Shown here: piece after piece, positions 1-64,000 of the stretch | Numbering within the stretch: the stretch's first letter is position 1 | Layout: each line of letters starts with the position of its first letter | Assembly (NCBI RefSeq): GCF_040712075.1 | Contig: NZ_JBFCVL010000002.1 | Coordinates: 124,001-188,000, forward strand | DNA length: 64,000 nt | Source: Fodinicurvata sp. EGI_FJ10296 | Lineage (GTDB): Bacteria; Pseudomonadota; Alphaproteobacteria; DSM-16000; Inquilinaceae | Direction: 5' to 3' | Made by a program: the position numbers and the translations under genes | The notes under the pieces: generated by a model | Databases searched by the model: none | What the model saw: the letters and a program-made list of their open reading frames with translations, nothing else | Told to the model about the DNA's origin: nothing

Positions 1-702
1 TGGCCCGGGCCCCTGACCCTGATTCTGCCGAAGGCGCAGAATAGCGGCATTTCCGACCTCGTCACCGCCGGTCTCGACACGGTCGCCGTACGCATGCCCG
101 ACCACGATCTGGCGCGGGCGATCCTGAAAGAGGCCGGCGTTCCCATCGCAGCACCCAGCGCCAATCCCTCCGGCCGCGTCAGCCCGACAGCGCCCGGACA
201 CGTCTCGGATGGCCTCGGCGCCGCCGTCGATCTCATCGTGGCGGGTGGCCGCACCAGCGTCGGCATCGAAAGCACGATCCTGGACCTTTCCGGCCCCCGC
301 CCCCGGCTTCTGCGGCCCGGTGCCGTTCTGGCCGCAGACATCGAGTCCCTGATCGGTCCCATCGATCACGGCGGCTCGGATGCAGGCGACGAAGGCCGGC
401 CGACGGCACCGGGCCAATTGCCCAGCCATTACGCCCCGCATGCGCCGGTAAGGCTCAACGCTCAATCGGCCCGACCGGGCGAGATTCTGATCACCTTCGG
501 TCCCGATCTCCGCAAAGGCGACGGGGTCATCAATCTGAGTGAAAAGGGCGACCTGCTGGAGGCCGCAGCCAATCTGTTCGCGGCCCTGATCGCGGCTGAC
601 CGGCCCGGCATGAGCGGCATTGCCGTAACGGAAATTCCCGATCAGGGTATCGGCCTTGCCATCAATGACCGCCTGCGCCGTGCGGCGGCACCCCGTTCGT
701 GA
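1..702 (+). CDS. sua5: L-threonylcarbamoyladenylate synthase, Sua5 type (5'-truncated by window edge)
   Basis: The reading frame is open from base 1, so the gene begins upstream and only the last 233 residues are seen. Sua5/TsaC makes threonylcarbamoyl-AMP from threonine, bicarbonate and ATP for the t6A37 modification of ANN-decoding tRNAs. The window opens inside the YrdC fold with the family signature WPGPLTLILP, followed by TVAVRMP and PIAAPSANPSG, which belong to the nucleotide and threonine pocket. A linker containing PGQLPSHYAPHAPVRL and a further C-terminal domain of roughly 90 residues mark it as the longer two-domain Sua5 form rather than the short TsaC form. The next gene starts 56 bases downstream on the same strand. 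Function is confident from the motifs. Confidence 0.93.
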   Translation, partial: WPGPLTLILPKAQNSGISDLVTAGLDTVAVRMPDHDLARAILKEAGVPIAAPSANPSGRVSPTAPGHVSDGLGAAVDLIVAGGRTSVGIESTILDLSGPRPRLLRPGAVLAADIESLIGPIDHGGSDAGDEGRPTAPGQLPSHYAPHAPVRLNAQSARPGEILITFGPDLRKGDGVINLSEKGDLLEAAANLFAALIAADRPGMSGIAVTEIPDQGIGLAINDRLRRAAAPRS

Positions 703-758
703 CCAGCGACAAGGCCGTCTGCCCGGCCGATCGGGTCGCGTGAAAAGGATTGCCACAG

Positions 759-2189
759 ATGCCAGAGAAGAACAGCGCGACAAATCCGGAATTCATCGCA
801 TCGCTTCAGGAAATCGTCGGCCCCAAGGGGATACGCACCGCAGATGACGACCTGTCGGTCTATCACCGGGAATGGCGGGGCTTGTATCAGGGCCGGGCCC
901 GCGTCATCGTCCGCCCCGCCTCGACCGACGAAACGGCACGCGTCGTCGCCCGATGCGCGGCGGAATCGGTCTCCATGGTGCCAATGGGCGGCAACACCGG
1001 TCTGGTCGGAGCCGCGGTCAGTGCCGAGGATCAGGTCATCATCTCGACTGAACGCATGACGGCGATCCGGTCGATCGATCTGAACGACAACACGATCACG
1101 GTCGAAAGCGGATGCATTCTTCAGACCCTTCAGGAAACGGCGGCCGAGCACGACCGGCTATTCCCGCTGTCACTCGGCGCCGAGGGGACATGCCGGATCG
1201 GCGGCAATCTCGGCACCAATGCCGGCGGTACCGGCGTGCTGCGCTATGGCAATACGCGCGACCTGACGCTGGGGATCGAGGCGGTTCTGGCCGACGGGTC
1301 GGTCTGGAACGGCCTGCGCCGCCTGCGCAAGGACAACACCGGCTATGACCTGAAGCATCTGTTTGTCGGATCGGAAGGGACGCTCGGCATCATTACCGCT
1401 GCGGTGCTGAAGCTGTTTCCGCGCCCACGGCAGGTCGAAACGGCGTTCATCGCCGTTCCCTCGCCCGACGCCGCTCTGGACCTGTTCAACAGAGCGCGGG
1501 CCGGTTCCGGAGAGGCCGTGTCAGCCATCGAATTCATGGACGATACGGGGGTATCGTTCGCCTGCAAGCACATCAACGGCGTCACCAATCCGTTGAGCGA
1601 ACCATCCCCCTGGTACATTCTGCTGGAATTGTCGTCGACGGCCGATGACGGCACCATGCGCGGGCGCATGGAATTGATCCTTGAGGAGGCCTTCGAAGCC
1701 GCGATCGTGACGGATGCCGCCCTTGCGACCAACGAAGCTCAGGCGCGCGCCTTCTGGCATATCCGGCACGGACTGGTCGAAGCACAGCTATTCGAAGGCG
1801 GTTCGATCAAGCATGACGTTTCGGTACCAATTTCGGCGGTCCCGGCGTTTCTCGATCAGGCCATGGGCGCGGTAACGACGCTGTTGCCGGGCATACGGCC
1901 ATGCCCGTTCGGACATCTCGGCGACGGCAATATCCATTTCAATCTGTCACAGCCCGAGGGCATGGATCGTCAGGCCTTTCTCGACCGATGGCACGAGTTC
2001 AGCGACCGGGTTCACGACATCGTTTCGGCGTTGGGCGGATCGATCAGCGCCGAGCATGGCATCGGCATCCTGAAGCGTGACGAGAATGCGCGCCGAAAGG
2101 ACCCGACAGAATACGCCATGATGGTGGCCGTGAAGCGCGCACTCGATCCCCACAATCTGATGAACCCGGGCAAACTTGTCAGCCTCTAG
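759..2189 (+). CDS. FAD-linked oxidase (GlcD / D-lactate / D-2-hydroxyglutarate dehydrogenase family)
   Basis: A 476-residue flavoprotein of the FAD_binding_4 plus FAD-oxidase_C type, which oxidises a D-2-hydroxy acid. The FAD-binding part carries MGGNTGLVGAAVS near residue 80 and RIGGNLGTNAGGTGVLRYG near residue 150. The C-terminal domain carries the metal-type motif GHLGDGNIHFNL and later EHGIGILKRD, both typical of D-lactate and D-2-hydroxyglutarate dehydrogenases. I chose the ATG at 759 because AAGGA lies 9 bases upstream; an in-frame TTG at 750 would add three residues. The substrate cannot be read from sequence. Its stop overlaps the stop of convergent bluB by three bases, so the two transcripts end face to face. 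Confidence 0.9.
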   Translation: MPEKNSATNPEFIASLQEIVGPKGIRTADDDLSVYHREWRGLYQGRARVIVRPASTDETARVVARCAAESVSMVPMGGNTGLVGAAVSAEDQVIISTERMTAIRSIDLNDNTITVESGCILQTLQETAAEHDRLFPLSLGAEGTCRIGGNLGTNAGGTGVLRYGNTRDLTLGIEAVLADGSVWNGLRRLRKDNTGYDLKHLFVGSEGTLGIITAAVLKLFPRPRQVETAFIAVPSPDAALDLFNRARAGSGEAVSAIEFMDDTGVSFACKHINGVTNPLSEPSPWYILLELSSTADDGTMRGRMELILEEAFEAAIVTDAALATNEAQARAFWHIRHGLVEAQLFEGGSIKHDVSVPISAVPAFLDQAMGAVTTLLPGIRPCPFGHLGDGNIHFNLSQPEGMDRQAFLDRWHEFSDRVHDIVSALGGSISAEHGIGILKRDENARRKDPTEYAMMVAVKRALDPHNLMNPGKLVSL

Positions 2190-2932
2190 CCAGAGACCCG
2201 GCCCTTCGATGCGGACGTGCTGAGCGGACCGCTTTCCTCGATGGCCGCGGCAATCGACGGGTCGGTCGGCTTCCGGCCCCAGCCATTGGCATGGACGAGG
2301 TCGCCGAGCGGCAGACGCCGGCGCCAGCCCTTGGCTTCCAGTTCCGGACGATCACGAAATTCGCTGACATATCCGATACACAGATAGGCAACCGGATAAA
2401 CCTCGTCGGGCAGGTCAAGCGCCGTGGCAAGGCGTGTCTGGTCGAGAATACTGACCCAGCCGACGCCCAGCCCCTCGGCGCGGGCCGTCAGCCACAGATT
2501 CTGGATGCCTAGGCAAACGCTGAAAATATCGGTATCGAAGATAGAGTTCCGCCCCAGAACGTGCGGTCCACCGCGTGAGCGGTCACAGGTGACGCAGAGA
2601 TTGATCGGGCTTTCCAGGATCCCTTCGAGCTTCAGGCGCCGGTAGTCCGCGCCGCGGTCATTCTGATAATTCCGCGCCGCCTTTTCATTCTCGTCGTCGA
2701 AGATCGCCTTGACGGAACGACGCAGTTCGACATCGTCGATCAGGATGAAGTCCCAGGGCTGCATCAGCCCGACTGATGGTGCATGGTGAGCCGCCCGCAA
2801 CAGACGTACCAGGACGTCTGGTGCAATAGGGTCGGCCAGAAACTCCGAGCGGACGTCGCGGCGTTCACGGATTGCCTTGAAAAGCCCTTCGCGCTCGGAA
2901 ACGGAAAACCGGTTCGGGTCCTCTGTACTCAT
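2186..2932 (-). CDS. bluB: 5,6-dimethylbenzimidazole synthase BluB
   Basis: A 248-residue flavin-destructase of the nitroreductase fold. BluB cleaves FMNH2 with oxygen to give 5,6-dimethylbenzimidazole, the lower ligand of cobalamin. Recognisable stretches are FSVSEREGLFKAIRERRDVR at the N-terminus, HHAPSVGLMQPWDFI near residue 55, LGIQNLWLTARAEGLGVGWV in the middle and the C-terminal NGWGRKPTD. This pattern fits BluB better than a general nitroreductase. The start ATG overlaps the TGA of the upstream secreted-protein gene (shared ATGA at 2929-2932), so the two genes are probably translationally coupled. A longer in-frame extension upstream has no similarity to BluB and was not used. No cobalamin riboswitch is apparent nearby. 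Confidence 0.92.
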   Translation of the reverse strand: MSTEDPNRFSVSEREGLFKAIRERRDVRSEFLADPIAPDVLVRLLRAAHHAPSVGLMQPWDFILIDDVELRRSVKAIFDDENEKAARNYQNDRGADYRRLKLEGILESPINLCVTCDRSRGGPHVLGRNSIFDTDIFSVCLGIQNLWLTARAEGLGVGWVSILDQTRLATALDLPDEVYPVAYLCIGYVSEFRDRPELEAKGWRRRLPLGDLVHANGWGRKPTDPSIAAAIEESGPLSTSASKGRVSG

Positions 2933-3456
2933 TGCCGCTCTATGCTTTCCGCGCGAAGAACAAGGGCATTGTAACGGTTGAGATCGACGACCGCGACCAG
3001 CACCACCGGGCAACGGGCGTCGAACCGGCCGCATTCATCAACCAGTCGAAGGCGTTCGTCACGGACCAGATCGCCGATGGTGACATCGACATTCTGGCGC
3101 GTATAGAATTCGTCAGCGTCACTCACCATGTCGCAATCAGTGTCACTGAAACAGCGGATCTGACCCTCGACGGCTATCGTATCTCCACGCAAATCCCGGG
3201 CGCGATCAATGAGCTCGCCAAGCGCCAGTGCAGCGGGGGCATCGTCGCCGGATTCGGCGTCTGCGTTATCCACACCAGTTTCCGGGACTCGTTCCCAGGT
3301 GCCGTCAGAATAGAGAAGAACCCGTTCGCCGGCTTCGGTTGTGGCCTCGACCGGAGCCGCACCGCTGTCCTCGGCCACCGCCGGTGCCAGGGTGACGGCC
3401 AGGAACAATCCGGCCCACGCGGCTACCGCCGGGACCCGCCTCGTACTTGCGCGCAT
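2929..3456 (-). CDS. Secreted protein of unknown function, coupled to bluB
   Basis: A 175-residue protein I cannot assign to a characterised family. From the chosen start it has a Sec signal peptide: a basic region (MRASTRR), a hydrophobic core and a likely cleavage after PAVA-E. The mature part begins with a short YSDGTWE motif seen in several small exported proteins, then an acidic linker, then a compact domain with four cysteines (IRCFSDTDCD and DECGRFDARC) that could pair in the periplasm. In-frame ATGs at 3492 and 3471 would give a longer leader with acidic residues that fits a signal peptide less well. The TGA overlaps the bluB start, which suggests one transcript, but nothing in the sequence links it to cobalamin. 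Confidence 0.72.
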   Translation of the reverse strand: MRASTRRVPAVAAWAGLFLAVTLAPAVAEDSGAAPVEATTEAGERVLLYSDGTWERVPETGVDNADAESGDDAPAALALGELIDRARDLRGDTIAVEGQIRCFSDTDCDMVSDADEFYTRQNVDVTIGDLVRDERLRLVDECGRFDARCPVVLVAVVDLNRYNALVLRAESIERQ

Positions 3457-3677
3457 TTCGATTTCCGTCATCCTTCGGGCGTTCGTTATCATTTTCCGCC
3501 TGGGCGATTTCGGGGGCGGTTTTCGGCCTATGGTCCGTCATCGTAGCCAATCGTGCGAGGATGCGTCCACCTTTGCCGGTCCGACCGGTCGTGTCTCATC
3601 GACGCAAGGCTGTTGTGGAAGTAGAGTTCTGACGGCAGCAACGAGCAGCCTCGGTGGACATTGGAGGGGAACGTTCA

Positions 3678-5288
3678 ATGGATGCGGGTTTTCTGACACG
3701 CCGTTTCGAAGGGGCGTTGCCGGCGGTTGACTCCGCCCGTCCGGCCCTCTCGTTTGACCTGGACGAAACGCTGTCCCACGACAGCCTCGCCAAGCGGTCC
3801 AGCCGTATCGGCAACGCCTTGCTGGCCCGTGGCGTCAAGCCGGGCGACCGTGTGGGGATCCTGCTCTATAACTGCATCGACTATATTCCGCTTTACCTGG
3901 CCATCATGCGCGTCGGTGCGATCGCGGTCAGGTTGAATTTCCGCCTCGCGGAGGATGAACTGGCCTTCGCGCTGGCCGATTCCGGCTGCATGATGCTGGT
4001 ATTCCACGACGACTTCACACAGTCGCTCGATAATATCCGCGACGGTCTCCCCGTGCGCTGGTACGTGCGGATTCCCCGTTCATCCGATCAGGCAGCGCCA
4101 TTTTCAGTGTCGTGGCTGGAATTCCTGTCAGACGCCAGCGACGATCCGCCGGTATGCGCCCGCCCGCAGGGCGCATCGCCGGCGATGTTGATGTATACGT
4201 CCGGCACGACCGGCCGGCCCAAGGGCGCGCTGTGGACCCATGACAATGTTCTGTGGTTCGGCGCCATTCAGGCGATCAAGTGGCGCTATGACCCCGATAC
4301 CGTCGCCATGACAACCGGCCCCATGTACCATGTCGGTGCGATCGAGGACTTGCTGAGCGCGGCGCTCGCGGTCGGCGGGCATGCCGTCTGCCTCAGAAGC
4401 GGCGCCTTCAATATCCGTCACGTGCTGGCGGTCGCTACCGCGCACAAAGTCACCGATCTGATGCTGTTTCCGTATATGGTCTACGATCTGGTTCGCGACC
4501 CGGATTTCGAAAGCCTGGATCTCTCGACAGTCCGCCGGATCGTTTCCGGCGGCGATCCGGTTCTGCCCTGGGCGATCGAGGCGCTGGCGACCCATCATCC
4601 CCATATCGAATTCGTACAGATATACGGCCTCACCGAAGGCAGCCCCATCGGCGCCTGCAGCACCGGCGCCGAAAGCCGCGCTCACTCCGACAGCGTGGGA
4701 CGCCCGATGCCGTTTACCGAAATCTCCATCCGCGACGACGAGGGCGTCGCGCTGAAATCCGGGGCAGAAGGAGAAATCTGGATACGCGGCCCGGCCGTTG
4801 CCTCGGGGTACTGGCATCGGCCGGAGGCCACCGCCGAAACCTTCGTTGACAGCTGGTGCCGAACGGGCGATCTCGGCCGCGCGACAGACGACGGGCTGCT
4901 CGTGGTTTCCGGCCGTACCAAGGACATGATCCGCAGCGGCGGGGAAAACATCTATCCGCGCGAAGTGGAGGACGTCCTGGCGCGCCACCCCGGAGTCAGG
5001 GAGGCTGCCGTGATTGCCGTCCCCGATAGCAAATTCCTGGAGGCCGTGTGTGCTGTCGTCGTTCCGGCCGACCCCTCGGCGCCGCCCGATGCCGACGACC
5101 TGATCCGTCATGTGCGGTCCTTGCTGGCGGGCTATAAAAAGCCGCGCCATCTGGTCTTTACCGATCGGATCCCCCGTACGCCATCGGGCAAGATCCAGAA
5201 ATACCGGCTGCGGGAGCAATACCGCCATCTCGGGGCAGAGCCGGACGCGCCCACGTACACCGCGCCCCGTCAGGACAAGCGGTCGTAG
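3678..5288 (+). CDS. Acyl-CoA synthetase (AMP-dependent ligase)
   Basis: A 536-residue ANL-family enzyme that activates a carboxylic acid to the acyl-adenylate and then to the acyl-CoA. The P-loop-like motif YTSGTTGRPKG is at about residues 173-183. Further motifs are QIYGLTEGSP, the hinge region with GRTKDMIRSGGENIYPREVE, and the catalytic lysine region TPSGKIQKYRLREQY at the C-terminus. All the expected ligase motifs are intact. Start: ATG at 3678 follows GGAGG with ten bases spacing; an in-frame GTG at 3654 lacks such support. The substrate (medium-chain, aromatic or dicarboxylic acid) cannot be decided. The last 19 bases overlap the end of the convergent D-lyxose isomerase gene. Confidence 0.92.
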   Translation: MDAGFLTRRFEGALPAVDSARPALSFDLDETLSHDSLAKRSSRIGNALLARGVKPGDRVGILLYNCIDYIPLYLAIMRVGAIAVRLNFRLAEDELAFALADSGCMMLVFHDDFTQSLDNIRDGLPVRWYVRIPRSSDQAAPFSVSWLEFLSDASDDPPVCARPQGASPAMLMYTSGTTGRPKGALWTHDNVLWFGAIQAIKWRYDPDTVAMTTGPMYHVGAIEDLLSAALAVGGHAVCLRSGAFNIRHVLAVATAHKVTDLMLFPYMVYDLVRDPDFESLDLSTVRRIVSGGDPVLPWAIEALATHHPHIEFVQIYGLTEGSPIGACSTGAESRAHSDSVGRPMPFTEISIRDDEGVALKSGAEGEIWIRGPAVASGYWHRPEATAETFVDSWCRTGDLGRATDDGLLVVSGRTKDMIRSGGENIYPREVEDVLARHPGVREAAVIAVPDSKFLEAVCAVVVPADPSAPPDADDLIRHVRSLLAGYKKPRHLVFTDRIPRTPSGKIQKYRLREQYRHLGAEPDAPTYTAPRQDKRS

Positions 5289-5953
5289 TCCCCGACGAGG
5301 AGATGAACGGGTGGCTCGTCCTCGTCGACGGTCGGAAACCGGCCGACCGGATCGCGGAAAACATTGTCGGTCCGGTCGTCGTTGACGGTCGACACCTCGC
5401 CGACCAGCACGTCGGCATCTTCGGCCCAGAAGGCGTGCCAGACACCTGGCAACAGAGTCACGCTCTCGCCCGGTGCCAGCGACAACCGGCCACCGGCGGG
5501 CAATTCCCGTGCCAACCCGTCGGACATGACCGTCACCTGCCGCTCCCCGTCGATCGACCCGTCCGGACACGCCGCAAAGATCTCGACCACCAGACGGCCA
5601 CCGCCGCGATTGATGATGTCCTCGGCCTTGACGACATGGCGATGCATTGGACAATACTGGCCGTTCAGAACGATCATGATCTTTTCGGCGTAGAGCATGC
5701 CCGTTCCGCGCGCCAGATCACGATGGTCGCCGTTGCGCAGCGTGAACAGAAATAGCCCCGTATCGCGGAAGTCGCCCAGACCGTAGTCGGTGATGTCCCA
5801 CCCCAGGCCCGAGCGAATGATCGATGCCGCTTCGTGGCGCCGGGCCTCGAACGTTGCCGGCGACCAATAGGCGAAGGGCGGCAGGCAGAAGCCGAAGGAA
5901 CGAATAAAAGCGTCGGAATCTTTGATAATGCGGTTGATTTCAGACCGTTTCAC
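5270..5953 (-). CDS. D-lyxose ketol-isomerase
   Basis: A 227-residue cupin-fold sugar isomerase of the family that includes the E. coli O157 and Providencia D-lyxose isomerases, which interconvert D-lyxose and D-xylulose (and often D-mannose and D-fructose). The N-terminus MKRSEINRIIKDSDAFIRSF and the next residues GFCLPPFAYW are the family hallmark. The metal ligands expected from the family are present: His104 and His106 in CPMHRHVVKAED, Glu111, and His173 in GVWHAFW. Lys109, proposed as catalytic in the family, is also kept. The small membrane-protein gene 71 bases upstream on the same strand may be cotranscribed. No kinase or sugar transporter for this pathway adjoins it. Confidence 0.9.
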   Translation of the reverse strand: MKRSEINRIIKDSDAFIRSFGFCLPPFAYWSPATFEARRHEAASIIRSGLGWDITDYGLGDFRDTGLFLFTLRNGDHRDLARGTGMLYAEKIMIVLNGQYCPMHRHVVKAEDIINRGGGRLVVEIFAACPDGSIDGERQVTVMSDGLARELPAGGRLSLAPGESVTLLPGVWHAFWAEDADVLVGEVSTVNDDRTDNVFRDPVGRFPTVDEDEPPVHLLVGDYDRLS

Positions 5954-6024
5954 GGGCGTCGTCTCCTATCGCGTTTGGCACGTCCGGACGGCAACCGGAT
6001 AAGAGCGGGCTCAGGAGCGGCCCG

Positions 6025-6357
6025 TCACCCTTCCCGGCGCCCTATCGGACGTGGGTCCAGATATGCCCGTCGTACCAAATGCATGGCGGCCAGCGCCAGC
6101 ACCACCTCCAGCACGGCCCAACCCAGACTTTGCGCCTGACCGACAGCACCGTAGGCAGCCGTGGCGATCCAGACGCCTGCCAGCGATGCCCAGATGGCGG
6201 CGCCGATCGACAGACAGCCGAGCGCGATTCGGTCCGGCCAATCGACGTACCGCCAGCGACTCACAAGCACTACACCGGCAAAGGCTGCCAGCGCCAGATA
6301 AACCACCGGCAATGACCAACCTGTTAGCGCGACTCCTATCGTGGTTGGACTCAGCAT
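6025..6357 (-). CDS. Small integral membrane protein, unknown function
   Basis: A 110-residue protein with three to four hydrophobic helices (about residues 10-32, 42-68 and 76-95) separated by short basic loops such as SRWRYVDWPDR, ending in a basic tail RRAYLDPRPIGRREG. The basic residues suggest a cytoplasmic C-terminus. AGAGGAGA stands six bases before the ATG, which supports real translation. It lies upstream of the D-lyxose isomerase gene on the same strand. It could be an inner-membrane partner or an unrelated gene; I recognise no family. Confidence 0.65.
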   Translation of the reverse strand: MLSPTTIGVALTGWSLPVVYLALAAFAGVVLVSRWRYVDWPDRIALGCLSIGAAIWASLAGVWIATAAYGAVGQAQSLGWAVLEVVLALAAMHLVRRAYLDPRPIGRREG

Positions 6358-6642
6358 GGTTGTCTCCTCTGTTCATCGCCGTTCGACGAAGTGGACCCGA
6401 ACGGCGCGCATTCGCAACGCGACCGTATGGCACCCCACCCTATACGACACTTTGTCGGGTATTTTCGAATAATTTTTCCCGTTTTTATTGCTACACTCTC
6501 TTATCGTATAAAGCGATCACCGTTGAGGATTCGCACCGATGCGGCTACACCTGAAGACGGGAGTCTGCCCCCGCCTCTCCCACCGGCATCAACCACGCGT
6601 CGCCAGGGAATGGGAGACGTCGTGCGGTCGAGGTAATCGCGG
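6358..6642. promoter_or_regulatory. Divergent intergenic region with AT-rich promoter zone
   Basis: This stretch separates the small membrane protein (minus strand) from the ABC exporter (plus strand). Around 6440-6525 it becomes markedly AT-rich compared with its surroundings, including a TATAAAG element near 6510 that could be a -10 box for the rightward genes. No strong palindrome was seen. The ribosome-binding site of the exporter ATPase, GAGG, lies at its right end. Confidence 0.4.
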
Positions 6643-7380
6643 ATGGAATCCAGAAGCACCCGCAGCGGGGCAGTTCGCGGCACGACATTCTCGATCTCGG
6701 ATCTGAGCAAGACCTATGGCAGCGGCCCGCTTGCGGTCCATGCCTTGCGCGGCGTCAATCTCGATCTGCCGGAAGGCGAACTGACCGTCCTGCTCGGACC
6801 ATCCGGCAGCGGCAAATCGACGTTTCTCAACATTCTGGGCGGCCTGGACGTTGCCACCGCGGGCACCATCATGTTCGACGGCCGCGACCTGACGACATTC
6901 AGCGACCGCGAACTGACCATGTACAGACGCCGCAATGTCGGCTTCGTTTTCCAATTCTATAACCTGATTCCCAGCCTCTCGGCCCTGGAAAACGTGTCCC
7001 TCATCACCGAAATCGCAGACAACCCAATGCGTCCGGAGGAGGCCCTGGCGCTGGCCGGTCTGCCAACGCGCCATGACCACTTCCCCGCCGAGCTTTCCGG
7101 CGGCGAACAGCAGCGCGTTGCCATCGCCCGGGCCATTGCGAAACGGCCGCGGGTCCTCCTGTGCGACGAGCCGACGGGCGCGCTCGACAGCGCCACGGGC
7201 GTCGTAGTCCTGGAGGCGATCGACACCGTGAATCGCGAACTCGGCACCACCAGCGTCGTCATTACCCACAACGCCGGAATCGCGGCCATGGCCGATCACG
7301 TGGTCCATTTTGCTGACGGCACCATCGGTTCCACCACCCGCAATGCCGTGCGCAAGCGGCCCTCGGAAGTCGAGTGGTGA
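6643..7380 (+). CDS. ABC transporter ATP-binding protein (MacB/LolD-like exporter)
   Basis: A 245-residue ATPase with the full set of ABC motifs: Walker [10 protein letters not shown] at about residues 49-57, the Q-loop in [17 protein letters not shown], the signature [14 protein letters not shown], Walker [13 protein letters not shown] and the switch histidine in VVITHN. The [13 protein letters not shown] stretch and the GALDSATG end place it in the MacB/LolD/FtsE group, whose partners are FtsX-type permeases. The permease gene begins four bases after its stop, and a periplasmic adaptor gene follows, so the three form one exporter operon. The ATG at 6643 is preceded by GAGG with nine bases spacing. 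The exported substrate is unknown. Confidence 0.92.
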
Positions 7381-7384
7381 GCGC

Positions 7385-9763
7385 GTGAAAGCGGGAATAG
7401 TCGCCAGCCTGGACAAAAAGCTGTTGCGCGATCTTTGGCGGATCAAGGGACAGGTGATGGCGATCGCCGCCGTCCTTGCCGGCGGGGTCGCCCTGTTCGT
7501 TCTGATGCTGGGAACGCTGCAATCCCTGGAACAGACACGCGACGCCTATTACGAGCGATACCGTTTTGCCCATGTCTTTGCCGAAGCCCGCCGCGTGCCG
7601 CAATCCTCACTGGTCGAAATCGCCGGTATCGCCGGCGTTCAGGTGGCGGAGGGCCGGGTCTCGGCCAATGTGACGCTGGACATTGCCACGCTGAGCGAAC
7701 CGGCTACAGGAAGGCTCATTTCGATCCCTGATGAGGGGCAGCCAGCCCTCAACCAGCTGGCCGTGGTCGCCGGCACCCTGCCCGACCCCGGAGACCCGCT
7801 CGCAGCCGTCGTCAGCGAGGGATTTGCCGAAGCCCACGGCCTTCAACCCGGCGACACCGTCGCCACGGTGATGAACGAACGGCGGCGGGTGCTTACCATC
7901 AGCGGCATCGGTCTCTCGCCGGAATATGTCTATTCCATCGGTCCGGGTGCGCTGTTTCCCGACGATCGGACATTCGGCGTATTCTGGGTACGGCGGCCGG
8001 CCCTGGCTTCCGCCTTCGATATGGAAGGCGCTTTCAACTCGCTGACCGTCGCCCTGCTGCGCGGAACGCAACCGGAGCCCGTCATCGCGGCGATCGACCG
8101 GATTCTCGAACCCTATGGCGGCATAGGGGCGATCGGGCGTGCCGACCAGACCTCGCACTGGTTCCTGGCCAACGAACTGGAGCAGCTCGGAGTCACCGTC
8201 CGCGTGCTACCGCCGATCTTTCTGGTGGTGGCGGCGTTTCTGCTGAACATCGCCGTTGCCCGGCTGATCGAGACCGAGCGCGAGCAGATCGGGCTGCTAA
8301 AGGCGTTCGGCTATTCCGATATGGAAGTCGGCTGGCATTACGCGAAGATGTCGCTGGCCATGGCCGCCGTCGGCGTCGCCGCCGGCTGTCTGCTCGGCGC
8401 CTGGATGGGCCGCGGAATGACCGAGATCTATGCCGCCTTCTTCCGGTTTCCCTTTCTGCAGTATCGGCCGGCGCCGGCGATATTCGTGCTCGCTGCGGCG
8501 ATCGGGGCGGCGGCCGCGCTGGTCGGAACGCTGACCGCCGTTCGGCGCGCTGTCGTGTTGCCGCCTGCCGAAGCCATGCGCCCGCCAGCGCCCGCGAAAT
8601 TTAGCCGTGGCCCGTTCGACCGGGCACAGCTGACCGCGTGGCTGACGCAGACCGACCGTATCATCCTGCGCAATATCAGGCGCTGGCCAGGCCGGAGCGC
8701 CCTTACCGCCACCGGAACGGCCGTTGCGGCGGCGATCATGATCGGCGCCATGTTCGCGCTCGGGGCCATCGAGCACATGATGGACGTTCAGTTCAACCGC
8801 GCTCAGCGCCAGGACGCGACGATCACTTTCGTCAATCCCCGCCCGGAATCCGTCATTCCGGAGATCCGGCGGCTTCCCGGCGTGATCGACGTCGAACCCT
8901 TTCGCAGCGTACCGGTTAATCTTCGTGCCGGCATCCGCCGGGAGCGAACGAGCATTACCGGGCTTGACGCCGACAACAATCTGTTTCGCCTGCTGGACAC
9001 CGAACTGGAACCGATTTCCGTGCCACCCTATGGTCTGATGCTGGCAGCGTCCGTGGCCGAAAACCTCGCCGTCGGCCGCGGCGACACGGTTACCATCGAG
9101 GTCATGGAAGGCCGCCGCCCGACCCTGACGGCGACGGTCACGGCCATCGCCGAAGAGTATATCGGCGGCTCGGTGGTCATGCGGCGCGACGCGCTTGCCC
9201 GCCTGATGAACGAGTCGCCACGCCTATCGGGTGCCTATATTGCCCTGGATTCCGCATTCGAAGGGCCATTCCACGACCGGCTCAAGGAAACACCGGCAAT
9301 CGCGGCGATATCGATGAAATCCAGGATCATCGAGAGTTTCCGAACCCAGGTCACCGACACATTCTATCAGACCCTGATCATCAACAGCCTGTTCGGCGGG
9401 CTTATCGCTTTCGGCGTGGTCTACAACAGTGCACGAATCATGGTCTCTGAGCGTTCGCGCGAACTTGCCAGCCTGCGCGTTCTAGGGTTCACGCGGTTTG
9501 AAATCACATACATCCTGCTGGGCGAACTCGCCCTGCTGACCGCGATCGGCTTGCCGCTGGGTTGCCTGATGGGCTGGGGCATGGCGGCATCGCTGGCCGG
9601 CGCCTTCGAGACCGACCTTTATCGGATACCCCTGATCGTCGAACCATGGACATATGGCCTCGCCCTTTCCGTGGTGGGCGGGGCGGCACTGATCTCGGGC
9701 CTCATCGTGGCGCGGCGCCTGGGCAAACTCGACCTCGTAGCGGTACTGAAGGCGCGCGAATGA
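7385..9763 (+). CDS. ABC transporter permease, two FtsX domains
   Basis: A 792-residue membrane protein with one N-terminal helix (about residues 20-42), a large periplasmic domain, three helices near residues 280-400, a second N-terminal-like helix and periplasmic domain, and three final helices. This is the duplicated FtsX/MacB_PCD layout, so one polypeptide supplies both halves of the membrane unit. The most likely start is GTG at 7385, four bases after the ATPase stop; a longer in-frame reading would run back into the ATPase gene. Such exporters usually move lipids, lipoproteins, peptides or drugs out of the membrane. Nothing here decides between these. Confidence 0.88.
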   Translation: MKAGIVASLDKKLLRDLWRIKGQVMAIAAVLAGGVALFVLMLGTLQSLEQTRDAYYERYRFAHVFAEARRVPQSSLVEIAGIAGVQVAEGRVSANVTLDIATLSEPATGRLISIPDEGQPALNQLAVVAGTLPDPGDPLAAVVSEGFAEAHGLQPGDTVATVMNERRRVLTISGIGLSPEYVYSIGPGALFPDDRTFGVFWVRRPALASAFDMEGAFNSLTVALLRGTQPEPVIAAIDRILEPYGGIGAIGRADQTSHWFLANELEQLGVTVRVLPPIFLVVAAFLLNIAVARLIETEREQIGLLKAFGYSDMEVGWHYAKMSLAMAAVGVAAGCLLGAWMGRGMTEIYAAFFRFPFLQYRPAPAIFVLAAAIGAAAALVGTLTAVRRAVVLPPAEAMRPPAPAKFSRGPFDRAQLTAWLTQTDRIILRNIRRWPGRSALTATGTAVAAAIMIGAMFALGAIEHMMDVQFNRAQRQDATITFVNPRPESVIPEIRRLPGVIDVEPFRSVPVNLRAGIRRERTSITGLDADNNLFRLLDTELEPISVPPYGLMLAASVAENLAVGRGDTVTIEVMEGRRPTLTATVTAIAEEYIGGSVVMRRDALARLMNESPRLSGAYIALDSAFEGPFHDRLKETPAIAAISMKSRIIESFRTQVTDTFYQTLIINSLFGGLIAFGVVYNSARIMVSERSRELASLRVLGFTRFEITYILLGELALLTAIGLPLGCLMGWGMAASLAGAFETDLYRIPLIVEPWTYGLALSVVGGAALISGLIVARRLGKLDLVAVLKARE

Positions 9764-9806
9764 CGATGAAGTCGCACCTGGTACGAATGGAAAAAGGGTC
9801 CTGAGC

Positions 9807-11027
9807 ATGCGGGCGTCATGGAAGCGGGCGATATTCATCTCCGTCCTCGCAGCGGCATTCGTCGGCGCGTTGCTGATCGCCTTCTGGCCGCGCGCCGTTC
9901 CGGTGGACTTCGCCTCTCTCGACCGTGGCGAAATCGTCGTTACCGTCGATGCCGAGGGCATCGCCCGCGTCCGAGACGTCTATACGGTCGCGGCCCCCCT
10001 TGCCGGCCGACTGGCCCGGATCGAATTGCGCCCCGGGGACGCCGTCGAGACCCAATCCACTCTGTTGGCATCGATCGAAGAAATGGACCCGTCGTTTCTC
10101 GATGCCCGGACCCGCGCTGAAACGGAGGCGCGTCTGCATGCTGCCGAAGCCGCTCTCGCGCTTGCTCGCGCCGAACACGACCAGGCCCAGGCCTATCTCG
10201 ATTTCGCACGGGTGGAGTTGCGCCGACGTCAGGAACTCCACGCGCGGGGCGCCACCACCACGCGATCACTGGAGGAAGCGCAACTGGACGTGCGGACGGG
10301 GGAAGCCCGGGTCGCCACCGCCGAAGCCGCCGTCAGGATGCGAGTCTCGGAACTGGAATCGGCCAGAGCGGCGCTGATAGAGCCCGGTTCGCCGGATGCT
10401 GTAGCCGGCCCGCGCTGCTGCGTGCCGATCCGCGCGCCCGTCGACGGCACGGTGCTGCGGGTGTTGCAGGAAAGCGAGACGGTCGTCCAGGCCGGAACGC
10501 CGCTGGTTGAAATCGGGGACCCGACGAACCTTGAGATACGCGTCGACCTGCCCTCACGCGAGGCAGTGAACGTCCAACCCGGCGCCCGTGTGACGATTGA
10601 AGGCTGGGGTGGCAGCAGCCTGGCCGGCGAGGTCCGGCGTGTCGAGCCTTCGGCCTTCACGCGCGTTTCGGCACTGGGCATTGAAGAACAGCGCGTGAAT
10701 GTTCTGATCGACCTTGTCGAGACCGCCGAATCAGAGCAACGCGACCGTCTCGGTCACGGCTATCGGGTCATGACGCACATCGAGATCGATCGGGCTGACG
10801 AGGTGCTGAGAGTTCCGGTTGGCGCCCTGTTTCGTGCCGACGATCGGTGGGCGGTGTTCCAACGCGAGGATGATCGGGCAGTTCTGGCTTACCCGGAAAT
10901 CGGGCTGATGAATGACCGGTTTGCGGAAATTGCGTCAGGCCTGCCGCAAGACGCGGTCGTGATCCTGCATCCAAGTGACGGGGTCGACGACCAGACCAGA
11001 GTCGCAGCGCGCGAGGTCGGGCGATAG
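9807..11027 (+). CDS. HlyD-family periplasmic adaptor (membrane fusion protein)
   Basis: A 406-residue adaptor with an N-terminal anchor helix (about residues 9-26), a split lipoyl/biotinyl-like domain, and a coiled-coil hairpin around residues 100-190 rich in A, E, R and L (for example ARTRAETEARLHAAEAALAL). The second lipoyl half contains IRAPVDGTVLRVLQESETVV, followed by beta-barrel segments. This is the third gene of the ATPase-permease-adaptor exporter. It begins 43 bases after the permease stop. An outer-membrane factor is not in the window. The anchor helix lacks a lipobox, so it should be held by the helix. Confidence 0.88.
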   Translation: MRASWKRAIFISVLAAAFVGALLIAFWPRAVPVDFASLDRGEIVVTVDAEGIARVRDVYTVAAPLAGRLARIELRPGDAVETQSTLLASIEEMDPSFLDARTRAETEARLHAAEAALALARAEHDQAQAYLDFARVELRRRQELHARGATTTRSLEEAQLDVRTGEARVATAEAAVRMRVSELESARAALIEPGSPDAVAGPRCCVPIRAPVDGTVLRVLQESETVVQAGTPLVEIGDPTNLEIRVDLPSREAVNVQPGARVTIEGWGGSSLAGEVRRVEPSAFTRVSALGIEEQRVNVLIDLVETAESEQRDRLGHGYRVMTHIEIDRADEVLRVPVGALFRADDRWAVFQREDDRAVLAYPEIGLMNDRFAEIASGLPQDAVVILHPSDGVDDQTRVAAREVGR

Positions 11028-11213
11028 GCGAAAACCTGCGACGGTCACCATCCTGTCGAGCGACGCAAATTTGTCGTTTACGTTTCGCTCAATAATTGTA
11101 TTTTATTCTTAGCTTTACGGTAAAACGGCGAAACCGATAGCAGCGAGGCCTTCGTCTGCGGGAAGCGAAGGAATTGCCGGCCACCAAGCAGATACTTCGG
11201 AGGAAAAACGTCT
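11028..11213. promoter_or_regulatory. Likely promoter region of the PAS-domain gene
   Basis: The 186 bases between the exporter operon and the PAS gene are AT-rich at 11065-11125, unlike the surrounding coding DNA. The end carries GGAGGA nine bases before the GTG start of the next gene. No clear terminator hairpin with a T run was seen for the exporter operon. Confidence 0.35.
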
Positions 11214-11726
11214 GTGTGTGCGATGCTCGTTGAAAATGGAATATACACCGAACCGACTGAAGCCCACGCGCAAGAGCCGCGTCTAGGCGACCTCGTCGAA
11301 TTCTGGAACGAGTGTCGGGGGGGTCGTTCCATGCCGTCACGCGCCGACCTGGACGTCATCGACCTGAAACCGTGGCTCGGCAATCTGATCCTGCTCGAAG
11401 TGCGCCACGATCCCCTCGATTACTTTTACCGCGTGTTCGGCAGCCTGATATCTCAGAACACGAGCCGCGATCTGACGGGCAAATGGTTGTCCGAATGCAT
11501 CGACGCGGGCGCCGCCCCCGCCAGTTCACGCGATTCCTATAACAAGGTCCTTAGCCATCGGGCACCCCTGTATCAGGTCCAGAGCCAGGAAGTGACCCCG
11601 GGCCGCCTGTGGCAAGTCGTGCGGGTGTTGCTGCCCCTGTCCAATGAGAACGACCAGATCAACCACATCATCGTCGGTAACTACCCGCTCATGACGACGA
11701 TCGTGGAAAAGGAACTGACTTTTTGA
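11214..11726 (+). CDS. PAS-domain protein (PAS_5 type), small sensory protein
   Basis: A 170-residue soluble protein that is almost entirely one PAS domain of the kind common in Rhodospirillales. Typical stretches are LGDLVEFWNECRGGRSMPSR, then LDVIDLKPWLGNLILLEV, and DYFYRVFGSLISQNTSRDL, where the core beta strands lie. It has no histidine kinase, GGDEF or other output domain, so it probably signals by protein contact or is a stand-alone sensor. GTG at 11214 is chosen because GGAGGA lies nine bases upstream; the in-frame ATG at 11223 would be 18 bases from it. It stands alone as a single gene convergent with the nicotinamidase block. Confidence 0.82.
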   Translation: MCAMLVENGIYTEPTEAHAQEPRLGDLVEFWNECRGGRSMPSRADLDVIDLKPWLGNLILLEVRHDPLDYFYRVFGSLISQNTSRDLTGKWLSECIDAGAAPASSRDSYNKVLSHRAPLYQVQSQEVTPGRLWQVVRVLLPLSNENDQINHIIVGNYPLMTTIVEKELTF

Positions 11727-11784
11727 TCGACCGGGCTTGGGGCGGGGCTGAACGGCCGGGCCTGACTCGGCCCAGCCGGTCGAT
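11726..11784. terminator. Bidirectional terminator-like inverted repeat
   Basis: Two nine-base arms, ATCGACCGG at 11726-11734 and CCGGTCGAT at 11776-11784, are perfectly complementary. They lie between the convergent PAS and nicotinamidase genes. The interior holds further GC-rich complementary segments. TTTTT at 11720-11724 stands where it would form a U run for the minus-strand transcript. A shared terminator is the simplest reading. Confidence 0.5.
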
Positions 11785-11786
11785 TC

Positions 11787-12521
11787 TCATTGCAGCCGGT
11801 CGGCGAGTACGGCGCCGCGAGACGCCATGAAATACAACCCCATATGGTGGGTCGCATTCTGCGGGTGCGTCGCCGTTTTCGGCAGCCCTAATTTCGCAGC
11901 GGTGTCCACTGACATATCATAGGTTGCACAGCCGGGTTCGTAGACGACAATATCGCCGACGCTGCCGAGCATTCCGTGGTTACGCGCCGAAAGCACTGTG
12001 AGCACGAAATCCATGACGCAAATATCGGTGCAGATCCCCACAACCAGAAGTGTTTGCAGATTATGCCGGAGGACCCAGTCCACGACCTGATTGCTGCCAT
12101 CGGCCCTGATGCCGCCGACAAACCCGTTGATGCAATCCTTGCGCATCAGTGTCGCGTTGGCGCTGCTTTCCAGCCATGCCAGCGCCGGAACCAGATCTTC
12201 TTCACCGGTTCCCCTCTCGCAGTGCGGCGGATACGGAGGTTCCGGAACACCAGGTTCGTGCGTATCGAGAAAGGCGAGAACCGGCCAGCCCGACTGATCG
12301 AAGCGCCGGGCGAGCCGAACCGTTTCGGACACCATCCGGTCTACCTGCGCATCGGGCTCCGCCGGCGCCAGATTACCAGCGCCGGTGGTGGCAAACCCGT
12401 TGACCTCATCGACGATGATCAGCCCTGTCCGGAGCGACGCCGGGTCGAACGAGTGCAGGGCAAGCGGCGCCAAGCGATCGAGATCGACGAGATCACTAGA
12501 TTTGTCAGTTTTGTCCGCCAT
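11787..12521 (-). CDS. Nicotinamidase-like cysteine hydrolase (isochorismatase superfamily)
   Basis: A 244-residue enzyme of the isochorismatase-like fold. The catalytic triad positions are visible: Asp in LIIVDEVNGF, Lys in LMRKDCINGF, and Cys in VVGICTDICVMDF. The wording of these motifs resembles the plant NIC-type nicotinamidases more than the PncA type. Such enzymes release nicotinate and ammonia from nicotinamide in NAD salvage. GAGGAAG precedes the ATG. It follows the phosphohexomutase gene by 57 bases on the same strand, so it may be the last gene of the galU-ugd block, although its role there is not obvious. Substrate is inferred from similarity only. Confidence 0.85.
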   Translation of the reverse strand: MADKTDKSSDLVDLDRLAPLALHSFDPASLRTGLIIVDEVNGFATTGAGNLAPAEPDAQVDRMVSETVRLARRFDQSGWPVLAFLDTHEPGVPEPPYPPHCERGTGEEDLVPALAWLESSANATLMRKDCINGFVGGIRADGSNQVVDWVLRHNLQTLLVVGICTDICVMDFVLTVLSARNHGMLGSVGDIVVYEPGCATYDMSVDTAAKLGLPKTATHPQNATHHMGLYFMASRGAVLADRLQ

Positions 12522-12578
12522 TTAGCTTCCTCGGTTCACCTGAAATCTGAAACTTTGGCCCCAGCCGTTTGATCAGTA

Positions 12579-13988
12579 TCAGTGACCGCCCGCGGAAAAA
12601 TCGGGCCGTGGCAAACCCGATGCCGTAAGTTGATCGACGATCTGGTCCTTCAGGCGCTCAAGGCCCTCCTTTGTCTGGCTTTCCGCGCGTGCCACAAGAA
12701 CATCCTGCGTGTTGGAGGCGCGCAACAGCCACCAGCCATCGGCGGTTGTCACACGGACCCCATCGATGTCGTTCACTTGCACATCCAAGGGCGCATCGGG
12801 TCCGGTGAGCCTGGCCTTCACCTCGTCGACGACGGCGAATTTGCGGGTTTCGTCGACCTGGAACCGAATTTCCGGTGTGTTCAGAACGGGAGGTATGCGA
12901 TCGCGCATCGCCGAAAGCGGTTCGTCGCCCTTGGCCACGACATTCATCAGCCGGATGCCGCAATACGGTGCATCATCATAGCCATAGTATCGATCGTTGA
13001 AAAAGATGTGGCCCGACATCTCACCGGCGAGCGGAGAACCGATTTCCGCCATTTTGGCCTTGAGCAGAGAGTGGCCCGTTTTCCACATCAACGGTTTGCC
13101 GCCAAGCCTGGCGATTTCTTCGAAAAGGGTCTGGCTTGCCTTCACATCGGCGATAATCGTCGCGCCCGGATGTGACTTCAGAACGTCGGAGGCATAGATG
13201 GCCAGGAGTTGATCGCCCCAGATCACCCGCCCCTTTTCGTCGACCGCGCCAATCCTGTCGCCGTCACCGTCGAACGCGATGCCGAGATCGGCCCCATGCT
13301 CCTTTACCGACGCGATCAGAGAAACCAGATTCTCCGGAATCGTTGGATCGGGGTGATGATTGGGGAAATCGCCGTCGATATCATCAAACAGCAGGATATG
13401 CTTGCCCGGCAGCCGTTCGGTCATTCGGCGCAAAACTTCACCGGTCGAACCGTTGCCGGCATCCCAGACCACCGTCAGGTCCCGACCGGGGTCGACATCG
13501 GCCAGAATCCGGTCGATATAGGCCGTCATGATGGGGCAATCGCGGGCGACCCCCTGCCCCTTCATCACATCGCCGGCTGCCGAGACCCGTCCGATCTCCT
13601 GAATCTGGCTGCCATAAACCGGCGCCTTGGCGGTTGTCATCTTGATTCCGTTGTATTCCGGCGGATTATGGGACCCCGTGATCATGACACCGGCGGCGGC
13701 ACCAAGGTGCTTGACCGCGAAATACAGCATCGGGGTGGGCCCCAGGCCGACCCGCTCGACCGACAGACCGGTAGAAACCAGCCCCTCTACCAGGGCGGCT
13801 TCCAGTTCGGGGCTGGAGTGACGTCCGTCATAGCCAACGCACACGACCGATCCGCCATCGCGGACGACCATGGTGCCGAATGCCCTGCCGACGGCTCTTG
13901 CGTCCTCGGCGTTCAACGTGTCCCCGACAATGCCGCGGATGTCGTATTCGCGCAGGATCGTCGGGTTGAAAGTGTATTTGTCGGTCAT
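12579..13988 (-). CDS. Phosphomannomutase/phosphoglucomutase
   Basis: A 469-residue alpha-D-phosphohexomutase. It interconverts hexose 6-phosphate and 1-phosphate and so feeds GalU upstream in the same block. The phosphoserine loop [14 protein letters not shown] lies near residues 97-110. The metal loop is DGDGDRIG, the sugar-binding loop contains GEMSGHIFF, and the phosphate-binding C-terminal loop contains [10 protein letters not shown]. The N-terminus [19 protein letters not shown] is typical of AlgC/ManB enzymes that accept both glucose and mannose. ATG at 13988 follows AGAGG; an upstream in-frame ATG would overlap the end of ugd and adds a non-conserved leader. Confidence 0.94.
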
Positions 13989-14037
13989 TGAGCGTTTACC
14001 TCTTCCGATACCGGGCCCCGGCGTTACTGCGGGCGCC

Positions 14038-15345
14038 TCACGGCCGGCCGACGCTTTCATAGGTCAGTCCCGCCGCCCGCATGTCTTGTGGATCGTAGAT
14101 GTTGCGCAAGTCAATCATCAACGGATGGCGCAGGTGCTGCTTGATCCGTACCGGGTCGAGCGACCGGAACTCGTTCCACTCGGTCAGGACCACGCATATG
14201 TCGCTGCCATCGATCGCGTCATACGCGGACTCCGCATAATTCACAGTCGCGGGCAGCAGTTTGCGCGCCTCGCCCATGCCGGCGGGATCATAGGCCTTGA
14301 CACTGGCCCCCATGGCCACGAGGGCCGGAACGATGGCGAGGCTTGGACTCTCGCGCATGTCGTCGGTGTTGGGCTTGAAGGTCAGACCCAGTATTCCAAC
14401 GGACTTTCCGGCGACTTCGCCGCCTAGTGCGGCAACGATCCGGTCCGTCATGTCCGATTTCCGGGCGTCGTTCAGCCTGATTACAGTTTCGATCAGGTAC
14501 TGGCTCACCCCCGCCTCGGTACCGATCTGCGCGAAAGCCCGGGTATCCTTGGGGAAGCATGAGCCGCCGAATCCGGGCCCCGGATGAAGGAATTTGGGGC
14601 CGATACGACCGTCGAGCCCCATGGCGCGAGAAACGTCGTGAACATTGGCGCCCACCGCTTCGCACAGGTTGGCGATTTCATTGATATAGGCGATCTTGAG
14701 CGCCAGAAAGCTGTTGGCGGCATATTTGGTCAGTTCGGCCGTCTCAATCGACATCGCGACGATCGGTGTCTGAATCAGGAACAGCGGCCGATAGAGATCG
14801 CGAAGGACTTTCTCCGCCCGCGGCGTCTCGACGCCGATAACGACCCGGTCGGGGCGAAGAAAATCTTCGATCGCGGATCCTTCCCGCAGGAATTCGGGGT
14901 TCGAGGCCACATCGAATTCGAGATCGGGGCGTTCGGCCTTGATGATTCGTTGCAGGTCTCGCCCAGTGCCGACCGGAACGGTCGACTTGGTTACGATCAC
15001 CGCATAGTCCGTCAGAGCCCGCGCCACTTCACGCGCTGCCGCATGGACATAGCTGAGATCCGCGTGGCCGTCGCCGCGGCGCGACGGCGTACCGACGGCA
15101 ATGAAGACAGCATCGACACCTTTGACGCTTTCAGCCAGATCGGTGGAGAAGGTCAGTCGGCTGGCGGAGGCGTTGGTTTCTACGATTCGTTCGAGCCCCG
15201 GTTCGAAAATTGGAATCCGGCCATCCTTGAGCGCCGCAATTTTTCCGGCATCGGTATCGACGCATACGACGTCCACGCCGAACTCCGAAAAACACGCTCC
15301 GGAAACAAGGCCGACATAACCGGTTCCGATTACGGCAATCTTCAT
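14038..15345 (-). CDS. ugd: UDP-glucose 6-dehydrogenase
   Basis: A 435-residue dehydrogenase that oxidises UDP-glucose twice to UDP-glucuronate using NAD. The N-terminal Rossmann motif is [17 protein letters not shown]. The catalytic cysteine lies in [17 protein letters not shown], preceded by the lysine-containing [20 protein letters not shown]. The C-terminal UDP-binding domain begins with [27 protein letters not shown] precedes the ATG. It lies between galU and the phosphohexomutase gene, so the three make UDP-glucuronate from hexose phosphate. This nucleotide sugar is a precursor of exopolysaccharide, capsule or LPS. Confidence 0.96.
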
Positions 15346-15436
15346 GCGTCATTCCTGTAATTGATGTATCGCCCGGCCGACAGAGCTGCCACTCGATCCG
15401 GCACTGGCCATTGGTCTATCGGGAAATCCGGCATTG

Positions 15437-16309
15437 TTATCGGGAGAGTTGGGCGATCATCTTTTTCAGCGACGGTCCGACGTCCTTGTTTCTGAGACCA
15501 AATGCCAGGTTCGCCATTACGAATCCGGCTTTGTCGCCACAATCGAATCGCTCGCCTTCGTATCGGAAACCAACGACCTTCTGGTGGCCGATAGCCCGCG
15601 CGATCGCATCCGTCAATTGAATTTCACCCCCTTTGCCCGGCTCCTGATCATCCAGTGCCGTCATGACTTCGGGCTGCAGAATATACCGGCCCACTACCGA
15701 GAGAGTCGAGGGTGCGTCCGCTGGATTCGGCTTCTCGACCATTCCCTTGACGGTAGCAATCGTACCGTCATCATCGCCGATATCCAGAATACCGTATTTG
15801 TTCGTCTTTTCGCGCGGAACCTCAACCACCGCCAGCATATTGCCACCGACCCGGTCGTAAGCTTCGGTCATCTGCTGCAGGACGGGCTTGTCCGACAGAA
15901 AGACATCGTCCGGCAGAACTACAGCAAACGGTTCATTACCCACCAGGGCCTTCGCGCACCAGACGGCGTGGCCCAATCCGAGCGGCCGACCCTGCCGGAT
16001 GCAAGTGAAGCTGCCGGTCGGCAATTCAGTGGAAGCGACATCTTCAAGCGCATCGTCCTTGCCCTTCGAGCGGAGTTCCGCCTCCAGGGCGACGTCAACG
16101 TCGAAGTGGTCCTCGATCGATGCTTTCCCCCGGCACGTGACGAAAATGAATTCCTCGATTCCCGCTGAACGCGCTTCCTCGATCGCGTACTGGATGACGG
16201 GTCGATCCACGACCGTCGCCATTTCCTTGGGTATTGCCTTGGATGCGGGCAACAGCCGGGTCCCCAACCCGGCGACTGGAAACACGGCCTTGCGAACATT
16301 ATGTGCCAT
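15437..16309 (-). CDS. galU: UTP--glucose-1-phosphate uridylyltransferase
   Basis: A 290-residue nucleotidyltransferase that makes UDP-glucose from glucose 1-phosphate and UTP. The signature RKAVFPVAGLGTRLLPASKA is at the N-terminus, with KEM following. Other conserved stretches are FVTCRGKASIEDHFD, VWCAKALVGNEPFAVVLPDD and the C-terminal GNEPFAV/YCGDKAG-type region GERFDCGDKAGFV. ATG at 16309 is chosen: it matches the normal family start and has GGAAGA seven bases before it, while the longer in-frame reading adds 44 unrelated residues. It is followed by ugd after 91 bases on the same strand. Confidence 0.96.
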   Translation of the reverse strand: MAHNVRKAVFPVAGLGTRLLPASKAIPKEMATVVDRPVIQYAIEEARSAGIEEFIFVTCRGKASIEDHFDVDVALEAELRSKGKDDALEDVASTELPTGSFTCIRQGRPLGLGHAVWCAKALVGNEPFAVVLPDDVFLSDKPVLQQMTEAYDRVGGNMLAVVEVPREKTNKYGILDIGDDDGTIATVKGMVEKPNPADAPSTLSVVGRYILQPEVMTALDDQEPGKGGEIQLTDAIARAIGHQKVVGFRYEGERFDCGDKAGFVMANLAFGLRNKDVGPSLKKMIAQLSR

Positions 16310-16452
16310 TGTCTGGTCTTCCCATCTCGGAAATGCCGCCATGCGCAGAATCGCCACCGATCGGGCCGATAGCTGCGGCGCGACCGCGGCGAACTTCAAT
16401 TCGTTTGCTGCCCTCGTCCCCGATGCGGGCAACTTGCACACAGGGTACCACT

Positions 16453-17208
16453 TCAGTCACCGACATACTCAAGAAGGATTTCCTTCGCCTCATTCAATTT
16501 CGCGGCCAAGTAATCTGTTCCACCGTGATCGGGATGAAACCGCTTCATCAGATGCCTGTGGGCTCTCTTGATATCCTCACGCGTGGCTGACGGCCCTACA
16601 CCGAGCGCCGCCCGCGCCTCCTCCACCGTCATACGGCTCCCAGCCCCTCCGGACTCGCGGCTTCCGCTGCTCCTACTGCCGTTTCCGTCGTTGCCAAACC
16701 CGCTGCTACCAGCCTCGTCCCCTGCCCGCCAGGCAGCACCGTGCACGCGGTCCAGATAAGCTTCTACAATCGCCGCCGATTGAGGGTCGATATGGCGATA
16801 TTCCGCCAGCAACGCCATGAGGTCATCGAGTTCGCAATCAGACAGCATCCGGCCGGCGGAGGGTCCGTCGATGATCCGCGCGTTCATCTCGCCGCTATCG
16901 TGATCGAGAACGGCTTCCAGATGCGCGGTCCTGACCGATGAAGACTGGCCCGGCGTCGGCCCGGTTGCCGATTTCAGCCGACGCGCGATCGCCCGCCAGC
17001 GCAGAAACATGGGCGCCAGAAAAATCAGCGTGGCGATCGCGGGCCCGAGCCGGCCCGTCGCCGCCATGACGATCGCAACGGCCGCGGCCACCACGACGGC
17101 GGCAATTTTGAGGATGCGGGCGACTGTGCCGGCCGGAGCCGTCAACATCAGCCGGCCAATCACCATGACCGCCAGGAAAGCCGCGATACCGAGGAGAAGG
17201 AATTGCAT
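16453..17208 (-). CDS. Membrane-anchored J-domain protein
   Basis: A 251-residue protein with two or three N-terminal hydrophobic segments (about residues 3-20, 33-50 and 55-70), a soluble middle region, a Gly/Ser-rich linker (about 165-192) and a C-terminal J-domain. The J-domain holds HPD at residues 225-227 in LMKRFHPDHGGTDYLAAKLN, so it should stimulate an Hsp70 ATPase. A membrane anchor with a C-terminal J-domain is the layout of mitochondrial Tim14/Pam18 and its alphaproteobacterial relatives. The VWA-like gene ends nine bases upstream and galU begins 143 bases downstream. Its client is unknown; a link to envelope or secretion chaperoning is inference. Confidence 0.88.
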   Translation of the reverse strand: MQFLLLGIAAFLAVMVIGRLMLTAPAGTVARILKIAAVVVAAAVAIVMAATGRLGPAIATLIFLAPMFLRWRAIARRLKSATGPTPGQSSSVRTAHLEAVLDHDSGEMNARIIDGPSAGRMLSDCELDDLMALLAEYRHIDPQSAAIVEAYLDRVHGAAWRAGDEAGSSGFGNDGNGSRSSGSRESGGAGSRMTVEEARAALGVGPSATREDIKRAHRHLMKRFHPDHGGTDYLAAKLNEAKEILLEYVGD

Positions 17209-17217
17209 GGGTGCCGG

Positions 17218-17982
17218 TCAGGATCCTTTGCGGCCGGCACCAGGGGAGGCACCGTGCCCACGGTGAATGAGCCTGGGAACGTCCGTTCCAGTGCTGTGGC
17301 CGTAATCCTCCAGCGCCGCCCAGCCCCCTGCGGCGAAGCTTGCGACCGCGCCAAGAAGTCTGCGCAACGTATCCGCCGATCCGGTGTCGAAGGGGCAATA
17401 TGCGCCGCCCGTGAGGCGCGCAACCTCCTTGAAGGACTTGGCCGCGACCGGATCGCCGCCCTCGTGAAACATGAATGCCGGCACCCCGTTCAGGCCGAGT
17501 TGACCCGCCGTCTGGCCCACTTTGTCGATATCATCCTCGAAACTGTCGCCGACATACACAAGCGCGTTGACTTTCTGACGGCCCGATTCGGCGACAGCGT
17601 GCTTCAGGACGCGATCAATCTGCGTCAGTCCGGCGTGACAACGCACCTTGAGCATCGCGTCGCGAAGGCCGGATCCGTCGGACATCCAGTGGCTCGACTT
17701 GCACTCGCCGAAACCACGGAAAAACACCAGTTGAACCGCAAGGCCGCCGCGATCGCGTGTCGCCTCGAACATCTCCGCCTGCAGGTGGCAGGCGCGGTCC
17801 CAGGTCGGCTCCCGGCTTGCCGTTGCGTCCATCGCAAAAATCAGGCGACCCGTGTTGCCATCGCCCGCCTTTTTGGGCGTCGCCTTCACTGCCGCCAGAA
17901 ATGCGTCGACCGCCCCCGAACTCGTGCCTTGCACTGGCCCATTGCCCGTCCGGGTGATGCTATCATTCCGTTTTTCCGCCAT
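17218..17982 (-). CDS. VWA-like domain protein
   Basis: A 254-residue soluble protein with a von Willebrand A-type fold. The first strand and metal site read RLIFAMDATASREPTWDRA, where DATAS corresponds to the DxSxS MIDAS motif with Thr in place of one Ser. Later elements include LVYVGDSFEDD and a helix VAAKSFKEVARLTGGAYCPF, typical of bacterial VWA proteins in which a GG-x-Y segment precedes the last strand. There is no signal peptide, so it is probably cytoplasmic. It lies nine bases upstream of the J-protein gene, so the pair is very likely cotranscribed. ATG 17982 is the best-placed start, but alternatives upstream cannot be excluded. Confidence 0.78.
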   Translation of the reverse strand: MAEKRNDSITRTGNGPVQGTSSGAVDAFLAAVKATPKKAGDGNTGRLIFAMDATASREPTWDRACHLQAEMFEATRDRGGLAVQLVFFRGFGECKSSHWMSDGSGLRDAMLKVRCHAGLTQIDRVLKHAVAESGRQKVNALVYVGDSFEDDIDKVGQTAGQLGLNGVPAFMFHEGGDPVAAKSFKEVARLTGGAYCPFDTGSADTLRRLLGAVASFAAGGWAALEDYGHSTGTDVPRLIHRGHGASPGAGRKGS

Positions 17983-18305
17983 CGACTCCGATCCCGTCGT
18001 TCGGCTCCCGCACAATACCATATCCACACCCATAACATGGGTCCGCCGGTGTCGTTTACCACCTGATGCAAACGGCTTCTGTTGGGCCGGATAACGCCCG
18101 TCAGCAGACCGGCGACGGCGGAGAGGAAGAATTTGATACTTGACCGAATGAACAGGGAAGCCAATTCTTGGTCGCGTGTCACCGTCGGCAGCGCGCTCGA
18201 TGGTGGAGACAGATGCAGATCGGCCACATAGTATGTACCGGTCGAAAAAACGGAGGGCCTTTGATATAAAGGCTTCCAACCGTCCACACGGGAGGACACT
18301 TGAAT
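17983..18305. promoter_or_regulatory. Divergent region between VWA gene and TAXI-TRAP operon
   Basis: About 320 bases without a convincing gene. The region must hold the promoters of the leftward VWA/J-protein block and of the rightward TRAP operon. A GGAGG ribosome-binding site at 18291-18295 serves the receptor gene. I see no strong palindrome or terminator here. Open frames across it have no protein-like character. Confidence 0.4.
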
Positions 18306-19280
18306 ATGACCATTCGGAAATCCGCTCAACTGTTCGCAGCAACCGCTTTGGGAACTGCTCTGATCGCGGGCGGCGCCGCCGCCCAGGACATTCCGTCGGA
18401 ATTCTCCGTCGGAACGGCCAGCCAAGGCGGCACCTATTTCGTCTACGGCGCGGGCTGGGCGAATCTGGTGGCGGAAGAACTCGGCATCAGCGCCAGTTCC
18501 GAAGTGACCGGGGGTCCGGTTCAGAACGCCACGCTGGTTCAGACCGGCGATCTGGACATGAGCATGGTTACCATGGGACCGGCCTGGGAAGCCCTGCAGG
18601 GTGAAAGCGAACTCGCTCCGGGCCTCGAACATACCGAGCTGCGTGCCGTATTCCCGATGTATCAGACGCCGTTCCACGTCGTGACCCTCGCTGGTTCCGG
18701 TATCGAATCGTTGTCCGATCTTGACGGATTGACTGTCGGCGTCGGCCCTGCGGGCGGAACGCCCGGCACTTACTTCCCCCGCTTCTTCGACATCCTCGAT
18801 ATCGAGGTCGAAGTCCGTTACGGCGGAGCTTCGGATCTGGCCGGACAGCTTCAGGACGGTCTGATCGATGCGTTCGCGTTCGCCGCCGGTATTCCGATTG
18901 CGGCGTTCAGCCAGGTCGAAGCGCAGACCGACGCCCATATCTTCGGCTTCACCGATGAAGAGGTCGAGACGCTGACGGCTGAGTATCCTTATGTCTTGCC
19001 GCTCACCATTCCGGCCGACACCTATGTCAGCCAGGAAGAAGACTTCCAGTCGGTGGCGATGTGGAACTTCGCCGTGGCCCATGCCGATGTTTCGGAAGAT
19101 CTCGTCTACGAGACCACCCGGATCGTCATGGAAAACCACGACCGGATGATGGAAATTCACGCCGCGTCGGCCGAAACGCTGCCGGAGAACTACGACAAGA
19201 ACACGTTCCTGACCTGGCACCCTGGCGCTGTCCGCTGGTTCGAGGAAAACGGCTACGAGATCGATGAAGACCTCAAGTAA
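18306..19280 (+). CDS. TRAP transporter solute receptor, TAXI family
   Basis: A 324-residue periplasmic binding protein. The signal peptide runs from MTIRKSAQLF to GGAAAQ, with cleavage likely after AAA-Q. The mature protein begins with FSVGTASQGGTYFVYGAGWA, the TAXI family signature of a small-molecule binding cleft, and contains LDGLTVGVGPAGGTPGTYFP. The fused 4TM-12TM permease is the next gene, as is normal for TAXI systems, which take up dicarboxylates or amino acids with a sodium or proton gradient. ATG at 18306 is ten bases from GGAGG. The substrate is unknown. Confidence 0.94.
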   Translation: MTIRKSAQLFAATALGTALIAGGAAAQDIPSEFSVGTASQGGTYFVYGAGWANLVAEELGISASSEVTGGPVQNATLVQTGDLDMSMVTMGPAWEALQGESELAPGLEHTELRAVFPMYQTPFHVVTLAGSGIESLSDLDGLTVGVGPAGGTPGTYFPRFFDILDIEVEVRYGGASDLAGQLQDGLIDAFAFAAGIPIAAFSQVEAQTDAHIFGFTDEEVETLTAEYPYVLPLTIPADTYVSQEEDFQSVAMWNFAVAHADVSEDLVYETTRIVMENHDRMMEIHAASAETLPENYDKNTFLTWHPGAVRWFEENGYEIDEDLK

Positions 19281-19329
19281 CAGGTCTTTGTTGCAGGCCG
19301 ACTAGTACAGCCGGTGACGGACTAAAGCC

Positions 19330-19366
19330 AAGCGCATCGGTCGGCAATCCCGGCCGATGCGTTTAT
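19330..19366 (+). terminator. Intra-operon hairpin between TAXI receptor and permease
   Basis: Twelve-base arms 19333-19344 and 19350-19361 pair with one G-U wobble around a five-base loop CAATC. An A-rich base lies before and TTTATT after. It has the shape of a rho-independent terminator but sits inside an operon, between the binding-protein and permease genes. A partial terminator or an RNA-stabilising hairpin that raises receptor over permease output is the likely role. Confidence 0.6.
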
Positions 19367-19485
19367 TGGTTCATTGCCGAATTATTCTTGACTGAAATAG
19401 TTTCTCGAACTTCTGTCCGCATTTAGCAATCTGCCGTCGGGAACGCGACACTATCCCAAAGCGGCGCCAGGAGAGATACCTGCCC

Positions 19486-21711
19486 ATGAACGCGAAAAGC
19501 AACGCGGTGAGGAACACGGAGGGAACGCAGGCCGGCGCTTTGGTCGTCGAGGGTGTCGACCAGGAACCGGTCGTAGCCAATCAACGGGAATTCTCCGGTT
19601 GGCAGGGATGGCTCTTTTTCATTCTGTGCATCCTGTTCACGTCCATTCATCTTTATTCCCTTAATATATCTCCGATAGAGACCTGGGCATTTCGCATCCT
19701 TCACATCGGTGGCGCCCTGCTTATCGGTTTCATCGTCATGGCGGCGTTCAATTTCGACGACGAGGGGTCGAGTGCCGCTCCCGGCTGGGTCGGCTGGTTG
19801 AAACCGGCTAGCGCCGTCATCACGATCGCCGCCATAGCGACTGGCGCCTATGCCCTCGGCTGCATCGCGTATGCCTATATCCTAAGGGATTTCGGCGGCG
19901 GTACGCCGGCACCGGACTGGACGTTCTCGACATTCGGCCCGCCGATGTTCGTTTCTGCTTTACTCGCTATCCTGGCGTCCTGGACGTTTCAGGGGCAACG
20001 CAACCGCATGGCATGGCCCGACATTCTGCTCGGCCTGTTGGCGATGGGCGTCGCCGCCTATCTTCTCTTCCACCTTCAGGGGTTGAGAATGCGGGCCGGA
20101 ACGTCGTTCGCCCTGATTGGCGATTTCTGGGCCGCCATGACCGGCGTTCTGCTGATCCTCGAACTGACCCGCCGGGTTGCCGGACTGGCTTTGGTGGCCA
20201 TTGCCGGCATCTTCGTGCTCTACGCATTCGGCGGACCCTTCCTTCCGGGAATTCTGGAGCACCGCGGCTATTCGATTCAGCGGTTCTTCACCTATCTCTA
20301 CACCGACAGCGGCATCCTGGGCCCGACCATCGCCGTTTCGTCGACCTACATCATCCTCTTCATCACCTTCGCCGCCTTTCTGCAGGCATCCAAAGTCGGC
20401 GACTATTTCGTCAATTTCGCCTTTGCCGTCGCCGGACGGACACGCGGCGGGCCGGCCAAGGTCGCCGTCTTTGCGTCGGGGCTGATGGGCATGATCAACG
20501 GCACCTCAGCCGGCAACGTCGTCGCCACGGGCAGCCTGACCATACCGTTGATGAAACGGGTCGGCTATCCAAGGACAAGCGCCGGCGCGATCGAAGCGGC
20601 GGCAAGCACCGGTGGTCAGATCATGCCGCCGATCATGGGTGCCGGCGCCTTCATCATGGTCGAAATCACCGGCATTCCATATACCGAAATCGTGGTAGCG
20701 GCGCTGATTCCGGCCATCCTCTATTTCCTGTCGATTTTCTTCATGGTCGATCTGGAAGCCACCAAGCTCGGCATGCGCGGAATGAAGGGCAGCGAGCTGC
20801 CCCGGGTGGCCGACCTCGCGAAGCAGATATTCCTGTTCCTGCCAATCGTGATCCTGATCGGCGCCCTGTTCATGGGGTATTCGGTCATTCGCGCCGGTAC
20901 GCTGGCCATGGTCTCGGCCGTCATCGTCAGTTGGCTGACCCCTTATCGCATGGGGCCCTCGAAAATTCTCGACGCGCTGGACCGTGCGGCAAAGATGTCG
21001 ATCCAGATCATTGCCGTCTGCGCCTGCGCCGGCATCATCGTCGGCGTTATTTCCATGACCGGGATTGGACAGCGGTTCTCGTCCATGCTGCTGGGCGTCG
21101 CCGAGGCCAGCCAGTTGCTGGCGATGTTCTTCGCCATGTGCATTTCGATCCTGCTTGGCATGGGCATGCCCACGACGGCGGCTTATGCCGTCGCGGCATC
21201 GGTCGTTGCGCCGGGATTGATCCAGCTCGGCGTGCAGCCGCTGGTCGCGCATTTCTTCGTGTTCTACTTCGCCGTCGTGTCGGCCATAACGCCGCCGGTC
21301 GCCCTCGCTTCCTATGCGGCGTCGGCCATTAGCGGTGCCGATCCGCTGCGCACGTCCATCGCCTCGTTCAAGATCGGACTGGCGGCGTTCGTCGTCCCGT
21401 TCATGTTCTTCTATAGCCCTGCAATCCTGATGGACGCAGAGTGGCCGAAGATTATCCAGGTTTTCATAACGGCAACGATCGGCATCTATTTGCTGGCGGC
21501 GGCCGTGCAAGGCTGGTTCTTCGGGCGCATGAACGTGATCTTCCGCATCATCCTGCTCGCAGCATCCATCTCTCTGATCCAGGGCCATTGGCTCAGCGAC
21601 CTGGCCGGCATCGGCGTCGCCGTCGCCATGGCGTTCTGGCAAAGCCGGGTGGCGATAAAGGAACCGTTGCCAAAAGACGACGCCGACCGGGAACTCCCGG
21701 ATACGGCGTAA
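19486..21711 (+). CDS. TRAP transporter fused permease (4TM-12TM)
   Basis: A 741-residue membrane protein combining the small (DctQ-type) and large (DctM-type) TRAP subunits in one chain, which is the norm for TAXI systems. The first four helices lie at about residues 35-190 after a soluble N-terminus. The large subunit follows with typical segments GLMGMINGTSAGNVVATGSL, EAAASTGGQIMPPIMGAGAF and GMGMPTTAAYAVAASVVAPG. The last forms the conserved loop of the transport core. The receptor gene is 205 bases upstream, separated by a hairpin. A strong hairpin follows the stop codon, so this probably ends the operon. Confidence 0.94.
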   Translation: MNAKSNAVRNTEGTQAGALVVEGVDQEPVVANQREFSGWQGWLFFILCILFTSIHLYSLNISPIETWAFRILHIGGALLIGFIVMAAFNFDDEGSSAAPGWVGWLKPASAVITIAAIATGAYALGCIAYAYILRDFGGGTPAPDWTFSTFGPPMFVSALLAILASWTFQGQRNRMAWPDILLGLLAMGVAAYLLFHLQGLRMRAGTSFALIGDFWAAMTGVLLILELTRRVAGLALVAIAGIFVLYAFGGPFLPGILEHRGYSIQRFFTYLYTDSGILGPTIAVSSTYIILFITFAAFLQASKVGDYFVNFAFAVAGRTRGGPAKVAVFASGLMGMINGTSAGNVVATGSLTIPLMKRVGYPRTSAGAIEAAASTGGQIMPPIMGAGAFIMVEITGIPYTEIVVAALIPAILYFLSIFFMVDLEATKLGMRGMKGSELPRVADLAKQIFLFLPIVILIGALFMGYSVIRAGTLAMVSAVIVSWLTPYRMGPSKILDALDRAAKMSIQIIAVCACAGIIVGVISMTGIGQRFSSMLLGVAEASQLLAMFFAMCISILLGMGMPTTAAYAVAASVVAPGLIQLGVQPLVAHFFVFYFAVVSAITPPVALASYAASAISGADPLRTSIASFKIGLAAFVVPFMFFYSPAILMDAEWPKIIQVFITATIGIYLLAAAVQGWFFGRMNVIFRIILLAASISLIQGHWLSDLAGIGVAVAMAFWQSRVAIKEPLPKDDADRELPDTA

Positions 21712-21726
21712 ATGCCGCCTGAGACC

Positions 21727-21757
21727 GGGTGCCGCCGAAAAACCAACGGCGGCACCC
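21727..21757 (+). terminator. Terminator hairpin after the TRAP operon
   Basis: Perfect eleven-base arms 21727-21737 and 21747-21757 (GGGTGCCGCCG and its complement) enclose a nine-base loop AAAAACCAA, 15 bases after the permease stop. There is no T run after it, so it may need Rho or act as a transcript-end stabiliser. Confidence 0.6.
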
Positions 21758-21906
21758 CCCTATCTCCGCTGCCCATTCAGCAAATATTCGCCATAGTCTC
21801 TCCAGGAATGGCGCCTTCGGCCTGGCCGGCGGCGCACGCGTAACCGATGCCACGACGGCGATGCTCATCAGCCGCCCGCCAGGCGTCCACGTCCCGGAGA
21901 GCCCCT

Positions 21907-23025
21907 ATGCTGGTCGGTGTACCCAAAGAAATTAAATCCCACGAATATCGCGTCGGACTATCTCCGGCGGCGGTTCGCGAATTGTGCGCACGGGGTCACG
22001 AGGTCGTGGTCGAGACCGGCGCCGGGGCAGCGATCGATTTCAGCGACGCACAGTATGAATCGGCAGGCGCCCGGTTGGCGCCGAATGCGGGCGCGGTGTT
22101 CACCCAAGCCGACATGATCGTGAAGGTGAAAGAACCCCAGCCCGACGAGTGCCGGATGCTGAAGGCTGGCCAGATTCTGTTTACCTATCTGCATCTGGCG
22201 CCCGATCCGGTCCAGGCCGGGCTGCTGCGCGACAGCGGCGCCATCGCCATCGCCTATGAGACTGTCACTGACGATCGCGGCGGATTGCCGCTTTTGGCTC
22301 CGATGAGTGAAGTGGCCGGCCGAATGTCGATCCAGGCCGGGGCGGCATGCCTGGAGCGTATCCGGGGCGGCCGCGGCGTTTTGCTCGGCGGCGTCCCGGG
22401 GGTACCGCCAGCGACAGTAACGGTCATCGGTGGGGGCGTCGTCGGCACCAATGCCGCGCGCATGGCTCTTGGTCTGGGAGCCCGGGTCACCGTCATCGAT
22501 CGCAGCCTGCCGCGCCTCAAGGAACTCGACGCCCTGTACGGCCCGGCGTTGACGACCGCTTATTCGACGGTCGACGCCATCGATAGCCTCGTCATGGCCT
22601 CTGATCTCGTTGTCGGTGCGGTTCTGATACCGGGAGCGGCGGCGCCGAAACTGGTCACCCGCGAAATGGTCAAGGCGATGCGCCCCGGTTCCGTGCTGGT
22701 CGATGTCGCCATCGACCAGGGCGGCTGCTTCGAGACGTCACATGCCACGACCCATGACGATCCGTCCTATATCGTCGACGATGTCGTGCATTACTGCGTT
22801 GCCAACATGCCCGGGGCCGTGGCCCGAACCTCGACCGTCGCCCTGAACAACGCCACAATCCCGTTCGTTCTCGCCCTTGCTGACAAAGGTGTCCGGCGGG
22901 CCCTGTACGAAGATGCGCATCTTTCCGCCGGCCTGAACGTTCACGAAGGGCGGATCACGCACAAAGCCGTGGCGACCGCTCTCGACGCTGACTACACACC
23001 GGTCGAAGAGGCCCTGGGTCTTTGA
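21907..23025 (+). CDS. ald: Alanine dehydrogenase
   Basis: A 372-residue NAD-dependent enzyme converting L-alanine to pyruvate and ammonia, or the reverse. The N-terminus [20 protein letters not shown] is characteristic. The catalytic lysine lies in [12 protein letters not shown] and the histidine in [10 protein letters not shown]. The NAD-binding loop is [20 protein letters not shown], and the C-terminal catalytic part includes [17 protein letters not shown] at 21907 follows GGAGAG and gives the usual length; an upstream in-frame start adds 20 unrelated residues. It lies downstream of the TRAP operon on the same strand but after a hairpin. Whether the TRAP system imports alanine is speculation. 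Confidence 0.96.
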
Positions 23026-23275
23026 ACGGGCACGCCCGGGTGGCCCGGTGCCGCAATACGCCGGACTAACCGATATGGCGCTTGCCATTCGCGACAATGG
23101 TCCTCATCGTTGCAGCGTTGACATAGCGTTGCATGCTGCGGAAGTCATGCCAGCGCAAAAACGCTCTCGGCATGCAGGCGGCCCGATCGCTTCGTGCCGA
23201 GCACAAACCAGCATTCCGGCTGAGGACCCCGCACAAGAAGGGCTTCCCAGCCGGCCCACGGGATGAGGAATACGA

Positions 23276-24319
23276 ATGAGTTGGACACCTGCGGATGATC
23301 GCTATCAATCGATGACCTATCGCCGTTGCGGTCGATCGGGCCTCGACCTGCCCGCTGTCTCATTAGGGCTCTGGCACAATTTCGGCGAGGATACACCGCA
23401 CGCGACCAAACGCGCGATCTGCCAAACGGCGTTCGATCAGGGGATCACCCATTTCGATCTGGCGAATAATTACGGCCCGCCGGCCGGTTCGGCGGAAACT
23501 GCATTCGGCGAAATCCTGCGCACGGATTTTGCCGGCCTGCGCGACGAACTGATCATCTCGACCAAGGCCGGCTATAATATGTGGCCAGGCCCCTATGGCG
23601 AATGGGGAAGCCGCAAATACCTGCTGTCGAGCCTCGACCAGAGCCTGAAGCGGATGGGTCTGGACTATGTCGACATTTTCTACTCGCATCGGTTCGATCC
23701 GCGCACGCCGCTGGAAGAAACCATGATGGCGCTCGACCATGCCGTCCGATCCGGGCGCGCGCTCTATGTCGGGATTTCCTCGTACAATTCGCAGCGCACG
23801 CGCGAGGCACACGCGATCCTCAAGGAACTAGGTACGCCCTGCCTGATCCATCAGCCCAGCTATTCGATGATCAATCGCTGGGTGGAGGATGACGGCCTCC
23901 TGGACACGCTGGATGAACTGGGTATCGGATCGATCGCGTTTTCACCGCTCGCGCAGGGCATGCTGACGAACAAATACCTGGGCGGCGTCCCGGAAGAAAG
24001 CCGTGCGGCCCAGGGAAAATCGCTTCGCCAGGAATTCCTGAACGAGCAGACGCTGGAGAATATCCGCGCGCTGGACCGGATCGCCCAACGGCGGGGCCAG
24101 TCTCTTGCCCAGATGGCGATTGCCTGGGTCCTGCGTCGTGAGCGGGTAACGACTGCACTGATCGGTGCCAGCCGACCCGAACAGGTGATCGACTCGGCCG
24201 CGGCTGCAAAAGTGCCGGATTTCACCGACGAGGAACTCGCTGAAATCGATACCTATGCCCGCGACGCTAACGTCAACCTCTGGGCGGCTTCGGCCGAACG
24301 CCAAGGCCCCAGACGATAG
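23276..24319 (+). CDS. Aldo/keto reductase, YghZ-like
   Basis: A 347-residue NADPH-dependent aldo/keto reductase of the group that includes E. coli YghZ (L-glyceraldehyde 3-phosphate reductase), which detoxifies aldehydes. Diagnostic stretches are MTYRRCGRSGLDLPAVSLGL, then HFDLANNYGPPAGSAE with the catalytic Asp and Tyr, ISTKAGYNMWPGPYGEWGSR with the catalytic Lys, and FYSHRFDPRTPLEE with the His. The NADP-binding loop near the C-terminus reads LIGASRPEQVIDSAAA. All four catalytic residues are present. GAGGA precedes the ATG. It stands as a single gene convergent with the nucleoside hydrolase. Confidence 0.93.
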   Translation: MSWTPADDRYQSMTYRRCGRSGLDLPAVSLGLWHNFGEDTPHATKRAICQTAFDQGITHFDLANNYGPPAGSAETAFGEILRTDFAGLRDELIISTKAGYNMWPGPYGEWGSRKYLLSSLDQSLKRMGLDYVDIFYSHRFDPRTPLEETMMALDHAVRSGRALYVGISSYNSQRTREAHAILKELGTPCLIHQPSYSMINRWVEDDGLLDTLDELGIGSIAFSPLAQGMLTNKYLGGVPEESRAAQGKSLRQEFLNEQTLENIRALDRIAQRRGQSLAQMAIAWVLRRERVTTALIGASRPEQVIDSAAAAKVPDFTDEELAEIDTYARDANVNLWAASAERQGPRR

Positions 24320-24381
24320 GATTTCAGTTCGGAACCGAAGAGGCGACACCGAGAACCGGGTCGCCCTTCGGTTGCTGCACG

Positions 24382-25323
24382 TCAGGGCAGCGTCCGGAAC
24401 CGCTCCAGCATCAGGTCGAAAAACCGGGGAGCATCCAGCCTGTTGATCACAGTGGCGGTCGCAGGCAGTTTGGTGGCATTCCACCAATCAACGACCGTCA
24501 TGCCCATCGTCATTTCCGATCCCGTCTCGATCCTGACGTTGCATTCCCTGCCTTTGAAGATGTCTGGCTCAACCAACCATGCGATGACGCAGGGATCGTG
24601 AAGCGGGCCGCCGGTTTCGCCGTACCGTTCAAGATCATAGCGCTGGTAGAATTCAATCAGGCCCGCGCCCGCCGCACCAGTACGATTGCCCATGTCCTTC
24701 AGCTTTTCAGGCCAATCGACGGGAATAAGTGCCCGATGAGTAACGTCGAGCGGCATCATGGTAATTCGGACGCCCGCCCGGAACACGATGTCTGCGGCGT
24801 GCGGGTCGACGTAAATATTGAACTCGGCCGCCGGCGTTATATTGCCGCCCTGAAAAAAGCCACCGCCCATCAGGACGATTTCCTTCAGTCTAGCCGGAAG
24901 TTCCGGTTCCCGCGCAAAGGCCGAAGCGATGTTGGTCAGCGGTCCGAGCGGGCACAGTGTGATCGTGCCCTCCGGCGCGGCCATCACGGTCTCTACGATC
25001 CAGTCGACCGCGTGCTTGGGCTGCAAGGGCGTCTTCGGGGCCGGCAGATCGGCCCCATCGAGACCACTTTCGCCGTGAATGTGCTCGGCGGTCCGCAGGT
25101 CGCGTTTCAGCGGCCTGTCGCATCCACGGAAAACGGGAATGCCGGACCGGCCGGCGAGATCGCAGATCTTGCGTGCATTGATTTCAGCCTTGTCGACGGA
25201 AACGTTGCCCGCCACCGCCGAAATCCCGAGCACATCGAGCTCCGGGGACGATAGTGCCAGAAGAATGGCAAAAGCGTCATCCTGGCCCGGATCAGTATCA
25301 ATGATGATCGGTCGCGCATTCAC
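24382..25323 (-). CDS. Nucleoside hydrolase (IunH/RihA-type)
   Basis: A 313-residue enzyme hydrolysing a nucleoside to base and ribose. The calcium-binding signature IIIDTDPGQDDAFAILLAL is at the N-terminus. Another conserved stretch is LCPLGPLTNIASAFAREPEL, and the catalytic His region appears as HDPCVIAWLVEPDIF. The family's usual length (about 310) supports the GTG at 25323, reached just before NARPIII; a longer reading adds an implausible leader. It is divergent from the sugar ABC importer, and the intervening 490 bases probably hold both promoters. Base preference cannot be told. Confidence 0.9.
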   Translation of the reverse strand: MNARPIIIDTDPGQDDAFAILLALSSPELDVLGISAVAGNVSVDKAEINARKICDLAGRSGIPVFRGCDRPLKRDLRTAEHIHGESGLDGADLPAPKTPLQPKHAVDWIVETVMAAPEGTITLCPLGPLTNIASAFAREPELPARLKEIVLMGGGFFQGGNITPAAEFNIYVDPHAADIVFRAGVRITMMPLDVTHRALIPVDWPEKLKDMGNRTGAAGAGLIEFYQRYDLERYGETGGPLHDPCVIAWLVEPDIFKGRECNVRIETGSEMTMGMTVVDWWNATKLPATATVINRLDAPRFFDLMLERFRTLP

Positions 25324-25817
25324 GGTTTCGGTGTCCCGGCTGAGATTCGAAAGGGGAGCGAATAAAAGGAATCGAAATTGGAGGCAGCATCCTGCCCATG
25401 CGCGTAGCATCGGCACGCCCCGTGCGCAAGGCCGCGCGAAAGGTCCCGGCTCACACCATGATCTCTTTATGGCTGCATGGGAGCGGCATTTTACGATTAA
25501 TGATTGAAATTCGTTCCGGAACGTCCCTAAAGTGTCGCCTGCTGAACAGGTGTCGGCGCAGCTCCGGCTCGTTGACCTCTGGGATGTTCAATCCATTTCA
25601 TGCCGCAACAGGGGCGGAATGAAATCTAACCTACCAGTTGTTTGCAGTGCAACATAGCCGAAACTGTTATATGCGATCGAATATGTCTAGCGTTTTGCAC
25701 GTCAGGATCGGCGTTCCGCTTGCGAAATCTCGTACGGGCGATTACCGTTCTTTCCCAATATATGGTGAAGGTGGTTAGTCCGCCCAAATTCTTCGAATAC
25801 TGCCTTAGGGAGGTACT
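25324..25817. promoter_or_regulatory. Divergent control region, nucleoside hydrolase and sugar ABC importer
   Basis: About 490 bases without a supported gene. It contains a perfect 12-base palindrome CGTTCCGGAACG at 25512-25523, with a central CG as in many LacI-type operators. It also has an AT-richer zone at 25660-25790 where promoter elements for the importer are likely. The importer's ribosome-binding site GGGAGG ends the region. No regulator gene is adjacent. Confidence 0.4.
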
Positions 25818-27107
25818 ATGACCAACAGATTCCAGACACTTCTGCTCGCCGCCGGCTCCGTCGCCGCGCTTTCGGGCGGATTCGCGTCCAGCGCCCATGC
25901 TCAGGTCGAACTGTCGATCGCATGTGGCGCCGTCGGCATCGAGCTCGAGCTCTGCCGCGAAGGGACCGAGGCCTGGGCCGCGGAAACAGGTAACACGGTC
26001 GAGATCGTTTCCACGCCTGACAGCGCGTCCGAGCGACTGGCGCTGTACCAGCAGATTCTCAGTGCCGAGGCGGACGACATCGACGTCTATCAGATCGATG
26101 TGATCTGGCCCGGCATTCTCGGCTCTCACTTCGTCGATCTGTCGCAGCACATCGAACAGGACCAGATAGACGAGCATTTCGACGCGATCGTGGAAAACAA
26201 CACGGTCGACGGTGAAATCGTCGCAATGCCGTGGTTCACCGATGCCGGCGTCCTTTATTACCGCACCGATCTGGCTGAGGAATATGATGTCGAACCGCCG
26301 ACCACGTGGCAGGAGCTGACCGAAGCCGCCGAGATCATTCAGGCCGGTGAACGCGAAAAGGGCAATGACCGCTTCTGGGGCTATGTCTGGCAGGGCCGCG
26401 CCTATGAGGGCCTGACCTGTAATGCGCTGGAGTGGTTCGACAGCTTCAATGGTGGAACGATCGTTGCCGATGATGGCTCGATCACGATCAACAACGACGC
26501 CAACCTGGAAGCACTGGAACTCGCCAGTTCCTGGATCGGCACCATATCGCCCAACGGCGTGCTGAATTACATGGAAGAAGACGCCCGCGGTGTGTTCCAG
26601 TCCGGCAATGCGGCCTTCATGCGCAACTGGCCCTATGCCTGGGCCCTCGCGCAAAGCGACGACTCCGAAATCCGCGGCAATGTCGGCGTTTTGCCGCTGC
26701 CCATGGGTGGCGACGATGGTCAACACACCGGAACGCTGGGCGGCTGGAATCTCGCCGTTTCCCGGTACTCCGACAATACAGCTGAAGCTGCAGATCTCGT
26801 CGCTTATCTCGTCAGCATGGAAGAACAGAAACGCCGTGCCATCGTCGGCGGGTATAACCCCACCATCGGCGCTCTCTACGACGACGAAGATGTGCTCGAA
26901 GCCAATCCGTTCTTCGGCGAACTCTACGACACCTTCGTGAATGCCGTTGCGCGTCCGTCGGCGGTGACGGCTGGACGTTACAACGAAGTCTCCAGCGCGT
27001 TCTACAATGCCGTCCACGACGCCCTGTCCGGCGGTTCAGAGGCGAGTGAAGCCCTGTCGACGGTCGAGGCCGAGTTGCAGCGGATGAGCCGCGGCGGCCG
27101 CTGGTAG
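25818..27107 (+). CDS. thuE: Sugar ABC transporter substrate-binding protein (ThuE-like)
   Basis: A 429-residue periplasmic binding protein with a signal peptide ending ASSAHA-Q. The mature start VELSIACGAVGIELELCREG and the following stretch ending TPDSASERLALYQQIL resemble ThuE of rhizobia, which binds trehalose, maltose and sucrose. It is family 1 of extracellular solute-binding proteins. Two permease genes and an ATPase gene follow on the same strand. GGGAGG lies close to the ATG. Resemblance, not experiment, gives the sugar assignment; other alpha-glucosides are possible. Confidence 0.9.
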   Translation: MTNRFQTLLLAAGSVAALSGGFASSAHAQVELSIACGAVGIELELCREGTEAWAAETGNTVEIVSTPDSASERLALYQQILSAEADDIDVYQIDVIWPGILGSHFVDLSQHIEQDQIDEHFDAIVENNTVDGEIVAMPWFTDAGVLYYRTDLAEEYDVEPPTTWQELTEAAEIIQAGEREKGNDRFWGYVWQGRAYEGLTCNALEWFDSFNGGTIVADDGSITINNDANLEALELASSWIGTISPNGVLNYMEEDARGVFQSGNAAFMRNWPYAWALAQSDDSEIRGNVGVLPLPMGGDDGQHTGTLGGWNLAVSRYSDNTAEAADLVAYLVSMEEQKRRAIVGGYNPTIGALYDDEDVLEANPFFGELYDTFVNAVARPSAVTAGRYNEVSSAFYNAVHDALSGGSEASEALSTVEAELQRMSRGGRW

Positions 27108-27125
27108 CACGATCCGCGTATCGGC

Positions 27126-27151
27126 CCGGTGTCCCTCTCCCGGGACGCCGG
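27126..27151 (+). terminator. Hairpin between binding-protein and permease genes
   Basis: Arms 27126-27135 and 27142-27151 pair over ten bases with one wobble around a six-base loop. It lies 19 bases after the binding-protein stop, inside the operon. Such hairpins after malE-type genes protect the upstream mRNA or stop part of transcription, so more binding protein than permease is made. Confidence 0.55.
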
Positions 27152-27286
27152 GGCGATCGCCATGCCGCGTGCGTCGTTCTCCTCAGAGTTGTCCCTCACT
27201 ATCCCCGGGGCGACAGAAATCCATTCTACGACTCACGCGTTCTTGCTCTTGTACCGGCGTCGGCACGAATCCGAAGGGACGTCTAA

Positions 27287-28360
27287 ATGACCGTACGCGC
27301 ATCCAAACTGACGAAAGAGCGGGTACGATCGGCTTGGCTTTTTCTGATACCGATGCTGATCGTTCTTTTGCTGGTGGCCGGCTGGCCGCTCGTTCGTACC
27401 TTTACATTGAGTTTCACCGACGCCTCGCTGGGCGCGGACGACCAGTCTCAATTCATCGGGTTCAACAATTATCTTTTCCACGGTCCCAATCTCAATGACT
27501 GGGACGACGAGCTGAACGGCTATTTCATTTTCGACCAGGATACCGGCGATGCCATGGTGTATCGGCCAGGGCCCGATCAGTATTTTGATCTGGATACGGA
27601 CGAGGTTGTCGAGCGGCCCATTGACGACGCCCGGTTCTTCGAATGGCAGGGCGTGCTTGCGGATCAGATGTGGTGGCGCTCGGTCTGGAACACATTCGTA
27701 TTTACAGTCGCATCGGTCGGACTGGAAGTGATCCTTGGCGTGGCCGTCGCCCTGGTTCTGAACGCGGCGATGCCAGGCCGCGGACTCGTGCGCGCTGCCG
27801 CCCTTATTCCCTGGGCCATTCCGACCATCGTGTCCGCCCAGATGTGGGGCTGGATGTTCCACGACCAGTACGGCGTGATTAACGAATTGCTGCTTGGTGC
27901 GGGCATCACCACGACGCGGTTGGCGTTTACGGCGGAATCGGCGCTTGCTCTTCCGGCTGTCATCCTGGTGGATGTCTGGAAGACGACACCCTTCCTGGCG
28001 CTGCTGACGCTGGCTGCCCTGCAGATGCTGCCGGGAGAAATCTATGAAGCCGGCAAAGTCGACGGGGTCCACCCGGTCAAGATGTTCTTCCGTGTCACCC
28101 TGCCGCTGATAAGGCCGGCGCTTCTGGTCGCTGTCATCTTCCGCGCCCTGGACGCTCTCAGAATCTTCGACTTGATCTATGTTCTGACCTCCGGCAGCCG
28201 GGATACGATGTCGATGTCGGTCTATGCGCGGCAACAGCTCGTCGATTTCCAGAATGTCGGATACGGCTCCGCCGCATCGACGATGCTGTTTTTGATCATC
28301 GCGTGTTTCACGGTCATCTACATCGTCCTCGGGCGGGTGAACTTCGACGAAAGGCGCTGA
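27287..28360 (+). CDS. thuF: Sugar ABC transporter permease (MalF/ThuF-like)
   Basis: A 357-residue inner-membrane permease with six helices. The ATPase-contact (EAA) loop reads EAGKVDGVHPVKMFFRVTLP. After the first helix (about residues 17-40) comes an unusually long periplasmic stretch of roughly 55 residues (about 68-125) that is strongly acidic, including DWDDELNGYFIFDQDTGD. Related ThuF proteins have a much shorter loop here. The reading frame and helix pattern are otherwise normal. The next permease gene starts three bases after its stop. The extra segment could contact the binding protein. Confidence 0.9.
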   Translation: MTVRASKLTKERVRSAWLFLIPMLIVLLLVAGWPLVRTFTLSFTDASLGADDQSQFIGFNNYLFHGPNLNDWDDELNGYFIFDQDTGDAMVYRPGPDQYFDLDTDEVVERPIDDARFFEWQGVLADQMWWRSVWNTFVFTVASVGLEVILGVAVALVLNAAMPGRGLVRAAALIPWAIPTIVSAQMWGWMFHDQYGVINELLLGAGITTTRLAFTAESALALPAVILVDVWKTTPFLALLTLAALQMLPGEIYEAGKVDGVHPVKMFFRVTLPLIRPALLVAVIFRALDALRIFDLIYVLTSGSRDTMSMSVYARQQLVDFQNVGYGSAASTMLFLIIACFTVIYIVLGRVNFDERR

Positions 28361-28363
28361 TCG

Positions 28364-29203
28364 ATGAGTTATACAGCACAACGCCGGTGGTTTACGGTCG
28401 GCTTCTACCTCCTCGTCGCACTGATCGTTCTTTACACGGTTTTCCCGTTCTACTGGGCGATCGTTTCGTCGCTGAAGTCGGGGTCGGCGCTGTTCAGCGT
28501 CGATTTCATCCCGCCGGATCCGGCCTGGTCCAACTACACCTCTGTTTTCCAGGAACAGCCCTTTGCACGCAACATTGCGAATTCCGTGTTCGTTGCGGTG
28601 TTGACGGTGGTGATCTCGCTATTCTTCGGCGTTACAGCCGCCTATTCGCTGGGCCGCGTTTATTTCCGGGGGCGTGGGGCTCTGCTCCTGATCGTGCTCG
28701 GTGTCTCGATGTTCCCGCAGGTCGCGGTGCTTTCCGGCATGTTTGAGCTGGTCCGGCTGCTTGGCATCTTCAACACACCGTTTGCTCTGATCCTGTCTTA
28801 CCTGATCTTCACGCTACCATTCACGGTATGGGTGTTGACGACCTTTATGCGGGAACTGCCAAAGGAACTGGAGGAAGCAGCAATTGTCGACGGCGCGACG
28901 CCCTGGCAGATCATAACCAAGGTCTTCATGCCGCTTCTGGGACCGGCAATGGCGACGACCGGTCTGCTGGCCTTCATCGTGGCGTGGAACGAATTCCTGT
29001 TCGCTCTCACCTTCACGCTGACCAACGACCAGCGAACCGTTCCCGTGGCAATCGCGCTGATCAGCGGTGGCACGCAGTTCGAACTTCCCTGGGGCAACAT
29101 CATGGCGGCATCGGTTATCGTCACGGTTCCGTTGATCGTCCTCGTGCTGATCTTCCAGAAACGCATCGTTTCCGGCCTGACGGCCGGCGCGGTAAAGGGA
29201 TAG
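28364..29203 (+). CDS. thuG: Sugar ABC transporter permease (MalG/ThuG-like)
   Basis: A 279-residue permease with six helices, partner of the preceding one. The EAA loop reads EAAIVDGATPWQIITKVFMP, and FVAVLTVVISLFFGVTAAYS forms part of the conserved transmembrane core. The MalG-type C-terminal end is RIVSGLTAGAVKG, which reaches the ATPase. It begins three bases after thuF, so the two are surely cotranslated. It is followed after five bases by a small ORF, then the ATPase gene. Confidence 0.92.
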   Translation: MSYTAQRRWFTVGFYLLVALIVLYTVFPFYWAIVSSLKSGSALFSVDFIPPDPAWSNYTSVFQEQPFARNIANSVFVAVLTVVISLFFGVTAAYSLGRVYFRGRGALLLIVLGVSMFPQVAVLSGMFELVRLLGIFNTPFALILSYLIFTLPFTVWVLTTFMRELPKELEEAAIVDGATPWQIITKVFMPLLGPAMATTGLLAFIVAWNEFLFALTFTLTNDQRTVPVAIALISGGTQFELPWGNIMAASVIVTVPLIVLVLIFQKRIVSGLTAGAVKG

Positions 29204-29208
29204 GGAAC

Positions 29209-29364
29209 ATGGCGGGGGGCAGGTACGAGCCGCTCCCCGTGCTGCACTTCGAGAAACCCATGGACCGACCCGCCGGCCGATGTGGCGCCGGTGGCCGGCA
29301 GACAGTCAATATCGAGTTCCGGCGAGGCACCCGCCCCAATGTCGGCTCGCCGAGGGAGGAGTAA
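29209..29364 (+). CDS. Candidate small protein gene (51 residues) inside the sugar ABC operon
   Basis: An ORF of 51 codons fits exactly between thuG and the ATPase gene: it starts five bases after one stop and ends five bases before the next start. AGGGAAC lies just upstream of its ATG, and its last codons contain the GGAGG that serves the ATPase gene. Third codon positions are mostly G or C, as in real genes here. The product begins MAGGRYEPLPVLHFEKPMDR, is basic and Gly/Arg/Pro-rich, and has no signal peptide or membrane helix. I recognise no family. It could be a small accessory protein, a translated spacer that couples the flanking genes, or chance. Confidence 0.4.
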   Translation: MAGGRYEPLPVLHFEKPMDRPAGRCGAGGRQTVNIEFRRGTRPNVGSPREE

Positions 29365-29369
29365 ACCAA

Positions 29370-30509
29370 ATGGCGACGGTCACACTGACGAATGTCCGAA
29401 AATCTTTCGGAGAACTGGAAATCATCCAGGGTGTGAACCTGGACATCAAGGATGATGAATTCGTCGTTTTCGTCGGCCCATCGGGCTGTGGTAAATCGAC
29501 TCTTCTACGGCTGATTGCCGGTCTCGAGGATATTACCTCGGGCGACTTGATGATCGACGACAAGGTCGTCAACGATTTGCCGCCAAGCGAACGCGGCATC
29601 GCGATGGTGTTTCAGTCTTATGCGCTGTATCCGCATATGACCGTCGAAGAGAACATCTCGTTCGGCCTGCGCCTTGCAAAGGAGAGCCGCGAGAGCGTCG
29701 AAAAAAAGGTAGCCGACGCTGCCCGCGTTCTGCAGCTCGAGCACCTGTTGAAGCGCAAACCCCGGGAGCTTTCGGGTGGTCAGCGGCAGCGGGTCGCCAT
29801 CGGCCGGGCGATCGTACGTGATCCGAAGGTCTTCCTGTTCGACGAACCACTCTCGAACCTCGACGCGTCATTGCGCGTTCAAATGCGGATCGAGATCGCG
29901 CGCCTGCACCAGGAACTGCACGCGACCATGATCTATGTGACCCATGATCAGGTCGAGGCCATGACCCTGGCGGACAAGATCGTCGTTCTGAACAGCGGTC
30001 GGGTTGAACAGTTCGGCTCGCCTATGGAACTTTACCATCACCCGGCCAACCTTTTCGTTGCCGGGTTCATCGGTTCGCCGAAAATGAACTTCATTGAAAC
30101 GTCAGTGTCCGACGTAACGGGTGCCCAGGCGACCGTTCGTTTGCCGGGAGGAAGCTCGATTTCGGTACCGGTTAAAACCGGCCAACTCCGTGTCGATGAC
30201 AAGGTCACCTTTGGCTATCGACCGGAACATATGTCTGAAGAGGGCCCGGCCGACGCTTATATCAGTGGCCAGGTTTTCGTCGTTGAGCGACTTGGGGGCG
30301 AATCCTATTTCTATCTCAAGACCGATGAAGACAATATAATCGTCGTCAAGGCGGCCGGCGACAGCCGGGTGAAAGTCGGCGATACGATCAATGTGGGCCT
30401 GCACAAGACTTTGTGCCACCTGTTCGACGAGAACGGCGATGCCGTGGAGAAGACCACGCGCAACGCGATGGCCGATACGACACGACGGGAAGTTCCGGAA
30501 TCCGTCTAA
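29370..30509 (+). CDS. thuK: Sugar ABC transporter ATP-binding protein (MalK/UgpC type)
   Basis: A 379-residue ATPase energising the importer. Walker A is GPSGCGKSTLLR at about residues 37-48, the signature is LSGGQRQRVAIGRA, Walker B is FLFDEPLSNLDASLR, and the switch His is in YVTHDQVEAMTLAD. The C-terminal third forms the regulatory TOBE domains found in MalK-like proteins, including FGYRPEHMSEEGP. ATG at 29370 lies ten bases after GGAGG. The longer in-frame reading begins inside the preceding small ORF and lacks support. It is the last gene of the operon. Confidence 0.94.
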   Translation: MATVTLTNVRKSFGELEIIQGVNLDIKDDEFVVFVGPSGCGKSTLLRLIAGLEDITSGDLMIDDKVVNDLPPSERGIAMVFQSYALYPHMTVEENISFGLRLAKESRESVEKKVADAARVLQLEHLLKRKPRELSGGQRQRVAIGRAIVRDPKVFLFDEPLSNLDASLRVQMRIEIARLHQELHATMIYVTHDQVEAMTLADKIVVLNSGRVEQFGSPMELYHHPANLFVAGFIGSPKMNFIETSVSDVTGAQATVRLPGGSSISVPVKTGQLRVDDKVTFGYRPEHMSEEGPADAYISGQVFVVERLGGESYFYLKTDEDNIIVVKAAGDSRVKVGDTINVGLHKTLCHLFDENGDAVEKTTRNAMADTTRREVPESV

Positions 30510-30622
30510 CCCGTCATCCCCGGATTTCGAGACAGCCCCCGGAACGATCCCTTACGGGATTCACAAATTGTCGGTGCAGCGCGAACTGTACTTGTCTAGC
30601 CGAAATCCGCTTCCTATCCCTT

Positions 30623-30730
30623 CCCCGGAAACGCGAAGTGTTGTCTGGGGTCCACACGCACCGCGAGAGCGGTGATGGTGTGGGCCCCGGCTCGGCGCCG
30701 CGTCACTTCGTGCCGCAGCGCGTCCGGGGC
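30623..30730. repeat. Structured modular intergenic repeat, copy 1
   Basis: The unit forms three successive hairpins. Hairpin 1, 30623-30650: CCCCGGA with TCTGGGG, enclosing AACGC-GAA-GTGTT. Hairpin 2, about 30648-30687: outer arms GGTCCACAC with GTGTGGGCC and inner CACCGC-GAGA-GCGGTG. Hairpin 3: GCCCCGG with CCGGGGC, enclosing a smaller GCGTCAC-TTC-GTGCCGC stem. The next copy starts about 145 bases later with the same order of elements. It lies between convergent genes. Confidence 0.75.
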
Positions 30731-30767
30731 AGGGGTTTCTTGTTGCGATGTCAGTTCTTTATTCCCT

Positions 30768-30880
30768 CCCCGGAAACGCCAAGCGTTGTCCGGGGTCAAC
30801 ACGCGCCGCGAGAGCGTTGACAGTATGGGCCCCGGCCTTGCTGCGCACCATTTCATGGTGCGTCGCGTCCCGGGCGGGGG
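30768..30880. repeat. Structured modular intergenic repeat, copy 2
   Basis: Same three-part layout as copy 1. Hairpin 1, 30768-30795, has AACGC-CAA-GCGTT inside CCCCGGA/TCCGGGG. In the middle part GTCAAC pairs with GTTGAC. The third hairpin has a perfect seven-base stem CGCACCA-TTTCA-TGGTGCG at 30844-30862. A degraded further copy seems to begin near 30912. The base changes from copy 1 largely keep the pairing. Confidence 0.75.
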
Positions 30881-30962
30881 AATGCTTTGGGCGCTGTCCC
30901 CTTGTCCATTCGCCAGGAAACGAGAAAGCGCCCGGGACGATCAGTGGGGCGAGGCGACCCTT

Positions 30963-31751
30963 CTATTTTTTGAGCGGTCCGACCAGTCCCACAACGCTGC
31001 CCTCGGGATCGAGAACATGAATTATCCACGAGCCGCCGGGAACCTCATGCGGTCCGGCAATGACCGTCCCACCGCCGCTCTTGGCGCGTTCTGCGGCTGC
31101 CTCGATACCATCAACGATGAAATAATATTGCCAGAACGCTGCCGGCACTGCCTCAGGCCGTTTCATCATGCCGCCAAGGGATTGTCCCCCGGCGTCGTCG
31201 GATGCGGCAAATAGCTGATAAGGGCCCATTTCACCCATGTCGACAGCGTCGGCCTTCGTCCAGCCGAACAGGTTCGAATAATAGTCGAATGCCTGATTCA
31301 GATCATCGGCGCACAGTTCGTTCCAACCGGGGTATCCGGGCAGCATTGCGTCCGGCGCACCCTGATCGGTTTCACTGACCGGTTTGAGCAGGCTGAATAC
31401 GGCACCGTGGGGATCGGCGACAACGGCAAAGCGGCCGACCGATGGAATATCCCGGGGTTTGACGTGAACCTGTCCACCCGTTCCGGCGATGCGATCGGCA
31501 CAGGCATCCACGTCATCGACCGCGATATAGCCGATCCAGCCCGGCCTTGCGCCATGGTCACGGGCCTCCGTTGTCAAGGGCATCATGCCGGCAATCTCGG
31601 TATCTCCGGCGGTAAATAGTGTATAGTCGCCATCGGGCATGCTGGCATCTTTGGCTTTCCAGCCGATGAGATCGCAATAAAATTTCTCGGCCGCAGCCAT
31701 ATTGTTCGTCATGAGTTCGCGCCAGACGAATCGACCGTGCATGGATGACAT
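30963..31751 (-). CDS. VOC-family protein with two glyoxalase-like domains
   Basis: A 262-residue protein made of two vicinal-oxygen-chelate domains (about residues 5-120 and 135-258). The first begins GRFVWRELMTNNMAAAEKFY with IGWKAKD, and the second has NELCADDLNQAFDYYSNLFG. This layout matches the glyoxalase/bleomycin-resistance/extradiol dioxygenase superfamily proteins often annotated only as VOC proteins. There is no sign of a specific substrate. GGAGG lies eight bases before the ATG at 31751. It appears as a single gene transcribed towards the repeat region. Confidence 0.88.
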   Translation of the reverse strand: MSSMHGRFVWRELMTNNMAAAEKFYCDLIGWKAKDASMPDGDYTLFTAGDTEIAGMMPLTTEARDHGARPGWIGYIAVDDVDACADRIAGTGGQVHVKPRDIPSVGRFAVVADPHGAVFSLLKPVSETDQGAPDAMLPGYPGWNELCADDLNQAFDYYSNLFGWTKADAVDMGEMGPYQLFAASDDAGGQSLGGMMKRPEAVPAAFWQYYFIVDGIEAAAERAKSGGGTVIAGPHEVPGGSWIIHVLDPEGSVVGLVGPLKK

Positions 31752-31874
31752 ATCGCTTTCCTCCCAGAACATTTGCCGCAATCGGCGACCGGAACCGGCC
31801 CATTCATTCCGGTGATGGTATAATAAAGTTGATATCAACTTGCCTCATGAGCGTCAATTGGGGCCTTCGGGGCA

Positions 31875-34800
31875 TTACCGGAAGTTCCGCGGCTTGGCCA
31901 AGCTGCGGCCAATATCCCGCTGGCGCCGGCTTTCTTCCCGAACCTCGTCGACTTCCCGGTGTTCCCTTCGCCCGGGTTCTTCTCGCCCGTCATCCCCTCG
32001 CCGGTCGTTGTCCCGAGCGGTTCGACGATCTGCCTGCGGGTGCTTGACTTCGTCCGCGCGCGCCAACGCCCCCGACCAGATTGCCCCGGACCAGATCGGA
32101 TGACGGTCGATGTCGTCTTCGGTCAGGATACCGAGCAGGGATGACAGATCGGTCAGCCGTTCGGCCCGGACATGAATGACCTCGCCGCTTGCGCCGCCCA
32201 CGCCGACCGGCCGCTCGACCCGGCCGTCGACGGCAAGCAGACGTGCGCCCAAAATGACGGCACGGAAATGTTCGAACACCGGCGGCAATACCACGAGATT
32301 GGCAACGCCGGTTTCATCTTCGATCGTGATGAACAACACGCCTCTGGCGCTTCCGGGCCGTTGCCGGACCAGCACCAGCCCTGCACCACGAAACGGCTGC
32401 CCGTGCCGACACGATATCAGATCGCTTGATTGCCGGTATCCGCGCGCGGACAGCACGGGCCGCAACAATCCCACCGGATGATCCTTCAGGCTCAGTGACA
32501 TGGCCGCATAATCGTCGACAACATGTTGGCCCCGCGACATGACCGGCAGCAGGGCCGGGGTCGAAGGATCCGGGGCATCGTCGGCAATACCGTCGAAAAG
32601 CGGCAGGGGTTTATCCTTCAGCCCCTTTACCGCCCAATAGGCTGATCGGCGGTCCATTCCCATCGATCGGAAGGCGTCGGCGTGCGCCAGTATCTCCAAC
32701 CCACCGGCCTGAAGATCGGCGCGGCGCCACAAATCCGCCGGATCCACGAACGCACCGCCCCGGGCCCGGGCGGCGGTCAGCCGATCGGCCGGAGACCGTC
32801 CGAAACCGCCGATCTGACGCAGCCCGAGACGCAGCGCCCATCCCGGCGGCTCCTCCTCTGATCCGCCGGCCGTTCGCTCCGGGACCCGCTCCAGGCTGCA
32901 ATCCCAGTCCGACGCGTTGACGTCCGGGGCCCGCACCTCAACCCCATGCTCGCGGGCATCGCGAACGATCTGGGCGGGCGCATAGAACCCCATGGGCTGG
33001 CTGTTGAGCAAGGCGGCGGCGAAGACATCGGGATAGAAGCATTTGATCCAGGCGGAAACATAGACCAACAACGCAAAGCTGGCCGCGTGGCTTTCGGGAA
33101 ATCCATAGGTGCCGAAGCCTTCGATCTGATTGAAGCACCGCTCGGCGAACGCGGCGTCGTAGCCTCGGGCGGCCATGCCGTCGATCATCATCTCGCGGAA
33201 CTTATGGATATCACCGTTCTTGCGGAACGTCGCCATGGCGCGCCGCAACCGATCCGCCTCGGACGGCGTGAACCCCGCCCCGACGATGGCGATCTTCATG
33301 GCCTGTTCCTGAAACAGGGGAATGCCCAGCGTTTTCTCCAGGACCGGTCTCAGCGCCCCTTCGGGATAGTCGATCCGTTCCTCGCCCGCCCGGCGGCGCA
33401 GATAGGGATGAACCATGTCACCCTGGATGGGACCGGGCCGGACGATGGCGACCTCGATCACCAGGTCGTAGAAGCAGCGCGGCTTCAAGCGCGGCAGCAT
33501 CGCCATCTGCGCCCGGCTTTCGACCTGAAAGACACCCAGACTGTCGGCATGGCACAGCATGTCGTAGACCGCCGGTTCCTCCGCCGGCACCGACGCCAGG
33601 GTGATATCGCGGCCATAATGGTCGCGGATCAGGTCGAAAGCCCGGCGGATGCAGGACAGCATGCCCAGCGCCAGGATATCGACCTTCATCAGGCCCAGAG
33701 CATCGAGATCGTCCTTGTCCCACTGGATGACGGTGCGGTCCGCCATGGCGGCGTTTTCGATCGGCACCAGTTCCGACAGCGGTCCCCGGCTGATCACAAG
33801 TCCGCCGACATGCTGCGAGAGATGGCGCGGGAAGCCGATGAGGGTGCGGACGATATCCACCGTCATGGCGACCGTCGGATCGCCAGGATCCAGACCCGCC
33901 CGCTTGACCGCCTCCTCGTCCAGGCCGTCGTCGCTCCACCCCCATATGGTTTCCGCCAGACGGCCGACAGCGTCGAGCGACAATCCCATGGCCTTGCCAA
34001 CGTCGCGGACGGCGCCACGCGGACGGTAATGGATGACGGTCGCCGTCATGCCCGCGCGGTCGCGGCCGTATTTTTCGTAGACATACTGGATGACTTCTTC
34101 CCGGCGCTCATGCTCGAAATCGATATCGATATCGGGCGGCTCGTTGCGCTCGGCCGAGACGAAACGCTCGAACAGAAGATCGGCCCGCGCCGGATCGACG
34201 GCGGTGATGCCAAGCACATAGCAGACGGCCGAATTGGCGGCCGATCCACGCCCCTGGCACAGGATGCCCCGCTCTCTTGCATACCGGACAATGTCATATA
34301 CCGTAAGGAAATAGGGCGCATAGTTAAGAGACTGGATGAGCTCCAGTTCATAGCACAGACGCTCGGCAACGCCGTCGGGCACAGTACCGTCGTAGCGGCG
34401 ATCGGCCCCTTCCCAGGTGGTCCGCACCAGGGTCTGCTGGGCAGTCTCGCCCGGCGTCATGATCTCCTCGGGATATTCATAGCGCAGTTCGTCGAGCGAG
34501 AACCGGCAGGCGGCGGCGATCTCCGCCGTGCGGGCGATGGCATCGGGGTATCGCCGAAACAGCCGGGACATCTCCGCCGGCGCCTTCAGATGACGTTCGG
34601 CATTGGCCGCAAGACGCCAGCCTGCATTGCCGATGGTGCAGCCATGCCGGATGCAGGTCAGAACGTCCTGAACGATACGGCGGCCGGGATGGTGATAGAG
34701 AATGTCGTTGGTGGCGACCATCGGAACGCCCAGCCGCCGGGAGAGCGTGTTCAACCTGAACAGCCGCGCGGCATCGTCGCCGCCGTAACGGTGGCTCGCC

Positions 34801-35264
34801 GCCAAAAACAACGGCGGCCCGAAGCGATCCCGGCAATCCGCCAGCACCGTCTCGAACGCGGCGAGATCGGCCGTCCGGTCGGGTGGGACGGCGATCAGGA
34901 TCTGCCCCTGCCGCGCGGCGTCGATATCCGCCATCGTCAGGCGGCACGTGCCCTTTTCGGCCCGTCGGCGACCGGTGGTAATCAGTTGGGACAATTGGCC
35001 ATAGGCGGCCCGGTCGGTCGGCAGGCAGACAAGCGGCGGCCCGTCGACCGGATCCAGCCGGGCGCCGACAATCAGGCGGACGCCATGGTCCCGGGCGGCG
35101 ACATGGGCGCGCACGACCCCGGCCAGCGACGCCCGGTCGGTGATCGCCACCGCCTGCAGCCCCAATGCAGCGGCGGCAAGCACCAGTTCTTCCGGATGGG
35201 ACCCGCCCTCCAGAAACGAGAAATTGCTGGTCACCTGAAGTTCGGCGTAAACCGGCGCGCTCAT
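31875..35264 (-). CDS. dnaE2: Error-prone DNA polymerase DnaE2 (ImuC)
   Basis: A 1129-residue C-family polymerase alpha subunit for translesion synthesis. The N-terminal PHP domain begins YAELQVTSNFSFLEGGSHPE. The polymerase core has the catalytic aspartates in EPPDIDIDFEHERREEV. Finger and thumb regions follow, with FPESHAASFALLVYVSAWIK, then a helix-hairpin-helix part and an OB-fold near RGVLFITIEDETGVANLVV. The last 60 or so residues form a highly charged Arg/Glu/Asp tail (for example DRRGDDGREEPGRREHREVD) beyond the usual end, making it longer than typical DnaE2. Its ATG overlaps the imuB stop (ATGA at 35261-35264). The LexA box upstream of imuB should control it. Confidence 0.95.
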   Translation of the reverse strand: MSAPVYAELQVTSNFSFLEGGSHPEELVLAAAALGLQAVAITDRASLAGVVRAHVAARDHGVRLIVGARLDPVDGPPLVCLPTDRAAYGQLSQLITTGRRRAEKGTCRLTMADIDAARQGQILIAVPPDRTADLAAFETVLADCRDRFGPPLFLAASHRYGGDDAARLFRLNTLSRRLGVPMVATNDILYHHPGRRIVQDVLTCIRHGCTIGNAGWRLAANAERHLKAPAEMSRLFRRYPDAIARTAEIAAACRFSLDELRYEYPEEIMTPGETAQQTLVRTTWEGADRRYDGTVPDGVAERLCYELELIQSLNYAPYFLTVYDIVRYARERGILCQGRGSAANSAVCYVLGITAVDPARADLLFERFVSAERNEPPDIDIDFEHERREEVIQYVYEKYGRDRAGMTATVIHYRPRGAVRDVGKAMGLSLDAVGRLAETIWGWSDDGLDEEAVKRAGLDPGDPTVAMTVDIVRTLIGFPRHLSQHVGGLVISRGPLSELVPIENAAMADRTVIQWDKDDLDALGLMKVDILALGMLSCIRRAFDLIRDHYGRDITLASVPAEEPAVYDMLCHADSLGVFQVESRAQMAMLPRLKPRCFYDLVIEVAIVRPGPIQGDMVHPYLRRRAGEERIDYPEGALRPVLEKTLGIPLFQEQAMKIAIVGAGFTPSEADRLRRAMATFRKNGDIHKFREMMIDGMAARGYDAAFAERCFNQIEGFGTYGFPESHAASFALLVYVSAWIKCFYPDVFAAALLNSQPMGFYAPAQIVRDAREHGVEVRAPDVNASDWDCSLERVPERTAGGSEEEPPGWALRLGLRQIGGFGRSPADRLTAARARGGAFVDPADLWRRADLQAGGLEILAHADAFRSMGMDRRSAYWAVKGLKDKPLPLFDGIADDAPDPSTPALLPVMSRGQHVVDDYAAMSLSLKDHPVGLLRPVLSARGYRQSSDLISCRHGQPFRGAGLVLVRQRPGSARGVLFITIEDETGVANLVVLPPVFEHFRAVILGARLLAVDGRVERPVGVGGASGEVIHVRAERLTDLSSLLGILTEDDIDRHPIWSGAIWSGALARADEVKHPQADRRTARDNDRRGDDGREEPGRREHREVDEVREESRRQRDIGRSLAKPRNFR

Positions 35265-36886
35265 GCGAACATTCCGTGCAGAAACCAGGCCGGTGCGGGG
35301 GCATCCGGCGCATAGAGCCCTTGGCGGAACAGCCAGTAGCGGCGGCCCTCCTGATCCTCGACGCGGTAATAGTCGCGGACCGGCTCCGGCTTATCCCGAA
35401 CCGCGTCAGGGTCGGGGTCGGAGTCGGGGTCGGGGTCGGGATTGCTGCATCGCCACCATTCGGGCTCGATCCGCTCCGGCCCGTCGGCATGCCGAACCCG
35501 ATGGACATCGCCGCGCCACCGGAACATGACCGGCGGATCGTCGGGGATCGGGGCAATCGCCTCCACCGGTTCCGGCATCGCCAGCAGCCGAACGGGGCGC
35601 ATCCGGTCCGGCGGCCAGGACGCCGTGCCGGATACGCCGTCACCGGGCCGAAGCACCGGCGGCGCCCGGACGGCGCTGCGTTCGGGGACATGGCTTTCCC
35701 GCATCGCCGGGCACCACACGGCGGCCGAGCCGAGCCGGTTGATCAGCCTGTCCACCAGCACATCCAGCGCCTCGCCCCCGGTTCGTTGCGCCGATCCCTC
35801 GTGCAGATCGCGCTGAACGGGCTGCAGGGCGTCAACCTGCCCGGCCGACAGCACCATGGCCTCGATACCGAAACCGACATCCAGCCCGTCGATGGAATCG
35901 GCGAACAGCCGGGCCAGATGGCGCGGATCGCGGCTGGCGCGCGCAGTTCCGATGGTGCGGCGTTCGACACCGCCGTCGATCCGGTAAAAGGCGATCTCCA
36001 GACGCCGCGCGCCCTGCCCGTCGCGCTCCAGCCCCGCGCACAAGCCGTCGAGCAGGCGCTCCAGTGCCGCCTGAACATCCTCGGTACGGCCGATCGGCTC
36101 GGCAAACGCCATACGCACCAGACGCGGCGGCACCGGCCGGCGCGGGCTGATGGGATCGTCATGACGGCCGAGCGCGCGGTCCAGCCGGTCGAGCAGCCCC
36201 TGCCCGAAACGCCGGACCAGAGCCGCGCGCGGCATGACATAAAGATCGCCGATCCGGCGCAGCCCCAGGCGATGAAGACCTTCAAGCGTCCGAGACTCCA
36301 GCCCCAACCCCGCGAGATCGACCGGCCCCAGTGCGGCGGCGGTTTCGCCGGGCGGCACGATCGCCTCGGCCACCGGACGGGCCGGATCGGACCAGGCATT
36401 CGCGCCATGAGTCGCAAGCGCCCAGGCCGCGCCGGGCGTATCGGCCATGGTCAGGCGGGCATCATGACCGATATCGGCCAGCCGGTGCAGAACGTCGCGG
36501 CCAAGCGCAACCTCGCCCCCGAACAGATGGGTACAGCCGGTGACGTCGATCACCAGTCCTTCCGGCGGCCGGGCGGCGACCCAGGGGCTGTACCGCCCGC
36601 ACCAATCGGCGAGCCGGTCCAGCGCCCGGGCGTCATCGACCGGATCCGCCGGCCGCGCCGCCAGTTCGGGAATGCGGGCGCGCGCATCGGCCACACTCTC
36701 CCCCGGCGCGATGCCGCAAAGGGCCGCCGCCGGATCGACCCGATAGAGCCGCGCCACACCCCGCTCCATGACGTAAAGAACGCGCGGCGGCGCCTGCCCC
36801 GCCGTTCCCGAGGCTCCGGAGTCGCCGTACGCACGCTCGACCGCAAAATACGGCATGAAAATCGCCAGATATCGCCGAACCGGCAT
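35261..36886 (-). CDS. imuB: ImuB, inactive Y-family polymerase homologue (SOS mutasome)
   Basis: A 541-residue member of the DinB/UmuC superfamily that links DnaE2 to the beta clamp in damage-induced mutagenesis. The N-terminus RRYLAIFMPYFAVERA lacks the DMD metal ligands of active Y-family polymerases, and the DVTGCTHLFGGE segment replaces the catalytic SxDE motif, as is normal for ImuB. A possible clamp-binding element lies around LQPVQRDLHE but is degenerate. The C-terminal part has a run of Asp-Pro repeats coded by a hexanucleotide repeat. The start is taken as ATG 36886; GTG 36898 is possible. A LexA box lies about 40-55 bases upstream. No imuA gene is adjacent. Confidence 0.92.
   Translation of the reverse strand: MPVRRYLAIFMPYFAVERAYGDSGASGTAGQAPPRVLYVMERGVARLYRVDPAAALCGIAPGESVADARARIPELAARPADPVDDARALDRLADWCGRYSPWVAARPPEGLVIDVTGCTHLFGGEVALGRDVLHRLADIGHDARLTMADTPGAAWALATHGANAWSDPARPVAEAIVPPGETAAALGPVDLAGLGLESRTLEGLHRLGLRRIGDLYVMPRAALVRRFGQGLLDRLDRALGRHDDPISPRRPVPPRLVRMAFAEPIGRTEDVQAALERLLDGLCAGLERDGQGARRLEIAFYRIDGGVERRTIGTARASRDPRHLARLFADSIDGLDVGFGIEAMVLSAGQVDALQPVQRDLHEGSAQRTGGEALDVLVDRLINRLGSAAVWCPAMRESHVPERSAVRAPPVLRPGDGVSGTASWPPDRMRPVRLLAMPEPVEAIAPIPDDPPVMFRWRGDVHRVRHADGPERIEPEWWRCSNPDPDPDSDPDPDAVRDKPEPVRDYYRVEDQEGRRYWLFRQGLYAPDAPAPAWFLHGMFA
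35409..35440. repeat. Hexanucleotide tandem repeat inside imuB
   Basis: Five copies of GGGTCG, one with a G-to-A change, run in tandem and in frame. They code for the alternating Asp-Pro stretch of ImuB (DPDPDSDPDPD). Such repeats can gain or lose units by slippage without changing the frame. Confidence 0.85.
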
Positions 36887-36926
36887 GGTCGAACCCACTG
36901 CTCCCGCACACTGCTCACGCCTGATT

Positions 36927-36941
36927 GTTCTTGTTATGTTC
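36927..36941. promoter_or_regulatory. LexA (SOS) box upstream of imuB-dnaE2
   Basis: GTTC-TTGTTAT-GTTC is a perfect match to the alphaproteobacterial LexA recognition pattern GTTC-N7-GTTC. It lies 40-55 bases before the imuB ATG, where it can cover the promoter. Repression by LexA and induction by DNA damage are thus expected for imuB and dnaE2. Confidence 0.85.
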
Positions 36942-36973
36942 TAGTTTCGGCGGCGTGCTGAGTCAATCGGGAA

Positions 36974-37310
36974 CGGAGCCCGGGCCGTGTTTCGGCCGCG
37001 TGAAGTTGCTGCACGCGATCCCGGGTCAGCAACGCGTCACTTTCGTGCCGCGCTGCGCCCGGGAATTGGAGAAGGTGGAAATCACCCGGCCACCCCCTCC
37101 TTCCTCCGCCCCGGAAGCGCGAAGCGCTGTCCGGGGTCCACACGCGCTGGACGAGCCCGGTCCGCGTTTCCCCCCGGGAAGTTACTGCACCAGATCCCGG
37201 GTCTGCAGCGCGTCACTTCGTGGCCGCGCTGCGCCCGGGAATTGGAGTGGGTGGGACCCCGACCCGCATGAGCCCGGCTCGCGCTTCGACCCGGGAATGG
37301 GCGCGGGTGG
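36974..37310. repeat. Intergenic repeat cluster related to the 30.6 kb repeats
   Basis: Two copies of a roughly 104-base unit lie at 36974-37078 and 37152-37254, with a partial third copy at 37270-37310. Shared blocks include GCGTCACTT(T)CGTG(G)CCGC and GCGCCCGGGAATTGGAG. Between the first two, at 37109-37136, stands a hairpin-1 module (AGCGC-GAA-GCGCT within CCCCGGA/TCCGGGG) of the type seen at 30623 and 30768. The cluster fills the gap between the gapN-like gene and the imuB promoter, and no coding sequence is seen in it. Confidence 0.75.
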
Positions 37311-37320
37311 TATCGGTCGA

Positions 37321-38946
37321 TCAGAAAATGAAGCGCGTGCTGATGAACTTCGACCGGTTGTTGGTAACGATATCGTCCAGGATGCGCCGGTTTTCATCCG
37401 TGGCTTTCGCGGCGATCATCGACCGGATCGAGAACGACCGCAGTGCATCGGTCACCGACAGGGTACCCTCGGCGGAATCCTTGCGTCCGGCGAACGGGAA
37501 GACGTCGGGGCCGCGCTGGCACTGGGAATTGATGTTCACCCGGCAAACCTGGTTGACCAGAGGGTCGGCCAGGGCGCCGATCTGGCCCGGATCGCTGCCG
37601 AAGATGCTGACCTGCTGGCCGTGGTCCGACGTGATAACATACTCCAGCGCCGTTTCGATGTCGTCGAACGGCGTAATGGGAATGACCGGCCCGAACTGCT
37701 CCTCGCGGTAGAGTTTCATCCCCTCCTTCACCGGGTAGACAACGGCCGGATAGAACAGGGTCTCGGCCCCCTCGCCGCCATCTTCATTCATGACCGCCGC
37801 CCCTTGCGCCTTGGCGTCTTCGACGAACTCGGTCATGGCGCCGACTTTCGGAGCATCCGGCAACGGTGTGATGGTCACCTTTTCGTCCCAGGGCATGCCG
37901 ACTTTCAGTTTGCTCAGCGCTTCGCTGAACTTCTTCACGAAAGTGTCGGCGATCGACCGATGGACCAGCAGCATCTTGAGCGCCGTACACCGCTGGCCGT
38001 TGAACGACAGAGCGCCCAGCAGGCATTCCTTGACCGCCAGATCGATGTCCGCATCGGGCATGACGATGGCAGCGTTCTTGGCATCGAGGCCGAGAATCGC
38101 GCGCAGGCGGTGGGCCTTCGGGTGCTGCTTTTTCAGATGGTCGGCTACCTTGCTGGAGCCGATCAGCGTCAGAACATTGATCTTGCCGGTATTCAGCAGC
38201 TTCGGCACGACGACCGCGCCCCGGCCATAGACGGTATTGACCACGCCCTTGGGGAAGGAATTGCGGAATGCCTCCAGCAGCGGGGCAAACAGCAGGCAAC
38301 CGAAACGCGGCGGCTTGAAGACCACCGTATTACCCATGATTAGCGCCGGAATCAGTGTCGCGAAGGTCTCGTTCAGCGGATAGTTGTAGGGGCCCATGCA
38401 GAGAACGACACCCAGCGGCGTCCGGCGAATCTGGCCGATCGTGCCTTCCACGACGGTAAATCGCGAATGTTCGTTGTCCACAGTGCGCAACGCGTCGATC
38501 GTCGCTTCGATGTAATCGACGGTGCGGTCGAATTCCTTTTGTGAGTCCGTCAGGCTCTTGCCGATCTCCCACATGATCAGGCGGACGACCTCTTCGCGGC
38601 GCTGAGCCATCTGCCGAACGAATTCCTGCATGCAGGCGATTCGCTCCCCTGCGGTCATGGTCGGCCACTCGCCCCGGCCGTCGCGATAAGCGGCGACGGC
38701 TGCCTCCAGCGCTTCCTCGGCTTCTTCCTCGCCACCCAGCGGATAACTGCCGATCTCCATCTCGGCCAGCGACCCGTCTTCGTTGCGAAGGCGAATCGGG
38801 GAAATCACGGTATGGCATTTGCCGTCCCAGGACTTGAACTCGCCGTTGACGAGAATTCGGCGCTCGTGCACCGGTTCAGGCAGCCGGTGCTGATCCGGAA
38901 TATCCTGCATCGTCGGGTATAATGCCTTGAGCTGTTCGGCCTTCAT
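37321..38946 (-). CDS. gapN: NADP-dependent glyceraldehyde-3-phosphate dehydrogenase-like aldehyde dehydrogenase
   Basis: A 541-residue aldehyde dehydrogenase of the GapN group, which oxidises glyceraldehyde 3-phosphate to 3-phosphoglycerate with NADPH production and no ATP. It has the typical PLGVVLCMGPYNYPLNETFA stretch, the nucleotide region FKPPRFGCLLFAPLLEAF, and the catalytic cysteine in NGQRCTALKMLLVHRS. The C-terminal end RSFSIRSMIAAK is also typical of non-phosphorylating GAPDH proteins. It stands alone on the minus strand; the 130 bases upstream are AT-rich and likely hold its promoter. An aldehyde other than glyceraldehyde 3-phosphate cannot be excluded. Confidence 0.85.
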   Translation of the reverse strand: MKAEQLKALYPTMQDIPDQHRLPEPVHERRILVNGEFKSWDGKCHTVISPIRLRNEDGSLAEMEIGSYPLGGEEEAEEALEAAVAAYRDGRGEWPTMTAGERIACMQEFVRQMAQRREEVVRLIMWEIGKSLTDSQKEFDRTVDYIEATIDALRTVDNEHSRFTVVEGTIGQIRRTPLGVVLCMGPYNYPLNETFATLIPALIMGNTVVFKPPRFGCLLFAPLLEAFRNSFPKGVVNTVYGRGAVVVPKLLNTGKINVLTLIGSSKVADHLKKQHPKAHRLRAILGLDAKNAAIVMPDADIDLAVKECLLGALSFNGQRCTALKMLLVHRSIADTFVKKFSEALSKLKVGMPWDEKVTITPLPDAPKVGAMTEFVEDAKAQGAAVMNEDGGEGAETLFYPAVVYPVKEGMKLYREEQFGPVIPITPFDDIETALEYVITSDHGQQVSIFGSDPGQIGALADPLVNQVCRVNINSQCQRGPDVFPFAGRKDSAEGTLSVTDALRSFSIRSMIAAKATDENRRILDDIVTNNRSKFISTRFIF

Positions 38947-39079
38947 TGGTTCCTCCTGTCCGTGGGGTTTCCGAGTCGTGCCTCGGCGGCATTCGCCGTT
39001 TTATTATCGTATTTGCCGCAACTCGCCAAAGGGTTGTTTTGCAGCCCTGACATTCTCCTGCAGAAAATACGGCAAAACC
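38947..39079. promoter_or_regulatory. AT-rich promoter region of the gapN-like gene
   Basis: The 133 bases between lipB and the gapN-like gene include an AT-rich stretch around 38990-39020 (TTTTATTATCGTATTTG). Leftward promoter elements are likely here. GGAGGAA, part of the ribosome-binding site, lies just before the gapN start. No palindromic operator was found. Confidence 0.4.
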
Positions 39080-39775
39080 TCAACCGTGGCCAAATGTCTC
39101 TTGCCATGATTCCTTCAGTGCCATGTCCACGTCGCTCATCGTCACGGGCCGACCGAGATCGACGAGGCTGGTAACACCGTGTTCGCGAATGCCGCACGGC
39201 ACGATGCCGTCGAAATGGCCGAGGTCCGGATCTACGTTGATCGCCACGCCGTGAAACGCCACCCAGTGGCGAACGCGGACACCAATGGCGGCGATCTTGT
39301 CCTCGCGCCCCGGCATCCCGCCCTCGCGCCCGCGATCGACCCAGATGCCGACCCGACCGGCCCGGCGTTCGCCCGCCACGTTGAACCGATCCAGGGTGGC
39401 GATCACCCATGCTTCCAGGTCGTGGATATAGCGCCGAATGTCCGGCCCGCGGCGGCGGAGATCGACCATCGCATAGGCAACGCGCTGCCCCGGCCCGTGA
39501 TAGGTGAACTGACCGCCCCGCCCGCTCTTGAATACCGGGAATCGCGCGCCCTCAAGCAGGTCCTCGTCCCGAGCGCTGGTCCCCGCCGTGTAGAGCGGCG
39601 GATGCTCCAGCAGCCAGACAAGATCACCCGCTTCACCCCGGGCGATCGCCGCCACCCGATCCTCCATGAAGGCCATGGCGTCTGGATAGGCAACGGGAGC
39701 CTCGGAGATCAGCCATTCGGGACCGTCGGAAAAAGAATTCTGCATTGGTGCATCGTGCCGCTTGAACCTCGTCAT
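39080..39775 (-). CDS. lipB: Octanoyl-[acyl-carrier-protein]:protein octanoyltransferase
   Basis: A 231-residue LipB, which moves the octanoyl group from ACP to lipoyl domains, the first step of lipoate synthesis. Signature parts are [40 protein letters not shown], and [17 protein letters not shown] with the catalytic Lys. The catalytic Cys is in [18 protein letters not shown] at 39775 follows a GGGGGGA tract; other starts at 39844 and 39745 fit less well. The gene is divergent from the tRNA-Leu gene. No lipA is in the window. Confidence 0.94.
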
Positions 39776-39851
39776 GGGTTTTGGTATTCCCCCCTTGGCT
39801 TCGGTGCAAGAAATCTTGCCAACCGACGCTCCGGCCCCGATCAAGGCGAAA

Positions 39852-39875
39852 CATCATATGGTGAGGCATCATATG
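39852..39875. promoter_or_regulatory. Direct repeat CATCATATG in the lipB/tRNA-Leu divergent region
   Basis: The nine-base sequence CATCATATG occurs at 39852-39860 and again at 39867-39875, a 15-base period. Each half contains CATATG, itself a palindrome. The region separates lipB (minus) from tRNA-Leu (plus). It may be a promoter or protein-binding site, but chance is possible. Confidence 0.3.
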
Positions 39876-39914
39876 ACGATGAACCAGGATAGGGGGCGTG
39901 CCAAAAGTGATGAT

Positions 39915-40002
39915 GCGGTCGTGGCGGAACTGGTAGACGCGCAGCGTTGAGGTCGCTGTGGGCGATGAGCCCGTGGAAGTTCGAGTCTTCTCGACCGCAC
40001 CA
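39915..40002 (+). tRNA. tRNA-Leu (anticodon GAG)
   Basis: An 88-base class II tRNA. The acceptor arms GCGGTCG (39915-39921) and CGACCGC (39992-39998) are perfectly complementary, followed by discriminator A and an encoded CCA. The anticodon stem CAGCG/CGCTG flanks the loop TTGAGGT with anticodon GAG at 39949-39951. A long variable arm, GTTCGAGTC in the T arm and GGTAGACGC in the D region are all as expected for bacterial leucine tRNAs. It should read CUC and CUU codons. It lies just before rnhB. Confidence 0.97.
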
Positions 40003-40098
40003 CTTTCGGAAGCAATGAAAGTACCTCAAAAAAAATCTCCCGCCTCAGCCGGTAGCGGTAACACGGGGCCCGATCGTTCTCTGGAGCATGGGCTTTCG

Positions 40099-40950
40099 AT
40101 GCCTGTCGCCGGTGTCGACGAAGCAGGCTGCGCGCCCCTAGCCGGCCCCGTCGTGGCCGCCGCCGTGATCCTGCCGCCCGGGGCCGAAGTCGAGCCGGAT
40201 CTCGCCGGACTGACGGACAGCAAGATGCTGGGCAAAGCCGCGCGTGAGCGCCTTTACGCCGTGATCCGGTCAATCGGCATGGTTGGCGTCGGCGCCGCCA
40301 GCGTTGCGGAAATCGAAACGCTGAACATCCGCCGCGCCGATATGCTTGCCATGAGCCGCGCCGTCGCCGCATTGCCCACCAGACCGGGTCACCTGCTGGT
40401 CGACGGCAACGCTGCGCCCGTGACGGACATTCCGGTGACGACGATCGTCGGCGGCGACCGTCGCTGCCTGTCGATATCGGCGGCATCGGTGGTCGCAAAG
40501 GTCACCCGCGATCACATCATGTCCGGCCTTGCCATCCGTCATCCGGGCTACGGCTGGGAACGCAATGCCGGATATCCGGCTCCCGACCACTACATCGCCC
40601 TGCTCAGGCAGGGGATAACCGCACACCACCGGCGGACATTCACCCCCCTTACCGAGGTAGACGTCACCGGGCGTCCGACCTTCGGCGAGCGCGCGCCGGT
40701 CGCCGAAGCGGGATTGGAACTCATCTTCCTTCGCCGCGACCTGACGGCAGCCGTCATTGCCGGAACCAACACCGTCGTCGCCGTTTTCCAATGCCGTTCG
40801 GGCGCGTGGATCGGGCGCCGTGCAACCAGCGCCGCAGCAGGGGACGCCACCATACCCGCGCACCTGCTGAAACTATGCAACACCACGCTCGACGCCATGA
40901 CGCCGGCCGCCGTGATCGAGGTCCTGAATGTTGCCGCCCGCGTCGGTTAA
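40099..40950 (+). CDS. rnhB: Ribonuclease HII with altered GRG motif and extra C-terminal region
   Basis: A 283-residue protein. The first about 195 residues are RNase HII, which nicks RNA-DNA hybrids and removes single ribonucleotides from DNA. The catalytic acids are present: Asp and Glu in GVDEAG, Asp in LLVDGNA, and Asp in SVVAKVTRDH. YGWERNAGYPAPDH is a family hallmark. However, the normal GRG motif after DEA (DEAGRGPLAGPV) here reads DEAGCAPLAGPV, losing the Arg that contacts the RNA-DNA junction. After the normal end (HHRRTFTPL) about 85 more residues follow that I do not recognise, with FLRRDLTAAVIAG and AVFQCRSGAWIGRR. ATG 40099 is the best start for the conserved part; ATG 40015 would add 28 residues. 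Confidence 0.88.
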   Translation: MPVAGVDEAGCAPLAGPVVAAAVILPPGAEVEPDLAGLTDSKMLGKAARERLYAVIRSIGMVGVGAASVAEIETLNIRRADMLAMSRAVAALPTRPGHLLVDGNAAPVTDIPVTTIVGGDRRCLSISAASVVAKVTRDHIMSGLAIRHPGYGWERNAGYPAPDHYIALLRQGITAHHRRTFTPLTEVDVTGRPTFGERAPVAEAGLELIFLRRDLTAAVIAGTNTVVAVFQCRSGAWIGRRATSAAAGDATIPAHLLKLCNTTLDAMTPAAVIEVLNVAARVG

Positions 40951-40961
40951 CGATCGGTTAA
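40947..40961. promoter_or_regulatory. CtrA-like box TTAA-N7-TTAA
   Basis: TTAA-CGATCGG-TTAA overlaps the rnhB stop codon and lies about 77 bases before the start of the next gene. TTAA-N7-TTAA is the full recognition pattern of the alphaproteobacterial cell-cycle regulator CtrA. TTAA is rare in this GC-rich DNA. It sits where the ccrM promoter is found in many relatives, but ccrM is not here. Confidence 0.55.
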
Positions 40962-41037
40962 CTTCAATTCCATAGCGTCCAAAGGATTGTCATGTGATCT
41001 GCTCTGTTCCGGGGCCGGATCTCGGGGGAAACGTCCG

Positions 41038-41502
41038 ATGCCGCGCGAAATTCGCTATATCCTGTTCGAGCAGGCCGAAATCGCCCGCGCGATCGCCGAC
41101 TGGCGGCGTATGGACGGCAAACCATTGGCACTGGCTTCGATTTTCAGCGTCACTGTCAGCGTCCGCGAAGGGTCCGACAGCCTGGAGGCCATCTATCGCG
41201 TCGGCGACCACGCGAAGGCACAGGGGTCGATCTCCGAGCACAGGATTTCAGAATACGATCTAACCGTCGCCATCCTTGCCTGGTGCCGGCAGAACGGCGT
41301 CCCCCTGCCCCGCCGATCGGCGAAACGCCTGGAGCCGCTTGGCGATTCGATCGCATTGCTGGTCACGAACTTCCAGACGGATCGCGACCCGGATGTTCGC
41401 CAGGAGCGGGTATTGTACGACGACCCCAAGCTTGATGCCGTCCGGCGGCGCCTCGGCACCGGCAAGCGCGGTATTGACCGCGACCCGTCTATCGGCCGAT
41501 AA
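41038..41502 (+). CDS. Conserved-looking hypothetical protein downstream of rnhB
   Basis: A 154-residue soluble protein I do not recognise. It has a clear two-part structure: an N-terminal half beginning MPREIRYILFEQAEIARAIA, with a segment SIFSVTVSVREGSDSLEAIY, and a C-terminal half with LTVAILAWCRQNGVPLPRRS. No signal peptide or membrane helix is seen. GGGGGAA lies eight to nine bases before ATG 41038. The upstream CtrA-like box suggests cell-cycle control. It is followed by metZ on the same strand after 113 bases. Confidence 0.7.
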   Translation: MPREIRYILFEQAEIARAIADWRRMDGKPLALASIFSVTVSVREGSDSLEAIYRVGDHAKAQGSISEHRISEYDLTVAILAWCRQNGVPLPRRSAKRLEPLGDSIALLVTNFQTDRDPDVRQERVLYDDPKLDAVRRRLGTGKRGIDRDPSIGR

Positions 41503-41519
41503 ACAGTCCCGGCACCACA

Positions 41520-41570
41520 CGGGCGGCCTTCTTTCCGATTGCCGCCCGGACGGCTGCCACAACAGGCAGC
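41520..41570 (+). promoter_or_regulatory. Two stem-loops in the metZ leader
   Basis: CGGGCGGC (41520-41527) pairs perfectly with GCCGCCCG (41541-41548) around a 13-base loop. GCTGCC (41553-41558) pairs with GGCAGC (41565-41570) around ACAACA. The two lie between the hypothetical gene and metZ, 46 bases before the metZ start. They could be a terminator for the upstream gene or a regulatory leader. They do not match the SAM-II or other SAM riboswitch core I know. Confidence 0.4.
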
Positions 41571-41615
41571 GACCATCGCCCTTCCGCTTCTGCTTCCAAT
41601 CCGAGGATATTCTTC

Positions 41616-42806
41616 GTGGCCCGGTCAAAAGACGTCAGTTCACTTCGCCCCCAGACGCGTCTGGTCCGTGGCGGCACACTCCGATCTGCTTTCGACGAAA
41701 CCTCCGAAGCGATCTATATGACGTCCGGCTATGTCTATGAATCGGCCGAGGAAGCTGAAGCCGCCTTCAAGGGCGACAAGGCGCGATTCGTCTATTCGCG
41801 CTATGCGAACCCGACGGTATCGATGCTGGAGGAGCGCCTTTGCCTGATGGAGGGCGCCGAAGCCTGCCGGGTGACGTCCAGCGGCATGGCGGCCGTTTTC
41901 GCCGCGCTGATGTCCCAGCTCAAGGCCGGCGACAGGATCGTGTCGTCGCGGGCGCTGTTCGGGTCGTGCCTGTACATCGTCAACGACATCCTGCCCCGCT
42001 TCGGCGTGCGGTCGGAACTGGTCGACGGCACCGACATGCAGCAATGGGAACAGGCACTGGCCGAACCGGCCGACGTCGTCTTTCTTGAGACGCCCAGCAA
42101 TCCGAACCTCGACATCATCGACCTGCAGCGCGTCTGTGACCTTGCGCACGCCGCCGGTGCCCGTGTCGTCGTCGACAATGTATTCGCCACGCCCATACTG
42201 CAGAAGCCAATGACGTTCGGGGCCGATATCGTCGTTTATTCGGCCACCAAGCACATTGACGGCCAGGGACGATGCCTTGGCGGTGCCGTGCTGTGCTCAG
42301 AGGAATTCTGCGCCGATTACCTGGTTAATTTCCTGCGCCATACCGGCCCGTCGCTGAGTCCGTTCAATGCCTGGGTGATGCTCAAGGGGCTGGAGACGCT
42401 GGATCTGCGCGTCCGCCGGCATTGCGAAAATGCCGACCGCATTGCACGCAAGATCGAATCCGAGCGACCGGACGTCAAGGTGATCTATCCGGGCCTTGGC
42501 AGCCATCCGCAGCATGAACTGGCGATGGCCCAGATGTCCGGCTCCGGCGGTCCCATGATAGCACTCGACCTGCCCGGGGGCCGCAAGCAGGCGTTCCAGT
42601 TCCTCAATTCGCTGTCCCTTGCGGATATCTCCAACAATCTCGGCGATGCCAAGACCCTGGCGACGCATCCGGCGACCACGACGCATCAGCGGCTGACGGA
42701 CGACGAGCGCGAGAGGCTGGGCATCACACCGGGCATGGTCAGGATTTCCATCGGGCTGGAAGATGCCGACGACCTGCTGGACGACTTCCTGTCGGCACTG
42801 GGATGA
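41616..42806 (+). CDS. metZ: O-succinylhomoserine sulfhydrylase
   Basis: A 396-residue PLP enzyme of the Cys/Met metabolism family, converting O-succinylhomoserine and sulfide to homocysteine. The PLP lysine is Lys212 in VVYSATKHIDGQGRCLGG. Other parts are YSRYANPTVSMLEERLCLME at about residues 60-79, VTSSGMAAVFAALMS, and VVVDNVFATPILQKP with the Asp that holds the PLP ring. The sequence after the lysine (HIDGQGRCLGG) fits MetZ better than MetB or MetY. A GTG start at 41616 follows GAGGA. It faces the OsmC gene and ends near a GC-rich hairpin. Confidence 0.93.
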   Translation: MARSKDVSSLRPQTRLVRGGTLRSAFDETSEAIYMTSGYVYESAEEAEAAFKGDKARFVYSRYANPTVSMLEERLCLMEGAEACRVTSSGMAAVFAALMSQLKAGDRIVSSRALFGSCLYIVNDILPRFGVRSELVDGTDMQQWEQALAEPADVVFLETPSNPNLDIIDLQRVCDLAHAAGARVVVDNVFATPILQKPMTFGADIVVYSATKHIDGQGRCLGGAVLCSEEFCADYLVNFLRHTGPSLSPFNAWVMLKGLETLDLRVRRHCENADRIARKIESERPDVKVIYPGLGSHPQHELAMAQMSGSGGPMIALDLPGGRKQAFQFLNSLSLADISNNLGDAKTLATHPATTTHQRLTDDERERLGITPGMVRISIGLEDADDLLDDFLSALG

Positions 42807-42818
42807 GGATGATCGCCC

Positions 42819-42837
42819 GCCGGGCACCAGGCCCGGC
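42819..42837. terminator. GC-rich hairpin between metZ and OsmC genes
   Basis: GCCGGGC (42819-42825) pairs perfectly with GCCCGGC (42831-42837) around ACCAG. It lies 12 bases after the metZ stop and 17 bases before the end of the convergent OsmC gene. No T run is present, so this may be a weak or Rho-assisted shared terminator. Confidence 0.4.
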
Positions 42838-42854
42838 GCCCGCCGCGCTGCAGT

Positions 42855-43277
42855 TCACGTATCGTCTTCAACGATGCGCACGCTGTGGGTGATCTCGGCC
42901 ATCGCGCCCAGCATGATACTGGCCGAGCAGTATTTATCAGCCGACAGAGATACCGCCCGCTCGACCTTTGCCAATGACAGGTTCCGGCCGGTCACGACGA
43001 ATTCGGCATGGATCCGGGTGAATACCTTCGGATCGCTTTCGGCCCGTTCGGCCTCGATTTCGACGTGGCAATCGGTCACCCGCTCGCGGCCCTTGCGCAG
43101 AATGTTGATGACATCGAAGCTTGTGCATCCTCCCATCCCGAGCAACAGCATTTCCATCGGCCTGGCGCCCATGTTCCGGCCGCCGGATGCCGGGGCGCCG
43201 TCCATGACGATCGCATGACCGCTTTCGGTCTCGCCGACGAACATGACGCCGTCGACCCATTTGACTTGGGCTTTCAC
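42855..43277 (-). CDS. OsmC-family protein (YhfA-like)
   Basis: A 140-residue thiol-dependent peroxidase-type protein. OsmC proteins use two cysteines to reduce organic hydroperoxides. The first Cys is in LLLGMGGCTSFDVINILRK, the second in ADKYCSASIMLGAMAE. The N-terminus KAQVKWVDGVMFVGETESGH matches the YhfA subgroup. I prefer the GTG at 43277 because GGAGG stands seven bases before it; ATG at 43283 would leave only one base. The sequence upstream in frame is low in complexity and not conserved. It is a single gene divergent from the DMT transporter gene. Confidence 0.88.
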   Translation of the reverse strand: MKAQVKWVDGVMFVGETESGHAIVMDGAPASGGRNMGARPMEMLLLGMGGCTSFDVINILRKGRERVTDCHVEIEAERAESDPKVFTRIHAEFVVTGRNLSLAKVERAVSLSADKYCSASIMLGAMAEITHSVRIVEDDT

Positions 43278-43477
43278 TCTCATTCCTCCGTAATGCTGAG
43301 AAGGCTGTTTCGTTATCGACACCCGATTACGGGGTTCAGACCCAAGCATAACCGGAATGCCACGGCTGCTGCGAGCATGACGGCACTTTCCCTGCAGCCC
43401 GCCTGCCCCGAGAGCGGAGCCGGGACCGGGACCGGGGCCGGAGGCGACAGCCGGAAACCGAAATCGAGGATTGGATA

Positions 43478-44446
43478 ATGTTCGGCAAACGCTTATTGCC
43501 AGGTGGCGCAAATCGGCCGTCGCCCGGCATACTGGCCGTCTTCGCCCTGTCACTGGCGGCGTTGTTCTGGTCGGGCAATTTCATCGCCGGACGGGCGTTG
43601 CGCGACGACATCGACCCGGTCATGCTCAATACACTGCGCTGGCTGTTGTGTCTGGCCCTGTTTCTGCCACTGGTCGGCGGCCGGGTCATCCGCTACCGCC
43701 ATCTGGTAAGGCGGGATTGGCGGCTGCTGCTTGCCCTTGGCGCCACCGGAATCGCAGCGTTCCAGACCATGATATACATGGCGCTCAGCCAGACAACGGC
43801 GGCGAATGCCGTGCTGATGCTGGCGTTGACGCCTGCCGCCATCCTGATCGGCGGGGCGCTCAGCGGCGGCGCCCGACCGACAGCCATTCAAGGGGCCGGC
43901 ACTGCCATCTCCCTGATCGGCGCGGCAGTGCTGATCACACGCGGTGATGTCTCTGTGCTACTGACCTTTTCATTCAACCGGGGTGACCTGTGGATGCTCG
44001 GCGCTGTCGTCGCGTGGGCGGTCTATTCGTTGCTGCTCCGCCAACGGCCGGCCGATCTGCCCCAGGATGTGACCCTTGCGGTCAGCATCACCTTCGGGCT
44101 CGCCCTGATAGCGCCACTGACCGTTTTTTCCGACCCCCTCGATCCATGGAGTTGGTCGCTGGGTGTTGTAAGCGCACTGCTTTATATCGCCGTGTTTGCG
44201 TCGCTGATCGCCTTCCTGCTCTGGTCATACGGCGTCAGCGTGCTGGGCCCTCAGCGTGCCGGTCAGTTCGTTCACCTGATGCCGGTCTTCGGCCCGATCC
44301 TTGCCGTGCTGATCCTGCAGGAGACACTTGTGGCGCCGCAAATTGCCGGAGCGGCAATCGTCTTTTTCGGGATGTATCTGGTCAATCGCAGGCCCGCGCC
44401 CGGTCCGAGTGGCAATCCGGCGCCGGACCGAACCCCGCGGAAATGA
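43478..44446 (+). CDS. DMT-superfamily transporter with EamA domains
   Basis: A 322-residue inner-membrane exporter with ten helices formed by two EamA repeats (about residues 15-150 and 165-300). The N-terminal SLAALFWSGNFIAGRALRDD and the later LWSYGVSVLGPQRAGQFVHL are the typical first-helix and ninth-helix parts. Members export amino acids, nucleotides or other metabolites. The substrate is not predictable. GAGG lies before the ATG. Its stop overlaps the start of the next gene in an ATGA, so the two are translationally coupled. Confidence 0.9.
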   Translation: MFGKRLLPGGANRPSPGILAVFALSLAALFWSGNFIAGRALRDDIDPVMLNTLRWLLCLALFLPLVGGRVIRYRHLVRRDWRLLLALGATGIAAFQTMIYMALSQTTAANAVLMLALTPAAILIGGALSGGARPTAIQGAGTAISLIGAAVLITRGDVSVLLTFSFNRGDLWMLGAVVAWAVYSLLLRQRPADLPQDVTLAVSITFGLALIAPLTVFSDPLDPWSWSLGVVSALLYIAVFASLIAFLLWSYGVSVLGPQRAGQFVHLMPVFGPILAVLILQETLVAPQIAGAAIVFFGMYLVNRRPAPGPSGNPAPDRTPRK

Positions 44447-44877
44447 TCGACATTGCCGTATATGCCGGCCTGTTCACCTCGGCCTTCGTTGCAGCCACCG
44501 TTTTGCCGATGCAGTCAGAGGCGCTTCTGGCAGGACTGCTGTTTGCCGATTATCATCCCGCGCTGCTGGTGCTGGTTGCCAGCGCCGGCAATGTTCTGGG
44601 ATCGGTTGTTAACTGGCTGATGGGCCGGGGGATCGAGCGGTTTCGCGATCATCGGTGGTTTCCCGCCGACCGGAAATCGCTCGAACGCGCCCAGGACTGG
44701 TACGGACGCTATGGACGATGGTCGCTGCTGCTGAGCTGGATGCCGATCATTGGCGACCCGCTCACTGTTGTCGCCGGCATCATGCGGGAGCGGCTTTTTG
44801 TGTTCCTGCTTCTGGTAACAATCGCCAAGGCCGGACGGTATCTCGCGCTTGCCGCCATTGTGCTCAATGCCGCCTGA
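44443..44877 (+). CDS. YqaA-family (DedA-like) small membrane protein
   Basis: A 144-residue membrane protein with helices at about residues 5-27, 38-60 and 103-143. The stretch PMQSEALLAGLLFADYHPAL and the later SWMPIIGDPLTVVAGIMRE identify the YqaA branch of the SNARE-associated/DedA superfamily, whose larger members are lipid scramblases. ATG 44443 overlaps the DMT transporter stop (ATGA at 44443-44446), so the pair is coupled. It faces pbpC with 17 bases between stops. The role is unknown. Confidence 0.88.
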   Translation: MIDIAVYAGLFTSAFVAATVLPMQSEALLAGLLFADYHPALLVLVASAGNVLGSVVNWLMGRGIERFRDHRWFPADRKSLERAQDWYGRYGRWSLLLSWMPIIGDPLTVVAGIMRERLFVFLLLVTIAKAGRYLALAAIVLNAA

Positions 44878-44894
44878 GCCGCCAGAGGGCCTAA

Positions 44895-47018
44895 TCAGGG
44901 ATCAAGGAGATCGATCCGGCTTCTTGCCGTCCGGCCCTCGGCATCGACAACGGTCAGGATCGATCGGCCGGGACCGTCGGGGCGCCAGACGCTGCCGCCG
45001 CGGCCCACTGTGCCCGATACTGGCGCGCCGTCGACCAATAGGCGGTAGGGCGGGATGCCGCCCGCGATGCGGACCGGCAGCGCCGGGGCCACCATGATTT
45101 CGGTCCCGTCGACCGGAAAGTCGAACCGTGGTCCGTGCATTGCAGTCGCACCGTCCGCTCCGCCCCCGTCCAGCGATGCCATGATCGTGTCGCGTCGGTC
45201 GAAATGGCGCAGCCGGACCGGCAGGTCGGCCGGTCCGCCCGTGATCGCTCCCGCTGGCGCAGCGGCCGTCAGCAGAGCATGGGTGTCGGCGGGCAAAAGG
45301 TCGAACAACCGGAACATGGCTGGCGCCGCCGCACCGATGCCCGAACAACCCGGACACGGCGCGCCGTCGGGACGGCCGACCCAGACCGCCACAACGAAAT
45401 CGCCGGAATAGCCGATCGCCCAGCCGTCGCGATAGCCATGCGAGGTCCCCGTCTTGAATGCGATCCGCCGCCCGCCTTCATGGCCGTCCTGCCGATAGGC
45501 CAGCGGGCGCGGCGTCTCGGACAGCGACCGCGTCACATACCAGGCAGCCGCCGGGTTGGTCAGAAAACTGGATCCCGTTTCCGGGACCTCCGGACTGGAC
45601 GCCGCCAGCCGCAGCGGATCGCTCGCGCCGCCTCGGGCCAGGCCGGCATAAAGGGTCGCGAGATCCTCCAGCGTCGTTCCGACACCCCCCAGCGCGATGG
45701 CGAGACCCGGGCTTGTCGTACCGGGCGGAAGCGTCAGCGGCGTACCCGCATTCTCGAAGGCGTTAAGCAGTTGTTGCGGGCCGAGACGGTCGAGCAGCGC
45801 CACCGCAGGACCGTTCAGCGAAAGGCGCAACGCGTCGTGCAGCGAGACATCGCCCGCCCAGCTTCGGTCGAAGTTGACCGGGGCAAAGGCGCCGAAGCGT
45901 CGTGGCCGGTCCGCGATGACGGTCCGCGGATGGGCCACAAACCGGTCGAAGGCCATGGCATAGATGAAGGGCTTCAGCGCCGATCCTGGCGACCTGACGG
46001 CGCGGGTCTGATCGACCATGCCGGCACGGTCCGGATCAAGATAGTCGGCAGACCCGACAAGCGCCCTGATCGTCCCGCTCTCGATTTCGGCGACAATGGC
46101 GGCAGCCCCCGTACCTGCGCCGAGCAGCCGCGCCGACTGCCCCAGTATCTCTTCAGACGATACCTGAAGATCGTAGTCCAACGTACTGAATACTATAGAA
46201 CTCTGATCCTCTGCCACGAGCCGATCCGTCGCGATCCCGGCCAAAAGCGTCATGTCCCGCCGACGGGTCGGTATCGGCTCTGCTTGCGCCTCGGTCGCGC
46301 GCCGGTCGCTGAGGACGTCCCGCTCGGCCGCGATCGACAGGATCCGATTCCGCCGCGCCACTGCACGGTCGGGCGCACGGTCGGGTCGAAAGGCATTGGG
46401 CGACTGCGGAAGCGCGACCAACAGCGCTGCCTGACCCGGTGTCAGATGACGCGGTTCCTTGCCGAACCAGGCCAGCGAGGCGGCGCGGACGCCCTCCAGA
46501 TTGCCGCCGAAGGGCGCCAGCGTCAGATAGATGCGAAGAATCTCGTCCTTGGAGTAGCGCCATTCCAACTGAAGGGCGCGCCCCATCTCCACGATTTTCG
46601 ACCACAGGGTCCTGGGGCGGGGCTCCAGCAGGCGGGCAACCTGCATGGTCAGGGTCGAAGCGCCGGAGACGACACGGCCGCGCGTCGAGGCGTCGGCGAC
46701 GGCACGCAGGATGGCAAAGGGGTCCACGCCCGCGTGGTCGAAAAAGCGGCGATCCTCGACCGCGATCAGCATGTCGATATAAGTCTGCGAGACATCGGCT
46801 GTTTCAACGGTGAATCGCCAGGCCTGATCGTCGGAGAGATAGGCACGCAGCAACCGGCCATCACGGGCGACGACGGTTTGCGAGATGTCATCGAACCGCG
46901 TGAGGTCCGGCGGAAAAACCCGGTCCGCCGCGATGGCGAACCCGGCTACCGCAAGGACGCAGATCCCCATGCCGGCAATCGCCCGCAGGACCCCCGCGCC
47001 CCAATTTCCCGGCGTCAT
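44895..47018 (-). CDS. pbpC: Penicillin-binding protein 1C
   Basis: A 707-residue bifunctional peptidoglycan enzyme. An N-terminal membrane helix (about residues 8-28) is followed by the glycosyltransferase domain with VEDRRFFDHAGVDPFAILRA, and GASTLTMQVARLLEPRPRTL. The transpeptidase active serine is in SPGSALKPFIYAMAF (SxxK), with further SLNG and KTGTSHGYRDGW (KTG) motifs. The C-terminal BiPBP_C domain of about 80 residues is present. This order defines PBP1C. In many bacteria pbpC is next to an alpha-2-macroglobulin gene; here its neighbours are ppx and the YqaA gene. It starts 30 bases after ppx on the same strand. Confidence 0.95.
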   Translation of the reverse strand: MTPGNWGAGVLRAIAGMGICVLAVAGFAIAADRVFPPDLTRFDDISQTVVARDGRLLRAYLSDDQAWRFTVETADVSQTYIDMLIAVEDRRFFDHAGVDPFAILRAVADASTRGRVVSGASTLTMQVARLLEPRPRTLWSKIVEMGRALQLEWRYSKDEILRIYLTLAPFGGNLEGVRAASLAWFGKEPRHLTPGQAALLVALPQSPNAFRPDRAPDRAVARRNRILSIAAERDVLSDRRATEAQAEPIPTRRRDMTLLAGIATDRLVAEDQSSIVFSTLDYDLQVSSEEILGQSARLLGAGTGAAAIVAEIESGTIRALVGSADYLDPDRAGMVDQTRAVRSPGSALKPFIYAMAFDRFVAHPRTVIADRPRRFGAFAPVNFDRSWAGDVSLHDALRLSLNGPAVALLDRLGPQQLLNAFENAGTPLTLPPGTTSPGLAIALGGVGTTLEDLATLYAGLARGGASDPLRLAASSPEVPETGSSFLTNPAAAWYVTRSLSETPRPLAYRQDGHEGGRRIAFKTGTSHGYRDGWAIGYSGDFVVAVWVGRPDGAPCPGCSGIGAAAPAMFRLFDLLPADTHALLTAAAPAGAITGGPADLPVRLRHFDRRDTIMASLDGGGADGATAMHGPRFDFPVDGTEIMVAPALPVRIAGGIPPYRLLVDGAPVSGTVGRGGSVWRPDGPGRSILTVVDAEGRTARSRIDLLDP

Positions 47019-47048
47019 TCCGCCACGCCCTCCGTCCAGTCCGCGCCG

Positions 47049-48683
47049 CTATCCCTGATCATGTACCGCGTCCGGCGGCGTGGCCGGATCGGTATCGCTG
47101 ACGGCGATCCGCCCTACGACGGACAGCGTGGAGGCCAGAGACTGCAACCGGCGCTGAACCGCATCGCCGCCCAGGGCGCCGCCACCATCGGGCAGCCACA
47201 GAACCACGATTTCCGGCGTTACCTGCAGGCAGGTCTGCGCCACCAGGGCCATGACGCCGCCGCTGACAGTGTGGGCCAGCCGAAGTGCCTGGCCGAGCAT
47301 GGTTGCCTTGTGCCGCCGGTCCGGCTGCAGAATTCCAACAGTGGGCCCGACCACCGAATCGCCAGGCTTCCCGCCGTACCGAACGTAAAGGCTGAGCGCG
47401 AGAAAAGCGCGTTCCTCATGGTCCATGCCGGTTATCGGAAGCCGCAAGGCACGCAGGAAGGCATGCTCGGCCCGATAATCGGGATGTTCCGTCCAACAGA
47501 GGTCGCTGAGCAAACACGCGGCGCGGCGCAGCCTATCCAGTGTCCTGCCAACGTCATCCTCGAATAGCGGCTGCGTCCAGTTGCACAGGACATCGCCGTC
47601 CCCAAACCGGTCGATGCGCTTTGCCAGCGCCTCGCACCCGGCAATCAATGGATCATGGTCGCGCTTGTCCGGCGGCAGCAGATCGAAAAGATGCCCCTCC
47701 CGGAGTCCGAGCGCGGAAAATACGACACGTTTGGGCTGAAGCCGGGTGAGGATGCCCAGCATGACCATGGCGGCGGCGGGCAGCGTCTCGACCCGCCGCC
47801 GCGACACGGCTTCGAGCGATGCCATCGACGACTTTCCCTGCTGGGCGATCAATCGCACCAGATCCGTGATCTCGGCGCCGTCGATACTATACTGATGAAT
47901 GATGTGGATCGGGTGACCCCGCCGGGCCATGTCGAGCTTGGCCAGCGATCGCCAGTTACCGCCGACCGGGAAGAACGATTGGCCACGATAGGCTTCGATC
48001 CAGGTCTCGCGCGACAGCAGGGCCGAGATGGTCTCGTCCGCGCTTTTGCGCCAGCCCTTGCCGCCGATCAACCTGAGCGCCCCAAGCGGCAGGGTCGTCT
48101 GTTCATGGATCACGCGATCGTGAAGCCCGACCAGTTCCAGCGATCCGCCGCCCAGATCGCCCATGACGCCTTCGGCACCGGGGTTGCCACCAAGGACGCC
48201 CATGCCGGACAGCCGGGCTTCTTCCTCACCGGTAATGACCGTCACCTTCAGGGCGCAGCGGCGCGCGATCTCGGCCACGAAGCTCGCACCGTCAACCGCC
48301 TCACGGACAGCGGCCGTCGCCAGCACATCGACCGCAACCACCTCCATGCCCTGAACCAGACTGGTGAACCGCGCCAGATTGGTCAGCGCCATCGCCACAC
48401 CCTCGGGATGCAGCCGGCCGGAACGGGCAATGTCGCGTCCCAGGCCGCATAGGACCTTTTCGTTGTAAATCGGCGTCGGCGATCGCGTCAGGCCGTCATA
48501 AACGACAAGCCGTATCGAGTTCGAACCGATATCGATGATGCCGATCCGCCCGCCTCCCGACATGGCCAGAGGGGATTCGGCAATCGCCGGAAGGATGGGC
48601 CGGACATTGGATGGCGCGATGTCGGTTTTACCGGAAGCGGGCTTGCCGGAGGCGGGCGCGATGTCGGCTTTGGGTAGCGGCAT
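47049..48683 (-). CDS. ppx: Exopolyphosphatase (Ppx/GppA family)
   Basis: A 544-residue member of the ASKHA phosphatase family that removes terminal phosphates from polyphosphate, and possibly pppGpp. The first phosphate loop is IGIIDIGSNSIRLVVYDGL and the second GVMGDLGGGSLELVGLHD. Catalytic Glu lies in EEARLSGMGVLGGNPGAEGV. A C-terminal HD-like part follows. The N-terminus before SGGGRIGIID is a Pro/Ala-rich, poorly conserved leader holding a short internal repeat (PASGKPASGK). It follows ppk by 16 bases on the same strand, so synthesis and breakdown of polyphosphate are cotranscribed. A longer start at 48725 would overlap ppk. Confidence 0.93.
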   Translation of the reverse strand: MPLPKADIAPASGKPASGKTDIAPSNVRPILPAIAESPLAMSGGGRIGIIDIGSNSIRLVVYDGLTRSPTPIYNEKVLCGLGRDIARSGRLHPEGVAMALTNLARFTSLVQGMEVVAVDVLATAAVREAVDGASFVAEIARRCALKVTVITGEEEARLSGMGVLGGNPGAEGVMGDLGGGSLELVGLHDRVIHEQTTLPLGALRLIGGKGWRKSADETISALLSRETWIEAYRGQSFFPVGGNWRSLAKLDMARRGHPIHIIHQYSIDGAEITDLVRLIAQQGKSSMASLEAVSRRRVETLPAAAMVMLGILTRLQPKRVVFSALGLREGHLFDLLPPDKRDHDPLIAGCEALAKRIDRFGDGDVLCNWTQPLFEDDVGRTLDRLRRAACLLSDLCWTEHPDYRAEHAFLRALRLPITGMDHEERAFLALSLYVRYGGKPGDSVVGPTVGILQPDRRHKATMLGQALRLAHTVSGGVMALVAQTCLQVTPEIVVLWLPDGGGALGGDAVQRRLQSLASTLSVVGRIAVSDTDPATPPDAVHDQG

Positions 48684-48699
48684 TGGCGTTCGGATCCGA

Positions 48700-51015
48700 T
48701 CAGGAGGATGAAAGCCGCGAGGCAAGGCGTGGCAGGGCGCGCGGTTCGTCGAGGGCGCTTCCCCGCCCCGAGAGGCTTGGATTTGTCATGAAGTAGCGAT
48801 GGGCGCTGAAAGCGTCCGGCGGCGCCGGCACGCGTTCGAAGCTGCCGTCGTTGGCAAGCGTCCAGGAATTGGTTTCGTCCAGCAGATTGGCGACCATGAT
48901 TTCATCAAGGATCTGCCGGTGTACGGTCGGATTCTCGATCGGGCACAGCGTTTCGATCCGGCCGTCGAAGTTCCGCTGCATCCAGTCGGCGGAGGATATG
49001 TAAACTTTGGCCGCCGGCGACGGTAGTGCCCGGCCATTGCCGAAGCAGACGATGCGCGAGTGTTCGAGGAACCGGCCGACGATACTGCGCACACGGATGT
49101 TTTCCGACAACCCGGCGACGCCGGGGCGAAGACAGCAGATGCCACGGATGATCAGGTCGATCTGAACGCCCGCGTCCGAGGCGTCATAGAGCTTGTCAAT
49201 GATCTCTTCGTCGACGAGGCTGTTGAGCTTTACCCAGATCTGGGCCGGCAAGCCTTCGCGTGCGTTGGCGATCTCGGCATCGATCAGCGCCGTCAGGCTG
49301 TCACGCAATTGCAGCGGCGCGATCGCGACCTTCTTCAGCCCGATGGGCCGAGCATAACCCGTCATGTAATTGAACATTGCCGCGGCGTCGTGGCAGAGAA
49401 CCGGATCACAGGTGAAAAAGCTCAGATCGGTGTAAATCCTGGCGGTGATGGGATGATAGTTCCCCGTCCCGAAATGGGCATAGGACCGCAGCCCGCCCGC
49501 TTCCCGGCGCACAACCAGCGATACCTTCGAGTGGGTTTTCAGGTTGATGAAGCCATAGACGACCTGAGCCCCGGCGCGTTCGAGATCCCGCGCCCAGCGT
49601 ATGTTGGCCTCCTCGTCGAAACGGGCCTTGAGCTCCACCATCGCCGTTACGGATTTTCCGGCCTCTGCCGCCTCGATCAGGGCGCTGACGATCGGCGAGT
49701 TCTTGGACGTGCGGTAGAGCGTCTGCTTGATGGCCACGACATCGGGGTCGCGCGCAGCCTGGTGAATGAACTGCACCACCACATCGAAGCTCTCGTAAGG
49801 GTGGTGAACGACGATGTCCTTGGAACGAATGGCAGCAAAGCAGTCGCCGGCGAAGTCCCGAATTCGCTCGGGGAATCGCGGATTGTAGGGGGGAAACAGC
49901 AGATCCGGCCGGTCATCCACGATGATTTCACTGGTATCCGCCAAGCCGATCAGACCGTCGAGCGGGAAGACGTCGCTGCCGGCGGCGCCAAGTTCCTTGC
50001 GGACAAAATCGCAAAGTTTCTGCGGCATCCCGGCATTGACGGAAAGGCGGATGACGCTGCCGCGCCGGCGGCGCTTCAATGCGCTCTCGAACGTCTTGAC
50101 CAGATCTTCGGCCTCTTCGTCGATCTCCATCTCGCTATCGCGGATGACGCGGAATACGCCGTGATCGCCGGCAACGAATCCGGGAAAAAGCTTGTTCAGG
50201 AACATCATGATCAGATGTTCGATCAGGAAATAGCGCTGCCCCCGGCCCGGAATCCGGACGAACCGCTTGAGCTGGGTGGGAACCGGCACCAGTGCGTTCA
50301 GGTTCAGGTCCTCGTCGGGATTGAAAAGCTCCAGCGCGACGCAGAAACCCAGATTGGGGATGAACGGGAACGGGTGAGCCGGATCGATCGCCAGCGGCGT
50401 CAGAAGGGGGAATATCTCGTCGACAAAAGTCTGCTCCAGCCATTGCCGGTCTTCGGCGGAAAGACTCTCGTCGACAACGACTTCGAAGTTTTCTTCGGCC
50501 AAAGCCCGCTTCAATGCAGCCCAGCACGCCTGCTGTTCTTCCATGAGGCGGCTGACTTCGGTGGTGATTGCCGTCAGCTGCTGGGCCGGCGACAGGCCGT
50601 CCTGGCTGGGCCCCTGAACGCCCAGAGCAACCTGCGCCTTCAGGCCTGCAACGCGGACCATATAGAATTCGTCGAGATTGCTCGATGAAATCGACAGAAA
50701 TCGCAACCTCTCCAGCAGCGGATGGCCGGGATTGCGCGCCTCTTCCAACACACGACGATTAAACGACAGCCATGACAGTTCGCGATTGATGAAACGTTCG
50801 GGTCCACGCCTTAACCTGGGAACCGGTGGGGGCGTCGACCCGCCGCTGACACCGGACACCGGCGCCTCGGCGACGCTCGGCCCTTCGACACGTTGATCTT
50901 CAGCAGCAGCGGGCTCACCGGCAACGAGATTTTCCGGCTCGGTAGCAAGGTCGCCTGCGGCGTTGGAACCGGGCGTCCCGGCCATGTGCGTCGATCTGGA
51001 CGTCCTCTTGGTCAT
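48700..51015 (-). CDS. ppk: Polyphosphate kinase 1
   Basis: A 771-residue PPK1, which makes polyphosphate from ATP by way of a phosphohistidine. The N domain starts after a 70-residue Ala/Glu/Pro-rich leader with [20 protein letters not shown]. The catalytic histidine is in [20 protein letters not shown]. Arg and Lys residues of the tunnel follow in further blocks such as [18 protein letters not shown] and [22 protein letters not shown] 51015 is the most likely start, with GGAG 11 bases before it. It is followed by ppx and pbpC and is divergent from sixA. Confidence 0.95.
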
Positions 51016-51197
51016 GACCAATACGCTCCGGTCTCTCAATCGTCTGGGGTTCGATCATCTGGGCATCGAATCCTTCGGGTCTCCCTGCCATATATGGCAT
51101 CTTGGCGGTTCCCGCTACCTTGCCCAAGCTGTTAGTTTCCGCACGGGCGAGAAGAATCGCCGTTACCTCCCGAACCGAGGCCGAAGGCGGGCACCCG
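51016..51197. promoter_or_regulatory. Divergent ppk/sixA promoter region with a 14-base palindrome
   Basis: The region between ppk and sixA contains TGCCATATATGGCA at 51086-51099, a perfect 14-base palindrome whose symmetrical shape fits a dimeric regulator. No Pho box was recognised. Both genes must begin in this 180-base interval. Confidence 0.4.
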
Positions 51198-51719
51198 ATG
51201 AAAGAACTTTTCCTGCTGCGGCACTGCAAATCGTCGTGGGACGATCCCGATATACCCGACCACGACCGGCCGCTGACCGACAGAGGCCGCCAGGCCGCCG
51301 GTGTCATGGGTAGATATCTGCTCGGTCGGGATATGCTGCCCGAGCTGATCCTCTGCTCGACGGCGGTGCGCACAACGGAAACCATGCGCATCCTGACAGC
51401 CGAGTGGCCCTGCACGCCCCCGACAGAGATCGAGGCCGATCTGTACCTTACGGGACGCCATGCGCTGTTGAGCAGAATTGCGCGTGTCAACGACAACATT
51501 CGTCGTGTCCTTGCCATCAGCCACAACCCGGATGTTGCACAACTGGCGTTGAGCCTCGGTCGCGACGGCGATAGCGCCCTCGTCAAATCCATGGAAGCAA
51601 AGTTCCCGACCGGCGCCCTGGCACAAATCGATCTTTCCATCGATCGCTGGGCCGATCTGCCAACTGCGATCGGAACACTACGGCAATTCGTCACACCCAA
51701 ATCGCTGGGTTCGGCCTGA
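51198..51719 (+). CDS. sixA: Phosphohistidine phosphatase SixA
   Basis: A 173-residue phosphatase of the histidine-phosphatase (phosphoglycerate mutase-like) fold. The catalytic His is in LFLLRHCKSSWDDPD (RHG-type motif as RHC), followed by DHDRPLTDRGRQAAGVMGRY. The Glu/His partner region is VLAISHNPDVAQLALSLG. SixA removes phosphate from phosphohistidine in signal or PTS proteins. It lies between ppk and hdaA on the opposite strand. Its last 42 bases overlap the end of convergent hdaA. ATG 51198 gives the normal family start; the longer reading is unsupported. Confidence 0.92.
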   Translation: MKELFLLRHCKSSWDDPDIPDHDRPLTDRGRQAAGVMGRYLLGRDMLPELILCSTAVRTTETMRILTAEWPCTPPTEIEADLYLTGRHALLSRIARVNDNIRRVLAISHNPDVAQLALSLGRDGDSALVKSMEAKFPTGALAQIDLSIDRWADLPTAIGTLRQFVTPKSLGSA

Positions 51720-52448
51720 GGCACCGGCGGCCCCATCCGGAAGTGTCTCCAGAATCGAGCGGATCAACGGAACGGTAACGGGACGCTTGCCGGCCAGACT
51801 GTGCCGGTCGGCTTCGACGACGAAACGTCGCACGATGGCAAAATCCCGCGGCAGCCGCCGAACCGCATAGGTCAGCACTTCGGCCGACGGGCGGATCTGA
51901 CGGTCTGCGAACAATTTCATCAGCAATGCACCGACCAATTGATCGTCGGGGTCATCGATCCGCGCGGTGGGCAGTGACCGGACCCGCGATGCCAGATCGG
52001 GCAGGTCGATGGACCAGGCGGCGGGCGCCGTACGGCCCGTCAGCAACACGGTTCCGCCATCGTCGCGGGCCCGGTTGAGCAGATGCAGAAGCCATTGTTG
52101 CCCGACCCGGCCATGGACCGACAGCATTCGGTCGGCGTCGTCGACGACCCATGGCCCTGCAGGGCCCGCCAGGACCGGATCGTCGCTGAGCGCACGGCCG
52201 GATAAAGGGCCGACCACCGGTGCACCGGACGATTTCCGCAGCCAGACGCGCATCAGATGAGTCTTGCCCGATCCTGTCGCCCCCCAGATCGCCAGAGCCG
52301 GCGCCGGCCAATATGGCCAGCGGTCGATCCAGTTGACCGCGTCGCGATTGGGCGCAGCGACCAGAAAATCCTCGGCGTCCATGGCCGCCCGCCAGCCGAG
52401 GTCCAGCGGCAATTGACGAAACGTGCCGGTTCGGTCCCCGGCCGTCAT
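51678..52448 (-). CDS. hdaA: Regulatory inactivation of DnaA protein HdaA (Hda)
   Basis: A 256-residue AAA+ protein related to DnaA. The N-terminal clamp-binding motif is RQLPLDLGWR at about residues 11-20. Walker A is IWGATGSGKTHLMRVW and Walker B is WVVDDADRM. Sensor and arginine-finger regions follow. With the beta clamp, HdaA stimulates ATP hydrolysis by DnaA and limits initiation of replication. The start overlaps the end of the CDP-alcohol phosphatidyltransferase gene in an ATGA at 52445-52448. The C-terminal end overlaps convergent sixA by 42 bases. Confidence 0.94.
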   Translation of the reverse strand: MTAGDRTGTFRQLPLDLGWRAAMDAEDFLVAAPNRDAVNWIDRWPYWPAPALAIWGATGSGKTHLMRVWLRKSSGAPVVGPLSGRALSDDPVLAGPAGPWVVDDADRMLSVHGRVGQQWLLHLLNRARDDGGTVLLTGRTAPAAWSIDLPDLASRVRSLPTARIDDPDDQLVGALLMKLFADRQIRPSAEVLTYAVRRLPRDFAIVRRFVVEADRHSLAGKRPVTVPLIRSILETLPDGAAGASGRTQRFGCDELP

Positions 52449-53092
52449 GCCAACCTCCGATCTTTCGCCGCCGAACGCATCAATCGGACCAGATATTCCG
52501 CGCTGGAAACGATCGTCGTCAATGCCGTCGCCCAGACCAGAACATGCCCGGCCAGGCCGAGCGCCAGCCCAAAGGCCGTCGCCGCCAGGGTCGAGGCGAC
52601 GAGAACGATCTGCAGCACCGTGTTGATCTTGCTCATCCTGGCGGGACTGAGGCCACGCACGGCCCGCGCCCGAATGTACTGAACGAGAGTCACCAGCACC
52701 AATCCCACGTCGCGCCCGATCACAATCACCACGAGCCACAGCGGGATCGCGCCCTGCAGCCCCAGCGCCACAAACGCGATTCCCAGCAGCGCCTTGTCGG
52801 CGGCCGGGTCGAGGATACTGCCCAGATCCGAGCGCATGTCCAGCCACCGGGCCAGACCGCCGTCAAGCCCGTCACTCAGTCCCGCCACCAGGAATACCCA
52901 GAAAGCCCAGAGCGGCTGATCCACGAGGATCAGCCAACCGACGACCGGCGCCATTGCGACACGAATCAGACTGACGACATTCGGCGGCGTCGCCCATCCG
53001 CCGCTGTGGCGGTGAATCACCTCCGGTTTCGACCCGATGCTGTGCCAGGTGGGCTCTGCGGCCGTCGCCTCTTTCGGGTCGACGTCCTGCAC
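52445..53092 (-). CDS. CDP-alcohol phosphatidyltransferase family protein
   Basis: A 215-residue inner-membrane enzyme with about six helices. The family signature D-x2-DG-x2-AR-x8-G-x3-D-x3-D is complete, beginning DGLDGGLARWLDMRSDLG, so it should transfer a phosphatidyl group from CDP-diacylglycerol to an alcohol such as glycerol 3-phosphate. An N-terminal hydrophilic stretch of about 30 residues precedes it. It is likely a PgsA-like or a second enzyme of this family. It starts five bases after the DUF2066 stop and is coupled to hdaA, a common alphaproteobacterial arrangement. Confidence 0.92.
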   Translation of the reverse strand: MQDVDPKEATAAEPTWHSIGSKPEVIHRHSGGWATPPNVVSLIRVAMAPVVGWLILVDQPLWAFWVFLVAGLSDGLDGGLARWLDMRSDLGSILDPAADKALLGIAFVALGLQGAIPLWLVVIVIGRDVGLVLVTLVQYIRARAVRGLSPARMSKINTVLQIVLVASTLAATAFGLALGLAGHVLVWATALTTIVSSAEYLVRLMRSAAKDRRLA

Positions 53093-53097
53093 TGGAT

Positions 53098-54282
53098 TTA
53101 CCCCTCGCGTCTGAGAATGACGATATCGGCGCCGCTTCCACCCGCGCCCGGATCAGTCCCCCGATCGAGGCGCAATCGTTCCCGTCCTGCAGCTGCAGCC
53201 AATTCGTCTACCGAACCGAAATAGGTCACCTCCAGGATGATTTCTCCCGGCGCCATGCGCACCACGCGCGCTTCTGCCACACTGGCCATCCGGTCGAGGC
53301 GGCGCTGAATATCGTACCAGTCACCTGCCGACGACAACGGGACCCGCATGACCATCGTACGCTCGGTGCCCGAGTGCAGCTCCGTCTCGATCCGCCAGTT
53401 GTCCCTGATGAACGCCCCTGCCCGGCGTGCCGCTTCCCGGAACGTCTCCGGATCCGTGGGGGCACCCGAAACGCGTATGACTTCTCTCTCGTTCCGCCCG
53501 CTGGCGGTACGGTTGAGCACGACCGTCAATGCGTCGGCACCGGGTTCTGCCACAGCCACCACGGCCCCGCCGGCGTCGTAGCGGTCGGCCATCGCACCAA
53601 GCGCCGCCGGATCGCCGTTCATCGCACGCTCGGCGGATATCGTCCGAACGTCTTCTATGTCTCCCGGGGGAACCACGACCGGAAGGTCGTTGGCCGCCGG
53701 ATCGAGGCTGCGCCAGGCATCGTGCCAGGGATTATCGCCCTCCCACAGTCGAGCGCCGCCGGACGCCAGATAGACGGGAAGGATTACCGTGTTCTCCGTA
53801 GCCACCTCTGTGAAGGTCGCCTCGCGCTCGCGCAGCAGGTCGCGGACCGCTTCGGGCCGGAAATCGACTGCAAGGGTCGCACGATATGTTCCGCCGGACG
53901 CACTCTCGCTTTCGACGCGGGTCGCGGCGATCAGGTTGGCGATGGTGTTCATACCGACGGCCTGCGGGTCGACGCGGCTCGTCGGAACCGACAGCCGGTC
54001 GAGGAGCTGAACGAAGGCGCGGCGTTGCCCTTCGTCAAAGGCGGCACTTCGGGCATCATTCATCGACGACCCGCTCTGCTCGACGGTAACGCCGCTGACA
54101 ACGAAATTATCGTCCGATTGCGCGGCAACGGGCGCGCTGGTCAGCAAAGCGACCAGGACGAGCACCATACCCGCCAATAACGATGCAGTGAGGAAGGAGC
54201 CGGTATTGGACTGAACGGGACTGAAGGAACCGATACCGGAGTGGGCAGTGACGGACGGGGAGCCAAAAATTTCACGACGCAT
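53098..54282 (-). CDS. DUF2066-family exported protein
   Basis: A 394-residue protein with a hydrophobic N-terminal segment (about residues 30-52) that acts as a signal peptide ending TSAPVAAQ. The mature part has [20 protein letters not shown] and [20 protein letters not shown], typical of DUF2066, then a C-terminal part ending in [10 protein letters not shown]. The function is unknown; the family is linked by neighbourhood to purM-purN and to the CDP-alcohol phosphatidyltransferase. AAGG stands eight bases before the ATG at 54282. The promoter must lie in the 80 bases shared with purM. Confidence 0.88.
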
Positions 54283-54362
54283 TGCAATGCCTTCTGTTTC
54301 CGCTAAGCTGCGGCACATCCGGTCGTGACATCCGAAGATTGATCAGCCACGACCGCAAGCCG

Positions 54363-55571
54363 ATGCATCGATACGATGCTTCGATACGGACAGTCTACTC
54401 TAGCGAGGCCGCCATCACTACACCATCCGAAACGGGCACCCCCGGCACTGGCGGACCCGGCTTCACCGGGCCCGGCAGTGATGACGCGTACAAGAACTCG
54501 GGCGTCGATGTGGATGCGGGTAACGCCCTTGTCGAGGGTATAAAGCCGGCGGCCGGATCGACGCAACGGTCCGGCACCATGGGCGGTCTCGGCGGCTTTG
54601 GCGCATTGTTCGATCTCCGCGCCGCCGGATTCCGCGATCCGATTCTGGTTTCCGCAACCGACGGGGTCGGCACAAAGCTCAAGGTCGCGATTTATACCGA
54701 ACGCCATCAATCGGTCGGCGTCGACCTGGTCGCGATGTGCGTAAACGATCTTGTGGTACAGGGCGCCGAACCGCTGTTCTTCCTTGACTATCTGGCAACG
54801 GGGCGTCTGGACCCGGCCATGGGAAAGACCGTCGTCGAGGGTATCGCCGAAGGCTGCCGACAGGCGGGATGCGCCCTGATTGGCGGCGAGACGGCGGAAA
54901 TGCCGGGAATGTACAGTGCTGGCGACTATGACCTTGCCGGTTTCGCCGTTGGCGCGGCCGAACGCGGCACGCTCGTCGACGGCAGCGGCGTCAAGGCCGG
55001 CGATGTCATCCTTGGCCTGGCCTCAAGCGGCGTCCATTCGAACGGCTTCTCGCTGATCAGAAAAATCGTCGATACGGCATTGGTGACCTATGACGGTCCG
55101 GCGCCGTTCGATCCGTCGGCGTCGCTGGGTGACATTCTTCTGACTCCGACCCGGATCTATGTCCGGCCACTGCTGGATCTTATCCGCTCGACCGGGCCTG
55201 CGACAGGCGGTTCGCCAGTCAAGGCCCTCGCCCATATCACCGGCGGCGGACTGATCGAAAACATACCCCGCTCACTGCCTGCTGGATTGGCGGCCGACCT
55301 GGATGGGGCCTCCTGGACGCTGCCCCCGGTATTTCGCTGGCTGAAGGAGAATGGCGCCCTTTCCGCCCGCGATCTCGCGCGGACTTTCAACTGCGGGATC
55401 GGGATGACAGTGGTGGTGGATCCGGGCGACGCCGATGCGGCGATCGACCGACTGACGACCGCCGGCGAAAGCGTCTGTCGTATCGGGACTGTCGTAGCGG
55501 ATGAAGGTTCCGGTTCCAGAACGCTGCTGCGCAATGTCGACAGTCTCTGGGCAGGCCACTGGGCAGGATAA
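54363..55571 (+). CDS. purM: Phosphoribosylformylglycinamidine cyclo-ligase (AIR synthetase)
   Basis: A 402-residue PurM, which closes the imidazole ring in purine synthesis. Core motifs are [20 protein letters not shown], then [14 protein letters not shown] and [20 protein letters not shown], and the C-terminal [10 protein letters not shown]. The conserved part begins about 42 residues after the chosen ATG. The leader is rich in Gly, Thr and Pro ([15 protein letters not shown]) and is not typical of the family, so a start further in, or the extension, needs checking. purN starts four bases after its stop. It is divergent from the DUF2066 gene. Confidence 0.93.
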
Positions 55572-55575
55572 TCAC

Positions 55576-56325
55576 GTGCACGAACCGAACACCGGGTACG
55601 ACGGCAACGGGACCCGCCCCAGAGTCGCGGTACTCATTTCCGGACGCGGCAGCAACATGGGCGCGTTGGTCGATTCGGCAAGGCAGGATGCCTTTCCCGC
55701 CGCCGTGACGGCTGTGATCTCCAACCGCCCCGGCGCCGCCGGCCTGGACTACGCACGCCGCGCCGGAATCGAAACTCTGACAATCGATCACAAGGCATTC
55801 GGCAGCCCTTCTGAATTCGAAGCGCAACTGGACGCGGCGCTGAAGGCCAGAGATATCGAACTGGTGTGTCTGGCAGGCTTCATGAAGCTCTTGTCGGCGG
55901 CGTTCACCGAACGCTGGGAAGGGCGCCTGCTGAACATCCATCCGTCGCTGCTACCGGCGTTCAAGGGCCTCAATGTGCATCGTCGGGTGATCGATGCCGG
56001 TGTCCGCTTGACGGGCTGCACCGTCCATCTGGTAACGGCGGATATGGATTCCGGCCCGATCCTGGTGCAGGCAGCGGTACCGGTGCTCCTCGACGATACC
56101 CCCGATCGTCTGGCGCAGCGGGTGCTGGCGGCTGAACATTCCTGCTACCCGCATGCTTTGTCATTGTATGCTTCAGGAAAACTGCAGCTTTCTGCGGGCA
56201 AGATCATTGCCGTTCCCGGCGACCCGCCGGAACACGGCAACGCCAACGGGACTCCGCCAACCTGCATGATAATGGCGCCGACCTTCGCCGGGACGACTGC
56301 AGGCGACCCGACGCGGGATGCATGA
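55576..56325 (+). CDS. purN: Phosphoribosylglycinamide formyltransferase
   Basis: A 249-residue PurN, which formylates GAR using 10-formyl-tetrahydrofolate. RVAVLISGRGSNMGALVDSA starts the fold. The catalytic Asn and His are in LLNIHPSLLPAFKGLNVHRR, and the Asp in VTADMDSGPILVQAAVPV. The GTG at 55576, with AGGA eight bases upstream and only four bases from the purM stop, is preferred to an ATG inside purM. A C-terminal tail of roughly 40 residues beyond the usual end (GDPPEHGNANGTPP) looks disordered. Confidence 0.94.
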   Translation: MHEPNTGYDGNGTRPRVAVLISGRGSNMGALVDSARQDAFPAAVTAVISNRPGAAGLDYARRAGIETLTIDHKAFGSPSEFEAQLDAALKARDIELVCLAGFMKLLSAAFTERWEGRLLNIHPSLLPAFKGLNVHRRVIDAGVRLTGCTVHLVTADMDSGPILVQAAVPVLLDDTPDRLAQRVLAAEHSCYPHALSLYASGKLQLSAGKIIAVPGDPPEHGNANGTPPTCMIMAPTFAGTTAGDPTRDA

Positions 56326-56447
56326 TCGTTCCCGCCCGATGGCACTCATCAGGTGCCGGACGGACCTGCCGGATCGATTTCCCTTGTCAAAGCCGATGAC
56401 GAAATTTAAGTACCCTCTAACGCGAAAACGCTCTTGGGATGAATGAC

Positions 56448-56594
56448 ATGGCAGCCGACAATCATCGTACGTCCGAACACGATGACTTGATGGAATCTCG
56501 CCGCCAGATGTGGAGCGGCTTCATCAGGTTCAGTACCTATTCCATCGTCGGTGTCTGCCTTATCCTGATCGGTCTGGCCCTGTTCCTGGCCTGA
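56448..56594 (+). CDS. aa3-type cytochrome c oxidase subunit IV (48 residues)
   Basis: A very small protein that matches the bacterial aa3-type oxidase subunit IV family in size and form. A charged N-terminal half (AADNHRTSEHDDLMESRRQM) is followed by WSGFIRFSTYSIVGVCLILI and then GLALFLA, one transmembrane helix of about 20 residues. The WxxFxxxSTY signature before the helix is diagnostic. ATG 56448 is used; ATG 56439 in the same frame adds three residues. It follows purN by about 120 bases on the same strand. The main oxidase subunits are not in this window. Confidence 0.88.
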   Translation: MAADNHRTSEHDDLMESRRQMWSGFIRFSTYSIVGVCLILIGLALFLA

Positions 56595-56634
56595 TCGCCG
56601 GACGGATACATTCGCCGACAGATGTTTTCCGATC

Positions 56635-57135
56635 ATGTGCAGCATCAATGCATCACGAAGATTGACGGCTTACACCCGTATCGGGCTCAAGAAACTGTAC
56701 GAAACGGCGGTGTACCGAATTGACGCGCCGGGCGGGTCGATCCTCGTTCAAATAGACGCCGCCAAGCGTCCCTATGCCGGTCCACGCCGCATTCGACCCG
56801 GCCATTGGACCGCGGATGACCCTCGCGCTTCAAAATTGTTTCCCATCGGCGCCGATTCCGCGGCAATCGTCACCGCCGACAACCCATACAGCCGCCATCG
56901 CGCGGCAACCTTCAACGCCGCCGCGCATCACCGTCTGATCCTCAGGGTGCGGAAAAGCGGCCACCGGTTTCTTCACGCCGCCGGGATTGACGTAAGCGGG
57001 CGGTGGCCCCCGGAACCCGGTCTGTGCATTCTCGGCTGCTCACTCAGGCATGCTTGCGACCTTGCCGCTGCGTTCGGCCAAGCGGCCTTTGTCTGGATCG
57101 AACGTGGCTGCGGCGCACGCGTTCAATTCACATGA
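56635..57135 (+). CDS. DUF3293-family protein
   Basis: A 166-residue protein of the DUF3293 type. Family features seen are the ITADNP-like motif here as AAIVTADNPYSRHRAATFNA, the middle GIDVSGRWPPEPGLCILG, and the end HACDLAAAFGQAAFVWIERG, which corresponds to the FGQNAI motif. No signal peptide is present. Function is unknown for the whole family. It starts 41 bases after the oxidase subunit gene and is convergent with ndk, from which a short tandem repeat and a terminator hairpin separate it. Confidence 0.78.
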   Translation: MCSINASRRLTAYTRIGLKKLYETAVYRIDAPGGSILVQIDAAKRPYAGPRRIRPGHWTADDPRASKLFPIGADSAAIVTADNPYSRHRAATFNAAAHHRLILRVRKSGHRFLHAAGIDVSGRWPPEPGLCILGCSLRHACDLAAAFGQAAFVWIERGCGARVQFT

Positions 57136-57170
57136 TAATGACTGTAAAAACTGATAATGACTGTAAAAAC
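57133..57170. repeat. Perfect 19-base tandem duplication
   Basis: TGATAATGACTGTAAAAAC occurs twice in direct tandem at 57133-57151 and 57152-57170. The first copy begins at the TGA stop codon of the DUF3293 gene. It lies between two convergent genes and just before the ndk terminator. A recent slippage or duplication is likely. Confidence 0.9.
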
Positions 57171-57197
57171 GAAAAGCCGGGAAATCGCCCTCCCGGC
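57171..57197 (-). terminator. Rho-independent terminator of ndk
   Basis: GCCGGGA (57176-57182) pairs perfectly with TCCCGGC (57191-57197) around an eight-base loop. Read on the minus strand it is followed by TTTTCGTTTTT, a good U run. It lies 46 bases after the ndk stop. On the plus strand it may also end the DUF3293 transcript. Confidence 0.8.
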
Positions 57198-57242
57198 CTC
57201 TCGAGTCACATGATCCGAATCGTCGGGTTACAATTGGTCCGG

Positions 57243-57665
57243 TTAACCGACGATTTCAGTGCCGGCGAAGAAGAACGAGATTTCCTCGGCGGCCGTGTCG
57301 GCACCATCGGAGCCATGGACCGAATTGGCCTCGATGCTTTCGGCGAAGTCTTTGCGAATCGTTCCGGCGTCGGCATTGGCCGGGTTGGTCGCACCCATGA
57401 TTTCCCGGTTCTTCGCGACGGCGTTCTCGCCTTCGAGAACCTGGACGACGATCGGCCCGGAGACCATGAACGCGCACAGCTCGCCGAAGAAGGCCCGCTC
57501 GGCATGTACGGCATAGAACCGCTCGGCCTGCTGGCGGGTCAGCTGGATACGCTTCTGTGCGACGATGCGCAGCCCGGCGCCCTCGAATCGGGCGTTGATG
57601 GTGCCAGTGAGGTTCCGGCGCGTTGCGTCGGGCTTGATGATTGAAAGAGTACGTTCGACGGCCAT
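57243..57665 (-). CDS. ndk: Nucleoside diphosphate kinase
   Basis: A 140-residue enzyme that phosphorylates nucleoside diphosphates at the expense of ATP, keeping NTP pools balanced. The N-terminus [20 protein letters not shown] is typical. The active-site histidine is in [20 protein letters not shown], and [20 protein letters not shown] and [20 protein letters not shown] complete the signatures. ATG 57665 matches the normal start. It is a single gene divergent from the ABC-F gene and ends at a rho-independent terminator. Confidence 0.97.
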
Positions 57666-57809
57666 TTCGGCACCTGCTGTAAATTGCGTTAAATGTTCTC
57701 GTAAGACGTTGGGTGTTGAGACACCTGGACCCGCGGCCTTATAACCGCACCCGCACCGGCGGGCAACCGCGTCGGTAACATACCCAGATCCTGGTACGGA
57801 CAGTCGTTT

Positions 57810-59765
57810 ATGTTGAAACTCGATTCCATCACCTATCGTATCGAAGGCCGGCTGCTTCTCGATGGCGCCAGCGCGACGATTGACCCCGGCCATCATGTCG
57901 GTCTCATCGGTCGCAACGGCACCGGCAAGACGACGCTGTTCCGTATGATCACCGGTGAACTGGCCCCGGACAGTGGCGAAATCTCGCTTCCGTCACGGTG
58001 GTCGGTCGGCACCATCGCGCAGGAGGCGCCGGACGGCGACACGACGCCGCTGCAGGCGGTCCTCGATTCCGACCGCGAGCGCGCCGCGCTGCTGGCCGAA
58101 GCCGATACGGCAACAGACCCCATGCGCATCGCCGAGGTCCACACCCGCCTGGCCGATATTCAGGCCTATGCCGCACCGGCACGGGCCGCTTCGATCCTGG
58201 CCGGCCTGGGCTTCGACGAATCGGCGCAGGGGCAACCCTGCGGCAGCTTTTCCGGCGGACTGCGAATGCGGATCGCATTGGCCTCGCTGCTGTTCCGGCA
58301 GCCCGACCTGCTGCTGCTGGACGAACCGACCAACCATCTGGATCTCGACGCGACGATCTGGCTGGAATCGTTCCTCAAATCGTATCCGGGCACGATTCTC
58401 ATCATCAGTCACGACAGGTCGCTGCTGAACCGCGCCGTTTCCGGCATCATTCATCTGGAGGGCCGCAAACTGACCGGCTATGCCGGGAACTATGACAAAT
58501 TCGAGGAGACCCGACGGCTCCAGCGCGAACTGCAGTCGGCTCAGGCCAAGAAGGTCGAGCGACAACGGGCCCACATGCAGGCGTTCGTCGATCGATTCCG
58601 CGCGCAGGCGAACAAGGCGCGACAGGCGCAGAGCCGCCTGAAAGCGCTGGAAAAGCTGCCCGACGTCCAGGTCCCGGTAGACGACACACCGATTCACTTC
58701 GATTTCCCGGCGCCGGAGCCGCTGGCCTCGCCGATCATCACGCTCGACAAGGTCACCGTCGGCTATGACGGCAAGCCGGTCCTGAAGAATCTCTCGCTCA
58801 GGATCGATATGGACGACCGGATCGCACTGCTCGGTGCCAATGGTAACGGCAAGTCGACCCTGACGAAACTGTTCGGCGGCCGCCTCGATCCCATGGATGG
58901 CGAGATTCAGAAATCGCGTCATCTCAAGGTCGGCTATTTCGCGCAGCACCAGCTTGACGAGGTCGATCCGGCTCTCACGCCGCTGGAGAACATGCGGCAC
59001 TTTGCCCCCGGGGCGACCGACCAGCGCCTGCGCAACCATCTAGGGCGGTTCGCTTTTGGCCGCGACAAGGCCGAGACCAAAACGGCCGCGCTGTCCGGCG
59101 GCGAGAAAGCCCGCCTGCTGCTGTGCCGCATCGCCTGGGAAGCGCCGCATATTCTGCTGCTCGATGAGCCGACGAACCATCTCGATATCGACAGCCGGCG
59201 CGCGCTACTCGATGCCCTGAACGCGTTCCCGGGCGCCGTAATCCTCGTATCCCACGATCCGTTTCTGGTCGATCTTGCCGCCGAACGGCTTTGGCTCGTC
59301 GAGCGCGGTGGTTGCCGTCCGTTCGACGGCGACATGGATGATTATCGCAAGTATCTCGCCGACGCCCGGCGGACCGAGGCCGCTTCGATCAAGGCGACCT
59401 CGCTTTCCGGTAATGGCGACGCGACCGACGCGACGCCCGAGGGCGCAACAGCCAGGCCAGGCGCCGGATCGACACCATCGGGTGAAGACGACGCTGCCGC
59501 ACGCCGATCCCAGCGGCGCGACGCCGCAGAGCGTCGCAAGGCAAAGGCGCCAATCCGAAAGGAACTGAAGTCTGTCGAGGCGCGGATTACCGGCCTTCAG
59601 TCGGAATGCGCCAAGCTGGAGGCCGCGCTGGCCGATCCGACGCTTTATCAGACGCGTGCCGAGAGCGCGACCGAACTCCAGAAAAAGCTGCATGACACGA
59701 ACACCGCACTGAAGAGTGAAGAAGAACGCTGGCTCAGCCTTCAGGAGACGCTGGAGGCGCAATAG
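57810..59765 (+). CDS. ABC-F family ATPase (YheS-like)
   Basis: A 651-residue soluble protein with two ABC domains and no membrane part. The first Walker A is [15 protein letters not shown] and its signature [16 protein letters not shown], with [20 protein letters not shown]. The linker (about residues 220-300) is rich in charged helix residues, typical of the P-site tRNA interaction motif of ABC-F proteins. The second domain has [16 protein letters not shown] and [16 protein letters not shown] with [16 protein letters not shown]. The C-terminal region from about 550 is a coiled coil with [20 protein letters not shown] proteins act on the ribosome; the precise role is unknown. Confidence 0.94.
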
Positions 59766-59770
59766 ATCTT

Positions 59771-60298
59771 TCAGGCGCCCTCGCGGCTGCTTGTTGAGGC
59801 GCCTTCGCGGCTGCTTGTTGAGGCGCCTTCGCGCCGGTGGCGCTCCGACCACCGCCCCTGCTCGTCCTGCTGCCAGTAGCTCAGGGTGTGCGTGGTCGAA
59901 AGCGCAAGGCGGTAGCGCTCCCGCGCCAGCGCAAGACTTTCGGCGTCGTCGCCGTTGAACAGATCGCAGACCAGCGTGAGCCCCTCCAGGCTGACCGTCG
60001 GCTCACCGTCCGGCGGTCCGACATCGTCGGTCAGGAACAGAACGCTGGCCTCGTTCGGATTTTCGATCCGGTCGGTAATCCAGATCGGCTGTCGCTCGGC
60101 TTCACCGTCCCGGCGGGTCCCATGCGGCAGAAAGCTTCGGTCGTCGAACGTCCAGAGCATCTCGGCATAGGCTTCCGCCCGCTCCTCGGACCCGGCAACG
60201 ACGACCGCCCGGAGCGAGCGTTGCAGACATTTCGTCAGCAAGCTAGGCAGAGCCCGGTCAGGGCCCGTGCGCATCAGGTGATAGAAGCGGATTTCCAC
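59771..60298 (-). CDS. holC: DNA polymerase III chi subunit with repeated C-terminal tail
   Basis: A 175-residue HolC, part of the clamp-loader complex that contacts SSB. MEIRFYHLMRTGPDRALPSL opens the fold, followed by KCLQRSLRAVVVAGSEERAE and LWTFDDRSFLPHG. The C-terminal 30 residues are 2.5 copies of REGASTSS, coded by a 24-base tandem repeat, which is not found in typical HolC. It lies 69 bases downstream of pepA, a common arrangement. Its stop lies five bases from the ABC-F stop. Confidence 0.92.
   Translation of the reverse strand: MEIRFYHLMRTGPDRALPSLLTKCLQRSLRAVVVAGSEERAEAYAEMLWTFDDRSFLPHGTRRDGEAERQPIWITDRIENPNEASVLFLTDDVGPPDGEPTVSLEGLTLVCDLFNGDDAESLALARERYRLALSTTHTLSYWQQDEQGRWSERHRREGASTSSREGASTSSREGA
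59774..59833. repeat. 24-base tandem repeat at the end of holC
   Basis: A 24-base unit occurs at 59774-59797 and 59798-59821, with half of a third copy at 59822-59833. Copies 1 and 2 differ by a single base. In frame they code for repeats of REGASTSS at the HolC C-terminus. Confidence 0.92.
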
Positions 60299-60323
60299 TA
60301 TTACGCCCGTTGGCCCTCAACCG

Positions 60324-60351
60324 CCCCGGGGTACACGCAGGTCCCCCGGGG
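60324..60351. repeat. Paired CCCCGGGG elements between pepA and holC
   Basis: CCCCGGGG stands at 60324-60331 and again at 60344-60351; each is a palindrome and the two can also pair across a 12-base loop. They lie in the 69-base gap between pepA and holC. A processing or attenuation hairpin is possible. Confidence 0.4.
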
Positions 60352-60367
60352 TCAGTGGTTCGTGTTC

Positions 60368-61900
60368 TTACTGATTTTCGTAGTGGTCGGCGACGAGCCG
60401 GTCCAGCAGCCGAACGCCAAAGCCCGTTGCGCCGCGCGGGTTGGTCGCCCGGTCTTTTTTCGACCAGGTAACGCCGGCGATATCGATATGAGCCCAGGCC
60501 ACATCGTCGGCGACGAAGCGCTTCAGGAATTGTCCGGCAACGCTGGCGCCACCGAAACGACCCTGGCCGATATTCTTCACATCGGCGGCATCGCTGTCGA
60601 GCTGGCGATCGAAACCCTCGCCCAGCGGCATGGCCCACAACGGCTCATCCACCGCTTTGGATGCCGCCAGCAGCTTGTCGCGCAGATCGTCGTTGTTGGA
60701 GAACAGGCCCGCCTGATCCTCGCCAAGGGCGACGATTATGGCGCCTGTCAGTGTCGCGAGATTGACCATGGCCGCCGGCTTGAATCGGTCCTGCGCATAG
60801 TGAAGAATGTCGGCGAGTACCAGTCGTCCTTCGGCATCGGTATTGAGAACCTCGATCGTCTTCCCGGACATCGATCGGACAATGTCGCCCGGCCGCATCG
60901 CCGAACCCGACGGCATGTTCTCGACCAGCCCGATGATGCCGACGGCATTGACCCTGGCCTTTCGACCTGCCAGCGCCTTCATCAAACCGGTAACGACACC
61001 GGCGCCGCCCATATCCCACTTCATGTCCTCCATACCGGCGGCGGGCTTGATGCTGATGCCGCCGGTGTCGAAGGTCACGCCCTTGCCGACGAAGGCAATC
61101 GGCGCCTCCTTGGCCTTGCCGCCGTTCCAGGACATCACGACGACCCTGGCTTCGCGTTGCGACCCCTCGTTGACGGCCAGCAAGGCGCCCATGCCAAGCT
61201 TGCGAAGCTTTTTCTCTTCGATGACTTCGACGGTCAGCCCGCTCTTCTCCAGTTCCTGGCAACGCTGGGCGAACACTTCGGGATAAAGCTCGTTTGCCGG
61301 TTCGGAGACCAGATCGCGCGTCAGATTGACACCCTCGGCAACCTTTTGCAGCGCACCATAAGCCTTCTTGGCAGCGCTTTTCCGGTCGACGGCTATCGTT
61401 ACCGCTCCCAGTGTCGGTTTTTCGTCGTCCTTCGGTGCGGCCTTGTATTTGTCGAACCGATAGGATCGCAGATAGAGGCCGAAGCCAAGATTGGCAGCGA
61501 GACCGGGCGTGTCCGGGGCGTCCTGTTCGCCCGCATCGGGAAGATCGAAGGCGATTGTCGCGTCGGTCGCCTTGCTTGACCCGAGTGCGGCACGGATGGC
61601 GGCGCCGATCTTCTGGCACCGGCCGGCGTCGATATCCTTGCCGCTTCCCAGACCGGCGAGAAGGACCGCACGTGGCCCGCCGTCACCGGCAAATGGCAGC
61701 CATAGCGTTTCCTCGGCCTTGCCGGAGAATCGGGCTACGCCGTTCAGCGCCGCCGATACGGCGCCGCCGACCGCATCATCCAGCGCCTTTGCGGCGGGAG
61801 TCAGCACACCTTCGGCCATAACGCCGACCACCACGACCACCCCATCCCTGGCGATTTCTTTGCTGTCGAAGGCGATCGGATCCGCAAATGCTACCTTCAT
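60368..61900 (-). CDS. pepA: Leucyl aminopeptidase (M17)
   Basis: A 510-residue metallo-aminopeptidase that removes N-terminal residues from peptides. The M17 signature NTDAEGRLVLADILHYA is present, with metal ligands in FVGKGVTFDTGGISIKPA and MKWDMGGAGVVTGLMKAL. The N-terminal macro-like domain begins MKVAFADPIAFDSKEIARDG. GAGGAACC stands just before ATG 61900; a longer frame upstream is unsupported. It is divergent from lptF with about 200 bases between them, and holC follows. Confidence 0.95.
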   Translation of the reverse strand: MKVAFADPIAFDSKEIARDGVVVVVGVMAEGVLTPAAKALDDAVGGAVSAALNGVARFSGKAEETLWLPFAGDGGPRAVLLAGLGSGKDIDAGRCQKIGAAIRAALGSSKATDATIAFDLPDAGEQDAPDTPGLAANLGFGLYLRSYRFDKYKAAPKDDEKPTLGAVTIAVDRKSAAKKAYGALQKVAEGVNLTRDLVSEPANELYPEVFAQRCQELEKSGLTVEVIEEKKLRKLGMGALLAVNEGSQREARVVVMSWNGGKAKEAPIAFVGKGVTFDTGGISIKPAAGMEDMKWDMGGAGVVTGLMKALAGRKARVNAVGIIGLVENMPSGSAMRPGDIVRSMSGKTIEVLNTDAEGRLVLADILHYAQDRFKPAAMVNLATLTGAIIVALGEDQAGLFSNNDDLRDKLLAASKAVDEPLWAMPLGEGFDRQLDSDAADVKNIGQGRFGGASVAGQFLKRFVADDVAWAHIDIAGVTWSKKDRATNPRGATGFGVRLLDRLVADHYENQ

Positions 61901-62105
61901 CGGTTCCTCTTTGTCTGCGATCGAATTTGGGGTCGGGCACATCCGGAACGCGAATGTCCTACCCGCGAAACGGTCCGCCGCCTGACCCCCGGACTTGCCA
62001 AGCACGGCTTTCGCCATCATACCGACACGGACAACGAATAGCAGCGAGCAATGCCGGTCGGGAAACGCGGACGGCCAACTTCTGGGTATTGGGCACGGCA
62101 GGTAG
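61901..62105. promoter_or_regulatory. Divergent pepA/lptF intergenic region
   Basis: About 200 bases separating pepA and lptF. No strong palindrome or hairpin was seen. The lptF start follows GGCAGGTAG, a weak ribosome-binding site. Confidence 0.35.
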
Positions 62106-63251
62106 ATGGACCGTATCAGCCTCTACATATTTCGTCACCTTTTCGTCGCCACCGTTCTGTCGGTCGGGGTGCTGGCCGGTGCCGTGTGGTTGAGCCAGTC
62201 GTTGCGGCTCCTTGAGGTCATCGTCGACGGCGCCGCGCCGATCGGGTTGTTTTTCCAGCTCGTCGCGCTGTCGATGCCTCATCTCGTGGCTGCGGTGGCG
62301 CCGCTCGGGATGATCGGCGCCACCATCTTCACCTATAACCGGCTTGTTTCCGACAGCGAACTGATCGTCATGCGGGCCGCCGGCATGAGCCCGATGCAGA
62401 TCGCCAAGCCCGCCATCATGATGGCCGGTTGCATCGCGATCCTCAGCTATGCCCTCAATCTCTATGTCGTGCCCCTGGCGACACAGCAATTCGAATCGCT
62501 TCGTGCCATGGTCGCCAACGAATATGCCGCAACCCTGCTGCGGGAGGGGCAGTTCAACGACCTCGACGGCACCATGACGGTTTACTTCCAGGAGCGGGAC
62601 CGGCTGGGAAATCTGAGCAATATCCTGATTCACGATACGAGCGACGGCCAACGGCCGGTAACCATCCTGGCACGGCAGGGGGCGCTGGTCGAACGGGGTG
62701 AAACGCGCGAAGTCGTCCTGTTCGACGGCCAGCACCAGGAGCACGACACCCGCAACCACGAGACCGAAATCCTGCACTTCGACCAGTACGCGGTCGACTT
62801 CTCCGATATGGCCGGCGACTTCCAGACAAGCGACTGGCGATCGCCGCGCGAACGTTTCCTGCCCGACCTGCTGTTTCCTGACATGGAAAACGAACGCGAC
62901 GTCCGCGCAGAAGGCCGCCTGATCGCCGAAGCCCACCAGCGTCTGGCGACGCCCCTGCTCGCGTTTGCGTTCGTCGCTCTGGCGCTGGGGATCATGCTGC
63001 AGGGGGAAATCAACCGGCGCGGCATGCCGGGCCGCGTATCCCTCGCGGTTTTGGCCGTCGTCCTGGTCCAGGCGATGTCACTCGGCCTCGACAACGTTCT
63101 GCAAAACAACCTCATGCTCTTTCCGGTACTTTATCTCTTGCCGGTGGCCGGCTTCGGAGTCGGCATGCACCTGCTGCACAGACGTCCGAAACCGCCGCCG
63201 CCGATGCCGCGCTCGAAAATCGAGCAGCCAATTGCCGGGGCACCGCAATGA
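62106..63251 (+). CDS. lptF: LPS export permease LptF
   Basis: A 381-residue inner-membrane permease of the YjgP/YjgQ family, which with LptG and LptB extracts LPS for transport to the outer membrane. MDRISLYIFRHLFVATVLSV starts the first helix, then VALSMPHLVAAVAPLGMIGA and SDSELIVMRAAGMSPMQIAK. The middle is a large periplasmic beta-jellyroll domain (about residues 120-265), and the last three helices are at about 275-360. A Pro/Arg-rich tail (RRPKPPPPMPRSK) follows. Its stop overlaps the lptG start (ATGA at 63248-63251), so LptF and LptG are coupled. Confidence 0.95.
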   Translation: MDRISLYIFRHLFVATVLSVGVLAGAVWLSQSLRLLEVIVDGAAPIGLFFQLVALSMPHLVAAVAPLGMIGATIFTYNRLVSDSELIVMRAAGMSPMQIAKPAIMMAGCIAILSYALNLYVVPLATQQFESLRAMVANEYAATLLREGQFNDLDGTMTVYFQERDRLGNLSNILIHDTSDGQRPVTILARQGALVERGETREVVLFDGQHQEHDTRNHETEILHFDQYAVDFSDMAGDFQTSDWRSPRERFLPDLLFPDMENERDVRAEGRLIAEAHQRLATPLLAFAFVALALGIMLQGEINRRGMPGRVSLAVLAVVLVQAMSLGLDNVLQNNLMLFPVLYLLPVAGFGVGMHLLHRRPKPPPPMPRSKIEQPIAGAPQ

Positions 63252-64000
63252 TGCCAAATCGCGTGCTGTTCAAATACATCGTCCGGCAGTTCCTCACCTG
63301 GTTTGCCGCCATCATGGCCATCCTTCTGGGCATCATTCTGATGTTCGAATATGTGGAAATGCTCAGGCGGGGCGCCGACCGGCCCGACATCACCATGGGC
63401 GTGGCGCTGCGGCTTTCCGTTCTGAAGATGCCGGAAGTGGTCGAACTCGTATTTCCATTCGCCGTCATGTTCGGTGCGATGTTCACTTTCTGGCGAATGA
63501 ATCGCAGTTCCGAACTGGTCGTCATCCGGTCAGCCGGCCTTTCCGTCTGGCAGTTCACGTTGCCCGTCATTGCCGCGGCCGCCCTGCTCGGCGCAGCGAT
63601 GATTGCCGTTCTCAATCCGCTGTCGGCGACCATGCTGGCGATGTACGAAGAGGAAGAGGCACAGTGGTTCTCCGGGCGGGAGACGGTGCTGGACATCTCC
63701 GGCGGCGGATTATGGCTGCGCCAACGCGACGACGACGGCACGTCGGTCATTTTCGCCCGTGTACTCGACGGGCCTGGCATTTCCCTGAATGATGTCACCT
63801 TCTTCCTTTATAACGACAGCGAGGCCTTCGAGACGAGAATCGACGCCATGTCGGCGGATCTGGGCGACAACGAATGGCGCCTGCAAAATGCCTATGTACT
63901 GGAAGGCGCCGGCCGTCCGACGGTGCACGAGACGTTGACTGTTCCAACGACCCTGACGGCAGGATGGATCGAGAACAGCTTTGCGTCGGCACGCACGATA
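63248..64000 (+). CDS. lptG: LPS export permease LptG (3'-truncated by window edge)
   Basis: The frame runs from ATG 63248 to the window end, 251 codons with no stop. It begins MMPNRVLFKYIVRQFLTWFA, the first helix of the YjgQ/LptG family. LKMPEVVELVFPFAVMFGAM and NRSSELVVIRSAGLSVWQF follow, and the periplasmic beta domain begins near residue 140. LptG pairs with LptF and LptB to export LPS. The start overlaps the lptF stop. The end of the gene lies outside the window. Confidence 0.93.
   Translation, partial: MMPNRVLFKYIVRQFLTWFAAIMAILLGIILMFEYVEMLRRGADRPDITMGVALRLSVLKMPEVVELVFPFAVMFGAMFTFWRMNRSSELVVIRSAGLSVWQFTLPVIAAAALLGAAMIAVLNPLSATMLAMYEEEEAQWFSGRETVLDISGGGLWLRQRDDDGTSVIFARVLDGPGISLNDVTFFLYNDSEAFETRIDAMSADLGDNEWRLQNAYVLEGAGRPTVHETLTVPTTLTAGWIENSFASARTI

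Follow-up and report, generated by a model that had tools for sequence, protein, structure and literature searches.

A lineage-specific, BIME-like composite of REP-type hairpins found mainly at gene 3' ends in Fodinicurvata sp. EGI_FJ10296

In the Alphaproteobacteria, the typical REPs are the CGTC REPs, which have stems of 8–9 bp, CCA tails, and head-to-head dimers, and are without a transposase (Di Nocera et al. 2013, PMC3733652, available portion). The same portion of that paper gives unidirectional and convergent gaps as the favoured location of REPs in general and has RAYTs as dispensable for some REP families. Other repeats of these bacteria, named in the available excerpts of PMC2573895, PMC2245857, and PMC2267715, are the RIME, Sm, and ABC repeats of Sinorhizobium and the Bru-RS of Brucella, the latter being about 103–118 bp in length. 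The CIR repeats of Caulobacter are, in the available part of PMC2229807, long intergenic sequences made of two inverted repeats and a linker, and carry GANTC.

The stretch of DNA analysed here, referred to as the window, is 64,000 nucleotides long (C2:124001–188000) and comes from the 4.83-Mb genome of Fodinicurvata sp. EGI_FJ10296, assembled in 32 contigs. Within it, a 453-bp gap between two convergent called genes, a MalK-type ABC ATPase gene on the forward strand (29370–30509; ABC_tran, OB_MalK, TOBE_2) and a glyoxalase-family gene on the reverse strand (30963–31772; PF00903, 3.3e-26), houses two copies of a composite element, both on the forward strand. Copy 1 (30610–30743, C2:154610–154743) matches positions 1–134 of the covariance model R1 with 140.7 bits and copy 2 (30755–30888, C2:154755–154888) matches R1 with 119.1 bits; the copies are 79% identical over 121 bp (30615–30735 against 30760–30880) at a spacing of 145 bp. 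In copy 1, HP1 (30623–30650) has the arms CCCCGGA/TCTGGGG, the inner stem AACGC/GTGTT, and the loop GAA, HP2 (30652–30683) has the outer stem CCACAC/GTGTGG and provides helices 3 and 4 of the covariation test, and HP3 (30684–30730), with the arms GCCCCGG/CCGGGGC, is a long REP-type hairpin that has alphaproteobacterial relatives. A weak outer stem, helix 1 of the covariation test, would enclose all three hairpins (30611–30735, pairing 30611–30615 with 30731–30735). The hairpins of copy 2 are HP1 at 30768–30795, HP2 at 30797–30828, and HP3 at 30829–30875, the last with a single C–C mismatch in its arms. The common order of stems in the two adjacent copies, which was the starting point of the original prediction, is confirmed, and the hairpin 1 that it placed at 30623, 30768, and 37109 is found at all three by a degenerate pattern made from these copies, which matches only these 3 places in the window and has a shuffled expectation of 0.00.

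When set beside the CGTC REPs as presented in the available portion of PMC3733652, the composite has in common with them that it consists of intergenic palindromes, with head-to-head dimers, short CCA-type tails, a similar location, and no dedicated transposase. By eye, TCCA follows HP1 and CCCA follows the reverse-read HP3 in most rows. It differs from them, however, in having no CGTC tag, in the length of its consensus stems (12 pairs in HP1 and 18 pairs in HP3, as against 8–9 bp), in the HP1 loop of 3 nt (GAA in 27 of 30) as against a loop of 4–5, and in its extra third hairpin, which is a linker, and outer stem. No unpaired CGTC, TGTC, or CCTC tag is present, HP1 being preceded by sequences of the CTCAT, CTCCT, or CCCTT types by eye. 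A scan for tags in a 1.34-Mb sample of the genome located CGTCATCCCG at 10 places, none of which is intergenic, TGTCATCCCG at 3 places, 1 of them intergenic, and CCTCATCCCCG at 3 places, 2 of them intergenic.

With the enterobacterial BIME/REP (GTAG), again as presented in the available portion of PMC3733652, the element shares hairpin composites that are mosaic, in tandem, and between genes, but its units are longer, its sequence is different, and its genome has no RAYT match. In the broad sense of REP/BIME, that of many dispersed, mosaic, mostly intergenic hairpin units, it does belong. The likeness to RIME, Sm, ABC, and Bru-RS, drawn by description alone from the excerpts cited above, is that all are intergenic palindromic or mosaic alphaproteobacterial repeats. 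The CIRs, in the part of PMC2229807 cited, are similar in being a long intergenic hairpin pair joined by a linker; they carry GANTC, whereas here it is depleted, with 5 GANTC in 30 cores against a shuffled mean of 13.1, and the CcrM/CIR idea was rejected on this ground. There is no Rfam match in the whole window at gathering threshold, and none in 30500–31000 at E ≤ 1. A described family with this exact layout had been thought to be lacking, and indeed none was found in Rfam or in open-licence papers. The element is a lineage-specific BIME-like composite of REP-type hairpins, and it looks like a new family of the known REP/BIME kind, as which it is classed here in preference to placing it in any named family.

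Comparison of copy 1 with its own genome by BLAST gives 58 matches, copy 1 included, and R1 gives at least 117 matches at E ≤ 0.01, a count that rests on 150 of 3116 candidates scored, from which weak matches may be missing, and that includes HP3-only matches and some opposite-strand overlaps. Of these, 30 are full-length and strong, with at least 89.9 bits over all 134 positions. R1 was built from 25 copies recruited by similarity to copy 1, 5 broken or partial loci (L009, L023, L026, L027, L029) of the 30 aligned having been excluded. There are tandem arrays, such as the four copies at C6:331660–332485, and the flanks are made of modules in varying combinations, with 3' modules common to copies whose 5' modules differ. 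This mosaicism blurs the element ends, and no target-site duplication was identified at the copies. R1 matches are present at or adjoining the start of C3, the end of C4, the end of C8, the start of C12, and the end of C13, so that the copy number may be underestimated by the assembly. The original prediction of a REP/BIME-like unit, against which few or no further copies would have told, is supported by both sets of matches as a dispersed hairpin repeat.

For one of these copies, there is evidence of the direction of change. A homologue of yggS (PLPBP) is present in 14 relatives, with ykuD convergent beside it in 11 and 3 loci without ykuD. Nine of these 11 relatives, spread over four genera, have yggS and ykuD stop codons that overlap by 4–29 bp, while in the source genome they are separated by a gap of 219 bp that holds a full copy. 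The overlapping stops in the relatives argue that the copy was inserted between the two genes, and an insertion in the lineage of the source genome is the simplest reading; the empty site gives the direction, which is insertion between overlapping convergent stops. In the other two relatives, the gaps are 65 bp and 184 bp, neither of which has the repeat by eye. The 184-bp gap apparently contains another palindromic repeat by eye, as if the site had been hit twice. At four other loci, which are the pair in the window, C2:413 kb, and those of the MreB-like and Ku genes, no relative has the same convergent pair. The replicating element that had been proposed is therefore supported by insertion at yggS–ykuD, the sole testable site.

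With regard to how the element might be mobilized, the Y1/RAYT transposase domain PF01797 has 0 matches in the genome at E ≤ 0.001, in a search where the control was positive in 5 of 14 genomes, and RAYT mobilization was rejected for this lack of a match. Pfam assigns varied functions to the 18 proteins flanking nine strong-copy gaps and the 2 at the gap of the 37109 copy; no transposase is among these 20, of which 3 matched nothing. A plasmid or phage origin was rejected, as copy L020 has no blastn match in 72,556 plasmid records or in phages, and a viral origin likewise, as an HP1 pattern has no match in viral contigs.

The location of the element was assessed in two contigs (1.34 Mb; 1209 genes, 88% coding), with genes called by a home-made hexamer caller instead of a standard tool, a retrained version of which was used for the 30 strongest copies. 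In this sample, R1 gave 56 rows, which became 46 matches after 10 opposite-strand duplicates were dropped; 3 of these are centred in a called CDS and 43 are in 34 gaps, with a few overlapping a CDS at the edge. Seventeen of the 34 gaps are convergent, 16 are tandem, and 1 is divergent, as compared to 161 convergent, 661 tandem, and 175 divergent among all 997 gaps. Resampling by residual gap length would lead to an expectation of 3.1 convergent and 10.7 divergent gaps, and 0 of 5000 draws reached the observed 17 and 1. Genome-wide, the 30 strongest copies occupy 24 gaps, being 15 convergent, 6 tandem, 1 divergent, and 2 at contig ends; 15 of 22 classifiable gaps are thus convergent (binomial P 7e-8 against 161 of 997). 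Where the gap is tandem, the median distance of the repeat to the upstream stop is 52.5 bp, as compared to 196.5 bp to the following start, and 13 of 16 repeats are nearer the upstream stop (Wilcoxon P 0.0017). The seat between convergent genes noticed for the pair in the window is thus part of a wider bias, as seen with a covariance-model search of the genome, a check of the sort that had been suggested.

The three hairpins are also conserved in structure. Over the 25 copies, 91.6% of cells in the hairpins and the weak outer stem are paired, against 35–50% with the partner slid. Two-sided change is seen in 73 cells, as compared to 27.5 in shuffles, although these compensatory cells are not independent events, the copies being related, and the covariation score is 0.218 against 0.136, a value that none of 500 shuffles reached. 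Of the five measures, two fail to exceed the shuffles, these being the pairs with two-sided change (13 of 45 against 10.7, a number reached in 64 of 500 shuffles) and the further pair types (33 against 35.4, reached in 478 of 500). In the outer stem, 87.9% of cells are paired, and the changes are mainly one-sided, from C–G to U–G. A second test used 30 HP1 sites from the whole of C1 and C2 and from 21 other genome loci, the latter fetched by similarity; sites were picked by their exact outer arms alone, with no preselection for inner pairing. Of the inner stems, 25 of 30 are fully paired, in 6 versions, where 5000 shuffles average 4.3 and never exceed 12, and 142 of 150 inner pairs are Watson-Crick, with none of the 8 mismatches being G–T. 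Both tests support the predicted conservation of structure through paired, compensatory change, and the independent change at paired positions that would have contradicted it did not occur.

At columns 39, 52, and 53 of A1, the base that lies unpaired behind the inner stem of HP1 tracks the first base of that stem in 29 of 30 sites, A going with G and G with A. This is not a pair, and two sub-lineages are the sole explanation that can be offered.

The minimum free energy fold of copy 1 is a single nested structure. This nested whole-element fold was rejected, as it has 7 two-sided cells where shuffles have 4.7, with 7 or more reached in 70 of 500, and so has no support from covariation, which favours three separate hairpins. 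Outside the outer stem, the mismatches among these related copies are 22 G–T and 20 A–C, near-equal numbers that would be expected if neither RNA strand were privileged, and there is no sign of one RNA strand being the selected one for the three hairpins. In the outer stem there are 25 G–T (G–U) and 4 A–C mismatches, in copies that are not independent. That asymmetry, together with the covarying, multi-branched consensus, could be taken to indicate a structured non-coding RNA or a riboswitch-like motif in which three hairpins are closed by the outer stem. Such an RNA is highly improbable, given that the copies lie behind genes and not before them, that their neighbours are varied, that Rfam has no match, and that tandem arrays and an insertion are seen, the outer-stem asymmetry itself being drawn from related copies.

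The composite is repeated, mosaic, and structure-conserved, lies mainly at gene 3' ends, and was inserted at one site. The reading that we consider probable, by a modest measure, is that of a non-autonomous REP/BIME-like composite, spread by insertion and purged from genes and promoters, with a possible secondary role as a boundary. In its architecture, the long REP-type hairpins HP1 and HP3 would face each other across the palindromic linker HP2, within the weak outer stem. It would spread as a non-autonomous element, the single strand of which has to fold for a putative enzyme to copy or insert it, and a fold that is needed for copying or insertion would make the arms change together. The mobilizing enzyme is left as putative because of the absence of a RAYT match in the genome and of a transposase among the 20 proteins. 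Insertions in genes or promoters would be lost, which would leave the survivors behind stop codons and, above all, between convergent genes, where the repeat may secondarily be a boundary, rich in hairpins, to the transcripts that arrive from either side.

It is also possible, though rather unlikely, that the element is a selected boundary at gene 3' ends, kept for its role and not merely tolerated, in which hairpins in the RNA of both convergent transcripts stop, protect, or insulate. The convergent bias, which exceeds what the number of gaps and their residual length would give, and the closeness of the repeats to upstream stops are consistent with this. So are the 8 nt that follow HP3, in which 20 of 30 copies have 5 or more T, with 0 on the other side, and the sense orientation of strongest copies in 5 of 6 tandem gaps (P 0.11). 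At convergent ends, furthermore, terminator matches occur in 0 of 34 with the repeat and in 14 of 156 without it (P 0.078). Against this, the repeat has no intrinsic-terminator match of its own, terminators are equally frequent at tandem ends with the repeat (1 of 15) and without it (24 of 475; P 0.55), and the orientation of all R1 matches outside CDSs in tandem gaps is 11 sense to 8 antisense. The same location is explained by purging from genes and promoters.

The T-rich stretch on one side only of HP3, and the sense orientation of the strong copies in tandem gaps, might instead indicate a family of one-direction intrinsic terminators, in which HP3 and the outer stem are followed by a T tract that ends transcription. 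This is very unlikely. By eye, HP3 and the T tract are some 7–8 nt apart if the weak outer stem is not formed; simple scans (loop 3–8) for the GC hairpin with an immediate T run that marks an intrinsic terminator find no such site in 30400–31050; the repeat itself never added a terminator match within 180 nt of the sampled gene ends; and the orientation is unbiased over all R1 matches. The intrinsic terminator reading was rejected on the basis of these scans, and the suggestion of termination made in the original prediction is unsupported as far as intrinsic termination is concerned, any role of the repeat in termination being putative.

By the same simple scan, 39 of 680 gene ends in the genome sample have an intrinsic terminator. 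It is in the frame of this small number that a more speculative proposal can be put, and one we regard as unlikely: that in this lineage the insertion of a REP composite, originally a hairpin parasite, created spacers where convergent genes had overlapped, and that the composite would now be kept as a standard two-way transcript boundary by selection on folds in both RNA strands, preventing antisense read-through. The several dozen natural copies provide material for the old question of whether repeats of the REP type are parasites that are tolerated or devices of the 3' end.

The source genome is the sole member of its genus in the comparison set. Of 17 genomes of the family, none but the source genome has a match above 56 bits; at 1e-6, there are matches in 5 of 6 genomes of one genus and in 0 of 10 others, and the loci inspected in that genus are pairs of hairpins, the ends being CGTCAT...ATGACG. 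A search of 289 genomes of the class, with strict filters and 11 candidates scored in each, gave a best match outside the source genome of 63.9 bits, compared to 155.7 within it, and matches at 1e-12 are present in 8 of the 289, source genome included. An exact pattern scan for HP1 plus its tail in genomes of 84,980 species, a set that the source genome is perhaps outside, found none.

Close relatives of HP3 are, however, present across the Alphaproteobacteria, which is the point missing from the earlier reading of this DNA. A pattern for the HP3 core, made from the source genome's own copy L002 and Inquilinus-type relatives with four open positions, matched 45 stretches in other Alphaproteobacteria, the carriers being Bradyrhizobium, Bosea, Rhodopseudomonas, Breoghania, a Xanthobacteraceae MAG, a Rhizobiales bacterium, and Inquilinus limosus MP06. 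Next to the core, all six arm pairs are Watson-Crick in 28 of the 45, in three arm versions (GTG/CAC, GCA/TGC, and GGA/TCC), and the other 17 have one or two misfits. One version of HP3 recurs in Bradyrhizobium, Bosea, and Inquilinus. By eye, several of the 45 stretches are head-to-head hairpin pairs. The long-hairpin repeats of Inquilinus, Bradyrhizobium, Bosea, Rhodopseudomonas, and Breoghania, for which we know of no family name, have the HP3 core of L002 in common with the composite bar the four open positions, and the same arms are found in Rhodopseudomonas AAP120 and in Breoghania, but most have other arms, and there are differences by eye in the partner hairpin, the linker, and the outer flanks. 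A composite repeat of a single genome is in this way tied to a hairpin core shared by several genera of the Alphaproteobacteria. The carriers of the 45 stretches also include a record named Mycobacterium sp. KBS0706, with the core at two loci, where the species name is probably wrong.

In the case of the third site in the window, originally described as a related copy, the relationship holds for HP1 and its tail and not for what follows. This mosaic relative (37096–37255, forward strand; R1 match C2:161096–161255, 59.2 bits) has HP1 at 37109–37136 and the TCCACACG tail in common with copies 1 and 2, but beyond the tail there is a hairpin of a different family, with CCCGGG arms, and its gap is tandem, not convergent. 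A weaker relative in the same gap (36938–37078, forward strand; R1 match C2:160938–161078, 29.9 bits) also has a CCCGGG-arm hairpin, and 36996–37078 and 37172–37254 form a direct repeat of 84% identity. These two stretches represent another hairpin family, which has arms of CCCGGG and a tail of the GGGAATTGGAGAAGGTGG type and is in part fused with HP1 of the first. Beside the 37109 copy, 31875–36886 contains an ImuB-like gene with IMS domains, the end of which overlaps with the beginning of a long gene resembling, by eye, the error-prone polymerase DnaE2, the two forming a mutasome-type pair.
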